From Oscillospiraceae bacterium (lineage in GTDB: Bacteria > Bacillota > Clostridia > Oscillospirales > Acutalibacteraceae): a stretch of DNA of 49,101 nucleotides. The stretch is taken from the NCBI GenBank assembly GCA_015066045.1, contig SVPD01000016.1:1-49101 (forward strand). The letters run 5' to 3'. The position numbers and the translations under genes were made by a program. The notes under the pieces are model-generated. The model saw nothing but the letters and a program-made list of their open reading frames with translations, did no database searches and was not told the DNA's origin. Positions 1 to 49,101 of this stretch are shown here, in pieces. Positions within the stretch are counted from its first letter, which is position 1, and each line of letters starts with the position of its first letter.

Positions 1-66
1 ATCACTTTGCAAAGGTGCTGATTTTGTTAAGTGCCGTGAAACCCCTTGATATATGGGCATTTGGGC

Positions 67-110
67 ATAAAACAACTCCACTCTCATTGTATCAAAATAA
101 GAGTGGAGTT
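67..110 (-). terminator. Intrinsic terminator behind tRNA-Leu
   Basis: An 11-bp perfect inverted repeat, AACTCCACTCT (74-84) and AGAGTGGAGTT (100-110), is followed on the minus strand by a short T run (GTTTTAT). It begins one base after the encoded CCA. The window bases before it (1-66) show nothing I can identify. Confidence 0.75.
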
Positions 111-111
111 A

Positions 112-198
112 TGGTGCCGGTGACCGGACTTGAACCGGTACGGTGTTGCCACCGAGGGATTTTAAGTCCCTTGCGTCTGCCTATTCCGCCACACCGGC
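112..198 (-). tRNA. tRNA-Leu (anticodon UAA)
   Basis: The minus strand folds as a class II tRNA. The acceptor arms GCCGGTG and CACCGGC pair, the T arm has TTCAAGT between ACCGG and CCGGT, and a long variable arm (CGGTG..CACCG) marks it as Leu/Ser type. The anticodon stem AGGGA/TCCCT closes the loop CTTAAAA, giving anticodon TAA, which reads UUA leucine codons. CCA is encoded at 114-112. A consensus promoter lies just upstream and a hairpin terminator just downstream, so it appears to be a single-gene unit. Confidence 0.96.
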
Positions 199-217
199 GT
201 GTCTTGCGACTTTAACA

Positions 218-246
218 ATTATACTGTTACGAACGGCTTTTGTCAA
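218..246 (-). promoter_or_regulatory. Sigma-A promoter of tRNA-Leu
   Basis: On the minus strand, TTGACA (246-241) and TATAAT (223-218) are separated by exactly 17 bases. Both boxes match the vegetative consensus fully. Transcription would start about 12-15 bases before the mature tRNA 5' end at 198. Confidence 0.9.
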
Positions 247-298
247 GGGTTTTCGGCTAATTTTTTACTCTTGCCCACGGAGGCTCTGCTTCATCTGT

Positions 299-1957
299 TT
301 ACTCTCTGTTTTCCCTCTCGTCTCTTTTTATCTTTTTGGTAGAGGTGCGAATAAAATCTTTGGTTCTCAGGGTAACCTTCTTAACGCTTTTATAGGAGGG
401 CAGCTTCCTGTTCGTGCTTCTGACGACCTCGATAACCGCCCTGTGGATTTCCTGCTCGGTAAGGTCGGTCTTTTTCAGCTTGCGCTCAATCTCACCTGTG
501 TCAGGAATAATCTGTGCGCTTAAAATACCGTCCTCCTCTGCATAAACCAGCACATCGGATATCACCGGATTTCGGGCAAGATAATACTCTATCTCCTCAG
601 GATAGATGTTTTTACCGTTTTTCGTTACTATAACGTTTTTCTTTCTGCCTGTGATGTGGTAGTTTCCGGTCTTGTCTCTGTAGCCAAGATCACCTGTGTG
701 CAGAAAGCCCTCCTTCAGCACCCCGTCAGTGGCTACCTGATTTTTATAATAGCCTAACATCACCATAGGGCCTTTGACACAAATTTCACCTATCCCCTTT
801 TCATCGGGATTTTCGATTTTTACCTCCACACCCTCTAAAGGTCTGCCGATCGAATCCGACAGAGGATTTTCACTGCTGTTACAGATGACTATGGGAGAGC
901 ATTCCGTAAGTCCGTAGCCGATTATGACAGGAATACCGAACATTATGAAATCCTCGGCAACCTCCTTCTGCAAGGCCGCTGCACCTACTACTATCTTACT
1001 GAGCCTTCCGCCGAAAAATGCGTGTACATCCGAAAAAATCTTTCGTCTTTTTTCCTCACTGACGGCAGAGGAGATTACAGAGAAAAACTGAACCTTTTTC
1101 CTTTTCCCCTGCTTTTCGATGGAGCTCATTATTTTTTTATGGAGATTTTCCAGAAGCAACGGAACCGTAACGAAAACCGTAGGCCTGTAAAAAGCGAAAT
1201 CCTCTTTAAGCGTACGTACCGAATCACAGAAGGCAATGGAGCCTCCGAAAAGCATTATCATCAGAAAAGCAATAGCCTCATAAGTGTGATGAAGAGGCAG
1301 AAAAGAAAGAGTCCTCTCGTTTTCATTTATTTTTACCCTTTCGGACACACATAAAATATCGGAAATCAGATTTCTGTGAGAAAGCATAACACCCTTTGCC
1401 ATACCTGTAGTGCCCGAGGTGAAAAGGAGCACCGCCATTCTGTCGCCCTCGGTCACGGCAGTAAAATACTCTCTTTTTCCCTCGTCGATAAGACTTTCTC
1501 CTTTTCTGACAAGATCATCAAAAAACACTGTGCCCTTCAGGTTTTCCGTGCATACTATCTTAAGCCCGCGCTCCGAAAGGTAAGCATCTCTGAGAATTTT
1601 TTCAGCAGCTTTTCCGTCACATATTATGCATTCGAGCCCCGCAAAGGAGACTATGTTCCGCAGCTCCTCTGCAGGCAGCTCCTTATCCAGCGGCACCGCC
1701 ACTCCGACGCCGCCCGTCACGGCCAGATAAGACAGACACCAGCAGTAAGAGTTTTCGCCCATTATGGCTATCTTTTTTCCCTTTAAGCCCAGCTCATATA
1801 TCAGTGCCGTACCGAGACCTTCCGCATCACTTTTCAGCTTACTGTAGGTTACAGTTTTTTCTCTGCCCTGCTCATCCTTCAGAATAAAGGCAGATCTGTT
1901 ACCGTATCTTCTCTCACTTTCTGTAAGCAGCTCTCTGAGATTTTCCGGAGTGTTCAT
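299..1957 (-). CDS. Long-chain acyl-CoA synthetase / AMP-dependent ligase
   Basis: This is an adenylate-forming enzyme of about 552 residues that would activate a fatty or other carboxylic acid to its acyl-CoA through an acyl-AMP intermediate, probably in the cytoplasm. The P-loop-like motif LLFTSGTTGMAKG lies near residues 177-189, GYGLTE at 347-352, and TGDLGYRD then GKNIYPEE at 421-455, the A5, A8 and A10 regions of the family. The frame is open to 2215, but I chose ATG 1957 because the protein family begins here and GGTGG sits six bases upstream. It diverges from the LCP gene. The exact substrate cannot be read from sequence; a FadD-like acyl-CoA ligase is most likely. Confidence 0.85.
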   Translation of the reverse strand: MNTPENLRELLTESERRYGNRSAFILKDEQGREKTVTYSKLKSDAEGLGTALIYELGLKGKKIAIMGENSYCWCLSYLAVTGGVGVAVPLDKELPAEELRNIVSFAGLECIICDGKAAEKILRDAYLSERGLKIVCTENLKGTVFFDDLVRKGESLIDEGKREYFTAVTEGDRMAVLLFTSGTTGMAKGVMLSHRNLISDILCVSERVKINENERTLSFLPLHHTYEAIAFLMIMLFGGSIAFCDSVRTLKEDFAFYRPTVFVTVPLLLENLHKKIMSSIEKQGKRKKVQFFSVISSAVSEEKRRKIFSDVHAFFGGRLSKIVVGAAALQKEVAEDFIMFGIPVIIGYGLTECSPIVICNSSENPLSDSIGRPLEGVEVKIENPDEKGIGEICVKGPMVMLGYYKNQVATDGVLKEGFLHTGDLGYRDKTGNYHITGRKKNVIVTKNGKNIYPEEIEYYLARNPVISDVLVYAEEDGILSAQIIPDTGEIERKLKKTDLTEQEIHRAVIEVVRSTNRKLPSYKSVKKVTLRTKDFIRTSTKKIKRDERENRE

Positions 1958-2079
1958 ATAACCACCGCTTTCCGATTTGTTTGCGTATAATATTTTTACA
2001 CGGTAGGATATTTTTATTCCCTCAAAGAACAAATAAATACCGCAGATATTAAGTTTTTCTGATAAAATAATGGAAAGCC

Positions 2080-2108
2080 TTGTGTTTTTTACTGTTTTGA
2101 GGTACAAT
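2080..2108 (+). promoter_or_regulatory. Probable promoter of the LCP gene
   Basis: TTGTGT (2080-2085) and TACAAT (2103-2108) are spaced by 17 bases, followed by a strong AAGGAGG ribosome site before ATG 2141. The -35 box is weak (three of six consensus bases), so the call rests mainly on the -10 box and the spacing. Confidence 0.5.
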
Positions 2109-2140
2109 ATGACAGACATAGCTTTTATAAGGAGGATATT

Positions 2141-3544
2141 ATGGACGATATATATTTTTCCGATAAAAAGAAACGAAATCCGGATAACGACAAAAATACC
2201 AGACGCTACTCTCATAATGAGTTTACAGATACAGATTACTTTAACGAAAGCTTTGACCTTGATTTGAGAAAAAAAGGAAGCTCACAGGCCTTTTCGGACA
2301 AGAGCTCCTTCCGTGTTCAGCTTCCCGACGAAGACAGTATAAGCGAGGGACCTGCAGACAGAACACCGAAGGGCAGACCTGTCTCCTCCCACGCAGCTCA
2401 CGGAGATCAGGAGGTCACCGGCAGAGCCGCTCCCACCGAGAGAAGACCGTCCTCCGGACATGCCGCTGCACCGAAGGCACCCTCACAAAGGCCGCCCCAG
2501 AGCAGTACGCAGAGAAGCAGAACGCCTCAGGGACAGAGAGTAAATCAGCCTCAGCACTATAAGCCTGTAAGGATGAGCAGAGAGGGCTCACATAAAAACA
2601 CACCTCCCCCGAAGCCTCCCGTTTCAAAAAAGAAAATCATCGCTCTTTCGGTTTTAGGCGTTATTACCGCTCTGTTTATTTCACTTGCGGTCTACGGTCT
2701 GGTGGCTCTTCAGGGGCTGGATTATGACGACAGCATCGTCCCTAATGCCTATGTGGACGAAAGCACTCTTACCTCGAGCGACGATGTTATAAATATCCTT
2801 TTCATCGGCAGTGATGCCAGAAGTGAGGTAGAGGGGCAGCGCTCAGATACCATGCTGCTTTTTTCCATCGATAAGCAGAATAAAAAGCTCAAGCTCACCT
2901 CCTTCCTCAGAGACAGTTATGTATATATCCCCTCTAAAAAGTACAATACAAAGCTGAATGCAGCCTTTTCCTACGGCGGTACACAGTTAGTGCTGGACAC
3001 TCTGGAATATAACTTCGGAGTGAAAATCGACCATTATATTATGGTCAATTTCAAGGTCTTTCGTCAGCTCGTAAATCTGCTGGGCGGCATCACAGTAGAC
3101 GGTGTCACCGAGGCAGAAGCCAAATATATGCGTGAAGAAGTAAAAATCAAGGATATAAAGGAAGGCACAAACCATATGACTGGCAAGGCTGCCCTCTGGT
3201 ACTGCCGCATAAGATATGTGGATAATGACTTCCGCAGAACCGAAAGGCAGAGAAAGGTTATCGGTGCCATAGTGGACAAGGCTCTTAAAACCAATCCCGT
3301 AAAGCTGATGAGTATTGTCAAGCAGGTGCTGCCGAACATCTCCACGGATATCAGCAGCAGTGAGCTCGTGGGACTGGCCGCAGGTGCTGCGCTTCGCTTC
3401 CTTTATTATGACATCGAGCAGCAGCAGATTCCTGCCGAGGATACCTGGACCGATGCCAGAATCTCCGGTCAGCTGGTGCTTAAAATGGATTTGGAAAAGA
3501 ACAGAGAAATTCTCAAATCGTTCCTTTACGATAAAGACAAATAA
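2141..3544 (+). CDS. LytR-CpsA-Psr (LCP) family cell-wall glycopolymer ligase
   Basis: LCP proteins transfer lipid-linked teichoic acids or capsular polymers onto peptidoglycan outside the membrane. The 467-residue protein has a long hydrophilic, Pro/Gln/Arg/Ser-rich cytoplasmic N-terminus (1-163), one membrane helix (about 165-190) and an extracellular LCP domain from about 216. It shows the family pattern NILFIGSDAR, RSDTMLL and LTSFLRDSYV, with the arginines that contact the pyrophosphate of the lipid carrier. AAGGAGG seven bases before ATG 2141 fixes the start. It is monocistronic and followed directly by repeat R1, which looks like its terminator. The long disordered N-terminus is an unusual extension for the family. 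Confidence 0.9.
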   Translation: MDDIYFSDKKKRNPDNDKNTRRYSHNEFTDTDYFNESFDLDLRKKGSSQAFSDKSSFRVQLPDEDSISEGPADRTPKGRPVSSHAAHGDQEVTGRAAPTERRPSSGHAAAPKAPSQRPPQSSTQRSRTPQGQRVNQPQHYKPVRMSREGSHKNTPPPKPPVSKKKIIALSVLGVITALFISLAVYGLVALQGLDYDDSIVPNAYVDESTLTSSDDVINILFIGSDARSEVEGQRSDTMLLFSIDKQNKKLKLTSFLRDSYVYIPSKKYNTKLNAAFSYGGTQLVLDTLEYNFGVKIDHYIMVNFKVFRQLVNLLGGITVDGVTEAEAKYMREEVKIKDIKEGTNHMTGKAALWYCRIRYVDNDFRRTERQRKVIGAIVDKALKTNPVKLMSIVKQVLPNISTDISSSELVGLAAGAALRFLYYDIEQQQIPAEDTWTDARISGQLVLKMDLEKNREILKSFLYDKDK

Positions 3545-3556
3545 AAAGTGGGCCGT

Positions 3557-3673
3557 CGCACTAAGCGCAGACCAAAAAGCAAAACAAAAACAGATGTGTT
3601 TAAGTCGCTTCTGACTTATAAAACACATCTGTTTTAACTTTTATATGGAATAATATGGTTTTGCATATAATAA
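3557..3673 (+). repeat. Intergenic repeat R1, copy A
   Basis: About 117 bases here recur at 48981-49097 in the same orientation, without gaps and with about seven differences by eye. The core is a long hairpin: AAAACAGATGTGTTT (3587-3601) pairs with AAACACATCTGTTTT (3621-3635), and inside it AAGTC (3602-3606) pairs with GACTT (3613-3617) around a GCTTCT loop. T-rich sequence follows on both strands. It starts 12 bases after the LCP stop codon. Conservation continues well outside the hairpin, on both sides. Confidence 0.85.
3587..3645 (+). terminator. Terminator-like hairpin of R1 between convergent genes
   Basis: The 15+5 bp hairpin in R1 lies between the convergent LCP gene and the Spo0A-like gene. 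The plus strand gives TTTT then CTTTTAT after the stem. The minus strand gives TTTTTGTTTT. It could stop transcription from both sides. Confidence 0.7.
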
Positions 3674-3770
3674 GCATTTACTTTTTCAGCCGTTTTTTCG
3701 CCCTCTTGAAGTATAATCATACATCTGGCGAAGAAAACGCCTTCTGCATCTTACTGCAACAACCCCTTTA

Positions 3771-4361
3771 TCATATATCCGCAAAGGTAATCTGTCTCTT
3801 TGAGACTCTCTTTTTGACCACATCTGCCATAACCGCTATAAACTCAGCGTTTGTAGGCTTGACCTTGTCTTTATAAAGACTGTGGGGGAAATAATAGTAA
3901 AGTGCCTGTGTGTCACCTCTGGTGCAGCCGCTTTCTATGGCGTGCCTTATCACCCGCTCCACACGGGCGGCGGTAGTGTCGTAATGCTCCGCAATATCGG
4001 GATAAAGGCATTTCGTTATACCGTCTACCAGAATAGGGTTCTGTGCTACCGAAATCAGAGCAGCCCTCAGATATCTGTAGCCCTTGGTGTGAGCAGGAAT
4101 TCCGAATTCACTCAGAACGAAGGTGGCAGCCTCCTCATAATCGTTCAGTGACGGATTATCTGAAATGATATCCTTCTCCCCCGCTATAATTCTCACTATG
4201 TTCTCCGCCAGCTCCTTATGTATATCCTCGTCCGCATCCTTCAGCATTTCTTTTATGCGATAGGTTTTTTCACCCGAAAGCGACAGATAAAGGCTTATTT
4301 CCGGAACCTCCTCTCCCTTTTCTTTCGGGTTGCTCACTGCTAAATTAATGCTTTCTGACAT
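3771..4361 (-). CDS. Stand-alone Spo0A C-terminal-domain DNA-binding protein
   Basis: Residues about 80-182 of this 196-residue protein match the DNA-binding domain of Spo0A, the sporulation master regulator: FGIPAHTKGYRYL, the helix-turn-helix stretch DTTAARVERVIRHAIESG, and the KPTNAEFIAVMAD tail. The phosphoacceptor receiver domain is missing. Instead the first 80 residues are charged, probably helical and unlike a CheY fold. AGGAGAGAGG before ATG 4361 supports the start. It therefore probably binds 0A-like boxes without phosphorelay control, perhaps as a paralogue that competes with or modulates the true Spo0A. Its promoter carries a 0A-box-like site (4402-4410). It is monocistronic and convergent with the LCP gene. 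The main Spo0A is not in this window. Confidence 0.85.
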   Translation of the reverse strand: MSESINLAVSNPKEKGEEVPEISLYLSLSGEKTYRIKEMLKDADEDIHKELAENIVRIIAGEKDIISDNPSLNDYEEAATFVLSEFGIPAHTKGYRYLRAALISVAQNPILVDGITKCLYPDIAEHYDTTAARVERVIRHAIESGCTRGDTQALYYYFPHSLYKDKVKPTNAEFIAVMADVVKKRVSKRQITFADI

Positions 4362-4401
4362 ATCCTCTCTCCTAAAACGTGAAAAATATTAACATATCCT
4401 A

Positions 4402-4436
4402 TTCGACATACTACCACAGTTCAGTGGTAAAATCAA
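4402..4436 (-). promoter_or_regulatory. Promoter of the Spo0A-like gene with overlapping 0A-box-like site
   Basis: On the minus strand TTGATT (4436-4431) and TAGTAT (4413-4408) are 17 bases apart. TATGTCGAA (4410-4402) overlaps the -10 box and differs by one base from the Spo0A box TTTGTCGAA. The spacer also contains a perfect inverted repeat, TACCAC-N6-GTGGTA (4412-4429). The layout would suit autorepression. Confidence 0.6.
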
Positions 4437-4531
4437 GTGTTTCTGATAAATTTGTTGATTTTTTTCACATTTTATAATAAAGTAACGGAGCATTTGCAGT
4501 AAGCTTAAGAAGACGTGTGCTTATAGCATAA

Positions 4532-4630
4532 ACTGCAAAACGCAGTGTTTTATGTTCTTTTAATGCATTAAAGGGCTTCTGCGGATTTTAATTTCCGCAG
4601 AAGCCCTCTGTTTGTCTTGATTATGCGGTC
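4532..4630 (-). repeat. Intergenic repeat R2, copy A
   Basis: Roughly 100 bases here match the reverse complement of 48841-48935. The best part runs from TTCTTTTAATG (about 4554) to ATGCGGTC (4630). It contains the hairpin GGGCTTCTGCGGA / TCCGCAGAAGCCC. The other copy has GGGTTTCTACGGA / TCCGTAGAAACCC, so two base pairs are changed on both arms together. Strand is given relative to the operon it follows; both copies face the same way behind their upstream gene. Confidence 0.8.
4562..4606 (-). terminator. Terminator-like R2 hairpin behind the O-acylation operon
   Basis: A 13-bp perfect stem (4573-4585 with 4594-4606) around an 8-base loop lies 35 bases downstream of the DHHW gene stop. On the minus strand it is followed by TTTAATGCATTAAAAG, a weak T run. 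It probably ends the operon. Confidence 0.65.
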
Positions 4631-4641
4631 CCCGCTTAAAA

Positions 4642-5835
4642 TCATTCGAGTATCCCGCTAAGAGAGGTATCCTCGAGGAAGGTGTCGAGATTATAAAGAA
4701 AAAGGATGTGTGAAAAGGTGTTCTCCTCTGTAACCGACGATAGCCTTTCCGAGGTATATCTGGCATCAATCACCACTATTTTCGCAAAATAGGGAGTGAA
4801 CATCGGAAGCATACAGTTTGCATAGGAATCCTTTACGATAAGCAGAGTGTCCTTAGACGGTGAGGTAGTGCTGACAGTGATTTTACCGTAATTGCCGCCG
4901 GTAAATACCTCATATTTATTTTTCGTTTCCAGCTTATCCCTGTCAAAGAGAGTGGCCGTTTTCTTTTCGCCGTTTTCATAATCTGCCACATAAGTCTGTG
5001 CCGAATTATGCGGCACACAGATGTCGATTACATCATCGGAGGATGTTACTCCCGACTTTGAGCTGAGAGTGCCCTGAAAGCCGTCAGCCACCGTGAAGAA
5101 ATCAAAATCCTTGGCGTCAACGGCTATTTCCCAGCTTTTCATAAGCTCCGTAAAAGCGATAAAAGCGGCTCCCGTGGTCCAGTGATGGTCAGTTTTATAA
5201 AAAAGCTGAGTTTTATCCTTTTCCGAAACGAATGCTTCGGAAAGATTTATGAAGCTGATGCTTTTGCTCTGAGTGTAATTTGCTATGTCCTCAATAAGAT
5301 AGCTCTGGTCGGGCAGAGAAAGTCCGTCGGGCAGCTTTTCTTTATAAACATAGCTACTGTTCGGAGAAAGCATAAAGGTAAGCCTTGAGTCCTTGTTTCT
5401 GTCGGCAAAGGCACTGATTTTACCCGTAATATCCTCTACCTTCTTTTCGTCAAAGGCAGTGGGCGCAGAGAAAAGATAGCCCTCCTTGCCTATATAAACT
5501 CCTCCTGTTTTCGTTTTTCCCATCAGACGGTCGGCTACGGTTTTAAGACGTATTACCTCATCTCTGAAAACGAACTGATCCGTAAGATAGGTCTCGAAAT
5601 CCTTCATAAAGGTTCCTTCCCTCAGAGAATGCAAGGTCAGAGAGGGAGCGGATGCCAGCACTCTGTTTTCCGTCTCGGAAAAGGACTTATCCTCACTCAT
5701 CGGAAAGGAGATGCCTATGGCGAAAATAACGAGACAGAAGGCCGCTATAAGCAAAGAAAAAAGCAGCTTTCCTTTTCTTGGCTTCGGCATATTGTCTGTT
5801 TTCTGTTCTTTTTCGTAAAATTCACTGTTTTCCAT
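4642..5835 (-). CDS. DHHW-family (AlgJ/AlgX-like SGNH) membrane-anchored protein
   Basis: This 397-residue protein has an N-terminal membrane helix (about 22-45) and an extracellular SGNH-like domain. The signature TDHHWTTGAAF has DHHW at 216-219. A GKEGYLF segment near 116-122 and a KDSYANCMLP block near 345 resemble the catalytic regions of AlgJ/AlgX-type acetyl-handling proteins. Members usually sit beside MBOAT acyltransferases and move acetyl groups onto extracellular polysaccharide. Here it is the last gene of an operon with MBOAT, DUF4358-like and SGNH proteins. AGAGGAATTAA before ATG 5835 supports the start. The acceptor polymer is unknown. Confidence 0.85.
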   Translation of the reverse strand: MENSEFYEKEQKTDNMPKPRKGKLLFSLLIAAFCLVIFAIGISFPMSEDKSFSETENRVLASAPSLTLHSLREGTFMKDFETYLTDQFVFRDEVIRLKTVADRLMGKTKTGGVYIGKEGYLFSAPTAFDEKKVEDITGKISAFADRNKDSRLTFMLSPNSSYVYKEKLPDGLSLPDQSYLIEDIANYTQSKSISFINLSEAFVSEKDKTQLFYKTDHHWTTGAAFIAFTELMKSWEIAVDAKDFDFFTVADGFQGTLSSKSGVTSSDDVIDICVPHNSAQTYVADYENGEKKTATLFDRDKLETKNKYEVFTGGNYGKITVSTTSPSKDTLLIVKDSYANCMLPMFTPYFAKIVVIDARYTSERLSSVTEENTFSHILFLYNLDTFLEDTSLSGILE

Positions 5836-5868
5836 TTAATTCCTCTTTCGGTAAAATAACCCTTATGC

Positions 5869-7287
5869 TTAAAATCTGAAATAAAGGAAGGGATTATAGG
5901 TTTCACTGATAAGATAAATAATGCAGAGAATAAATATGGCCATATATCCTACGCTCATTACTGCGATATTGAAGCGGAAATTCTTTATTCTCGGTAAAGC
6001 GGCGAAAACACCTGTAGCGCAGAGCGTCATCAGGATGAGGGAAAAGGCGTTTTCGGAGAGAAGATACTCGGAAGTGCTGTCTGTAAAGGCGTTACCGCAC
6101 AGACCGAACATACTCTTCAAATAAGTGAGAGCGGCACCGAGATTTTCCGCTGAGAAAAACACCCAACCTATCATAACCGTAGCCATAGTCATAATGTACC
6201 TTATAAAGACGGGGATTTTTTCCAGCACACGGGCAAAAACATATTTTTCGGCGATAAGAAGCACACCGTAAAAAGCACCCCAGGCTATGAAATTCCACGC
6301 TGCACCGTGCCACAGTCCCGTAAGTGACCATACCACCAATATATTGAATACAGTCCTCAATGTGCCTTTTCTGTTACCGCCCAAGGGAATGTAGACATAA
6401 TCTCTGAACCAGCTGCTGAGGCTTATGTGCCATCTTCTCCAGAAGTCGGTAATGCTTGTGGCCTTGTAAGGGAAATTAAAGTTCTGCAAGAAATCGAAGC
6501 CCAGCATTTTACCCAGACCTATAGCCATATCCGAATAACCGCTGAAATCGAAGTAAATCTGGAGAGTGTAGCAGATTATACCTATCCACGAGGTCATAAC
6601 GGAAAGAGAAGAAATATCCGTGCCGAGAATTTCGGTATACACTGCACCGACAGTATTGGCGAAAATAACCTTTTTTCCCAGACCTTTTATGAAAAACATT
6701 ATACCTGCAGAAAACTTTTCCGCAGTAATCTCTCTGTCCGTAAGCTGCTTCTCCACATCGTAATACTGAACGATAGGTCCTGCGATAAGCTGCGGGAACA
6801 TAGAAATATAGGTAGCGAAGGGAATTATGCTTTTCTGCGCCCTTACGTCTCCCCGATAAACATCTATCACATAAGAGAGCACCTGAAAGGTATAAAAGGA
6901 TATACCCACCGGCAGCGGTATCTCTCTGACGGGCAGAGAAAGGGAAAAAATACTGTTTATGCTCTCCACTGCGAAGCCGTAATATTTAAAAAAGCCTAAA
7001 ATAAAAATATTGAATACAAGAGCACCCGCAAAGACGAGCTTCTTTTTTTTCGGACTTCCTATGTAGCGGTCGATATCGATGGCCGCATTATAGTTATAAA
7101 AGATACTGAGGAGCATCAGTACAATATACACGGGCTCTCCCCATGCATAGAATATGAGGCTCATTACCAATAAAACTATATTCTTTTTTACCGTTTCTCT
7201 ATCCCTGTCCCTGAATAATCTGAAATTATAAAGGACAAGGGTAACAGGTAAAAACAAAAACAAAAAAGTGGCACTGCTGAATACCAT
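5869..7287 (-). CDS. MBOAT-family membrane O-acyltransferase (AlgI/DltB-like)
   Basis: This is a 472-residue polytopic protein of the AlgI/DltB type, which passes an acyl group, usually acetyl, from the cytoplasm to an extracytoplasmic polymer. The conserved features are PVGISFYTFQVLSYVIDVYRG near 126-146, DFWRRWHISLSSWFRDYVYIP near 281-301, and TGLWHGAAWNF with the presumed catalytic His327. AGGTG upstream of ATG 7287 supports the start, and 33 bases separate it from the DHHW gene. Together with the flanking SGNH and DHHW genes it forms an envelope O-acylation operon. Whether the target is peptidoglycan, teichoic acid or capsule cannot be told from sequence. Confidence 0.92.
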   Translation of the reverse strand: MVFSSATFLFLFLPVTLVLYNFRLFRDRDRETVKKNIVLLVMSLIFYAWGEPVYIVLMLLSIFYNYNAAIDIDRYIGSPKKKKLVFAGALVFNIFILGFFKYYGFAVESINSIFSLSLPVREIPLPVGISFYTFQVLSYVIDVYRGDVRAQKSIIPFATYISMFPQLIAGPIVQYYDVEKQLTDREITAEKFSAGIMFFIKGLGKKVIFANTVGAVYTEILGTDISSLSVMTSWIGIICYTLQIYFDFSGYSDMAIGLGKMLGFDFLQNFNFPYKATSITDFWRRWHISLSSWFRDYVYIPLGGNRKGTLRTVFNILVVWSLTGLWHGAAWNFIAWGAFYGVLLIAEKYVFARVLEKIPVFIRYIMTMATVMIGWVFFSAENLGAALTYLKSMFGLCGNAFTDSTSEYLLSENAFSLILMTLCATGVFAALPRIKNFRFNIAVMSVGYMAIFILCIIYLISETYNPFLYFRF

Positions 7288-7320
7288 TTTTACACCTCAA
7301 ATAATTTTCTGAAGGAGGTC

Positions 7321-7800
7321 TTATTCCTCCACACACCTTAAGAATGCATCCAAGCCCACAGAGGCATCATCGTGAACCATGTATATTATGGCTCCTTTGC
7401 TGACCTGTATTACTCTCTTTTCCAAAAGAGCCGAGGCCACCGGATCGTAATCCTTATAGGTATTATACTTTTCCTCTGCCTTCTTTACGAGAAGTGACGT
7501 TACCGAGTCGGTGTCGCAGTCCTCTCCGGCCTTGATTACGAGAATTTCACGCACATCCATTATATCCTCGCTGCCGTAATAAACGAAGGACTCGAAATTC
7601 TCACCGCTGACACCCAGCTGAGAAAGAAGTCTTTCACTGTCAAAGCGCTCAAGCCCGTCAAGGTTCATCCCTTCGGTAACCTCTGCGGCTATTTCGTCAG
7701 CGGTTTTTACAGTGTTTTCTTCGCCGAAAAAGGAAAAGCCGATAAAAGCAGCCAGCAGAATTATGCACACCAGCTGACACAAGCCCGCCTTACTCATCAT
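7321..7800 (-). CDS. DUF4358-like exported protein
   Basis: This 159-residue protein has a signal-anchor helix (about 8-26) and a small extracellular domain. The pattern of an Asp/Glu-rich N-terminal half, DIMDVREILVIKAG near the middle and a YKDYDP segment resembles DUF4358 proteins, which commonly neighbour MBOAT genes in Clostridia. Its ATG overlaps the stop codon of the SGNH gene by four bases (ATGA), so the two are translationally coupled, and 33 bases separate it from the MBOAT gene. No catalytic motif is visible. The DUF assignment is from memory of the family and is moderately sure. Confidence 0.7.
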   Translation of the reverse strand: MMSKAGLCQLVCIILLAAFIGFSFFGEENTVKTADEIAAEVTEGMNLDGLERFDSERLLSQLGVSGENFESFVYYGSEDIMDVREILVIKAGEDCDTDSVTSLLVKKAEEKYNTYKDYDPVASALLEKRVIQVSKGAIIYMVHDDASVGLDAFLRCVEE

Positions 7801-8591
7801 ACTATCTCCATTTCTTCGATAAGATATCTAAGCCAATAATCCCTGTAAAAATATTCGGGAAGGTGGATACCGTCTCTGCCGTAGCAGTAGTCTATCTCTT
7901 TAAAAAGAGGACCGTTATTCAGATATTCCGCACCGAGGTCCTTACACATTTTTTTCATGGCCTTATTGTAAACCTTGATTCTGCCGAAAAGCTTATCCTT
8001 AGCTATCTTTCTGTCCACGGGGAAAATCGACGAAACGATAATGCGTGTGTCAGGGAGCTTCTTTTTAATCTTCTTTATGCACTTGGAGTACATTTTCACA
8101 TAGCCGTCGAGAGCCTCATCCGTGTAGCCTAAAGCATTCAGGCCGTAATGAAGAACGATGACCTCCGGCTCTTTTTTTATAACCTTTTTATAGTTATCCT
8201 CCAAATGGTAAAGAGAGGCGCTGATCTGACTGTATATCTTTTTATCGTTCAGTATGCCGAAGGACTCCAGACCGTTTATCAGAGAGTCGCCCATAAAATA
8301 AACATCCTTGAGCACCTTTTTATAGGTCGTTTTACCCTTATCCAGCTTGTAAAGGATTTCAGCCACACGCTCGGATTTGCTTTCGGGGATATAGTTTCTT
8401 ATCTCCTCGGCTGTTTTTACTGACTTTTCGGCCTCACTTACGTCTATCAGTGCCATTTTTTCTATATAGGAAACGCCCTCTCCCGTATCCGCCTGTGCAG
8501 TGTGGTTTTCCTTTATCAAGGCAGAAAAATTACTCAGCGGATAGCTGATGAGAAGTGCGCAGACTATTAACATAATTACCGTCTTTTTCAA
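7797..8591 (-). CDS. SGNH/GDSL-family exported esterase or acyltransferase
   Basis: This protein of about 264 residues has an N-terminal hydrophobic segment (signal or anchor) followed by an SGNH hydrolase fold. Block I is FMGDSLINGL with nucleophile Ser103, the block III-like Asn is in HYGLNALG (152), and the Asp/His dyad is in GRDGIHL (240 and 243). The frame extends to 8612, but I prefer the TTG at 8591 because AAAGGTG lies six bases before it. It opens the operon with the DUF4358-like, MBOAT and DHHW genes. In such clusters the SGNH protein is thought to transfer or remove acetyl groups on the surface polymer. Function as esterase versus transferase is undecided. Confidence 0.82.
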   Translation of the reverse strand: MKKTVIMLIVCALLISYPLSNFSALIKENHTAQADTGEGVSYIEKMALIDVSEAEKSVKTAEEIRNYIPESKSERVAEILYKLDKGKTTYKKVLKDVYFMGDSLINGLESFGILNDKKIYSQISASLYHLEDNYKKVIKKEPEVIVLHYGLNALGYTDEALDGYVKMYSKCIKKIKKKLPDTRIIVSSIFPVDRKIAKDKLFGRIKVYNKAMKKMCKDLGAEYLNNGPLFKEIDYCYGRDGIHLPEYFYRDYWLRYLIEEMEIV

Positions 8592-8643
8592 TCTGTTCAC
8601 CTTTATTTTCAAAATAAGACATAATACTTCATTTTACTCTTAT

Positions 8644-8672
8644 AGTTTACATCTTTTACGCTTTTAAATCAA
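8644..8672 (-). promoter_or_regulatory. Promoter of the O-acylation operon
   Basis: On the minus strand TTGATT (8672-8667) and TAAACT (8649-8644) are 17 bases apart, between the GH51 terminator and the SGNH start. TATAAG a few bases further is an alternative -10 with poor spacing. Confidence 0.6.
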
Positions 8673-8714
8673 TAGTAACGGGCTTTAATTAATGGAAAAT
8701 TTTCTGAATAAAAC

Positions 8715-8747
8715 TGCAAAAAAATTGGGCAGATTTTTCATCTGCCC
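8715..8747 (-). terminator. Terminator of the GH51 gene
   Basis: GGGCAGAT (8727-8734) and ATCTGCCC (8740-8747) form a perfect stem with a 5-base loop. On the minus strand it is followed by AATTTTTTTG. It lies 15 bases after the arabinofuranosidase stop codon. Confidence 0.88.
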
Positions 8748-8762
8748 GAAAAGATAAATTAT

Positions 8763-10334
<1,572 letters not shown>

Positions 10335-10354
10335 GATGTTGCGGCTTATTTGTA

Positions 10355-10383
10355 TTGCCAAAGAGAATATATTTTGATATAAT
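10355..10383 (+). promoter_or_regulatory. Promoter of the rsmE operon
   Basis: TTGCCA (10355-10360) and a perfect TATAAT (10378-10383) are 17 bases apart. Start of rsmE follows about 20 bases later, so the leader is short. Confidence 0.75.
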
Positions 10384-10403
10384 CAGAAAAACGGGGTGAA
10401 TAT

Positions 10404-11162
10404 ATGTTTAATTTTTTTGTCAGTGAAGAAAACAGACAGGGCGACACCTTTCAGCTTACGGGTGCGGACTGTAACCACATAAAAAATGTTCTCAGAATGA
10501 AAAAGGGTGACACTATTCTCGTTTCCTGTCAGGGTAAAAGCCATCTCTGCACCCTCACGGAATGCGAAAACGGCTTCGCCTCGGCTCAGATAATCGAGGA
10601 GGACTTTCAGGACACGGAGCTGCCTGTGAAGCTTTATCTTTTTCAGGGGCTTCCAAAGGGTGACAAAATGGAGCTTATCATCCAGAAGGCAGTGGAGCTG
10701 GGAGTGCATAAGATAATACCCGTGGAAATGAACCGCTGCGTGGTAAAGCTGGACGGAAAGAAAAAGGTCTCCAAGACTGCACGCTGGCAGGCTATCGCCG
10801 AAAGTGCAGCCAAACAGAGTAAAAGAACGCTCATCCCCCACGTAGAAACGCCTCTTTCCTACGGTGAGGCTATGAAAAGAGCTGAGGAGCTGGACCTTTT
10901 TCTGGTTCCCTATGAGAATAAAAGGGGTATGGAGGCCACGGAAGAGGCTCTTGACCTTATTAAGCAGGGCTTCTCTGTGGGTATTCTCATCGGCCCCGAG
11001 GGCGGCTTTGAGGAGACGGAGATAGAAAAGGCTCTTGTCTTGGGAGGCAGGGTTATTTCTCTCGGTCAGAGGATTCTGCGCACGGAAACGGCAGCCATTA
11101 CGGCTCTGGGAATGTGTATGCTTTACACGGAAATGAAACTTAAGGATGAAAGCAATGATTAA
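10404..11162 (+). CDS. rsmE: 16S rRNA (uracil-1498-N3)-methyltransferase RsmE
   Basis: RsmE methylates N3 of U1498 in 16S rRNA using S-adenosylmethionine. The 252-residue protein has the N-terminal PUA-like part and the C-terminal SPOUT (knotted) domain. The signatures are LFQGLPKGDKMELIIQKAVELG (about 79-100), IGPEGGF (196-202) and the knot motif LGQRILRTETA (220-230). GGGGTG five bases before ATG 10404 supports the start. It overlaps the following rRNA methyltransferase gene by eight bases, indicating coupled translation. In many Firmicutes rsmE follows prmA and dnaJ; here it heads a different unit. Confidence 0.95.
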   Translation: MFNFFVSEENRQGDTFQLTGADCNHIKNVLRMKKGDTILVSCQGKSHLCTLTECENGFASAQIIEEDFQDTELPVKLYLFQGLPKGDKMELIIQKAVELGVHKIIPVEMNRCVVKLDGKKKVSKTARWQAIAESAAKQSKRTLIPHVETPLSYGEAMKRAEELDLFLVPYENKRGMEATEEALDLIKQGFSVGILIGPEGGFEETEIEKALVLGGRVISLGQRILRTETAAITALGMCMLYTEMKLKDESND

Positions 11163-12510
11163 CTTACCCGAAAAATACAAAGAAAGAATGAAGGCACTGC
11201 TCGGCGACGGGTATGAAGCCTATGAAAATGCACTGAGTGAGCCGCCCGTGAGAGCCTTCAGAGTGAATACGGATAAAATAAGCGTGGCGGATTTCGAAAA
11301 AATCTGCCCATTCCCCCACGAAAAAATACCGTACACCGATAACGGCTTTTACTTTACCTACGATAAAATCGGTAACCATCCCTTCCATCACGCAGGTATG
11401 ATTTACGTTCAGGAGCCGGGAGCTATGGCACCGGCTGAATGTGTGGACATAAAGCCCGAATGGCATGTCCTCGATATGTGTGCCGCACCGGGCGGAAAAA
11501 GCACACAGATAAAAAATAAGCTCGGAGAAAAGGGTGTTCTTGTTTCAAACGAGATAATTCCCTCACGGTGTAAAATCCTCACGGGCAACATCGAAAGGCT
11601 CGGTCTGAAAAATGTTATCACCACCTGCTCTGACTCAGAGCATCTGACACGCTTTTTTCATAAGGATTTCGACCTTATTATGGTGGATGCTCCCTGCAGC
11701 GGTGAGGGTATGTTCCGTAAAGAGGAGGCAGCCGTCACCGAATGGAGTGAAGAAAATGTCCGTCTCTGTGCTGAAAGGCAGCTCGGCATTCTCGATAACG
11801 CCATCCGTCTTCTTAAGGACGGTGGATATATAATCTATGCCACCTGTACCTTCTCTCTGGAGGAAAACGAAATGGTTATCGACAGCTTTCTGAAAAAATA
11901 TCCCGAGTTCGAATTAACCGAAGTGACACCGAGAGTAAGTGAGAGCACCTGTGACGGAATAGAATTCGAGGGCTGCGAAGCAAAGAATATACGCTACTGC
12001 CGCAGATTTTATCCCCATAAAAGCAGAGGTGAGGGGCAGTTTATGGCGGTGCTTAAAAGCACGGCTGAGCCTTCACTGAGAAAAACTGCGGTTAAAAAAG
12101 CCAAGGAAAAGGAAAACCGTCTCGTGACGGATTTTCTCGGCAGTGTTCTTACCGAGTACGATAAAAGCAACGTTATTTCAAACGGTTACAGGGTTAACTA
12201 TTTCACGCCTGACTTTCCCGTACCCGTCGCCCACTTTTCCTGCGGTGTGACTGTGGGTGAAATAAAGAAAGGCTACATTCAGCCCCACCATCAGTTCTTT
12301 ATGGCGATGGGAAAGGATTTCAAAAGAAAAATCGCTCTGGAGGCCGATTCGCCCGAGCTTATGAAATATCTTCACGGCGAGGAAATACCTGCAGACACGG
12401 AAAACGGCTGGGCAGTGGTTACCGTAAACGGCTGCAGCATCGGCGGCATAAAGGTCGTGTCGGGCAGAGGTAAAAACCACTATCCCAAGGGCTTAAGACT
12501 AAAAGGATAA
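11155..12510 (+). CDS. RsmB/RsmF-family rRNA (cytosine-5)-methyltransferase
   Basis: This NOL1/NOP2/Sun-type enzyme would methylate cytosine C5 in rRNA with S-adenosylmethionine. Of about 451 residues, the catalytic core shows CAAPGGKST (109-117), DAPCSGEGMF with Cys181, and the second catalytic cysteine in the TCTFSLEENE motif (Cys231). The C-terminal part (about 330-451) resembles the PUA-like tail of RsmF/YebU. I chose ATG 11155 over 11146 because AAGGA lies eight bases before it. It overlaps the end of rsmE. The target cytosine cannot be decided, so no symbol is given. Confidence 0.9.
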   Translation: MINLPEKYKERMKALLGDGYEAYENALSEPPVRAFRVNTDKISVADFEKICPFPHEKIPYTDNGFYFTYDKIGNHPFHHAGMIYVQEPGAMAPAECVDIKPEWHVLDMCAAPGGKSTQIKNKLGEKGVLVSNEIIPSRCKILTGNIERLGLKNVITTCSDSEHLTRFFHKDFDLIMVDAPCSGEGMFRKEEAAVTEWSEENVRLCAERQLGILDNAIRLLKDGGYIIYATCTFSLEENEMVIDSFLKKYPEFELTEVTPRVSESTCDGIEFEGCEAKNIRYCRRFYPHKSRGEGQFMAVLKSTAEPSLRKTAVKKAKEKENRLVTDFLGSVLTEYDKSNVISNGYRVNYFTPDFPVPVAHFSCGVTVGEIKKGYIQPHHQFFMAMGKDFKRKIALEADSPELMKYLHGEEIPADTENGWAVVTVNGCSIGGIKVVSGRGKNHYPKGLRLKG

Positions 12511-12531
12511 AACTTTAAAGGAGTGTTATAT

Positions 12532-13854
12532 ATGATTAAAATGTTAGGCGGTAACCTTTTCGGAAAGCTTCTGACTATGCTTTTCACGGCATTTTTCGGT
12601 GTTCTTTCCCTCGGCACGGGCACAGGCAAAACACCTCCCGAGGTACCCGAAGATTTCGAGCCCGTTTTACGCTTCGCCGTGTGCAGTGACGTACATCTCA
12701 GCGGTGAGGCAAACGATGTGAATGCCAAAGAGTTCCGTGAGTTTTTCACTCAGAGCTATGCTTACAGTAAGGACAGTGACTCTTATAAAAGCCTTGATGC
12801 AGTGATGATATGCGGTGATTTTACCAATTGGGGCAGAGAAAGCGAATACAGAATGTATCAGAAAATCGTCTCTGAGGAGCTTAAGGGCGACACGAAACAT
12901 TTAGTCTGTATGGGCAACCACGAATTCATCGAGGAAAGAGAAACCGAGGGCATAAACGCTTTCGACAACTACAAAAAATATGTCTATGAGAATGTGGACA
13001 CTCACGAAATAATAAACGGCTACCATTTTATCGGTCTTTCCTATTCGGACAAGGATGAAAACTACAGTGACGAAAAAATTCAGTGGCTTAAATCTGAGCT
13101 GGACAAGGCAGTAGCCGACACGGGCGACAAGCCCATTTTCGTTTATCAGCATCCCCATCCCACTCTCACCGTTTACGGCAGCATAAACTGGAGTGAAATA
13201 AAAATCAGTCTTGCCCTGAAGGACTATCCTCAGGTTATTAACTTCTCGGGACACTCCCATTATAACGCATCCGATCCCCGCTCCATCCATCAGGGTAAAT
13301 TCACAGCTATGGGCACGGGCGGCATCACAGGACTCGAGGGTAACGTTAATTACATAGACGGCAACGCAGGCTCCCAGATGGCCTCCTCGAGCTATGAAAT
13401 AGTCGAGGCTGATGCTGCAGGCAATGTAAGAATCAGAGTTTTCGACGGATACAACGATATGTTCTATCCCGAAAACGACTATTATCTTCCCACGGGTGAG
13501 AAAATCTATACCTGGGGCAACCTCAGATCCTTCGATACCAAGCCTCTTTTTGCTGAGGGTGAAATCAAAGCAGAGGTCAATGCAGAGGGTGAAGCAGTTA
13601 TCTCCTTCCCCGATGCCAAGGGATACTATGATGCGGCAAGCTACAATGTCACGGTTAAAGACAGTAGCGGCAAGACAGTTTTCTGCTCGTCGGTTATTTC
13701 CGAATATGTGAGTGCCGTAGATGACGGTGCCTCCGTGAACATCGGAAAGCAGGAAAAGGGCGAATACAGTGTGGAAATCAAGGGTGTAAGCCCCTATGCG
13801 AAAATCGGTAAGGCTATTAAAGGAACGGTTGAGGTAAAGGCAGAGGTTGAATAA
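12532..13854 (+). CDS. Exported calcineurin-like metallophosphoesterase
   Basis: This 440-residue protein has an N-terminal hydrophobic segment (about 6-28) that should export or anchor it, then a binuclear metallophosphoesterase domain. The metal and catalytic motifs appear in order: CSDVHLSG, ICGDFTNWG, CMGNHEF, YQHPHP and FSGHSHYN. A C-terminal domain of about 100 residues looks like an Ig/FN3-type beta sandwich. AAAGGAG before ATG 12532 sets the start; the GTG at 12523 overlaps that site and is less likely. It lies 21 bases after the rRNA methyltransferase gene and may be cotranscribed, although the function seems unrelated. The substrate (nucleotide, phosphodiester or phospholipid) is unknown. 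Confidence 0.87.
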   Translation: MIKMLGGNLFGKLLTMLFTAFFGVLSLGTGTGKTPPEVPEDFEPVLRFAVCSDVHLSGEANDVNAKEFREFFTQSYAYSKDSDSYKSLDAVMICGDFTNWGRESEYRMYQKIVSEELKGDTKHLVCMGNHEFIEERETEGINAFDNYKKYVYENVDTHEIINGYHFIGLSYSDKDENYSDEKIQWLKSELDKAVADTGDKPIFVYQHPHPTLTVYGSINWSEIKISLALKDYPQVINFSGHSHYNASDPRSIHQGKFTAMGTGGITGLEGNVNYIDGNAGSQMASSSYEIVEADAAGNVRIRVFDGYNDMFYPENDYYLPTGEKIYTWGNLRSFDTKPLFAEGEIKAEVNAEGEAVISFPDAKGYYDAASYNVTVKDSSGKTVFCSSVISEYVSAVDDGASVNIGKQEKGEYSVEIKGVSPYAKIGKAIKGTVEVKAEVE

Positions 13855-13856
13855 TT

Positions 13857-13886
13857 CAGAATGCGGAATTCGGAATGCGGAATCGC
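13857..13886. repeat. Short degenerate direct repeats after a stop codon
   Basis: Units of the type GGAATGC/GGAATTC are repeated about four times directly after the metallophosphoesterase stop codon. A comparable tract of AATAATGAAT-type units follows yebC at 31803-31834. Such simple tracts are common between genes in Clostridia; I see no coding or regulatory role. Confidence 0.55.
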
Positions 13887-13888
13887 GG

Positions 13889-13948
13889 ATAAAAGAGATA
13901 TATAAATGAAATACTACCCGCCGAGATGGTGGGTAGTATCTCTTTTAT
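13889..13948. terminator. Bidirectional terminator between convergent genes
   Basis: A 12-bp stem (13911-13922 with 13928-13939, one G-T pair) carries a GAGAT loop. Beyond it ATAAAAGAGAT (13889-13899) is complementary to ATCTCTTTTAT (13938-13948), giving A/T-rich flanks on both strands. It lies between the convergent metallophosphoesterase and GH3-family genes. Confidence 0.75.
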
Positions 13949-15618
13949 TCATCTATATGCGAGAAGAAGAATTCTTTTCTTTCCTCGTTGTTAATCACGG
14001 TGACGGGCTTAATCTGATTTAATACCTTGCCCTGATTTTTAAGCATTTCCCTGTAATCGGCGTAGGTATTCTTTTTAAGGAAAAGCACCTTCGGTGCACC
14101 GAGCATACCCCAGCGACGGTATTTGAAATACTTTTCGTTGCTTTCGCAGAGGTAGTGGTCGAGCTTTTCTTCGATAAGAGGAAGCATACTCCTGTCTGCA
14201 TCACCCTCGGGCTCTGCCAGCAGCATATAACGGACAGGATCACTGTCGTGGTCATCGCAGAAGCTATAGCCCTTAAAGGAAATGCCCAGCTCCTTCTGTG
14301 TTTCGCCTGCCGCCCAGTCAACCATCTGAGTGGTGGTCTTTTCGTTGGCGATGTTCATAGCAAGATTATTTCTGTAAAGGAACTCCACCTTCGGAGTGTT
14401 TTTATATTTACCTGTGACACGCACCACGTCCTCGATTCTGTAGCGGCAGAGTCCCGAGCGGTTAGTTACCACCAGCTCGTAGGCTTTGCCCTCCTCGATT
14501 TCGTCGATAGTGAGCGGTCTTTCGCATTCGGGCTCATCCACGGGAATAAACTCAAAGAAAACGGACTGAGGCAGCAGCACATAGTCCATAGCATTCAGCT
14601 CCACGGGAATAGCCATATAGCCCTCTGCCGCAGCGTATCCCATATTATGGATGGGAGCATCACCTATATGCTTACGCAGCTTATCCACATAAAATTTAAG
14701 ATTAGAGCCGACCATTCCGTAGGACCAGAGGAATTTCGGCCAGACACGGGGCACGATGGGTGTGTCGAAGCCCTTTTCACATTCACGGCGGATTTCTGCC
14801 GCTCTTTCGGGCATTGGCTTCAGCTTCTTTTCCCATTTTCTTCGAAGGTCATCGGGGCATTTTACCGATGGATCTATGGTTCCCTTTTCGATGTCATCGC
14901 ATAACATCTCCCAGTTCTGCTCGAAATAGTCGAACATAGTGGTCAGCAGTGTGATAACCATAGCACCGAGATAGGTAAGGTCACGTCTTTGCAGTGCGAA
15001 GCGCAGATGGAAATAAGAGGTATTCACCGAAGCCTCATCCACGGGATACATAAAGTCATTGGGCGTGGTGAGAAAGAAGCGTGAAATGGGCTTAAGATAA
15101 GCGATGGGAATCTGTCCCGCACCGTTACACATTTTACCGTCAGCGAGTCTGTGACCGGTTAGAACCACCGCCACATTTCCCACCTGCTTGGGAAATTTCA
15201 CTCCCCTTTTACGGAACCATTTCGCTGCACAGCCCGTGGTTCCCGAAAAGCCCATGCACTGCATAATCCACAGGTCTTCGCCGCATTTGGGCATAATTTT
15301 AGGCTTACCTACAGAGCCCGAGGAGGAGCAGTAACGGACAGGTCTTCTCTTTATAATGAGATTTTTTTCGCCCTTCTGCATTCTTTCCACATATTCATCA
15401 TAATCCTCATAGGTGGTAAAGGGCATATTTTTCTGAAAATCCTCTACGGATTTCACCGTACCGAGACCTATTTTTTTACCGAATTCGGTGTTTTTATTTC
15501 TTTTGACTATCCCTTTTAAAACGCTTTCCTGCATTCTGCGGGGGCGAGAGGTGTAAAAATCAACCTTCAGCCACTCGAGATAGCCGAGGAATACACCTAT
15601 ATCAGAAAATCCGGCCAT
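13945..15618 (-). CDS. GH3-family adenylate-forming protein (auxin-responsive GH3 type)
   Basis: This protein of about 557 residues belongs to the GH3 acyl-adenylase family, named for plant enzymes that join carboxylic acids such as jasmonate or auxin to amino acids; bacterial members lack assigned substrates. Visible family features are the nucleotide-binding stretch YCSSSGSVGKPKIMP, the MGYAAAEGYMAIP motif, YELVVTNRSGLCRYRIEDVV, and the C-terminal subdomain with KYFKYRRWGML. ATG 15618 is chosen over TTG 15624 because AAAGGTG is correctly spaced for it. It starts 15 bases after the stop of a membrane-anchored stalk protein and shares its transcript. It could make an N-acyl amino acid or amide; this is inference. 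Confidence 0.85.
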   Translation of the reverse strand: MAGFSDIGVFLGYLEWLKVDFYTSRPRRMQESVLKGIVKRNKNTEFGKKIGLGTVKSVEDFQKNMPFTTYEDYDEYVERMQKGEKNLIIKRRPVRYCSSSGSVGKPKIMPKCGEDLWIMQCMGFSGTTGCAAKWFRKRGVKFPKQVGNVAVVLTGHRLADGKMCNGAGQIPIAYLKPISRFFLTTPNDFMYPVDEASVNTSYFHLRFALQRRDLTYLGAMVITLLTTMFDYFEQNWEMLCDDIEKGTIDPSVKCPDDLRRKWEKKLKPMPERAAEIRRECEKGFDTPIVPRVWPKFLWSYGMVGSNLKFYVDKLRKHIGDAPIHNMGYAAAEGYMAIPVELNAMDYVLLPQSVFFEFIPVDEPECERPLTIDEIEEGKAYELVVTNRSGLCRYRIEDVVRVTGKYKNTPKVEFLYRNNLAMNIANEKTTTQMVDWAAGETQKELGISFKGYSFCDDHDSDPVRYMLLAEPEGDADRSMLPLIEEKLDHYLCESNEKYFKYRRWGMLGAPKVLFLKKNTYADYREMLKNQGKVLNQIKPVTVINNEERKEFFFSHIDE

Positions 15619-15633
15619 AATCAATCACCTTTC

Positions 15634-16617
15634 TTATTTCCACTGAATATCCCATACCTCATCTATGTAGCCTTCCATACTGCCGCTGCCGCTGATGCCA
15701 ATAGCCTTACCTTCGCCGACACCCTTCATTTCGAGTCTTTCACGGTACCGGATTGTCTTGCCTGAAGCATCTACTAAAACACTCACGGTAGCACCGGGAT
15801 ATTCGAAGTCAACCTTCGTCAGCTCACCGAGAGGAAGAGAGAAGGTAGAAAAGTCGAGAGTGTCACAGGCGGCATTATGGTGGGGAGGACGGGGATTCTG
15901 CAGAGTGCTGGTTTCGGGAACTACCTTTACGGTGTAAAGGGTACCCCCGTCTGTTTCCTCTGCTGTAGCCTCTGCCACACCGTCCACTGTCAGCGTAAAG
16001 GGCTTATCTGTAGGCGGGATTTCGTGATTTATGACAGTCTCCTCACCCTTCTTTTCGGGATTGGGACCTTTGCCGTTTGTGATGTCAAATTCGAGAATTT
16101 CTTCGCCCTCGAAAAAGTCAATAACAGTGTTTATGGCTCCCGTAAGGGCAGGCACGGAGCAGTCAATGAGGTCGATGCTGATAATCTGCTTTTTGACGGC
16201 AGTAAAGGAAGCGGTGTCTGCTTTGATAGAGTTAACGCCCTCGTTGACCTTGGCTAAAATCTCCGCCTTGGTCAGTTCACGCTTTGCGGTGGTGGCGGGA
16301 GCCGTGGTCTGAACGGGTGATGTGGTCTTTTCGGGCTCGGTATTAACGGCCGATGTAACTGTGGGCGCAAGAGTAGCTGACGGCGCAACGGTAGGTGCCG
16401 CAGTGGTCGGTGCCGCAGTAACGACTGTGGTCGGAGCGGTAGCAGTGGGCTGAGCCTCGACAGGCTTTCCGGTGTCACTGCCCGTAAGCTTAAAAATGAA
16501 AACGACCACTACCAGTGCAAGAGCAATTACCAGCAAAATGCCTTTTTTATCGGAAGAGGAAAAGCTGCCGCCTTCCTCCGTCGTTTCCTCTACGGGGTAT
16601 TCATTGAAATTATCCAT
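15634..16617 (-). CDS. Membrane-anchored protein with Thr/Pro-rich stalk and shared C-terminal domain
   Basis: I do not recognise this 327-residue protein by name. It has a short acidic cytoplasmic N-terminus, one membrane helix (about 25-43), a low-complexity Ala/Pro/Thr stalk (about 55-112) and an extracellular domain (about 117-327). The domain starts with a helix (KVNEGVNSIKA) and continues with beta-rich motifs such as LEFDITNG, GTLYTVKVVPE and TVSVLVDASGKTI. The same order of motifs is found in the proteins at 17009-18001, 18066-20834 and 20883-22826. GGAGGAATATACT precedes ATG 16617. It has its own promoter and is followed by the GH3-family gene. The repetitive stalk DNA is likely to vary in length between strains. 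Confidence 0.75.
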   Translation of the reverse strand: MDNFNEYPVEETTEEGGSFSSSDKKGILLVIALALVVVVFIFKLTGSDTGKPVEAQPTATAPTTVVTAAPTTAAPTVAPSATLAPTVTSAVNTEPEKTTSPVQTTAPATTAKRELTKAEILAKVNEGVNSIKADTASFTAVKKQIISIDLIDCSVPALTGAINTVIDFFEGEEILEFDITNGKGPNPEKKGEETVINHEIPPTDKPFTLTVDGVAEATAEETDGGTLYTVKVVPETSTLQNPRPPHHNAACDTLDFSTFSLPLGELTKVDFEYPGATVSVLVDASGKTIRYRERLEMKGVGEGKAIGISGSGSMEGYIDEVWDIQWK

Positions 16618-16652
16618 AGTATATTCCTCCTGTATACAAATTACCGTATACT

Positions 16653-16681
16653 ATTATAGCAATCTGTGCAGCGTTTTTCAA
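16653..16681 (-). promoter_or_regulatory. Promoter of the stalk protein / GH3-family operon
   Basis: On the minus strand TTGAAA (16681-16676) and TATAAT (16658-16653) are 17 bases apart. Just downstream, around the expected start point, two GTATAC palindromes (16646-16651 and 16632-16637) are separated by eight bases and could be an operator. Confidence 0.8.
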
Positions 16682-16693
16682 GTTAAAGTCAAA

Positions 16694-16725
16694 TAAAAAA
16701 AGCGGAGAAGAAAATCTTCTCCGCT
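16694..16725 (-). terminator. Terminator of the 64-residue membrane protein gene
   Basis: AGCGGAGAAG (16701-16710) and CTTCTCCGCT (16716-16725) form a perfect 10-bp stem with an AAAAT loop, followed on the minus strand by TTTTTTTATTTG. Confidence 0.9.
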
Positions 16726-16738
16726 CAAGGTCTGATTT

Positions 16739-16933
16739 TTATGCTACTGTTTCGGAGATAAAGTCATAATCTCCCTCTAATGATGCGCAGGAAACATAGT
16801 TTACTCTGTCATCAGCGTTCTTAAGCTTTTTCTTTTCGATAATTTTAGTTACTGCCACATAAATGCCTGCGATAGCAGCGGCGATAGCGACGATAACTGC
16901 GACAACTTTAAGCACTTTTTTAAAGGTTTCCAT
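16739..16933 (-). CDS. Small single-pass membrane protein, 64 residues
   Basis: I do not recognise this protein. It has a basic N-terminus, one strong hydrophobic helix (about residues 7-29, rich in Ala, Val and Ile), a lysine cluster (IIEKKKLKN) and a polar tail of about 25 residues with a single Cys. This orientation suggests the N-terminal end lies in the membrane and the lysines stay cytoplasmic. ATG 16933 is preceded by GGAGGAATATAAG; the frame extends five codons upstream but without a ribosome site. A near-consensus promoter and a strong terminator bracket it, so it is a monocistronic and probably well-expressed gene. Confidence 0.75.
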   Translation of the reverse strand: METFKKVLKVVAVIVAIAAAIAGIYVAVTKIIEKKKLKNADDRVNYVSCASLEGDYDFISETVA

Positions 16934-16965
16934 CTTATATTCCTCCAAGTAATTATTACCCTTAG

Positions 16966-16999
16966 ATTATAACACCATTTATCGGTAAAGTCAACCGAT
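16966..16999 (-). promoter_or_regulatory. Strong promoter with inverted repeat across the -35 box
   Basis: On the minus strand TTGACT (16994-16989) and TATAAT (16971-16966) are 17 bases apart. ATCGGT (16981-16986) and ACCGAT (16994-16999) form a 6-bp inverted repeat with a 7-base gap that encloses the -35 box, so a repressor site is possible. Confidence 0.8.
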
Positions 17000-17008
17000 T
17001 TATTCATT

Positions 17009-18001
17009 TTAATAGCTGAAAGTGTAATTACTGGTAAAATCACCGTGAACTATAACCTCTACAGGGAAGCCGAGGAAGCTTACATTTGACACGGCCTCAT
17101 CCACCTTAAGATAATGAACCATAGAAAGGATTTTTCCGTCCTTGTCAAAGGTGGCCTCGATTTTCGTGTCCGTGTAGCTCATATCGAGAGTATTCACCGT
17201 CAGTCCCGAGGGGATATAGGGTGTGATGTCCACGACCTCAACCATAGTAGAATGGTTTTTAGCGGGAGTGGTGTAGGTCTGAAGCTCGGGAATCAGAAGA
17301 AGAGTAATCTTGTAGCCTCCGTCACCGGTTTCCGACACCACTGCCGATGATACGGCACTTTCCTCTACATAGGCATTCACATTCAGAGGTGCGATGGCAG
17401 CGTTAGGTGTAAGACCTGTGGCTGAATCGGTACCGCCTGTGAAATTATAGGTGATGGGCTTTTTCTGTACCTGCTGCATAAGACTTTCCGCCATAGTTTT
17501 AGCGATGCTTTCGGCAGGCATCTTATCGATGGTAAGATTAAGCTTATCATCCTTATAAAGAGAAAAGTCCGTCGATGCCTTCAGCTTGTTTATGCCGTCC
17601 ACATAAGCCTTTATGATTTCCGTTTTGCCCTCGGGCACATTTGATTTGGGCTTAGTGGTTTTGGGCGGTTTGGTGGTGGTATTATTTTTATTTACCTCGT
17701 CGATAACCTGTGAAATCTTTATGGATTCCTGCTCCTCCACGTACCATTCGGGGTCCTCTACGGACACATCGGCCATAACGATGTTACCGCCGACAGGCAG
17801 TCGGGTGGTGGGTGCCGTGGTGGTAGGCTCAGTGGTAGAGGGCGCAGTGGTGGAAAAAACCGTGGGGGGAACGGTGGGCGCAGTGGTCTGAGCGGCAAGC
17901 ATCCTGTTTCCGAGCTTTACGGAAAGGACGGTGCTCAGGCAGAACACCCATACACCTACTACAGTGATTACGGCTATCTGGATTGTTTTCTTCTGTTTCA
18001 T
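17009..18001 (-). CDS. Membrane-anchored protein with Thr/Pro-rich stalk and shared C-terminal domain
   Basis: This 330-residue protein has the same plan as the one at 15634-16617. It has a signal-anchor helix (about 8-28), a Thr/Pro-rich stalk (about 38-68) with a second Thr/Lys/Pro patch (108-119), and an extracellular domain (about 127-330). The domain begins with a helix (KAYVDGINKLKA), then ITYNFTGG, GGYKITLLLIPE, and KIEATFDKDGKILSM. These motifs align by eye with the C-termini of three neighbouring proteins. AGGATGAATTAAC precedes ATG 18001. The gene lies 64 bases after the FN3 protein gene and is probably cotranscribed. No catalytic motif is visible. A ligand-binding or matrix role is only a guess. 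Confidence 0.75.
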   Translation of the reverse strand: MKQKKTIQIAVITVVGVWVFCLSTVLSVKLGNRMLAAQTTAPTVPPTVFSTTAPSTTEPTTTAPTTRLPVGGNIVMADVSVEDPEWYVEEQESIKISQVIDEVNKNNTTTKPPKTTKPKSNVPEGKTEIIKAYVDGINKLKASTDFSLYKDDKLNLTIDKMPAESIAKTMAESLMQQVQKKPITYNFTGGTDSATGLTPNAAIAPLNVNAYVEESAVSSAVVSETGDGGYKITLLLIPELQTYTTPAKNHSTMVEVVDITPYIPSGLTVNTLDMSYTDTKIEATFDKDGKILSMVHYLKVDEAVSNVSFLGFPVEVIVHGDFTSNYTFSY

Positions 18002-18018
18002 GTTAATTCATCCTGACA

Positions 18019-18048
18019 ATTCAAGGGATACACGAGGTACCCCTTGAG
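18019..18048 (-). other. Intercistronic hairpin
   Basis: On the minus strand TCAAGGGGTA pairs with TATCCCTTGA (10 bp, one G-T) around a short loop between the FN3-protein gene and the stalk-protein gene. There is no T run, so it is more likely an mRNA processing or stability element than a terminator. Confidence 0.5.
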
Positions 18049-18065
18049 GTTGGTTTTAGATTAGA

Positions 18066-20834
18066 TTATTTGGAGCGGGTGAAGGTAGCAGAGATTTTCT
18101 GTGTGACTGCCATTTTGGTAACGATTTCGAGGTTAATGGTTCCTAATCCGCTGCCTTCACCTGACAGATCCATGGGAGTAACGACACTCATATCCATATT
18201 ATAGGGCATATTTACATCGTAGCTTACGAGTCTGCACTGGTCATCCACTACCACTGTAACAGTAGTTTTACCTATTTTATTAGAGGTTATTACAGTTTTT
18301 GCACCGTTTTTATCTTCCTCGGTTTCACCAATGAGGTCAAACAGGCCGCTATGATAGGGAGCAGAGGTATTATTTGCCTCCTGCTTCAGAACTGCAGTTA
18401 TCTTATAGCCGGCAGAAACTTTGGTGATATTAACGGAATCAAAACCATTTTTCCATGCGGTGGGATTTTCGATGTTATAAATGGATGCATTCTTATAGTT
18501 TGTGGGCTGAATGACATTCTTAAGATATGCATTTGTTTCCTTTCCGGTGGTAAGGTTTTTGATTTTACCGTTTACGCTGCCATCAAAGGTAGCAGTGGTC
18601 TTTTCCGTCACATTAGTGACGGTGGCACCCTCTTCCTCTACGAAGGCCATAAGCGCCTCTACAGATGCCTTATCCTCACAGATAATGTAGCCGTCCTTGA
18701 TTTCATAGTTTGTTCCCTTGAGTGAATCACCGAATATCGAAAACATTCCGTTAAAGAATTGTTTTGTAGCCCAACTGGCATCCTTTGCACCGAACTTCAT
18801 ATAATTGATGTTGCTATTTGTATTTATCGTGGTATTGATTACAAGCTTACCGTCGACAATATTCTTCGTTCTGTTTATAGCCTCAGCCATATATGCGAGA
18901 TAAGAAGCCTTGGCTGCATCGGAATTATCGTTAAGATTAATTTTTGGAGTTTCAATTACAAATCTTATTGTATTAACACCAATTTTGACTGTAAAGTTGT
19001 GTGAAAGAGCTGGAGCAAGGGTATATTTAGCATAAGTATTACTAAAATCCTGAGATTCACTGTAAGACTTGCCAGATTCACTGTAAGTACGTCTAGTTAC
19101 CTTGTAAGAAGATGTGCCAGACTGAGCAGGCCAGCTAAAGGCAACCTGACAACCACTCTGTTCAACAGAATATCCTGTATCAGTAAAATAAACAGGAGCA
19201 GAAGTACAAATAACCTTTCCGTTCTTATCATAAGCTGCTACCTTATATGTCTCAACCGGATATTCGCAGGGAGCTACAACAGAGGTAGAATTCTTACAGT
19301 CAAGAAAATCTTCGTCCCACTGATTGGCAACTGTATTAAAATGGATAAGCATATAGCCTGCCGCACCATCAATTTTATCCCATACAATAGTTTTAGTAGA
19401 ATAATTTACACTCTCGAAAAATTCTGAAGTGAAATCATTTACAACATTAGAATAAGCGCCGTTCTGGTTTTTACCGCTATTCTGATTTACTGCACTTACT
19501 CTGAAATAATATTTGGTGTTTGCATTAAGATTAGAAACTGTAGCTGATGCTGCAGTAGTAGTAATGCTTGACCATGTCTTATTATCCTTACTGTACTGTA
19601 TCTGATAGCTTTTCGCACCTGTAGTCTTGGTCCATGAAAGAGCGACAGTTGAACCTGTAACTTTACCTACCTTAAGTCCTGTAATCTGAGCACAGGGAGA
19701 GGTGAAGCTGATGGCTGAGGTTGCCTTACCTACAGTGGAGCCCGCATAGGGTACGACAGTGATTTTATAGGTGGTACCTGCCTTAATGGGAAGAGTAACA
19801 GATGTAGTCTTTACATCAGCGATCTGACTGCCGTTATTAAGTACACGGTATGCGGTAGCACCGGGAGCTGCCTTCCATGTTACCTTTACGGATGTAGCGG
19901 AGAGAGAGGAATAGCTTACGGAGCTTACATTACCGATAGCGGTCTTTGCCTTGATTGTCTTCCAGCTGTTATAGTAGGTCTTTTTGCCGGATTTCTGGAA
20001 GGCTCTTACACGGAACTCATAGTTAGTGAGAGCTGAAAGCTTTTTAACTGTGTAAGAGGTAGTCTTTGCCTTTTTGATGGTGGTTACGGTCTTCCAGCTT
20101 TTACCTGATTTCTGCTGGATTTCGTAGCCGTTTGCATCGCTGATTTTAGACCATGTGAGAGTTACTGAGGAATCAGTTACGGATTTTACGGAAGCGGTAG
20201 ACAGAGCAGGTACTGCCGTTTTACCCTTTACCTCAGTATAAGAGCCGTAGTAGGTTTTGGCGCTGCCGGAAACATAGCCTCTGATGCGGAAGGTTACGCT
20301 TTTACCTGCTGAAAGCTTTTTAACGGTGTAGGATGTGGTCTTGGCTTTTTTGATTTTGGTGACGGTCTTCCATTTTTTGCCGTCCTTACGCTGAATTTCG
20401 TAGCCTGTTACGTTAGCTTTATCCCATGTAAGCTTTACGGAAGTGAGGCTGACTGAGGTGGCCTTTACACCTGTAATTTTCTGAACACCCGTCTTTACCT
20501 TGGCGGTAACATAGGCACCCTTTTTCTTGCCGTTTACGGCACGGATACGGAACTGATAGGTAGTACCGTTCTTAAGCTTTTTAACTGTGTAGGATGTGGT
20601 TTTCTGCTTTTTGATGGTTGCCACAGTCTTCCATTTTTTGCCCGACTTCTGCTGAACCTCGTAGCCTTTGGCACCTGAGGTCTTTTTCCACGTGAGGGTA
20701 ACCTCTGTGGGCTTGGCCGAAGCGGTAAAGCCTGTTACCTTTTTAACCGATGCGGCTGAGACCGAAGCCACCGTAGCGATAATAAGGCACATGCTGAAAA
20801 TGAAAGTCACTATGGCCGTCAATACTTTTTTCAT
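18066..20834 (-). CDS. Exported multi-FN3 protein with shared C-terminal domain
   Basis: This 922-residue protein has a signal peptide (about 1-28, ending near VSA). It then has about five clear fibronectin type III repeats (each near 85-90 residues), two more divergent ones, and a C-terminal domain from about 655. The first three repeats share nearly identical blocks such as KKAKTTSYTVKKL, WKTVT and GYEIQ. The C-terminal part shows a helix (YLAYMAEAINRTK), TATFDGSVNG, AGYKITAVLKQE and TTVTVVVDDQCRLVSYDV, as in three neighbouring proteins. GGAGGAAAAACT precedes ATG 20834. No LPXTG motif or SLH domain is present, so attachment is unclear. DNA of repeats 5-7 (about 18900-19650) is noticeably more A+T-rich than the rest. 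Confidence 0.85.
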   Translation of the reverse strand: MKKVLTAIVTFIFSMCLIIATVASVSAASVKKVTGFTASAKPTEVTLTWKKTSGAKGYEVQQKSGKKWKTVATIKKQKTTSYTVKKLKNGTTYQFRIRAVNGKKKGAYVTAKVKTGVQKITGVKATSVSLTSVKLTWDKANVTGYEIQRKDGKKWKTVTKIKKAKTTSYTVKKLSAGKSVTFRIRGYVSGSAKTYYGSYTEVKGKTAVPALSTASVKSVTDSSVTLTWSKISDANGYEIQQKSGKSWKTVTTIKKAKTTSYTVKKLSALTNYEFRVRAFQKSGKKTYYNSWKTIKAKTAIGNVSSVSYSSLSATSVKVTWKAAPGATAYRVLNNGSQIADVKTTSVTLPIKAGTTYKITVVPYAGSTVGKATSAISFTSPCAQITGLKVGKVTGSTVALSWTKTTGAKSYQIQYSKDNKTWSSITTTAASATVSNLNANTKYYFRVSAVNQNSGKNQNGAYSNVVNDFTSEFFESVNYSTKTIVWDKIDGAAGYMLIHFNTVANQWDEDFLDCKNSTSVVAPCEYPVETYKVAAYDKNGKVICTSAPVYFTDTGYSVEQSGCQVAFSWPAQSGTSSYKVTRRTYSESGKSYSESQDFSNTYAKYTLAPALSHNFTVKIGVNTIRFVIETPKINLNDNSDAAKASYLAYMAEAINRTKNIVDGKLVINTTINTNSNINYMKFGAKDASWATKQFFNGMFSIFGDSLKGTNYEIKDGYIICEDKASVEALMAFVEEEGATVTNVTEKTTATFDGSVNGKIKNLTTGKETNAYLKNVIQPTNYKNASIYNIENPTAWKNGFDSVNITKVSAGYKITAVLKQEANNTSAPYHSGLFDLIGETEEDKNGAKTVITSNKIGKTTVTVVVDDQCRLVSYDVNMPYNMDMSVVTPMDLSGEGSGLGTINLEIVTKMAVTQKISATFTRSK

Positions 20835-20882
20835 AGTTTTTCCTCCGTTCTTGATTTTATAATCATTTTGCCGTGCAAATAA

Positions 20883-22826
20883 TTATACGATGAAATACTG
20901 CTGAGAGAGTGTGAAGCTCACTTCGTGCTTTTCTCCCTCCAGCCGGAATGTTAATTTCACGGGAACCTCTATAATAAGCTGTCCCAAAGCTCCGCCGACT
21001 ATTTTGGACCGAACCTCAGCCTCTCCCGTCTTACAGGAGGTAAGCACGAAGCCGTCTGTATTGTCTCTGAGCTCATATATGGCGGTAAGGTCTGCGATAT
21101 CCTTTACCTCATCAGCCGAAACGGTGAAGTCCACGGTGTAGCCGCTTCCGCTCTCTCTGAAGGTGACGGAGCCCCTTTCCATATCCGCATAGGCAAGACT
21201 GCTCTCTTTGCCGTAGGGATGGATAAGGTCGCTTACGGTGAGTCCGTCCTCGCCCGTCAGACCGTCTTCAAAGGTGTAGAAAAGAGTTTCGCTGCAGCAG
21301 AGAGCATCTGTCACGCTCTGAGGTATCTCGCCCTCAGACTCGAAACCGGAAGCACTGAAGCGGGTTATAAGCTGAAAATCACCCGTGAGCCTTTTCGTAG
21401 AGGAAAGAGCACTGATAAAGTCCTCAGCCGCCTGCTGAGCGGTGGCGGGAATATACTCGGTGGTAAAGGTAAAGGTCTTACTGAAGGAGCCTTCCCTCTT
21501 ATCCGAGTCAAAGGTCTTTATTCTGAAGCGGTAGGCAGTGTCGGGGCTGAGTCCCGTTACCTCAGCGGAAAGCTCTGAGGTGCTTTCGCAGAGAACATAG
21601 TCCTTTTTCTCTTTACTGTAAATGTAGAGATTGTAGCCTGCTGCCCCGTCAACCTTGTCCCATAAAAGAGTAAGGGAGTCGGGATAAATATCCTCTGCAT
21701 CTGCAGTAATGACCGACACGGTGCCGGGAAGAGTTTTTCCCTTTACCTGCGCAGAGTATGCGGCACTGTCTGTGCTGCCGTATTTGTTTTTCGTGTAGGC
21801 CTTCAGTGCGAAGATGTACTCTCTGTCCGGTGAAAGTCCGGTGATGTCGGCCTTCAGAGCCGAGGTAGCCCATTTATATGTATAGACCTTTTTCGCCGTG
21901 TCGTAAAGATAGATTTTATAGCCCGAGGCATTGCTTACCTTGCTCCACGAAAGAGTAAGAGAGCCGTCTGTGGCGGAAATGACCTTAAGCCCCGTAACCG
22001 CTGAGGGTGCGGCAGGAAGTGCAGACACCGCTTTTTTGGCTTTTTTCTTTTTTACCGTAACGGTGCAGACTGCCTTTTTTCCGCTGCCGTCTTTGGCCTT
22101 ACAGGTGATTACGGCAGTGCCCTTTGCTTTGGCGGTGATAACACCCTTACTGCTTACGGTGGCCACCTTTTCGTTGCTGGATGAGAAGGTAACCTTACTG
22201 TTATAAAGCTTTGCAGGCTTTTTGGTCACGCTGAGCTTCAGAGTGTCGCCCTGAGTGAGGACGGTTTCCTCCTCGTCGAGCTTAAGGCTCGTCATATAAC
22301 GGTAGCCGAGCTTTATGTTCTTCTGCTTTTTTATGTACTTTTCTCCCTTGGAGCCCTTTACCACATAAACGGTCAGCTTATCGCAGCCCTCAAAGATATT
22401 CTTTCCGAATTTGGTGACACCGGCAGGAATTACCGCCTTTTCCAGATTCGTGCAGTACCAGAAAGCCGAGGAAGAGATTTTAGTAACCTTGGAGGGAATG
22501 ACTATCTTTTTAAGAGAGGTGCATTCATTGAAAGCCGCCTCACCGATTTTGGTGACTGTTTTCGGAAGCTCAACGCTCTGCAGCTTCTTTCTGCCCGAAA
22601 AAGCCCATTCACCGATAGCCGTAACCTTATATTTTCCGACCTTGGAGGGTACCTTTATTTTTTTCGCATTGCTTTTACATTCGACAAGAGTAGCCGTTTT
22701 CTTTGTTACCTCATAAACAAGCTTATTTTCAGTGACTGTTTTGGCACTTACGGAAAAGACCGTCAGAACAGTCAGTGCAATTACGGTAAAAGCAAACAGA
22801 AGTGATTTTTTAAATCTGTTGTTCAT
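20883..22826 (-). CDS. Exported BspA-LRR / Big_2 / FN3 protein with shared C-terminal domain
   Basis: This exported protein of about 647 residues is built in modules. It has a signal peptide (1-28), BspA-type leucine-rich repeats (about 40-150; pattern AF..C..L..V.IP), a bacterial Ig-like Big_2 domain (about 175-262; SSNEKVATVSSKGVITAKAKG), two FN3 domains (about 275-460) and a C-terminal domain (about 468-647). The last domain begins EDFISALSSTKRL, with LFYTFEDG and GSGYTVDFTVSAD, matching three neighbouring proteins. GGAGGAGTGTGTA before ATG 22826 decides the start over ATGs further upstream. It leads a probable transcript into the FN3 gene 48 bases downstream. BspA-like modules often bind host or matrix proteins; that role is inferred. 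Confidence 0.85.
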   Translation of the reverse strand: MNNRFKKSLLFAFTVIALTVLTVFSVSAKTVTENKLVYEVTKKTATLVECKSNAKKIKVPSKVGKYKVTAIGEWAFSGRKKLQSVELPKTVTKIGEAAFNECTSLKKIVIPSKVTKISSSAFWYCTNLEKAVIPAGVTKFGKNIFEGCDKLTVYVVKGSKGEKYIKKQKNIKLGYRYMTSLKLDEEETVLTQGDTLKLSVTKKPAKLYNSKVTFSSSNEKVATVSSKGVITAKAKGTAVITCKAKDGSGKKAVCTVTVKKKKAKKAVSALPAAPSAVTGLKVISATDGSLTLSWSKVSNASGYKIYLYDTAKKVYTYKWATSALKADITGLSPDREYIFALKAYTKNKYGSTDSAAYSAQVKGKTLPGTVSVITADAEDIYPDSLTLLWDKVDGAAGYNLYIYSKEKKDYVLCESTSELSAEVTGLSPDTAYRFRIKTFDSDKREGSFSKTFTFTTEYIPATAQQAAEDFISALSSTKRLTGDFQLITRFSASGFESEGEIPQSVTDALCCSETLFYTFEDGLTGEDGLTVSDLIHPYGKESSLAYADMERGSVTFRESGSGYTVDFTVSADEVKDIADLTAIYELRDNTDGFVLTSCKTGEAEVRSKIVGGALGQLIIEVPVKLTFRLEGEKHEVSFTLSQQYFIV

Positions 22827-22856
22827 TACACACTCCTCCATTATATATGTATACAC

Positions 22857-22885
22857 ATATTACCATAAAAAAAGGAAAATTACAA
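22857..22885 (-). promoter_or_regulatory. Probable promoter of the exported-protein genes
   Basis: On the minus strand TTGTAA (22885-22880) and TAATAT (22862-22857) are 17 bases apart. A GTATAC palindrome follows the -10 box within a few bases, as at the promoter near 16653. TATAAT at 22847-22842 is an alternative -10 box without a partner. Confidence 0.5.
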
Positions 22886-22983
22886 TAATTAAGCCGCATT
22901 TTTTCATCAAAAGAGCAAAGTTAACTTTATATTAATATCCCCTTAAAAATTATGCAAAGGGAGTGCAAAATAAAAAAAGAGGT

Positions 22984-23026
22984 CGTAAAAAAAGTGCGTC
23001 GTAAAAGCCTTTGATTTTTACGACGC
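22984..23026 (-). terminator. Terminator of the large lipoprotein gene
   Basis: GCGTCGTAAAA (22996-23006) pairs perfectly with TTTTACGACGC (23016-23026). The minus strand continues with ACTTTTTTTACG. It lies about 18 bases after the stop codon. The remaining bases of this gap, about 22890-22980, are A/T-rich and show nothing else. Confidence 0.9.
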
Positions 23027-23043
23027 CTTTTTGATAGTTTTAT

Positions 23044-25155
23044 TCAGTTGACTCTCAGAAAGCTCATAGCCTCCACGGTTACACCGTTTACGGAGACAGG
23101 CTTACTGCCGTAATTCACATAAATGCCCGTACTGTTATCGTAGCAGGTGTAGTAGACATTCTTTTTCACTCTGTAATGGTCAGTGATTCGTGCATAACGC
23201 AGATCACCGAAGGCCTCGGCGGCTCTTTCGTACCGGCTCTGTGCCTCGGTTATGGAGTTAAGATAGCTGAATTTGTCGATCTTTTCCTGAGAGGAAAGGT
23301 CTGCGGCATACCATTCATAATAGGGCACGGCACCGTATTCGATACATTTGAGAAAGGCCTTTTCACTGTTTTTGCTGCCGTTTACCGGCTCACAGGAATA
23401 GTCGGCTATACCGTGGAGTATGGCCTGAACGAAAGGCACTGCCGTGCAAAGCTCTCTGCCGTCAACGGACGCAGAAGCAGGCACATTTACTATCACATCG
23501 GCATATTTGACCGCATACATATTTCCTGTGTCAAGCATAAGCCTGCCCGAAGCCGAAACGGCTCCCGTCTGTCCGGAAATGATGTCGGCGGTGTCTGTTT
23601 TAAGACGGAAGGCTCCGTCAGTGCAGTCACCGTAAAGAAAAGCTCCCGCATCGTTTATGCACACGCCCTGCACTCCGCTCTCTCTCATCAGAGAAAGCAG
23701 AGAATTTGTGCTTTCATCTATTCTGTCCACGGAGATATAAGCTCTGTCCCCGTCTGTAACGGGCTCACCGTCGGGTTTCAGCGCGGCGAAGGAGGTATCC
23801 TCAGCCTTATATGCTGATGTCAGGGCTGCGTCCGTGTAAAAGCTCACACCGTTTCCCCCGTAGGCAAGAAGCGCATCAAGCTCGCTCCTTTTACCCGGCT
23901 CTGCGGAATACTCTGCCTCTGTTACGGCAGAGGGTGTAAGCACACCTCTCATACGAAGATTAACGTTACCGATACCCTTGGCTTTAAGAGAATCGAGAAT
24001 TTCCTGCGCCTGAGAATAGGTGGTAAGAGTCTGAGACCTCACCTTTCCCTTAGCATCGGTCACATAATTCTGAAAAACCACACTCAGATTAAAGGGATAA
24101 TCGCCCTTTTCACCGTCTTTTACCGTCAGCAGATATCCGTTTCGGATAAGCAGCTCTCTCACGGCACCGGCCATTCCGGTGTAGTTCGCACTGTCATAAG
24201 AAAGGAAGCGGTAAATAAGCCTCAGCTTTCCCGTGTAGCCCTCATTGCACACATAAGCCCTGTCCTCTGCATCCTCAGCAGGCGTTACGGCAAAGCTGCC
24301 GTACACTCTGTTAAAGCCGCCCGACGAAAGAGCCTTCAGGGCTCTGATGCAGGAAAGCTCCTCCCCCTCATCGATAAGCACCGCAAAGGCACTGTCACCC
24401 TTTTTCATGCCGAAGGCACCGAGAAGAACGCCCTGCTGATAAACAGGAAGTGAAATGCTCTCGAATTTTTCGGGATTTTCGGAAAGATCCACAGTAGCTC
24501 CGCAGCCGTCGGGAAGAAGGATATAATCACCCTCCTCTCCCTTTGTATCAGAGCCGAAAAAAGGCAGAATATCTATGTCGGTAACGACTGCATCACCGTC
24601 ATGGTTTTCACCGTAAAGCTTGCTGCAGTCAGCCTCTACGGCCAGAGCTCCGTCGGTAAGAGTATAGGAAACGGGAAGAAAAAGATTTATCTTCGTGCCG
24701 TCCTCCAGAGTACGCTTGAAGCCGTAATTTACCGTGACACCGTTTTCCCTTTCTTCATAAAGAGCCGAGGAAAAGCCTACACTGTCGCTCTGTGAGGAAA
24801 GAGTATATCTGTTACCCTTTATAAGAACGGTAAGTGCTACGGCAGAGGTCTTTTCAGAGCCGGCTTTTTCGGGAAGAGATGACCACAACTCACCCGAGGC
24901 AGTGTCGAAAACACTGACCGTGCAGGTTTCACTGTCGAAATAAAGCTCTATCATATCACTTTTGGCTATTCGCCTGAGCTTGTTTTTACTCTTGGAGGAA
25001 TAAAGAGCCTTATTATCCGTGTCGGCAGAAACCGCAAGTCCGCTCTCCTCCCTTCTGACCGTGTGAGAAGCGGGCACAGACCTTCCGCAGGCAGAAAGAG
25101 AAAGCAAAAGCACTGCCGAAAGAAGCGCCGCCGAAAGCTTTTTTAATATATCCAT
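23044..25155 (-). CDS. Large lipoprotein, DUF5696-like
   Basis: This 703-residue protein has a lipoprotein signal with lipobox LSAC (Cys23), so it should be anchored on the outer face of the membrane. The beginning of the mature part (EWLYFDSE-like stretch at ELYFDSETCTVSVFDTASGELW) resembles the start of DUF5696 lipoproteins of Firmicutes. The middle and end look like a glycosidase-type barrel, with alternating strand and helix segments such as VNLRMRGVL and GVQGVCINDAGAF. I cannot name catalytic residues. AAAGGTGACGTGAA precedes ATG 25155. It lies just behind sigF but has its own strong promoter, so it need not belong to the sporulation operon. The family name is from memory and moderately sure. 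Confidence 0.65.
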   Translation of the reverse strand: MDILKKLSAALLSAVLLLSLSACGRSVPASHTVRREESGLAVSADTDNKALYSSKSKNKLRRIAKSDMIELYFDSETCTVSVFDTASGELWSSLPEKAGSEKTSAVALTVLIKGNRYTLSSQSDSVGFSSALYEERENGVTVNYGFKRTLEDGTKINLFLPVSYTLTDGALAVEADCSKLYGENHDGDAVVTDIDILPFFGSDTKGEEGDYILLPDGCGATVDLSENPEKFESISLPVYQQGVLLGAFGMKKGDSAFAVLIDEGEELSCIRALKALSSGGFNRVYGSFAVTPAEDAEDRAYVCNEGYTGKLRLIYRFLSYDSANYTGMAGAVRELLIRNGYLLTVKDGEKGDYPFNLSVVFQNYVTDAKGKVRSQTLTTYSQAQEILDSLKAKGIGNVNLRMRGVLTPSAVTEAEYSAEPGKRSELDALLAYGGNGVSFYTDAALTSAYKAEDTSFAALKPDGEPVTDGDRAYISVDRIDESTNSLLSLMRESGVQGVCINDAGAFLYGDCTDGAFRLKTDTADIISGQTGAVSASGRLMLDTGNMYAVKYADVIVNVPASASVDGRELCTAVPFVQAILHGIADYSCEPVNGSKNSEKAFLKCIEYGAVPYYEWYAADLSSQEKIDKFSYLNSITEAQSRYERAAEAFGDLRYARITDHYRVKKNVYYTCYDNSTGIYVNYGSKPVSVNGVTVEAMSFLRVN

Positions 25156-25179
25156 TTCACGTCACCTTTAAAAGCAAAA

Positions 25180-25234
25180 TCAGCATCCCGTAAGATACTG
25201 ACCGCATTATAACACAGAATTATTAAAATTTCAA
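25180..25234 (-). promoter_or_regulatory. Promoter and 5' hairpin of the lipoprotein gene
   Basis: On the minus strand TTGAAA (25234-25229) overlaps the sigF stop codon, and TATAAT (25211-25206) follows after 17 bases. The leader then holds TCAGTATC/GATGCTGA (25201-25194 with 25187-25180; one G-T pair), a short hairpin near the start of the message. Confidence 0.8.
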
Positions 25235-25896
25235 ATCAGACTCTGTCGCATTTTCAGAAGTATGGCTTTCTCACGTCTGGACACCTGCACCTGAGACATA
25301 TTAAGCTCCTTGGCAGTGTTTACCTGAGTCATCCCTCTGTAGTATCTGAGCTCTATGAGCCGTCTGTCCCTGTCCTCGAGCCTGTCGATGAGAGTTTTAA
25401 GTGCTATGCGCTCGGATATCTCCTCCTCGGGGGAGTCCGTGGGAATGTCTATCTGACTCGTGCCCTTTTCATCCTCACCGGTAAGAGACATGGCAGGCAT
25501 AGAAACGGTGATAAGCTCTGCCGCCTCACTGACGGAAACTCCCAGCCTCTCTGCCAGCTCCGTTATGGTAGCCTCTCTGCCCAGCTCTTTGGAAAGCTCT
25601 TCGCCTGTTTTAACCGCATTTCTCGATTTTTCCTTTAAGGTTCTGCCTATTTTTACCAGTCCTCCGTCACGGAAAATCCTTTTTATTTCGCCCAGAATCA
25701 CAGGAACGGCATAGGTAGAAAATGCAAAGCCTCTGCTACGGTCGAAATTATCTGCCGCCTTTATAAGTCCTATACACCCCGCCTGAAAAAGGTCATCATA
25801 CTCCACTCCTCTGCCTCTGAAGCGATTGGCACAGGAATGCACCAGACCGTAGTTATTATCTATCAGCTCGCTGCGGGAAAGATTTTTTTCGGTCAC
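25231..25896 (-). CDS. sigF: Sporulation sigma factor SigF
   Basis: SigF is the first forespore-specific sigma factor and is held inactive by SpoIIAB. The 221-residue length is slightly shorter than B. subtilis SigF. Region 2 is visible in DDLFQAGCIGLIKAADNFD and FSTYAVPVILGEIKRIFRD, region 3 in ELGREATITELAERLGVS, and region 4 in RDRRLIELRYYRGMTQVNTAKELNMSQ followed by VQVSRREKAIL. The gene follows spoIIAB by 14 bases in the canonical spoIIAA-spoIIAB-sigF order, which separates it from SigB or SigG. Together with the Spo0A-like gene at 3771-4361 it indicates an endospore-forming ancestry. Confidence 0.93.
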   Translation of the reverse strand: MTEKNLSRSELIDNNYGLVHSCANRFRGRGVEYDDLFQAGCIGLIKAADNFDRSRGFAFSTYAVPVILGEIKRIFRDGGLVKIGRTLKEKSRNAVKTGEELSKELGREATITELAERLGVSVSEAAELITVSMPAMSLTGEDEKGTSQIDIPTDSPEEEISERIALKTLIDRLEDRDRRLIELRYYRGMTQVNTAKELNMSQVQVSRREKAILLKMRQSLI

Positions 25897-25910
25897 TTAC
25901 GGGCTCCTCC

Positions 25911-26345
25911 TCATATCATTTTACCCCGGATTTTTTTATCCAGAGTAACCGTAGTACCCTTACCGACCTTCGAAATCACCCGTATTCTGTCCATCATAGA
26001 CTCCATAACGGCGAAGCCGAGACCTGCTCTTTCGCCCTTAGAGGTAGTAAAAAGAGGCTCCATAGCTTTTTCTATGTTTTCGATGCCGATACCCTTGTCA
26101 CGGATTTTCACCCTGACAGTATTATTATCATAAAGGTTAACGGTTATGTAAATTTTTCCCTCTTTTTCTCTGTAGCCGTGAACGATGGAATTGGTAACCG
26201 CCTCGCTTACGGCGGTTTTTATGTCTGTTATTTCCTCGATATTCGGGTCCAGACAGGCCACGAAGGCCGACACGGAAACTCTGGCAAAGCCCTCATTGAC
26301 GCTTCTGGACTCCAGCACCATTTTCAGCTCATTTACACTTTTCAT
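25911..26345 (-). CDS. spoIIAB: Anti-sigma F factor and serine kinase SpoIIAB
   Basis: SpoIIAB binds and inhibits SigF and phosphorylates the anti-anti-sigma factor SpoIIAA. The 144-residue protein is a GHKL ATPase. The N box is AVSEAVTNSIVHGY (Glu48, Asn52), the G1 box is IRDKGIGIENIEKAMEP, followed by LFTTSKGERAGLGFAVMES with the ATP lid and G2 glycine pattern. Its ATG overlaps the spoIIAA stop codon (ATGA), so the partners are translated in a coupled way and in balanced amounts. Confidence 0.94.
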   Translation of the reverse strand: MKSVNELKMVLESRSVNEGFARVSVSAFVACLDPNIEEITDIKTAVSEAVTNSIVHGYREKEGKIYITVNLYDNNTVRVKIRDKGIGIENIEKAMEPLFTTSKGERAGLGFAVMESMMDRIRVISKVGKGTTVTLDKKIRGKMI

Positions 26346-26665
26346 CCCACTGTCTCCTTCACTCTGATTTCTCCTAATTTTTCTATCCCCGCCAGCTTCA
26401 TAACCTTATAGGCCGAGGGAGACAGGTTGTCCACCTTTATTTTTCCTGAATGGGTTCTCATCAGCTTATACCGCCCCATAACCAGACCTATGGCAGAGCT
26501 GTCCATAAAGCTTACCCCGTCAAAGTCAAGAATAAGAAGCTCGGGGCGGCGGAGAATTATGGCATCATCTATTCCCGTTCTGATGAGAGAGGCACTGTGA
26601 TGGTCTATTTCTCCGTCCAGATAAACCCGTATTTCCTTTCGGGTGTATTCTAATTTCGCAGACAT
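26342..26665 (-). CDS. spoIIAA: Anti-sigma F factor antagonist SpoIIAA
   Basis: SpoIIAA is a STAS-domain protein. When unphosphorylated it releases SigF from SpoIIAB in the forespore. The 107 residues include the phosphorylation motif FMDSSAIGLVMGRY, where Ser57 corresponds to the phosphorylated serine of B. subtilis. GGAGGAAAGAAAAA precedes ATG 26665. It heads the three-gene operon. The folC terminator ends only a few bases before its ribosome site, so the position of the sporulation promoter is not evident; I found no convincing sigma-H -35/-10 pair. Confidence 0.93.
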   Translation of the reverse strand: MSAKLEYTRKEIRVYLDGEIDHHSASLIRTGIDDAIILRRPELLILDFDGVSFMDSSAIGLVMGRYKLMRTHSGKIKVDNLSPSAYKVMKLAGIEKLGEIRVKETVG

Positions 26666-26682
26666 TTTTTCTTTCCTCCAAT

Positions 26683-26715
26683 AAAAAAAATCCGTTATGG
26701 GATTATCATAACGGA
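26683..26715 (-). terminator. Terminator of folC
   Basis: TCCGTTATG (26691-26699) and CATAACGGA (26707-26715) pair perfectly across a 7-base loop. The minus strand then reads TTTTTTTTATTGGAGG, so the T run directly abuts the spoIIAA ribosome site. Confidence 0.88.
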
Positions 26716-26739
26716 TAAAGGAGTATTAATTTGTAAAAA

Positions 26740-28041
26740 TCAGTCGCCTGAAATAATTTTTCTTATGTCGCTGACCAGATAGAAGGAGCCGCAGCACACG
26801 AGCACATCATTTTCCCCCGTAAGGGAAAGTGCCTTACGGTAAGCCTTTTCCGCATCGTCACAGAAAAAAACATTTTCGCAGAGCTCTCTTCCGACCTTGG
26901 CGAGAGTCGCAGGGCTTTCCCCTCTTATTTCATCGGTACGGGTAAAGACCACATTTTCACACAGAGGAAGCAGTATTTCAAAGCTTTTTCTGTAATCCTT
27001 ATCCTTCATCGACGCCATAAGAACTGTTATTTTTTTGTTACGCAGATGCTTTTCCGCCACCGAGCGCAGAGCCCGCATACAGCCCTCATTATGGCCGCCG
27101 TCCAGAATAATCAGAGGCTTTTCGCTGACCTTCTCCATACGGCACGGCACCGTAAACGAGGCTATGCCCCTTTCGATGTCCGCATCGGTCAGCCTCTCCC
27201 CTCTTTCCCTGAGAGCCAGAGCACATTCGGCCACGGTAATCATATTGGCTATCTGATGGTCGCCCTGCAGACAGGTGTGAAGTCTGAGATTTTTATAAAT
27301 AAAATCCGTGCCGTTTATGTCGCTTTTCAGCACGGTCAGCTCACTGATATCAGGCGAATAAAAGGCGGATTTTTTCCTTTCCGCTCTTTCCCTTATCACC
27401 TCAAAAGCCTCTCTGCTCTGGCCGATGAAATATCTGCCCTCACTGTCTGCGGGATAAGAAACGGTTATGCCGCCCTTACGGATTATGCCGCTTTTTTCTG
27501 CGGCTATTTTCTCCACGGTGTCACCGAGCATTTCCGTGTGATCAAGCGAAACCGACATAATTACCGAGGCCACGGAATCGGGAATGACGTTCGTGCTGTC
27601 GTGCTCTCCGCCGATGCCCGCCTCTAAAACGACTATGTCGCACCTCTCTCTTTCGTAATAAACGAGAGCCAGAAGCGTAATAAGCTCGAAAACCGTGGGC
27701 TGCATTTCCTCGGGAAGCGTCTGCGTCTTTTCCTTTATTTCCGAGACAAGACTGCAAAGACTGTCATCGCTTATGTATTCACCGTCGATCTGTATTCTCT
27801 CACCGAAGGAAATGACATAGGGAGAGGTAAAAAGCCCTGTTCTGTAGCCTGCGCAGGTAAAAATGCTGCTCATCGCTCCGGAAAAGGAGCCCTTTCCGTT
27901 GGTTCCTGCCACATGAATGAATTTAAGCCTTCTGTGAGGATTTCCGAAAAGAGATAAAAGATTTTCTATTCTCTCGTGCGAGGAGCTTTTCTGCATTTTT
28001 CTGAAGGAATAAATAAATTCCGTCGCCTGACTGACAGTCAT
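26740..28041 (-). CDS. folC: Folylpolyglutamate synthase / dihydrofolate synthase
   Basis: FolC adds glutamate to dihydropteroate and extends folate polyglutamate tails, using ATP. The 433-residue protein belongs to the Mur ligase superfamily: the ATP-binding loop is VAGTNGKGS (44-52), followed by GLFTSPYVISFGERIQIDG, the metal-binding and catalytic GIGGEHDSTNVI region, SLDHTEMLGDTVEKIAAEKSGI, and ILDGGHNEGCMRALRSV at the start of the C-terminal domain. GGGGAAGTGAAAA precedes ATG 28041. It is expressed from its own near-consensus promoter and closed by a terminator, so it is probably independent of the spoIIA operon that follows. Confidence 0.94.
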   Translation of the reverse strand: MTVSQATEFIYSFRKMQKSSSHERIENLLSLFGNPHRRLKFIHVAGTNGKGSFSGAMSSIFTCAGYRTGLFTSPYVISFGERIQIDGEYISDDSLCSLVSEIKEKTQTLPEEMQPTVFELITLLALVYYERERCDIVVLEAGIGGEHDSTNVIPDSVASVIMSVSLDHTEMLGDTVEKIAAEKSGIIRKGGITVSYPADSEGRYFIGQSREAFEVIRERAERKKSAFYSPDISELTVLKSDINGTDFIYKNLRLHTCLQGDHQIANMITVAECALALRERGERLTDADIERGIASFTVPCRMEKVSEKPLIILDGGHNEGCMRALRSVAEKHLRNKKITVLMASMKDKDYRKSFEILLPLCENVVFTRTDEIRGESPATLAKVGRELCENVFFCDDAEKAYRKALSLTGENDVLVCCGSFYLVSDIRKIISGD

Positions 28042-28072
28042 TTTTCACTTCCCCTTTCCCTGTTTTTACTTG

Positions 28073-28100
28073 ATTATACCATTTCACAGGGATATGTCAA
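28073..28100 (-). promoter_or_regulatory. Consensus promoter of folC
   Basis: On the minus strand TTGACA (28100-28095) and TATAAT (28078-28073) are 16 bases apart. The -35 box lies inside the last codons of the upstream gene. Confidence 0.88.
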
Positions 28101-28854
28101 CTAATTTTTCATATTCGCTGCTGCGAAGCTCCTTTACGAAGCACACCTCACAGAGTGCCGAAATAAAATCCGTCAGATTTATCCCCGCAGGGCAGAGGGA
28201 CTCATAGCAGCCCCGTATTTTTATGCCCTCACCCGTCAGAACTCTGGCGAAGGGAAGAAGCCTTTTTTCTCCCGTAATAAGCAGTCCCTTAAAGTACACG
28301 GGCACCGTATCGCTGCGGCAGGAAATTATTATCCCCTTTTCGGGAATGGCTGAAAGCTTATCGCTGACGAAAAGTGATATTCCGTATTCCTCCATCAGCC
28401 TTTTCGCCTGCGCCTCATAGGCTCTCCTGTTATCCGTTATCACCTTAAGCTCCCCCGCAAAGCTCACCAGACGGCCTATTTCCGTGTGAAGCACGCCCTT
28501 TTTATCGATAAGGGTTATCAGAGTCTCCGCAGGATTCAGCACACTTTTCTTAAGTCGGGAAACTGCCGAATTGAAAAGAAGTATATCCCTGAAATAGGAT
28601 GAAGAATAGCTCTTTATCTGCACACTGCTTTTAAAGCCCTCGGGAAAAATCAGTCCGTCGGTAAGAGAGGCGGTTATCCTTTTCAGCCTTTCCTCCGGTA
28701 TCTTTCCCTTATGCACCGGCACCTTAATTCTGTAAAAATATTCGTTTTCGGGCAGACTTACCTTTTCGGTTATTATCCTGTCACCCGTAAAGGCTCTTTT
28801 CAGCCTTTCCTTAAGCCCCTTTTCCCTTTCGTAAAGCTCTACTGTCCCAAACAA
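28084..28854 (-). CDS. Conserved-looking cytoplasmic protein of unknown function
   Basis: I do not recognise this protein. The reading frame extends to 29082, but its upstream part has a composition unlike a protein start. TTG at 28854, six bases after GAGGTG, is the best start and gives about 256 residues beginning MFGTVELYERE. There is no signal peptide or membrane helix. The N-terminal half is basic and mixed alpha/beta; the C-terminal half alternates short strands and helices (TLITLIDKKGVLHTEIG, LFVSDKLSAIPEKG), and CYESLCPAGINLTDFISALCEVC is cysteine-rich, with four Cys that might bind a metal. It is divergent from the two-component system and lies 42 bases before folC. Confidence 0.6.
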   Translation of the reverse strand: MFGTVELYEREKGLKERLKRAFTGDRIITEKVSLPENEYFYRIKVPVHKGKIPEERLKRITASLTDGLIFPEGFKSSVQIKSYSSSYFRDILLFNSAVSRLKKSVLNPAETLITLIDKKGVLHTEIGRLVSFAGELKVITDNRRAYEAQAKRLMEEYGISLFVSDKLSAIPEKGIIISCRSDTVPVYFKGLLITGEKRLLPFARVLTGEGIKIRGCYESLCPAGINLTDFISALCEVCFVKELRSSEYEKLVDISL

Positions 28855-28958
28855 AAAAATCACCTCATAAAATGCTATGTGAACCGAAAAGAAAAAAGAA
28901 GCGGTGTTCATTTTTAGTTGGTTTAAGGTAATTTTTTTATTATTATCCTGCACAGGAA

Positions 28959-28988
28959 TTGAAGAACGGCATATTTTTGTGATACAAT
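28959..28988 (+). promoter_or_regulatory. Probable promoter of the two-component system
   Basis: TTGAAG (28959-28964) and TACAAT (28983-28988) are 18 bases apart, about 23 bases before the response-regulator start. Confidence 0.6.
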
Positions 28989-29011
28989 ATAAAAAAACAG
29001 GAGGATTCAAT

Positions 29012-29689
29012 ATGAGACTTTTACTGGCTGAGGACGAAAAAGACCTGTCCAGAGCTCTCTGCGCAGTGCTCAAGCACAACAATTATTCCGTCGATGCGGT
29101 TTACGACGGACAGGATGCTCTCGACTACGGTCTTTGCGAAAACTACGACGGAATTATTCTGGACATAATGATGCCGAAGAAAAACGGCATAGACGTACTT
29201 AAGGAATTAAGACAGAAGGGTGTGGACACACCTATTCTCATGCTCACGGCAAAGGCTGAAACAGACGACAAAATAGCAGGTCTTGACGCCGGTGCCGACG
29301 ATTATCTTACCAAGCCCTTTTCCATGGGTGAGCTTATGGCGCGAATCAGAGCCATCACCAGACGTAAGGCAGAGTTTTCGCCAAATCTGCTCACCTTCGG
29401 CAAGCTCTCTCTGAACAGAGCGACCTATGAGCTTTCCGTGGGAGAGGAGTCCATCAGGCTCGGAAACAAAGAATTTCAGATGATGGAAATGCTTCTTTCC
29501 AACCCCGGCAGACTCATTTCTACAGAGCAGTTTATGGAAAGAATCTGGGGCTACGAAACGGAAGCGGAAATCAATGTGGTATGGGTTTACATTTCATATC
29601 TGCGTAAAAAGCTCAGCACCCTCGGCGCCGACCTTGAAATCAAGGCAGTCAGAGGCGTGGGCTACACCTTGGAAAAAATTTCGGAATAA
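29012..29689 (+). CDS. OmpR/PhoB-family response regulator
   Basis: This 225-residue protein has a receiver domain (1-115) with acidic residues in LLAEDEKD, the phosphoacceptor Asp51 in YDGIILDIMMP, the Thr/Ser site in ILMLTAKAE and the Lys in DYLTKPFS. A winged-helix DNA-binding domain (about 130-222) follows, with WVYISYLRKKL and the C-terminal hairpin GVGYTLE. AGGAGGATTCAAT precedes ATG 29012, which is preferred over upstream ATGs in the open frame. It is followed by its histidine kinase. The signal and target genes are unknown; no dedicated neighbour such as a transporter gives a hint. Confidence 0.92.
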   Translation: MRLLLAEDEKDLSRALCAVLKHNNYSVDAVYDGQDALDYGLCENYDGIILDIMMPKKNGIDVLKELRQKGVDTPILMLTAKAETDDKIAGLDAGADDYLTKPFSMGELMARIRAITRRKAEFSPNLLTFGKLSLNRATYELSVGEESIRLGNKEFQMMEMLLSNPGRLISTEQFMERIWGYETEAEINVVWVYISYLRKKLSTLGADLEIKAVRGVGYTLEKISE

Positions 29690-29697
29690 GAGGGGGA

Positions 29698-29714
29698 CGG
29701 CAGTAAGGCTGCCG
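29698..29714 (+). promoter_or_regulatory. Hairpin between Shine-Dalgarno and kinase start
   Basis: CGGCAG (29698-29703) pairs with CTGCCG (29709-29714) around a TAAGG loop. The only good ribosome-binding sequence, GAGGGGG (29690-29696), lies 28 bases before ATG 29725. If the hairpin folds, the effective spacing becomes about 11 bases, so it may bring the ribosome site to the start codon. Confidence 0.55.
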
Positions 29715-29724
29715 ACGCTTAGTT

Positions 29725-30966
29725 ATGTTAAAGAAACTGCAGCTTAAATTCATAGTAATAACAATGTTTGCCCTCGGCTCTCTGATGCTGGTGCAGACGA
29801 TGACCGTGAACGCCATCAGCATTTATCAGAAGGATGTGAAGATGAAGGAAATTCTTCAGGTTATTACGGCAAACAACGGTGTTTTACCAAAGGGCTACGA
29901 CGACACCTCGAGAGAGCATGCGCAGGATATTTTCAATCCCTTCGGCCAGTTTGAGATAACGCTGGAAACACCCTACTCCACCCGCTATTTCGTGGTGGAG
30001 CTGACGGGAAATGTGGTCACCAAGGTGTCCACGGAAAACATCGCCGCCGTCGATAACCGTAAGGCTTTGGAATATGCTGCTCAGATTTACGGCACGGAGC
30101 CCGGCTACGGCACACTGGATTCCTACCGTTATCTGTACACGAAAAACGGCGACAGAAGCATGATGGTTTTTCTTTACTTCCAGAATGAAGTAAAAGAGAT
30201 AGCCACCCTGTTTTCTATCTCCGTCACCGTCAGTGCCGTTACGCTTCTGGTGCTGCTGGCCATTATTTATCTTCTCTCTAAAAACGCTATGAAGCCCGTG
30301 GCCGAAAGCATAAAAAAGCAGAAGCAGTTCATCACCGATGCCGGTCACGAGCTGAAAACACCGCTTACCATCATTTCTGCCGATGCGGAGGTTTTGGAGA
30401 TGTGTCACGGCGAAAACGAATGGACCGCCAGCATAAAAAATCAGACCTCGAGAATGAATGTGCTGGTAAAAAATCTCGTGGAGCTGACCAAGCTCAACGA
30501 GGCGCAGGACACCTCCGAGAGAACAAATTTCAGTCTGAGCGATGCGGTTATAGAGACGGCCTCCGATTTCGAGTCAAGAGCAAAAATAAACGGTCAGTCT
30601 CTCATTTTCTCAGTCTCTCCGAGCATCAGGTATTTCGGAAATGAGGCTGAAATAAGACAGCTGGTTTCTATCCTCTGCGATAACGCCATCAAATACACCG
30701 ATAAGGGCGGCACCATAAAAATCTCTCTCTACCGCAGCGGTACGAGCACCTATCTTGATATCTTCAATACCACGGAATACGTCAATCCCTCTTCTGTTTC
30801 ACGGCTTTTCGACCGTTTCTACAGAGGCGACTCCTCCCGCTCGAGAGAAACGGGCGGCTACGGCATCGGTCTTTCCATAGCCAAGGCTATCGTAGACAGG
30901 CACAAGGGTAAAATCAAAGCCATCGCCAACGGAACGAAGGAAATAACCTTCAGGGTTACTTTATAA
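29725..30966 (+). CDS. Membrane sensor histidine kinase
   Basis: This 413-residue kinase has two membrane helices (about 8-30 and 160-184) that enclose an extracellular sensor region of about 130 residues without a recognised fold. The HisKA domain carries His208 in FITDAGHELKTPL. The ATPase domain has the N box around Asn320 (ILCDNAIKYTDKGG) and the G boxes FDRFYRGD and GGYGIGLSIAKAIV. There is no clear HAMP domain. It is the partner of the response regulator 35 bases upstream and would autophosphorylate on His208. The start codon lacks a normally spaced ribosome site (see the hairpin at 29698-29714). Confidence 0.9.
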   Translation: MLKKLQLKFIVITMFALGSLMLVQTMTVNAISIYQKDVKMKEILQVITANNGVLPKGYDDTSREHAQDIFNPFGQFEITLETPYSTRYFVVELTGNVVTKVSTENIAAVDNRKALEYAAQIYGTEPGYGTLDSYRYLYTKNGDRSMMVFLYFQNEVKEIATLFSISVTVSAVTLLVLLAIIYLLSKNAMKPVAESIKKQKQFITDAGHELKTPLTIISADAEVLEMCHGENEWTASIKNQTSRMNVLVKNLVELTKLNEAQDTSERTNFSLSDAVIETASDFESRAKINGQSLIFSVSPSIRYFGNEAEIRQLVSILCDNAIKYTDKGGTIKISLYRSGTSTYLDIFNTTEYVNPSSVSRLFDRFYRGDSSRSRETGGYGIGLSIAKAIVDRHKGKIKAIANGTKEITFRVTL

Positions 30967-30978
30967 TAGTCAATACAG

Positions 30979-31007
30979 TTGACAAAAGAGCAGAAAAGTG
31001 ATAAAGT
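30979..31007 (+). promoter_or_regulatory. Promoter of yebC
   Basis: TTGACA (30979-30984) and TAAAGT (31002-31007) are 17 bases apart, 13 bases after the kinase stop codon. It makes yebC independent of the two-component operon. Confidence 0.8.
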
Positions 31008-31044
31008 ATACAGGTTAAAAATTATAAAAGGATTGGTGAATAAT

Positions 31045-31785
31045 ATGTCAGGCCATTCAAAATGGAGTACCATTAAAAGAAAAAAGGAAAAGACTGACGG
31101 CGCCAGAGCTAAGGTCTTCACGAAGATAGGCAGAGAAATCGCCATCGCCGTACGTGACGGCGGACCTGATCCCGCATCAAACTCGAAGCTCAAGGACATT
31201 ATTGCCAAGGCAAAGGCAAACAATGTGCCCAACGATAACATCGAAAGAATCATCAAAAAGGCCTCCGGTGAAGCAGGCGGAGCAAACTACGAGGCTATTA
31301 TGTACGAGGGCTACGGTCCCTCAGGCATCGCAGTTATCGTAGAAACTCTCACCGATAACCGTAACCGTACTGCCGGTGAAATGCGCCACTACTTCGATAA
31401 AAATAAGGGCAATCTCGGTCAGCAGGGCTGTGTTTCCTTTATGTTCACCCGCTACGGTGTTATCGTTATCGAGGCTGAGGATGTAGACGAGGACAAGCTT
31501 ATGGAGGATGCACTCGAAGCAGGTGCAGTTGACTTCATCACCGACGAAGAGGACATCTATGTAGTCCGTACGGAGCCCAACGACCTCGGCGCAGTCCGTG
31601 ACGATCTCGATGCCAAGGGCTACAAGTTCGTTTCTGCCGAAGTGGAATACATCCCCAACACGGAAACTGCCCTTTCAGATCCCGAAGATCTCAAGTGTAT
31701 GGGTAAGCTTTTAGATATGCTCGAGGATAATGACGACGTGCAGAATGTATGGCATAACCTCGAGAATGAGGATGACCTTCCCTGA
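31045..31785 (+). CDS. YebC/PmpR family protein (DUF28)
   Basis: This 246-residue protein belongs to the YebC family, long annotated as transcriptional regulators and in recent work linked to easing ribosome stalling at proline-rich stretches. The family signature MSGHSKWSTIKRKKEKTDGARAKVF is at the N-terminus, with GPSGIAVIVETLTDNRNRT and GCVSFMFTRYG further in. AAAGGATTGGTGAATAAT precedes ATG 31045; upstream codons in frame overlap the promoter and are not part of the protein. It is monocistronic, with a consensus-like promoter and a terminator. Confidence 0.93.
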   Translation: MSGHSKWSTIKRKKEKTDGARAKVFTKIGREIAIAVRDGGPDPASNSKLKDIIAKAKANNVPNDNIERIIKKASGEAGGANYEAIMYEGYGPSGIAVIVETLTDNRNRTAGEMRHYFDKNKGNLGQQGCVSFMFTRYGVIVIEAEDVDEDKLMEDALEAGAVDFITDEEDIYVVRTEPNDLGAVRDDLDAKGYKFVSAEVEYIPNTETALSDPEDLKCMGKLLDMLEDNDDVQNVWHNLENEDDLP

Positions 31786-31802
31786 TGTGATTCACACAGG
31801 GG

Positions 31803-31834
31803 AATGAATAATGAATGATTAATAATGAATAATT
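31803..31834. repeat. Short A/T-rich direct repeats behind yebC
   Basis: Three to four degenerate units of the type AATAATGAAT follow the yebC stop codon. The tract resembles the G/C-richer one at 13857-13886 in position and structure. Confidence 0.5.
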
Positions 31835-31836
31835 GT

Positions 31837-31869
31837 GGTCGCGGGTTAGTTCCTGCGACCGATTTTTTT
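31837..31869 (+). terminator. Terminator of yebC
   Basis: GGTCGCGGG (31837-31845) pairs with CCTGCGACC (31852-31860; one G-T pair) and is followed by GATTTTTTT. Confidence 0.9.
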
Positions 31870-31940
31870 GTCGGTTCCGCAGAGGATACCGGGCGACCAA
31901 TATAAAGTTTATGATTATAAAAAAACAATATATTTTTCAA

Positions 31941-31980
31941 AAAAACATCTGTAAAGGTATTGACTTTTACAGATGTTTTT
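31941..31980 (+). terminator. Second hairpin containing the ylxM promoter
   Basis: AAAAACATCTGTAAA (31941-31955) pairs perfectly with TTTACAGATGTTTTT (31966-31980), a terminator-like hairpin ending in five T. The -35 box of the next promoter lies in its loop and the 3' arm is the promoter spacer. Confidence 0.65.
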
Positions 31981-31988
31981 AGTATAAT
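31960..31988 (+). promoter_or_regulatory. Promoter of the ylxM-ffh operon
   Basis: TTGACT (31960-31965) and TATAAT (31983-31988) are 17 bases apart. The expected start point near 31995 begins a 5' hairpin, CTGTAAAG (31996-32003) with CTTTACAG (32012-32019). Confidence 0.85.
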
Positions 31989-32041
31989 AACCAAGCTGTA
32001 AAGTTAATCTTCTTTACAGACACGGAAAGAGGGGTGAAATA

Positions 32042-32404
32042 ATGGCTAAAAATCTCGATGTTATAATGCTTCTGGATACCTACGGTGAGCTTCTCACTCA
32101 GAAGCAGCAGGATTTTATCAGCTATTATTATAACGATGATCTCTCTCTTGCCGAAATAGCAGAGAACGAGGGCATCACCCGTCAGGGTGTACGTGACGCC
32201 ATCAAAAGAGCAGAAGCTCAGCTTTTCTCATTTGAGGAGCACATCGGACTCTGCGAGCGTCTGGAAAAAATGAGAAAGGGACTCGCTGAAATCAGTGAGC
32301 TTACCTGCGTTATCAACGAGGTAAACCGCAGAACCATCCTTTCCCGCGAAATAAACGACGCCGTGGCGAGAATTTCCGTTTTAACACAGATGATTGGCGA
32401 ATAA
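32042..32404 (+). CDS. ylxM: YlxM family helix-turn-helix protein
   Basis: YlxM is a small protein encoded beside ffh in Firmicutes and reported to act with the signal recognition particle. The 120 residues carry a sigma-70-region-4-like helix-turn-helix, LTQKQQDFISYYYNDDLSLAEIAENEGITRQGVRDAIKRAE, in two adjoining stretches, followed by a helical C-terminus. AGAGGGGTGAAATA precedes ATG 32042. It starts the operon ylxM-ffh-rpsP-khpA, 21 bases before ffh. Confidence 0.9.
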   Translation: MAKNLDVIMLLDTYGELLTQKQQDFISYYYNDDLSLAEIAENEGITRQGVRDAIKRAEAQLFSFEEHIGLCERLEKMRKGLAEISELTCVINEVNRRTILSREINDAVARISVLTQMIGE

Positions 32405-32425
32405 ACCCGAAAGGATTGATTCAAG

Positions 32426-33805
32426 ATGGCATTTGAAGGTCTTTCAGACAGACTGGAGGCCGCCTTTAAAAAGCTGAAAAGTAAGGGCGCTCTTACCGAA
32501 AGCGACGTAAAGGAAGCCATGAGAGAGGTTCGTCTGGCTCTTTTGGAAGCAGACGTTAACTACAAGGTCGCCAAAGACTTCACCAAAACAGTAACCGAAA
32601 GAGCCGTAGGCGAAAAGGTTATGGAAAGTCTTACCCCCTCACAGATGGTTATTAAAATCGTCAATGAGGAGCTTACCAATCTCATGGGCGGTACCAAGTC
32701 AAGACTCAATACAGCCAACCACCCTCCCACGATCGTTATGATGTGCGGTCTGCAGGGTTCAGGTAAAACCACCCACAGTGCTAAGCTGGCACTTATGCTT
32801 AAAAATCAGGGACACAGACCTCTGCTCGTCGGATGTGACGTTTACCGTCCCGCCGCCATCAAGCAGTTAGAGGTCGTCGGTGAAAAGGCAGGCGTTCCCG
32901 TTTTCCAGCTCGGACAGATAGATCCGGTGGAAATCGCACGTAAGGCCGTCGCCCACGCCAAGGACCACGGCTATGACTATGTATTTCTCGACACGGCAGG
33001 CCGTCTCCACGTGGACGAGGAGCTTATGGAAGAGCTCAAAAACATCAAAAGCGAGGTTCACCCCCACGAAATTATGCTCGTCGTAGACTCCATGACAGGT
33101 CAGGACGCAGTCAATGTAGCTACCTCCTTCAATGAGGCACTCGGCATAGACGGTCTTCTGCTTACAAAGCTCGACGGTGACACACGAGGCGGTGCGGCAC
33201 TCTCAGCCAGAGCCGTCACAGGTAAGCCCATCAAATTCGTCGGTACAGGTGAAAAGCTCGAAAATCTCGATGTTTTCCACCCTGACAGAATGGCTTCGAG
33301 AATTCTCGGTATGGGTGATATGCTTTCTCTTATCGAAAGAGCAGAGCAGCAGCTGGACGAAAAGAAGGCTGCAGAGCTGGAAAGAAAGCTGCGTAAAAAC
33401 AAATTCGATCTTAATGACCTGCTCGACCAGCTTCAGCAGGTAAGAAAGATGGGCCCCATAAAGGAAATGCTTAAAATGCTTCCCGGTGTGGGCAAAAAAA
33501 TCGATGAGGTAGAGGTAGACGAAAGACAGTTTGACCGTGTTCAGGCTATCATCCTCTCTATGACTCCTCAGGAAAGAGCCAAGCCCGACATCATCAACCC
33601 CTCACGAAAGAGACGAATCGCAGCAGGCTGCGGTATGCAGGTAGAGGATGTCAACCGTCTGCTCAGTCAGTACAGACAGATGCAGAAAATGTTCAAGCAG
33701 CTCGGCGGCAAAAACTCTAAAAAGATGCAGAAAAGAATGAGAAATATGCCCGGCATGATGAACGGAATGAACGGAATGAACGGCATGGGCGGTTTCCCGA
33801 TGTAA
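32426..33805 (+). CDS. ffh: Signal recognition particle GTPase Ffh
   Basis: Ffh binds 4.5S/6S RNA and signal sequences and delivers nascent membrane and exported proteins to FtsY. The 459 residues have the N domain (1-90), the G domain with GLQGSGKTT (108-116), DVYRPAAIKQL, DTAGRLHVD and TKLDGDTRGGAALS, and a methionine-rich M domain (about 330-459) with RKRRIAAGCGMQVEDVNRLL, which binds SRP RNA. The C-terminus is a repetitive Met/Gly/Asn tail. AAAGGATTGATTCAAG precedes ATG 32426. It lies within the ylxM-rpsP-khpA operon. Confidence 0.97.
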   Translation: MAFEGLSDRLEAAFKKLKSKGALTESDVKEAMREVRLALLEADVNYKVAKDFTKTVTERAVGEKVMESLTPSQMVIKIVNEELTNLMGGTKSRLNTANHPPTIVMMCGLQGSGKTTHSAKLALMLKNQGHRPLLVGCDVYRPAAIKQLEVVGEKAGVPVFQLGQIDPVEIARKAVAHAKDHGYDYVFLDTAGRLHVDEELMEELKNIKSEVHPHEIMLVVDSMTGQDAVNVATSFNEALGIDGLLLTKLDGDTRGGAALSARAVTGKPIKFVGTGEKLENLDVFHPDRMASRILGMGDMLSLIERAEQQLDEKKAAELERKLRKNKFDLNDLLDQLQQVRKMGPIKEMLKMLPGVGKKIDEVEVDERQFDRVQAIILSMTPQERAKPDIINPSRKRRIAAGCGMQVEDVNRLLSQYRQMQKMFKQLGGKNSKKMQKRMRNMPGMMNGMNGMNGMGGFPM

Positions 33806-33870
33806 GTTAAAGACACGAATGTGTTAAAATATCAAACAAACAAAAAATTATTTTATTGGAGGTCATTAAA

Positions 33871-34116
33871 ATGGCAGTAAAAATCAGACTTCGCCGTATG
33901 GGCGCAAAAAAGGCACCTTTCTACCGTGTAGTAGTAGCAGATTCAAGATATCCCCGTGACGGTCGTTTCATCGAGGAAATCGGTTACTACAACCCCATGA
34001 AGGAACCCGCAGAAATCAAAATCGACGCTGAAAAGGCTCAGAAGTGGATCGCTAACGGCGCACAGCCCACAGACACTGTTAAGGCTCTTCTTAAAAAGTC
34101 CGACATCATTAAATAA
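33871..34116 (+). CDS. rpsP: 30S ribosomal protein bS16
   Basis: This 81-residue protein has the bS16 signature [20 protein letters not shown], then [20 protein letters not shown]. It is needed for 30S assembly. The start is ATG 33871, eight bases after GGAGG; the earlier in-frame ATG at 33856 overlaps that ribosome site and is not used. It is followed by khpA, as usual in Firmicutes. Confidence 0.97.
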
Positions 34117-34133
34117 TTGCGGAGGTCGCCACT

Positions 34134-34367
34134 TTGAAAGAGTTACTTATATCTATTGCGAAGGGCTTGGTTGACGAGCCCGAAAAGGTAACTGTTGACG
34201 TTGACGACATTAACGAAGAAGGTGTGGTAGTTTATCACCTTCATGTTGCTCAGGACGATATGGGCAGAGTTATTGGTAAGCAGGGCAGAATTGCAAAGGC
34301 TATCAGAACTGTAATGCGTGCAACTGCAAACAGAAGCGACAGTAAGATTTCCGTAGAAATCGACTGA
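34134..34367 (+). CDS. khpA: KH-domain RNA-binding protein KhpA (YlqC)
   Basis: KhpA is a small KH protein that binds RNA, usually together with KhpB, and affects cell division and envelope genes in Gram-positive bacteria. The 77-residue protein is one KH domain with the GRVIGKQGRIAKAIRTVMRA loop-helix. The start codon is TTG 34134, placed eight bases after GGAGG. In many Firmicutes rimM, trmD and rplS follow; here a terminator closes the operon directly after khpA. Confidence 0.93.
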   Translation: MKELLISIAKGLVDEPEKVTVDVDDINEEGVVVYHLHVAQDDMGRVIGKQGRIAKAIRTVMRATANRSDSKISVEID

Positions 34368-34378
34368 TTAAAAAAATT

Positions 34379-34411
34379 ATTCCTCATCGGTAACGGTGAG
34401 GAATTTTTTTA
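34379..34411 (+). terminator. Terminator of the ylxM-ffh-rpsP-khpA operon
   Basis: ATTCCTCA (34379-34386) pairs with TGAGGAAT (34397-34404). Three inner pairs continue to a GTAA loop, and a run of seven T follows. Confidence 0.92.
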
Positions 34412-34458
34412 TGCGAAAAATAAAGGTGCTGAAGGGCGACACTTCAGCACCTTTATTT
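34412..34458 (-). terminator. Terminator of the nusA-infB-ribF operon end
   Basis: A perfect 17-bp stem (34418-34434 with 34442-34458) around a 7-base loop lies one base from the stop codon of the zinc-ribbon protein. On the minus strand it ends with CCTTTATTTTTCG. Confidence 0.9.
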
Positions 34459-34459
34459 C

Positions 34460-36259
34460 TTATTCACCCTTTATCAGCTTACTGAAATCACTGTTAAAGA
34501 AATTTTTGGTCGAGTAAGGAATTACTACCGTTTCGGTGTAGCCCTTGGGATGCACCGAGCAGAAAATGAAGCCGTTTTCCGAAAGTGCAGAAGCAGACTC
34601 ATAAAAGGTTTTGCCTATTTCGTCCGTATCCTCGGGAATGCCTAATGCGGCATCCTCGCCCTTAAGCAGGCTTTCGTAGTCATAGCCCTCATATATACGG
34701 TAAATCACCTCGTAAACCAGATGATACTGAGTGTCGATAATTTCCTTGGCTGAAAGGAAGTTACCCGTCTCGACATCGATGATATATCCCTCTACGGTTC
34801 TTTCGGGCAGAGTGATAAACTGCTCTGCCGCCTCAGTGGCACCTGCAGTGCCTGCCGGCACCGTGGTATCTGTGACTTCTTTGGCCGGCTGAGGACTGTA
34901 CTGCGAAAGACCTTCTACGATGGAAATGTAGCCGTTACGGTTATAGGTTACTCTTGCCACGGCGTGAGTGACATAGGGAAGCTCCTTTTTGTCTCCGCCT
35001 TTTCTGATAAACCTTTTGTAGTCCTTGTCGGCGGTTTCCGTCTGAAGAGTGTAGTTATTTATAAGCTCGGCAAACATACTGTTTACCGCCTTTTCACCCT
35101 CACTGCTTCCTTTGAAATAGGGATATTCCACGTTATATTCCGCATAAACCACTCCATCCTCGGTGACTGCCTGAATGGTCTGCGACTCGATAATATAGGA
35201 AAGCTCGTTTTTACCGCTTTCATCCTTTATCATAAAGCCGGTGGCATCGAAAACGGGCTCATGGGAAATACGGATAAGTCTCCATGGGATGTCGTCCTCG
35301 CCTGCCTGCTCATTTTTGTCAAGAATAATATATGCCTTAAGATAGCTGCTGTCGGCCTTGTCTGAGCTTTGGTCGTAAAAGCTGCACTCGACATAGTAGC
35401 TGCCGTCCTGTATACGCTTCGAGGAGCTTACAGACACTGACACGCTCTGACTGAAGGAATAGTCGGAAAGGTTTGCGAAATAGTATTTTCCGTCGTAGTA
35501 ATAAAAATCTTTTTCGTTGACATTATGGTTAACGTCAAAGCCGAAGCTTTTCAGTATTTTGTCCACTCTCTTGGCCTTGAGCGCATAAAAGCTATAATCT
35601 CCGTTTTCATTGGCAAAGCGGCCGTTAGGATCCGCCTCATTTACCGTAAGGTCGGGAGTGCCGTAAAAGCGACTGTAAATTCCGCCGCCGTCATAAGGGC
35701 GAAGAAACTCCATAACGTCTACGATAACATCCTCTTCTCTGTCGAAGCCGTTATAGGCTATGACGGAAATTTTCGAAAGGTAGTCCTCCAGCTCTGCCGT
35801 TTCCGAGGAAGACAGACCTGAAAGAGCCAGAGCCATAACCGTGTCCTCATCCTTTTCGAAAACATCGGTGCCGAGACTCACGCCTACCAGTGCCCCTATG
35901 CCGACAAATGCCACCACCATAAGAGAAATAATGAAATTAAAGGCTCCTCTTTCTTTCCGTGACATTTTTTTCATCTTTTGTCTTTCTCTCTGCTGCACGG
36001 GCTGAGGCCTTTCCTTTTCCTCCGGCTTTTCGGGCTCCGGCTGAGGCTCAGTGCTCTCTGCGGCATAAACAGGCACGGAGAACTCATCCTCCGCTTTTTC
36101 GTCGGAATAAGAGGAAATATCCTCAAATTCTCCTAAGGCAAGAGAGACTATTTCGTTTATATCTTTTTCTTTTTTCTCCGTCCCGCTGATGGGAGTATCA
36201 CATTCGGGACAGACTGTAAGGTCATCGCTGAATATATTTGCACAGTTTTTACAAATCAT
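34460..36259 (-). CDS. Zinc-ribbon membrane protein with large external domain
   Basis: I do not recognise this 599-residue protein as a named family. It starts with a zinc ribbon (Cys3, Cys6, Cys17, Cys20), then a charged Pro/Glu/Lys-rich linker (about 25-105), one membrane helix (about 106-128) and an external region of about 470 residues. That region has no catalytic motif I can see, but has many aromatic and Tyr-rich strands. A Thr/Ala/Pro patch near residues 450-475 splits it in two. AAAGGAAGTTTAAGA precedes ATG 36259. It is the last gene of the transcript led by rimP-nusA, 36 bases behind the HAD gene. Such zinc-ribbon anchored proteins are common in Clostridia; a sensing or envelope role is only a guess. 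Confidence 0.75.
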   Translation of the reverse strand: MICKNCANIFSDDLTVCPECDTPISGTEKKEKDINEIVSLALGEFEDISSYSDEKAEDEFSVPVYAAESTEPQPEPEKPEEKERPQPVQQRERQKMKKMSRKERGAFNFIISLMVVAFVGIGALVGVSLGTDVFEKDEDTVMALALSGLSSSETAELEDYLSKISVIAYNGFDREEDVIVDVMEFLRPYDGGGIYSRFYGTPDLTVNEADPNGRFANENGDYSFYALKAKRVDKILKSFGFDVNHNVNEKDFYYYDGKYYFANLSDYSFSQSVSVSVSSSKRIQDGSYYVECSFYDQSSDKADSSYLKAYIILDKNEQAGEDDIPWRLIRISHEPVFDATGFMIKDESGKNELSYIIESQTIQAVTEDGVVYAEYNVEYPYFKGSSEGEKAVNSMFAELINNYTLQTETADKDYKRFIRKGGDKKELPYVTHAVARVTYNRNGYISIVEGLSQYSPQPAKEVTDTTVPAGTAGATEAAEQFITLPERTVEGYIIDVETGNFLSAKEIIDTQYHLVYEVIYRIYEGYDYESLLKGEDAALGIPEDTDEIGKTFYESASALSENGFIFCSVHPKGYTETVVIPYSTKNFFNSDFSKLIKGE

Positions 36260-36295
36260 TTCTTAAACTTCCTTTTCTCTGTATTCTGCCCCTTT

Positions 36296-36973
36296 TTATA
36301 TCAGGTCGAGAAGCTCTGTAATGCTTTCGATTTCTGCGGCAGTGTTCTGTCCGAGTCCCTTGCCCTTGAAATCACCGTAGTTCATTCTCACTACCTGCAT
36401 ATCGGCACCGAGAGCACCCTGCACATCGTTTACGGGATGGTCACCCACGAAAAGTGCTTCTTCGTTTTTAACGCCTGCTCTTCTGACTGCCTCGTCGAAA
36501 ATACGGCGGTCAGGCTTGTAAATGCCGATATCGCCCGAAACCACTACCACATCAAACATATCTCTGATGCCGGCAGTGTCAAGCTTTATATTCTGAAGTG
36601 AGGATACACCGTTTGTAATGCAGCCTAAAATATAGCCCTTTTCCTTTATAGCCTTGAGCACGTCCAGCGCACCGTCAAGCATAACTATATATTTGCCGAA
36701 ATCATAGTTAAAGGAATCGTAAAGCTCCTGTAAGGGAGGATGGTTTTCCCATTTCCACAGCTCTATCATCTCAGGGAAATATACCTCTCTGTCCTTATAG
36801 CCGCCGTCAACGTGCTCCTCCATTTCGTCGAGCTTGCGGAGTCTTTCTTCTTCGCTTATATCGGGAAAATATCTGGTAAGAAATGCTTCGCAGTAAAGTC
36901 TGTAAGCACCCTTTCTGCTCTGAAGAGTATCGTCAAAATCAAAAAATACGGCTTTTACATTTAATTTGCTCAT
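36296..36973 (-). CDS. HAD-family hydrolase (YjjG-like phosphatase)
   Basis: This 225-residue HAD phosphatase has motif I FFDFDDTLQS (nucleophile Asp), a helical cap, motif II ITNGVSSLQ, the motif III lysine in IYKPDRRIF and motif IV FVGDHPVNDVQGA. It resembles YjjG-type nucleotide phosphatases in length and cap, but the substrate is uncertain. Its ATG overlaps the ribF stop codon by four bases (ATGA), so it is translated with ribF. A link to flavin metabolism (an FMN or pathway-intermediate phosphatase) is possible but unproven. Confidence 0.85.
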   Translation of the reverse strand: MSKLNVKAVFFDFDDTLQSRKGAYRLYCEAFLTRYFPDISEEERLRKLDEMEEHVDGGYKDREVYFPEMIELWKWENHPPLQELYDSFNYDFGKYIVMLDGALDVLKAIKEKGYILGCITNGVSSLQNIKLDTAGIRDMFDVVVVSGDIGIYKPDRRIFDEAVRRAGVKNEEALFVGDHPVNDVQGALGADMQVVRMNYGDFKGKGLGQNTAAEIESITELLDLI

Positions 36974-37881
36974 TTTTCCACGCTCTCCTTGTAAATCTCT
37001 TTTGCTTTGGTTATATCTTTACTTACCGCCTCTTTCAGCTCGGAAAGAGAGGGAAACTTTTTTTCTTCTCTTAAAAATTTCATAAGGCTGACCTCCACTC
37101 TTCTGCCGTAAAGGTCACCGTCGAAATCAAAAATACAGGTCTCGCTTCTCATATTCTCACCCGATACCGTAGGTCTGGTACCGATATTGGTTACAGAGGC
37201 ATAAAGCCTTCCGTCTATTTTTACCCTTGAGGCGTAAACGCCGTATTTAGGAATGATAAAATCCTCGGGGAAAAACTGATTTATGGTCGGAAAGCCTAAT
37301 TTATGGCCTATTCCGTCTCCCTTTTCCACCGTAAAATCGTAGGTGAAATAATCACCGAGCATATAATTTGCCCTTTCTATTTCACCGTCATTTATGAGAT
37401 GTCTGATTTTCGTGGAGGAAACTGCCTCCTCACCCAAATAAACGGGTGAAAGAGAATAAACCTCGATGTTTTTAGGCGTAAGCTCATTTTTCAGAGTTTC
37501 GGGACTGCCCTTTCCGCCCTTGCCGTAGTGATAATCATAACCGCATACTACTACCTTGGCATTAAGCTGACCTAAAAGAATTTTTTCCTCAAACTGCTCG
37601 GGAGAATAATTCATAGCCTCACGGAAGCCGAACTCGAAAACCTCAAAGCCCATTTCTTTAAGGAGACCTCTTTTTCTTTCTTCGCTTAAAAGAATAGGCG
37701 GAACCTTACCTGTGAGAAGCTTACGGGGATGAATGTCGAAAAGCATTACCACGGGCGTAAGGCCCTTTTCTTCTGCCATTTCCAGTGCCTTATTCAGAAC
37801 TGCCTGATGCCCCATGTGTATGCCGTCGAAATAGCCGAGAGCTACCGCAGTACCCTTCGCCTTTTTCTCTTCGCAGAGCAT
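36970..37881 (-). CDS. ribF: Bifunctional riboflavin kinase / FAD synthetase
   Basis: RibF phosphorylates riboflavin to FMN and adenylates FMN to FAD. The N-terminal nucleotidyltransferase domain has GYFDGIHMGHQAVL and VVCGYDYHYGKGGKG, ending with the STKIRHLI motif. The C-terminal kinase domain has GDGIGHKLGFPTIN and YGVYASRVKIDG. I chose ATG 37881 because the GGGGG ribosome site lies seven bases before it; the ATG two codons earlier (37887) directly abuts that site. The gene follows truB, as is usual. No FMN riboswitch is seen before it. Confidence 0.95.
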   Translation of the reverse strand: MLCEEKKAKGTAVALGYFDGIHMGHQAVLNKALEMAEEKGLTPVVMLFDIHPRKLLTGKVPPILLSEERKRGLLKEMGFEVFEFGFREAMNYSPEQFEEKILLGQLNAKVVVCGYDYHYGKGGKGSPETLKNELTPKNIEVYSLSPVYLGEEAVSSTKIRHLINDGEIERANYMLGDYFTYDFTVEKGDGIGHKLGFPTINQFFPEDFIIPKYGVYASRVKIDGRLYASVTNIGTRPTVSGENMRSETCIFDFDGDLYGRRVEVSLMKFLREEKKFPSLSELKEAVSKDITKAKEIYKESVEK

Positions 37882-37918
37882 TTTCATTCCCCCTTTCTGA
37901 TATTTCAGATCCGACTGT

Positions 37919-38803
37919 TTAACCTACAAAAACTCTTTTTACCTTAAGCTCGGTTCTTTCTGTGTCTATCTCACCTATTCCGAGGAATTTCCCCTCCGGT
38001 GAATAAACATTATAAAAGCCCGGCTCTTTTTTACCGCCGAAGCGGTTAATGTCAAGACCTCCCCCGTTCGAAAAGCGCTTCGCCTGAGGAGCGGTCACCC
38101 TTATTTCAGGGTATTTTATAAAGGAATCTACGGGCATAAGAGCCTCTGACAGAGTGCCCTCCTCCTTCATTTTCTGAAGCTCACTGAGCGTGAAGCATCT
38201 GTCGATAGTGACACCGTTTGCCTTTATTCTCCTCAGAGAGGTCATAACAGCACCCGTTCCCAGCTTTTCTCCTATGTCGGAAATAAGTGAGCGGATGTAG
38301 GTGCCCTTGGAGCAGTGAACCTCGATTTCGTATTCGTTCTCCTGTGCATCGGTAAGGCTTATATGAGAAATGCGGACCTGTCGTTCTTCTCTTTCTGTTT
38401 CTATGCCCTGCCGTGCAAGGTCGTAAAGACGCACACCGTCTTTTTTTATGGCCGAGTACATGGGCGGAAGCTGTAAAATGTCGCCCTTAAAGGACATTAC
38501 AGCCTCTTCCACCCGGTCTCTGCTTACATTTACTTCCCTTTCGGAAAGAATTTTCCCCGTAATGTCGAGGGTGTCCGTGGTCTTACCTAAAAGGAACCGT
38601 GCCCTGTAGGCCTTGTCATGGTCGGAAATGAGCTCGATAAAGCGTGTGGCGTGCTCCATAGCGATAACCATAACACCCGTCGCCATAGGATCAAGAGTAC
38701 CCGTGTGACCGACCTTTTTAGTATCGAAAATTCTGCCCAGCTTTTTAGCGGCGAGAAAGGAGGTAATACCCTCCTCTTTATCTAAAAATACGAAGCCTGT
38801 CAC
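37919..38803 (-). CDS. truB: tRNA pseudouridine-55 synthase TruB
   Basis: TruB makes pseudouridine 55 in the T loop of tRNAs. The 294-residue protein has the catalytic motif GHTGTLDPMATGVMVI with its essential Asp, then TDTLDITGKI, LPPMYSAIKKDGVRLYDLAR and GTYIRSLISDIGEKLG, and a C-terminal PUA-like region. The start codon is GTG 38803, five bases after AAAGGGAG. It lies 14 bases after nrnA in the usual infB-rbfA-nrnA-truB-ribF order. Confidence 0.96.
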   Translation of the reverse strand: MTGFVFLDKEEGITSFLAAKKLGRIFDTKKVGHTGTLDPMATGVMVIAMEHATRFIELISDHDKAYRARFLLGKTTDTLDITGKILSEREVNVSRDRVEEAVMSFKGDILQLPPMYSAIKKDGVRLYDLARQGIETEREERQVRISHISLTDAQENEYEIEVHCSKGTYIRSLISDIGEKLGTGAVMTSLRRIKANGVTIDRCFTLSELQKMKEEGTLSEALMPVDSFIKYPEIRVTAPQAKRFSNGGGLDINRFGGKKEPGFYNVYSPEGKFLGIGEIDTERTELKVKRVFVG

Positions 38804-38817
38804 ACTGTCACTCCCTT

Positions 38818-39768
38818 TCAGATGATATTTTCTGTTATATAATCAATTACCTTTTTCTTAGCTTCTTCTACAGTGTCGGCGAATTCACAGCCGCCGGCTC
38901 TGATATGACCTCCGCCGCCGAAGTGGGCGCAGATTAAAGAAGCATCATAGTCCTCGCTCGTACGGACGGAAACGCCTGTTTTGCCGTTATCCTCTTCCTT
39001 TACGGTGATACCAATGCCCACACCCTCTATCTGTCTGGTGATAGGCTTGATGGCGTCGAGAGCGGACTTATCCACACCGCAGTCGGAGAGCATCTTTTTC
39101 GTCACGCTGATAACCGCTACCTTACCTCCGCAGAACATTTCGAGGCTTTCGTAGCATAGCTTTTCAAGCATTATGCTGCCGAAGGTTTTCGTGTCAAACA
39201 TAAGCTCATTGATTTTACTGTGGTTAGCACCGTCGGAAATAAGCTCAGCGGCAATAAGGTGGGTTCTCGGTGTAACATTCGAATATTTAAAGCAACCCGT
39301 GTCCGTACTTATACCCGTATAAACACAGGAGGCTATATCACTGTCTACGGAAACACCGAGAGCCTTTATCACGAGATAAATTATCTCACAGGCGGAAGCA
39401 CTGTCAGGCTCCACATAAGTTTCCGTCGCAAAATGCTTCGAGGACTCGTGGTGGTCGAGGGAAAGATCAACCCTATCGCCGTACTTTTCTGCGAAGCTGT
39501 CACCTAAAAGCTTCTTTTCGGCCACATCCACGCTGACGATAAACTGCTCATCGAAGCTATCCTCCGTAAGTCCTTCATAAAGATAGGCATATTTCGAGGG
39601 AATTTCGTCGTTGTTGAGAAGCTTCGCTCTTTTACCCATTTTCTTAAGTGCTCTGAGAAGAGCAAAGCCGCTGCCGAGGGTATCTCCGTCAGGATTACGG
39701 TGGGTAAGAATGAGGATGTCGTCAGCCTCTCTCAGTCTTTCTACAGCACGTGAAAACTCAATTTTCAT
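38818..39768 (-). CDS. nrnA: DHH/DHHA1 phosphoesterase (NrnA/RecJ-like)
   Basis: NrnA-type enzymes degrade nanoRNA and dephosphorylate pAp; some members hydrolyse c-di-AMP or pApA. The 316-residue protein has the DHH domain motifs THRNPDGDTLGSG, VSVDVAE and SLDHHESS, and the DHHA1 substrate-binding motif FGGGGHIRAGG. ATG 39768 is used because AGAGGAACAGAGG precedes it; it overlaps the last 11 bases of rbfA. Which nucleotide it cleaves cannot be decided from sequence. Confidence 0.9.
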   Translation of the reverse strand: MKIEFSRAVERLREADDILILTHRNPDGDTLGSGFALLRALKKMGKRAKLLNNDEIPSKYAYLYEGLTEDSFDEQFIVSVDVAEKKLLGDSFAEKYGDRVDLSLDHHESSKHFATETYVEPDSASACEIIYLVIKALGVSVDSDIASCVYTGISTDTGCFKYSNVTPRTHLIAAELISDGANHSKINELMFDTKTFGSIMLEKLCYESLEMFCGGKVAVISVTKKMLSDCGVDKSALDAIKPITRQIEGVGIGITVKEEDNGKTGVSVRTSEDYDASLICAHFGGGGHIRAGGCEFADTVEEAKKKVIDYITENII

Positions 39769-40126
39769 CCTCTGTTCCTCTTTCGTTTCTACCGTTTTCC
39801 AGCTTTCTGAACATGTTGAAGCCCTGCTCGACAGAGTCATCAGCCACGAACTTAAGCTCAGGAGTTTTTCTCAGATGAAGACGTGAGCCGACCTCTCTTC
39901 TGATGAAGCCCGTAGCCGCTGTAAGGCCTTTGACGGCCTCCTTTGCTGAGTCGATTCCCTTTATGTCGCTGACATAAACCTTGGCAAAGGAAGCGTCGGA
40001 GCTGACCTCCACACGGACTACCGTGAGCATTTTACCCATAACTCTCGGATCCTTGAGCTCTCTGATAACAGCTATAACCTCACGCTTTATATCCTCGGAT
40101 ACACGGTTAATTCTGAATCCTGCCAT
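39758..40126 (-). CDS. rbfA: Ribosome-binding factor A
   Basis: RbfA binds the 30S subunit and assists maturation of 16S rRNA. The 122-residue protein has the type-II KH fold pattern of the family: RVSEDIKREVIAVIRELKDPRV, SFAKVYVSDI, and ATGFIRREVGSRLHLRKTPEL. AAAGGAAATATA precedes ATG 40126. It lies 35 bases after infB and overlaps nrnA. Confidence 0.95.
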   Translation of the reverse strand: MAGFRINRVSEDIKREVIAVIRELKDPRVMGKMLTVVRVEVSSDASFAKVYVSDIKGIDSAKEAVKGLTAATGFIRREVGSRLHLRKTPELKFVADDSVEQGFNMFRKLENGRNERGTEDEN

Positions 40127-40161
40127 TATATTTCCTTTCCGAATCAGAGATTAATTCGTGA

Positions 40162-42597
40162 TTAGTCTCTGTATTCTTCCATAATGAATGCTTCGAAAAT
40201 GTCGCCTTCCTTGATGTCGTTAAACTTCTCAAGGCCGATACCGCATTCAAAGCCTGTCTGCACTTCCTTAACGTCATCCTTGAAACGGCGGAGAGAGGAG
40301 ATGGAATCCTCTGTGATAACGATACCGTCACGGACGACACGAATCTGTGCACTTCTCTGCACCTTACCCTCGAGAACATAGCTGCCGGCGATTTTACCTG
40401 CAGAGGAAAGATTCATAACTGTTCTTACCTCAGCCTTACCGAGCATAACCTCACGGTACTTAGGAGCGAGCATACCCTTCATAGCTGCTTCGATTTCCTC
40501 GATGCAGTCATAAATGATTCTGTACATTCTCATTTCTACTTTGTCACGCTCTGCGAGTGTCTGTGCGTTTGTATCGGGACGGACATTGAAGCCGACGATG
40601 ATAGCGTTTGAAACAGCGGCGAGCTGTACGTCACTTTCATTGACAGCACCTACACCGCCATGGATAACGCAGACCTTGACCTCCTCGTTTGTGAGCTTTT
40701 CGAGGTTCTGCTTAACTGCTTCCACGGAGCCCTGAACGTCAGCCTTTACGATGATGTTAAGCTCCTTCATCTCGCCCTCCTTAAGTGAGGAGAAGAGATT
40801 ATCGAGAGTAACCTTCTGCTGGGCGCCCCACTCTGCCTGCTTGGCATCGTGCTTTTTCTTTTCAACGAGTTCTCTGGCAAGCTTTTCGTCAGAAGCTACG
40901 TCGAAGGAGTCACCTGCATTGGGAGTGGTGTCGAGACCTGTGATTTCTACGGGAACTGAGGGACCTGCAGTCTTTATCCTCTGACCTCTTTCGTTAGACA
41001 TAACTCTTACACGGCCCACTGACTGACCTGCCACCACGATGTCACCTGCATTAAGTGTACCGTTCTGAACGAGAAGCGTAGCGATGGGACCGCGGCCCTT
41101 ATCGAGTCTGGCCTCGATAACGACACCCTTAGCGGCTCTGTTCGGGTTAGCCTTAAGCTCTGCCATTTCAGCTACGAGAAGGATGGACTCGAGAAGTGAG
41201 TCGATACCGAACTGTGTCTTAGCGGAAACGGGAACACAGATGGTTTCACCGCCCCACTCTTCGGGAACAAGGCTGTACTCTGTAAGCTGCTGCTTTACTC
41301 TGTCGGGGTTTGCACCCTCTTTGTCCATCTTATTGATGGCTACGATAATCTGAACGCCTGCAGCCTTGGCGTGGTTGATAGCTTCGATGGTCTGAGGCAT
41401 AATACCGTCATCAGCGGCTACGACTAAAACTGCGATGTCCGTAGCCATAGCACCTCTGGCACGCATAGATGTGAAGGCGGCGTGGCCGGGTGTGTCGAGG
41501 AAGGTGATCATCTGACCGTCAAGGTCAACTCTGTAAGCACCGATATGCTGAGTGATACCGCCTGCCTCGGTAGCGGTAACGGAGGTGTTTTTGATAGCGT
41601 CAAGGATAGAGGTCTTACCGTGGTCAACGTGTCCCATGACTACTACGACGGGATCTCTGGGAAGAAGGTCGTCCTCGGTATCCTCGTGGTCGTCGATAAT
41701 TCTTTCCTCGATGGAAACAACTACTTCCTTTTCTACCTTGGCACCGAGCTCTGTGGCTACGATTTCTGCAGTATCGAAGTCGATGGTCTGGTTAACTGTA
41801 GCCATAACACCGAGCTTGAACATTTCCTTGATAACCTCGGCGGCTGTTCTTCTTAAAAGCTCAGCGAGCTCACCGACGGTGATTTCCTCGGGAATTTTAA
41901 CCGTAAGAGTCTTTTTGGCTCTTTCAGCGGCAATTCTCTTAAGTCTTTCTGCCTCGGTTTCTCTCTTAGAGGAGCGGGTACCCTGCTTTCTGTACTGCTG
42001 GCTCTTCTGCTTGAGCTTCTGCTTGTTGGAGCCCATTTCGTGCTCACGTCTGCCGCCCTGAGAGGCCATTTCATCATATTTTTCATTGTATTTTTCCAGA
42101 TCGACATTACTGCTTCTGGTGTCAACGTGTCTCTTTTCACCCTTGGTACGGGACTGGATGAGCTTTTCCTTCTGTTCCTTTTTAGGCTGCTGAGCGGGTG
42201 TCTGAGGCTTTTTATCCTCGGCCTTTTTAGGAGCAGCTTCCTTCCTGGGCTCAGGCTTTTTCTCTGCCTTTTCATTTTTTGCACCCTGCTTCTTTTCTGC
42301 CTTGGGAGCCTTTTCTTCCTTCTTTTCGGGCTCTGCCTTTACGGGAGCCTCCTCGGCCTTCTTGGCTTCTGCCTTGGCTACCTTCTGTGCTTCTCCTGCG
42401 GCAAAATATGCATCGAAGGATGCAACCTCGTTAGCCTGTGTTATAGTTTCAAAGATATAATCCAGCTCTCTGTCCTCGAGAACAGTAGTATGCTTTTTGG
42501 GTTCCTGTGAAATCTTTTCCAGAATCTCTATAACCTTTTTACTGGTGCTGCCGAAATCTTTGGCAACCTCATGAACTCTGTATTTTTCTCTGGGCAT
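40162..42597 (-). CDS. infB: Translation initiation factor IF-2
   Basis: IF-2 is the GTPase that places initiator tRNA on the ribosome. The 811-residue protein has an N-terminal IF2_N domain ([12 protein letters not shown]), a low-complexity Lys/Glu/Ala/Pro linker (about 70-200), a second IF2_N domain (about 240-285) and the G domain with GHVDHGKT (322-329), DTPGH and NKMD. Domains II to IV follow, with the C-terminal fMet-tRNA-binding part. ATG 42597, eight bases after AAAGGA, begins the family N-terminus; 24 further in-frame codons upstream are not needed. It lies between ylxQ and rbfA. Confidence 0.96.
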
Positions 42598-42601
42598 AGT
42601 A

Positions 42602-42928
42602 TCAATCCTTTCTGTCTGAATTGTTCGTATATTTGTCTGCTGCGGCTTTACCGAAGCCCTCATCGTCAAGGCTGATTACTGCCGCCTTGATTCCGATGGC
42701 CTTCGAAAGCTCGCCTGTGGTATAGTCAGTGAAAAGCACGGGGATGTTTTTTCCGCCGTAGCTGCAGGCGTGGGTAATTTCCCTTTTCAGTCTGTCAGAA
42801 CCCTCCGAGGAGAGAATAACAAGCTTCGCTTTATTTTTCACGACAGAGGAAATAACTGCATCGTGACCTGTGCTGAGCTTGCCCGACCTTCTCGCCATAC
42901 CTAAAAGAGAAAGAAATCTGTCATTCAC
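42602..42928 (-). CDS. ylxQ: YlxQ, L7Ae-family RNA-binding protein
   Basis: This 108-residue protein belongs to the L7Ae/L30e/S12e family. The pattern [36 protein letters not shown], given here as two stretches, and the [16 protein letters not shown] segment are typical for YlxQ. It probably binds structured RNA such as kink-turns. Its start overlaps the end of ylxR by eight bases, and infB follows immediately. Confidence 0.9.
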
Positions 42929-43217
42929 CTTTTTCCATCTCCTGTCTCATCTTATCCATAACATCCTCAGGTATAACGCAGGAAAGCGCCTTCTGAAATC
43001 TTTTCGCCCTGACTGCCTTTTCGAAGCACTCGCTGTTTCTGCAGACATAAGCGCCTCTGCCCGCCTTTTTACCGACGAGGTCAAGACTGATTTCGTATTC
43101 CTCGGGAGCATTTTCGTCCTCGGTCTTAACTTTAGTTTTGACCACTCTGACCAGCTCCTTCTGAAGGAACATTTCACCGCAGCCTAAGCATTTTCTCATG
43201 GGCATTTTTTTATTCAT
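42921..43217 (-). CDS. ylxR: YlxR (RnpM) RNA-binding protein
   Basis: This 98-residue protein has the YlxR signature MRKCLGCGEMFLQKELVRVV and GRGAYVCRNSECFEKA. The Cys pairs and basic groove suit RNA binding; the B. subtilis protein has been reported to act on RNase P (name RnpM) and gene expression. AGAGGGCAAATAA precedes ATG 43217. It lies between nusA and ylxQ, as in most Firmicutes. Confidence 0.92.
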   Translation of the reverse strand: MNKKMPMRKCLGCGEMFLQKELVRVVKTKVKTEDENAPEEYEISLDLVGKKAGRGAYVCRNSECFEKAVRAKRFQKALSCVIPEDVMDKMRQEMEKGE

Positions 43218-43241
43218 TTATTTGCCCTCTCATTCTTCAGC

Positions 43242-44288
43242 TTATTCGCTTACCGCACTCAGAGGCTTGATGTCGATTTTCCAGCCTGTGAGCTTGGCAG
43301 CAAGTCTTACATTCTGTCCCTTATTACCGATAGCCAGTGAAAGCTGACTGTCAGGAACTACTACTCTGCAGCTCTTCGGGCTTTCGCTGATAACCTCGAC
43401 AGAAATAGCCTCTGCGGGAGCGAGAGAAGCAGAAATGTATTTTTCGGGCTCTTCACTGTAGGAAACGATGTCGATTTTTTCGCCGCAGAGAGTTTCAACG
43501 ATGTTACTTACACGCTGACCTCTGGGACCGATACATGCGCCTACTGCATCTACATTTTCGTCATTACTCATAACGGCAATCTTAGTTCTGGAGCCTGCCT
43601 CTCTGGAAACGGAGATAACCTGAACGGTGCCGTCGTAAATTTCGGGAACCTCGGTTTCGAAAAGTCTCTTAACCAGACCGGGATGCTTTCTGGAGATATT
43701 GGCATAGCTGGTGCCGCTTTCTTCCTTTATGGAAGCTACGAACACCTTGATAAGCTGACCGGGCTGGAGAACCTCGCCGGGAATCTGCTCGTTTTTGGGG
43801 AGAATAACATTTGCTCTGCCGATTTCGATGGAAGCGTCGCCTGTGTCGGGATAGACGATATTTACCTTAGCGGTAACAACCTCCTGATCTCTTTCCTGAA
43901 GCTCTTTGGCCTTGAGCTCCTTTTCAGCCTCTCTGATACCCTGACGGATAACGCTTTTGGCTGTCTGTGCCACGATTCTGCCGAACTTTTTAGGATCGAG
44001 GGTAATCTCTACAAATGAGCCTACCTGTGCGTTTTCATCGTAATTTCTGGCCTGCTCGAGAGTCATCTCTGCGAGGGGCTCCTCGATTTCGTCCACTACG
44101 GCGATTCTTACATAAACATCCATAGTCTGCTTCTCGGGATCGATATCACACACTACATTGTCTCTGTTTCCGTAGCTGTTTTTGGTTGCTGAAATTATTG
44201 CGGCCTTGATTTTTTCATACATATAGTCCGCAGGGATACCGTTTTCCTTTTCGAGCAGTGCGATTGCCTCAAAAAATTCTTTGTTCAT
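43242..44288 (-). CDS. nusA: Transcription termination/antitermination factor NusA
   Basis: NusA binds RNA polymerase and influences pausing, termination and antitermination. The 348 residues have the N-terminal polymerase-binding domain (1-125), an S1 domain (about 130-200), and two KH domains with GACIGPRGQRVSNIVETL and LAIGNKGQNVRLAAKLTGWKI. It lacks the C-terminal acidic repeats of proteobacterial NusA, which is normal for Firmicutes. AAAGGA lies a little far (about 13 bases) from ATG 44288. It follows rimP and may autoregulate the operon, as in other bacteria. Confidence 0.96.
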   Translation of the reverse strand: MNKEFFEAIALLEKENGIPADYMYEKIKAAIISATKNSYGNRDNVVCDIDPEKQTMDVYVRIAVVDEIEEPLAEMTLEQARNYDENAQVGSFVEITLDPKKFGRIVAQTAKSVIRQGIREAEKELKAKELQERDQEVVTAKVNIVYPDTGDASIEIGRANVILPKNEQIPGEVLQPGQLIKVFVASIKEESGTSYANISRKHPGLVKRLFETEVPEIYDGTVQVISVSREAGSRTKIAVMSNDENVDAVGACIGPRGQRVSNIVETLCGEKIDIVSYSEEPEKYISASLAPAEAISVEVISESPKSCRVVVPDSQLSLAIGNKGQNVRLAAKLTGWKIDIKPLSAVSE

Positions 44289-44325
44289 TTTTTCTGTTCA
44301 TCCTTTCTCGGTTCTTTACCTTTGA

Positions 44326-44796
44326 TTACATTTCAAAATCGTCCGCTTTAATCCATGAGGCTTCCTTTTTAGTAAAGGTGAAGCCGCTTTCGTCGGACAT
44401 TCTTATGGTTATATTACCGTCGTTATAGTCCTCGAGAATTCCGCTGAACTCTCTTTTACCCTCGACGGGACGTATCATTTTAACTTTGATTTTTTCTCCC
44501 ACGTAAGCGGTAAAATGCTCGTCTCTGACGAGATCCCTTTCCACTCCGGGAGAGCTTACCTCCAGGAAATAAGCCTGCTCGATAGGATCGCTTTCGTCCA
44601 AGGGCTTATTGATGGCGTGTGTCATATCCACACAGTCATCGATGCTCACTCCGCCTTGCTTGTCGATGAAAATACGCAGATACCAGTCGGCGCCTTCCTT
44701 AAGGAAGCGGACATCCCATATGCTCAGTCCGAGCTCCTTTGCCAAAGGCTCTGCCATTTCCCAGACGAGGGCTACGGTGTTCTTTCCCTTTGCCAT
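44326..44796 (-). CDS. rimP: Ribosome maturation factor RimP
   Basis: RimP assists 30S subunit assembly. The 156-residue protein has the family pattern LGLSIWDVRFLKEGADWYLRIFID, DCVDMTHAINKPLDESDPI, and YFLEVSSPGVERDL, then a C-terminal SH3-like domain. ATG 44796, eight bases after AAGGAG, is chosen; the frame is open for 14 more codons without support. It heads the nusA-infB-truB-ribF operon. Confidence 0.94.
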   Translation of the reverse strand: MAKGKNTVALVWEMAEPLAKELGLSIWDVRFLKEGADWYLRIFIDKQGGVSIDDCVDMTHAINKPLDESDPIEQAYFLEVSSPGVERDLVRDEHFTAYVGEKIKVKMIRPVEGKREFSGILEDYNDGNITIRMSDESGFTFTKKEASWIKADDFEM

Positions 44797-44844
44797 AAAA
44801 TCACTCCTTAAATAATATTCAATTGTAGATTTTAGCAATAAAGA

Positions 44845-44870
44845 AGAGCGGACCTCCGAAAGCCCACTCT
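44845..44870 (-). other. Leader hairpin of the rimP-nusA operon
   Basis: In the minus-strand leader, AGAGTGGGCTT pairs with AGGTCCGCTCT (11 pairs, three of them G-T) around a TCGG loop, followed by the T-rich CTTCTTTATTGC. It may be a weak attenuator or a NusA-sensitive site in the message of nusA itself. Confidence 0.5.
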
Positions 44871-44892
44871 AAACTACACTACTAACATCTGT

Positions 44893-44921
44893 ATAATATC
44901 ATACTTTTCCCCATAAATCAA
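44893..44921 (-). promoter_or_regulatory. Promoter of the rimP-nusA-infB operon
   Basis: On the minus strand TTGATT (44921-44916) and TATTAT (44898-44893) are 17 bases apart. The leader before rimP is about 90 bases long and holds a hairpin. Confidence 0.7.
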
Positions 44922-44953
44922 GTATTAAGAGATATTTTTTTCGGAAAATTCCC

Positions 44954-44994
44954 TTTACCTCAGAACACATTTATGATATTATACTATATAGTAT
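44954..44994 (+). promoter_or_regulatory. Promoter of the membrane protein / GH20 operon with palindrome
   Basis: TTTACC (44954-44959) and TATTAT (44977-44982) are 17 bases apart. A perfect 14-base palindrome, ATACTATATAGTAT (44981-44994), overlaps the end of the -10 box and the expected start point, a plausible operator. Confidence 0.6.
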
Positions 44995-45014
44995 GAAAAC
45001 AAAGGAGATTTTTT

Positions 45015-45446
45015 ATGGAAACATTACTCGCATCAATGAAGGAGCTTTTCTTCACAAATGTACCCGCCTCGGTGGCAGTTATCGGTCTGGCAGCCTACTT
45101 TTTCGGCATGGCAGTGGTGTTCATCGCCTCTCCGATTAAAAATGCCGAAAGCTTTTCCGTCAAGCCTGTAGACAATGCGGGAAAAACAGAAATCCGTGTT
45201 TATTACGGCGGTATTTCCTTCGCTCTGGGCGCCTTCCTCGTTTATCTCACCGTGGCACTGGGCACACCCGTTTACTCACTCGTGGGCGGTCTTTTCTTCT
45301 CCACCACCGTTTTAGTGACCAGAACCATCTTCCTTTTCGTGGATAAAGGCTGGAAATGTCCCTATACCAAACTCGCTATCCCCGCAGAAAGCCTTTTCGT
45401 AATCGCTCTGTGGGTATGCTTCATCCTTTCAAAGACTCTCTATTAA
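45015..45446 (+). CDS. Four-helix integral membrane protein, DUF4345-like
   Basis: This 143-residue protein has four predicted membrane helices (about 18-38, 64-84, 88-108 and 120-140). The pattern RVYYGGISFALGAFL after the first loop resembles DUF4345 proteins, small membrane proteins without known function. AAAGGAGATTTTTT precedes ATG 45015. It lies 16 bases before the first GH20 gene and is cotranscribed with it. A transport role for hexosamines is not supported by any motif. Confidence 0.65.
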   Translation: METLLASMKELFFTNVPASVAVIGLAAYFFGMAVVFIASPIKNAESFSVKPVDNAGKTEIRVYYGGISFALGAFLVYLTVALGTPVYSLVGGLFFSTTVLVTRTIFLFVDKGWKCPYTKLAIPAESLFVIALWVCFILSKTLY

Positions 45447-45462
45447 TGAAAAGAGGAAAGAT

Positions 45463-47046
45463 ATGATTTATCCGATTATTCCTAAACCGCAGAAAATTAC
45501 CGCAGGTGATACCGTAGTTTTCACGCTCACGAAATACTGTGAAATCAAGGGTGCGGAAAGGTTTCCCGAAGCAGTAAGCAGTCTCAGAAAATTTCTCGAT
45601 GAAAGCTTTTCTCTCGAGCTTCTCGGCAGCGGCAGAGAAACAATTACTCTCGGCCTGAGTGACGAAATCGGCAGTGAAGAGGGCTACACTCTCTCCGTAA
45701 AGGAAAACGAAATCCTTATCAGAGGTAAAACCGCTGCAGGCGTTTTTTACGGCATACAGACCTTAAAGCAGATGCTGATGTACGGTGAGCTTTCCCTCTG
45801 CAGTGCGGAAATAACCGATGAGCCAGCATTCCCCTACCGAGGCTTTATGCTCGACTGCGGCAGATACTTTTTCACTAAAGAGGCAGTCTTCACCTTTCTG
45901 GAAATAATGGCGCTGCATAAGCTGAATCACTTCCACTGGCATCTTACCGAGGATCAGGGCTGGAGATTTTACAGTGATAACCACCCTCTGCTGACAGAAA
46001 TCGGCTCCTACAGAAGCCACACGAATTTTAATTCGGTTCCCCATAGCGGCTATTATACCAAAGAGGATATGATGGAGATAGTGGACTATGCACACTCCCT
46101 TCACATAAAGGTAATTCCCGAAATCGACACACCGGGACACACCGTAAGTGCCATCGCCGCCTACCCCTTTCTTTCCTGCTTCGACCGTAATATGGTCACG
46201 GCTACCGGCTGGGGTGTAAAATACGACGTTCTGTGTGTCGGCAAGGAAAGCACCTTCGACTTCATACAGTCTGTTTTAGACGAGGTTACGGAGATTTTCA
46301 CCGACGGCATCATACATATCGGCGGAGACGAGGTGCCCACGGAACGCTGGAGGCTCTGCCCTCACTGTCAGAAAAGAATGAAGGATGAGGGACTCAGAGA
46401 GGAGAGCGAGCTGCACACCTACTATCTTGACAGAATAGGCGCATATCTGCGCAGCAAGGGTGTGGAGGTAATTATGTGGAATGACCGTGTAAAGGATTAT
46501 ATGCCCGACAGCTCTCTGTGCTGGCAGTTCTGGAACACGGATATGGACAAAAATGACATTTCGGGAGAAATAAAAAAGGGACGTTCCTTTATCATCTCCC
46601 CCGAAAAGGCCTATTATCTCGACCTTCCGTACGGACTGGTGGATCTGAAGGCCTGCTATGAATACGATCCCTATATCGAAGGCATCACGGAAGAAAGCAG
46701 GCATCTGCTGAAGGGTGTGGAGGCCTGTCTGTGGACGGAATTCGTCCCCGATATGGAAAAGGCCGGCTACTGTCTCTTCCCCCGTCTCGGTGCCATAAGC
46801 GAAAGTGCCTGGACCAAAAAAGAAAATAAAAGCTTTCAGGACTTTTCTGAAAGACTCGAAGGCTATTATAAGCACATAAAGGCAATCAATCTGAATTATG
46901 CCACCGCAAAGCAGGCTCTTCCCGAGGGCATCAGAAAAACGGCCTCCCGCCTTTACTGGGAAAGACGCAGACTATGCTGGGGCGGTCTCGGAAATGTGAT
47001 AACCAATAAACAAATAGAAAAGAAATACGGAAAGAAGGAAAAATAA
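45463..47046 (+). CDS. Cytoplasmic beta-N-acetylhexosaminidase, glycoside hydrolase family 20
   Basis: GH20 enzymes remove terminal N-acetylglucosamine or N-acetylgalactosamine by substrate-assisted catalysis. The 527-residue protein has the N-terminal GH20b domain (1-120) and the catalytic barrel with RGFMLDCGRYFF, HWHLTEDQGWRFY, and the catalytic pair Asp289-Glu290 in HIGGDEVP. There is no signal peptide, so it probably acts on imported oligosaccharides, such as mucin, glycan or cell-wall fragments. AGAGGAAAGAT precedes ATG 45463. A second GH20 gene follows without a gap. Confidence 0.93.
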   Translation: MIYPIIPKPQKITAGDTVVFTLTKYCEIKGAERFPEAVSSLRKFLDESFSLELLGSGRETITLGLSDEIGSEEGYTLSVKENEILIRGKTAAGVFYGIQTLKQMLMYGELSLCSAEITDEPAFPYRGFMLDCGRYFFTKEAVFTFLEIMALHKLNHFHWHLTEDQGWRFYSDNHPLLTEIGSYRSHTNFNSVPHSGYYTKEDMMEIVDYAHSLHIKVIPEIDTPGHTVSAIAAYPFLSCFDRNMVTATGWGVKYDVLCVGKESTFDFIQSVLDEVTEIFTDGIIHIGGDEVPTERWRLCPHCQKRMKDEGLREESELHTYYLDRIGAYLRSKGVEVIMWNDRVKDYMPDSSLCWQFWNTDMDKNDISGEIKKGRSFIISPEKAYYLDLPYGLVDLKACYEYDPYIEGITEESRHLLKGVEACLWTEFVPDMEKAGYCLFPRLGAISESAWTKKENKSFQDFSERLEGYYKHIKAINLNYATAKQALPEGIRKTASRLYWERRRLCWGGLGNVITNKQIEKKYGKKEK

Positions 47047-48777
47047 ATGATCAAGCTTATCCCTATGCCAAACAATCTCACCGTAAAGCAGGGCGACTGC
47101 TTTATCTACAGAAACAGAGTTCTTTTACATATCGACGAGGAGCTCGCTCCCATCGGAAAATTTGCAGAGAAATGTCTGTGCGTAAAAACAGAGAAGGCAG
47201 AAAACGAAAGCCACATCGAGTTCATCTTTGACGATACCTTGGGCGAGGAAACCTACACCCTTAAGGCCGAGGGCTACGGCGTCAAGGTTTTCGCAGGCAC
47301 CTACAGCGGTGCCTTCTACGGACTGATGACTCTCAGCCAGCTCCTTCTCACCGATAAAAGCGACAGTGAAACCCTCACCTGTCCCCAGCTCATCATCGAA
47401 AAGGACTCCCCGAAATATTCCTGGAGAGGCTTACAGTTAGATGAAAGCCGCCACTTTTTCGGCAAGGATACCGTAAAGAAATATCTTGACTTTATGGCTC
47501 TTTATAAGCTTAACCGCTTCCACTGGCATCTTACCGATGATCAGGGCTGGAGAATAGAGATAGAAAAATATCCTCTTCTGACGGAAGTCGGCTCCTACAG
47601 AAAGGGCAGTCAGATGCACGCATGGAACTGTCCGGAATATGAAGAGATTCCCCACTCGGGCTATTACACCAAGGATGATATCAGAGAGATTATCGCTTAT
47701 GCCAAAGAACGCTGCATAGAAATCGTTCCCGAAATCGACTTCCCTGCCCACTGTGCTTCAGCCATCGCAGCCTATAACCATCTGGCCTGCCGTAATATTC
47801 CCTGTGAGGTCTTTGACTTCTGCGGTAATGTGCTGGCAGAATCAAAGGGACTGAAAAACTGGAACAGACCTCTGTGTCTCGGCAAGGATGAGGTTATCGA
47901 CTTCGTAAAGGATGTAGTGTCCGAGGTGGCAGAGCTTTTCCCCTTCCCCTATTTCCACATCGGCGGTGACGAGGCACCTCAGAACGAATGGAAGAAATGT
48001 CCCGACTGTAAGAAGCGCATCAAGGATAATAAGCTGAAAAACGAAACCAATCTTCAGGCCTGGTTCACCAATGAAATCAATTCCTTCCTCAAATCCAAGG
48101 GCAAGACTATGATAGGCTGGAACGAGGTGCTTAACTCTCAGAACACGGATACGGATGTTATCGGTCAGTACTGGACCACGAGAAAGGGCGAAAATGTTAT
48201 CAGACATCTGAAAAAGGGCGGCAGAGTCATCCTTTCGCTGCATAAGGATTTCTACTTCGATATGGCCTATGACTACTGCACACCGAAGGGCACATACACC
48301 TATAGCCCCGAAAAGTCAAAAATCAAAAAGGACCTCAAAAACAATGTTCTCGGCCTCGAGGGTGAAATGTGGACCGAATGGATAACCAATGAAAACCACA
48401 TCTTCTTTATGCTCTTTAACCGCGGTCTCGCCCTGAGTGAAAACGCTTGGAGCCGGAACAAGGATTTCAAGAGCTTCAAGGCACGTCTGCAGTGTCACAA
48501 GGCTCTTATGGATGAAATGGGAATTTATTACGGAAATGACCACATCACCATGAAAAAGAACAAGGGCTACAAAAAGCGTCAGGCTAAAAAGCACGGCTTC
48601 ACCGTAAAGCATAACGATGCCGAATTCAGACTCGACGGCATTTATAACAAAGAGCAGATAAAAAAGGCCAGAAGACTGCAGAGAGAAAAGGCTGCAGAGG
48701 AAAAAGCCAAGGATATCGATGAGCTTTTCGAAATCGCTATGGACAAGGTAGCCGAGCTCGTGTTTGAAGAAGACTAA
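47047..48777 (+). CDS. Second GH20 beta-N-acetylhexosaminidase with basic C-terminal tail
   Basis: This 576-residue enzyme is a paralogue of the preceding one, with clear similarity throughout. RGLQLDESRHFFG, HWHLTDDQGWRIE and the catalytic Asp308-Glu309 in HIGGDEAP are conserved, again without a signal peptide. It differs by a C-terminal extension of about 75 residues (about 500-576) that is rich in Lys, Arg and Glu and probably forms a coiled coil, ending in an acidic helix. Its ATG directly follows the stop codon of the first gene, with AAGGA inside that gene's last codons. Two linked enzymes suggest different linkages or sugars of one substrate. Confidence 0.92.
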   Translation: MIKLIPMPNNLTVKQGDCFIYRNRVLLHIDEELAPIGKFAEKCLCVKTEKAENESHIEFIFDDTLGEETYTLKAEGYGVKVFAGTYSGAFYGLMTLSQLLLTDKSDSETLTCPQLIIEKDSPKYSWRGLQLDESRHFFGKDTVKKYLDFMALYKLNRFHWHLTDDQGWRIEIEKYPLLTEVGSYRKGSQMHAWNCPEYEEIPHSGYYTKDDIREIIAYAKERCIEIVPEIDFPAHCASAIAAYNHLACRNIPCEVFDFCGNVLAESKGLKNWNRPLCLGKDEVIDFVKDVVSEVAELFPFPYFHIGGDEAPQNEWKKCPDCKKRIKDNKLKNETNLQAWFTNEINSFLKSKGKTMIGWNEVLNSQNTDTDVIGQYWTTRKGENVIRHLKKGGRVILSLHKDFYFDMAYDYCTPKGTYTYSPEKSKIKKDLKNNVLGLEGEMWTEWITNENHIFFMLFNRGLALSENAWSRNKDFKSFKARLQCHKALMDEMGIYYGNDHITMKKNKGYKKRQAKKHGFTVKHNDAEFRLDGIYNKEQIKKARRLQREKAAEEKAKDIDELFEIAMDKVAELVFEED

Positions 48778-48823
48778 AAAAGGATTATTACGGTTACATA
48801 ACGAATAGTTTTAACAGAAAAAA

Positions 48824-48846
48824 GGTCTGTAAAAAAAGAGCAGACC
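48824..48846 (+). other. Short hairpin between GH20 operon and R2
   Basis: GGTCTG (48824-48829) pairs with CAGACC (48841-48846) around an A-rich loop. The 3' arm is the first part of repeat R2. Confidence 0.4.
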
Positions 48847-48935
48847 GCATAAGCCAAGATAAACAGAGGGTTTCTACGGATTGAAAAATCCGTAGAAACC
48901 CTTTAAAACATTAAAAGAATGGCAAAAACTGTGTT
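48841..48935 (+). repeat. Intergenic repeat R2, copy B
   Basis: This copy is inverted relative to copy A (4532-4630) in the window but has the same orientation relative to the operon it follows. The stem GGGTTTCTACGGATT (48868-48882) / AATCCGTAGAAACCC (48887-48901) has 15 perfect pairs and a GAAA loop. Two stem pairs differ from copy A on both arms together. Conserved flanks include GACCGCATAA before and CATTAAAAGAA after the hairpin. Confidence 0.8.
48868..48905 (+). terminator. Terminator-like R2 hairpin behind the GH20 operon
   Basis: The 15-bp stem is followed by TTTAAAAC, a weak T run, about 90 bases after the stop codon of the second GH20 gene. Confidence 0.6.
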
Positions 48936-48980
48936 TTCGGTTTGTTCATTCCGGCATTTTTCACGCCCCAAAGGGGCTGC

Positions 48981-49101
48981 CGCAGTAAGCGCAGACCAAA
49001 AAGCAAAACAAAAACAGATGTGTTTAAGTTGCTTCTGACTTATAAAACACATCTGTTTTAATTGTTTTACGGAATAATATGGTGTTGCATATAATAAATA
49101 T
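48981..49101 (+). repeat. Intergenic repeat R1, copy B (runs to window end)
   Basis: This copy aligns with 3557-3673 without gaps at an offset of 45424. The hairpin arms are 49011-49025 and 49045-49059. In the inner stem AAGTC has become AAGTT, which still pairs with GACTT through a G-T pair. The gap 48778-49101 holds only the two repeats and the short hairpin; I see no gene. The right end of the repeat may lie outside the window. Confidence 0.85.

Follow-up and report, generated by a model that had tools for sequence, protein, structure and literature searches.

A shared C-terminal domain with a predicted LolA/LppX-like fold in neighbouring stalked and multidomain exported proteins of Clostridia

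A 49,101-nucleotide stretch of DNA from an uncultured gut Oscillospiraceae bacterium (contig SVPD01000016.1 of a 2.24 Mb assembly in 68 contigs; the whole stretch is hereafter the window) carries four neighbouring genes for exported proteins with very different N-terminal halves. The locus raises the question of whether their C-termini represent one domain, how such a domain came to be joined to such different partners, and what it might do. The four ORFs, here called A to D, lie at the coordinates given in an initial annotation, all on the minus strand:

Protein A, 15634-16617, minus strand: short cytoplasmic N-terminus, membrane anchor (by eye), Thr/Pro stalk, shared C-terminal domain
Shared domain of A, 15640-16266, minus strand: 209 aa; found by blastp, profile search and profile-profile comparison; separate lineage in the tree
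Protein B, 17009-18001, minus strand: N-terminal membrane anchor (by eye), Thr/Pro stalk, shared domain as the sole evident folded domain
Shared domain of B, 17012-17623, minus strand: 204 aa
Protein C, 18066-20834, minus strand: signal peptide (by eye), FN3 array, shared C-terminal domain
Shared domain of C, 18075-18908, minus strand: 278 aa, the longest of the four; found by profile search and profile-profile comparison
Protein D, 20883-22826, minus strand: signal peptide (by eye), BspA-type LRR_5, Big_2, two FN3 stretches, shared C-terminal domain
Shared domain of D, 20886-21437, minus strand: 184 aa

The N-terminal halves differ as the initial annotation had described. The repeats of C (fn3, 7.2e-42, five stretches) and D (LRR_5, 3.2e-25; Big_2, 4.5e-14; fn3, 1.5e-16, two stretches) were recovered in a Pfam scan, and the anchors and Thr/Pro stalks of A and B were recognized by eye. 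An alternative upstream start for D is a GTG at 22856. At their N-termini, C and D match the Pfam families of BspA-type LRR, Big_2 and FN3 surface proteins, whereas their shared C-terminal domain lies outside these families.

Homology and naming of the C-terminal domain

A, B, C and D end in one homologous domain, which makes up their last 184-278 residues, as proposed from the sequence at the outset. Profile-profile comparison of orthologue sets gave significant probabilities for all six pairs (A-B 99.95, A-C 98.96, A-D 97.49, B-C 99.22, B-D 98.34 and C-D 97.82%), compared to at most 2.7% for the controls (20 column shuffles and one reversal per pair) and at most 0.45% for an FN3 control. We regard the homology of the four domains as near certain. 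In single-sequence blastp only the A-B pair was significant (E 1.6e-5, 24% over 189), the best E values for the other five pairs being 0.028-1.5. A profile of A, B and three same-genome paralogues reached C at E 2.2e-4 in a whole-genome search, in which D was not found at E ≤ 10. D was reached at E 8.2e-9 by iterated profiles that included D-type orthologues. Conversely, phmmer with D alone matched stalked proteins of other genomes at E 3e-5 and 7e-5, and a profile built from D-type sequences only matched protein B of the window at E 2.3e-11 (the identity of the ORF with B was checked). That the likeness reflects coincidental β-strand patterns with no common origin, as the five non-significant single-sequence pairs might suggest, is ruled out for practical purposes by the profile-profile scores and their shuffled and reversed controls, and the same core order in separately built models of B and D also speaks against it.

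The motifs listed in the initial annotation, said to follow the same order in the four C-termini, indeed share alignment columns: YxxAxNxxKA, F..G, a GY-type strand and Y.g..I.A..D..G. The fourth had been noted in three of the four proteins; it is present in those three, and the alignments place an equivalent stretch, VRSKIVGGALGQL, in D as well. Conserved polar columns of the domain are K15, N12, Y150 and E113.

Scans of the four window proteins gave no Pfam or NCBIfam match over cut-off for the C-termini. Among 74 scanned domain members the matches were scattered, with a best E of 4e-4 among the best 25 of 50 and the best 25 of 27 families, and sub-cut-off names for the C-termini or stalks were taken as noise. 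In one relative (L190, 2328-4265), PF19079 (CFSR, collagen-flanked surface repeat) is over cut-off at residues 524-539, inside the domain; this family is weakly matched by 3 of the 74 members, among the families listed, and may have a short strand motif in common with the domain. The domain is without a convincing Pfam or NCBIfam family in scans of the window proteins and of 74 and 13 members. No publication on it was found in a literature search of titles and abstract openings, a coverage that leaves out most subscription papers. The description of the domain as undescribed thus stands for the family, which is unnamed in Pfam and NCBIfam, and not for the predicted fold, which resembles the known LolA/LppX superfamily.

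Predicted fold and relatives

Two of the four domains were modelled with AlphaFold, B (pLDDT 95.5) and D (pLDDT 91.1, built from D-type sequences only). Although modelled separately, the two have their core helices and strands in the same order. They differ in that the long strand 141-159 of B corresponds to two strands in D, and the short strand 113-116 of B is unmatched in D. In each, an N-terminal helix leads into a single antiparallel sheet made of long strands, with the topology of the LolA/LppX superfamily. LppX, LprF and LprG, mycobacterial members of this superfamily whose fold the prediction resembles, are stand-alone lipoproteins, whereas the shared domain forms the C-terminal end of stalked or multidomain secreted Clostridia proteins. 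Likewise LolA, RseB and MucB, the LolA superfamily of Gram-negative bacteria, are periplasmic carriers or sensors of outer-membrane bacteria without FN3, LRR or stalk, unlike the proteins studied here. DSSP assigned eight strands to each model, several of them 14-19 residues long and each possibly merging two, compared to the 11-stranded core given for the superfamily in one account (PMC6363788). No LolA-superfamily chain was found in profile searches of the PDB with the domain profile A2 at E ≤ 10, or with the domain profile A5 and the DUF6612 alignment A7 at E ≤ 1; the likeness is one of predicted fold, without a sequence-level match in these searches. Taken together, the domain is likely to be a new, divergent branch of the LolA/LppX superfamily, as judged from the models. 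Matches to bL21 in the PDB searches (E 0.02-0.15) covered only 34-69 columns and were taken as chance. A viral origin was also rejected: the B model had no structural match in BFVD at E ≤ 0.001, and 1 of 75 members had a PHROG match.

A distant sequence relative is DUF6612 (PF20316), a family of unknown function that consists mostly of short lipoproteins in the set examined. Samples beyond the genus (295 order genomes at E ≤ 0.01 with profile A2; 391 class and 398 phylum genomes at E ≤ 0.001 with profile A5) yielded 13 different matching proteins, 9 of which are DUF6612 over the Pfam cut-off (L064, L066, L067, L068, L070, L191, L195, L197 and L198). Another, L063, clearly carries the domain (E 2.7e-9), and L069 probably does, judging by E 6e-4 over half of the profile; L065, with a sub-threshold prenyltransferase match, and L196, a LysM protein, were taken as chance matches. 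Since DUF6612 is present in only 14 of 147 sampled order genomes (2 of the 14 in the bacterium's own family), its abundance is unlikely to be the cause of its enrichment among the matches. By hhalign, the domain profile aligned with 19 DUF6612 sequences (17 used) at 96.0%, score 62.5, over 85 columns, compared to 14.0 for the best of 30 shuffles and 12.0 for the reversed control; by domain type the values were 67.7% for A, 87.3% for B, 94.2% for C and 12.4% for D. Among the matches listed for the 74 and 13 scanned domain members, none reached the DUF6612 cut-off (23.7 bits), the best match (E 0.051) coming from one of the 74 and one of the 13, and DUF6612 was not listed for A-D at E ≤ 1 in the Pfam scan. 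DUF6612 proteins sometimes carry other parts, such as SLH in L067, and none of those examined has a stalk or FN3 array.

Occurrence, history and gene order

All 34 genomes of the genus have the domain, with 3-13 matches each (E ≤ 0.001). Other genera of the family are also positive, answering the search among other Clostridia that had been suggested: 48 of 200 sampled genomes and 32 of 135 genera match at E ≤ 0.01, the 48 including three from the same genus and four that match only at E above 1e-5. Five of the 34 genus genomes carry names that place them in the ruminant gut; these close relatives, labelled 'Clostridia bacterium', were assembled from metagenomes of goat, sheep and water buffalo.

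An architecture survey covered 162 matched ORFs, of which 111 are uncut at the 5' end, and includes at least two DUF6612 proteins. Among the 111, the domain is C-terminal (≤5 residues from the end) in 102, a hydrophobic stretch occurs within the first 80 residues in 109, 86 are shorter than 420 aa, and 13 have a lipobox-like motif. Across these proteins, the domain is combined with FN3, BspA-LRR, Big_2, dockerin and membrane stalks. L039 contains two copies in one protein, and L046 has four Big_2 stretches ahead of the domain. L036 (2071-4218) and L037 (1218-4109) continue for a further 125-150 residues after the domain, with FN3 in L037; the two tails are alike by eye, and that of L037, the one scanned, has no Pfam name. 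In other genera, L186, L187 and L189 combine LRR_5, Dockerin_1 and the domain (dockerin 36.9, 29.4 and 24.4 bits, respectively; cut-off 22.9), and sub-threshold dockerin matches occur in L190 (22.0 bits, with two domain copies) and L069 (20.2 bits). Given this combination in related genera, the domain may take part in cohesin-dockerin assemblies. In the genome of the window itself, five more genes (L002, L003, L005, L061 and L075, on contigs C33, C32, C58, C42 and C3) encode anchored proteins with a stalk (by eye) and the domain or a divergent form of it. An unnamed, apparently LolA/LppX-fold branch here serves as a mobile C-terminal module on FN3, BspA-LRR, Big_2, dockerin and stalk proteins, and a profile of it would annotate many unnamed exported proteins.

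The initial annotation had attributed the cluster to repeated domain shuffling within it, and the tree does not bear this out. In a maximum-likelihood tree of 92 rows with 200 bootstrap trees, the C-type (25 rows), B-type (22) and D-type (10) domains each form one side of a branch in 200 of 200 bootstrap trees. The C and D types are joined, together with one other row (96/87), and the A domain belongs to another lineage, grouping with stalked proteins of other genera. Since the B, C and D types each form one clade, each architecture was apparently fixed once and then inherited. Neither recent shuffling nor tandem duplication inside the cluster is supported by this tree, and the domains of the window look like old paralogues rather than recent products of shuffling in place. 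Shuffling is placed by the tree elsewhere in the genus, outside the A-D cluster: ten rows of other architectures require 7 label changes, at least 4 of which are forced by well-supported branches.

A repeat protein followed by a stalked protein on the same strand, both ending in the domain, occurs in 27 of the 34 genus genomes, with gene gaps of 10-226 bp (median 62). Among these 27 pairs, the stretch ends within the repeat protein in G003, G006 and G022, and the repeat protein is D-like, not C-like, in G027. Of the other seven genomes, six have a locus without the pair (G018, G021, G024, G025, G030 and G033), some of these loci having been chosen on grounds other than a B-type gene, and there was no locus for G016. 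A D-type gene directly precedes the repeat protein in 10 of the 34 genomes, and the complete order DUF5696 - D - C - B - A - GH3 is found in three close relatives (L048, L050 and L051). D, C and B appear to form a single, co-inherited operon. Upstream of gene A come a terminator-like site and a 64-residue ORF, and A has a promoter-like site to itself. D-C-B and A therefore probably form two transcription units, a division drawn from predicted sites that only slightly outnumber those in shuffled sequence (promoters, 19 vs 14.9; terminators, 19 vs 11.7).

Several neighbouring genes were also noted, all on the minus strand. The 64-residue ORF between B and A (16739-16933) has one likely membrane helix and its own promoter-like (16994-16966) and terminator-like (16726-16700) sites. 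Two ORFs, 34460-36259 (599 aa) and 28084-29082 (332 aa), had no Pfam match at the thresholds applied (1e-5 in one scan; best E 0.089 in another). Upstream of D, 23044-26665 encodes a DUF5696 protein, kept there in three close relatives, and sigma-F-, SpoIIAB- and SpoIIAA-like genes. Directly after A lies a GH3-family gene (PF03321, 13945-15624), whose place is kept in three close relatives at 90-93% identity; the GH3 family is best known from plant-hormone amido synthetases.

Candidate functions

LprG and LolA use the trough of their sheet to hold a ligand that is amphiphilic or hydrophobic. The shared domain could do the same with a lipid, a glycolipid or an acylated peptide. Such binding is favoured because the LolA/LppX fold binds hydrophobic ligands, as stated for its characterised members in PMC6363788, and four strands are two-faced in mean hydropathy (E1, E2, E4 and E7; E5 is less so, and E3 and E6 are not). 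Known LolA/LppX-type domains are mainly lipid or lipoprotein carriers and sensors, with one enzyme (PMC6363788). By analogy, binding of an amphiphilic or hydrophobic ligand is plausible, although roughly an even call. As a whole, the explanation that we moderately favour is a LolA/LppX-branch domain that serves as an extracellular ligand-binding head. As the sole evident folded domain of A and B, it should be their working part, more likely a head than an anchor. The membrane anchor and Thr/Pro stalk of A and B would lift the head into or through the wall, and in C and D it would terminate a secreted FN3 or LRR/Big_2/FN3 chain whose domains probably contact the outside or each other. Since they appear to be a co-inherited operon, D, C and B probably act together, and at the cell surface they would handle ligands of one kind, each at its own distance from the membrane. 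With the conserved pair of a secreted and a stalked protein, surface assembly or lipid capture by Gram-positive gut bacteria could be tested by simple biochemistry.

The constancy of the gene pair makes a docking module the main rival: the end domain of C or D would pair with that of B (or A) and so hold the chains without sortase or S-layer anchors. Repeat and stalked proteins that both end in the domain lie side by side in 27 of 34 genomes, LPxTG is present in the last 60 residues of none of the 111 ORFs, and neither the Pfam scan of C and D nor their translations by eye revealed an anchor domain. Precedent exists in EPDR1 and VioE, LolA-fold proteins that dimerise, although PMC6363788 gives most LolA-superfamily structures as monomeric. 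In addition, stalked proteins of other genera mostly lack such a repeat partner in the stretches examined, and the domain also occurs beside dockerins, which would already dock the protein. We consider docking unlikely on this evidence. Equally tentative is a combined proposal in which a lipid-carrier fold has been turned into a shared plug, the LppX-like ends of secreted chains meeting that of the stalked partner for docking or ligand relay. If true, chains would be docked without sortase, or an amphiphilic ligand passed from the outside along the chain to the membrane, and the dockerin-bearing relatives would tie the module to cellulosome-like assemblies.

A role in attachment to the cell wall or surface, as for SLH or CWB domains, is improbable. 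The C-terminal position of the domain in 102 of 111 ORFs would suit this role, and the secreted C and D need a means of staying on the cell, but A, B and most relatives already have an N-terminal membrane helix, with the domain as the only other evident folded part. Moreover, it is one long domain instead of a series of short repeats, and its predicted fold is LolA/LppX-like. An anchor-only role was rejected, as the stalked proteins argue against it.

A sensor that reads envelope lipids and signals, like RseB/MucB, is very improbable: no anti-sigma or kinase family was listed for A-D in the Pfam and NCBIfam scans, a sigma-F-like gene was observed beside the cluster only in close relatives, and 20 further, short stretches from the genus gave one weak SpoIIAB-like match (L166).
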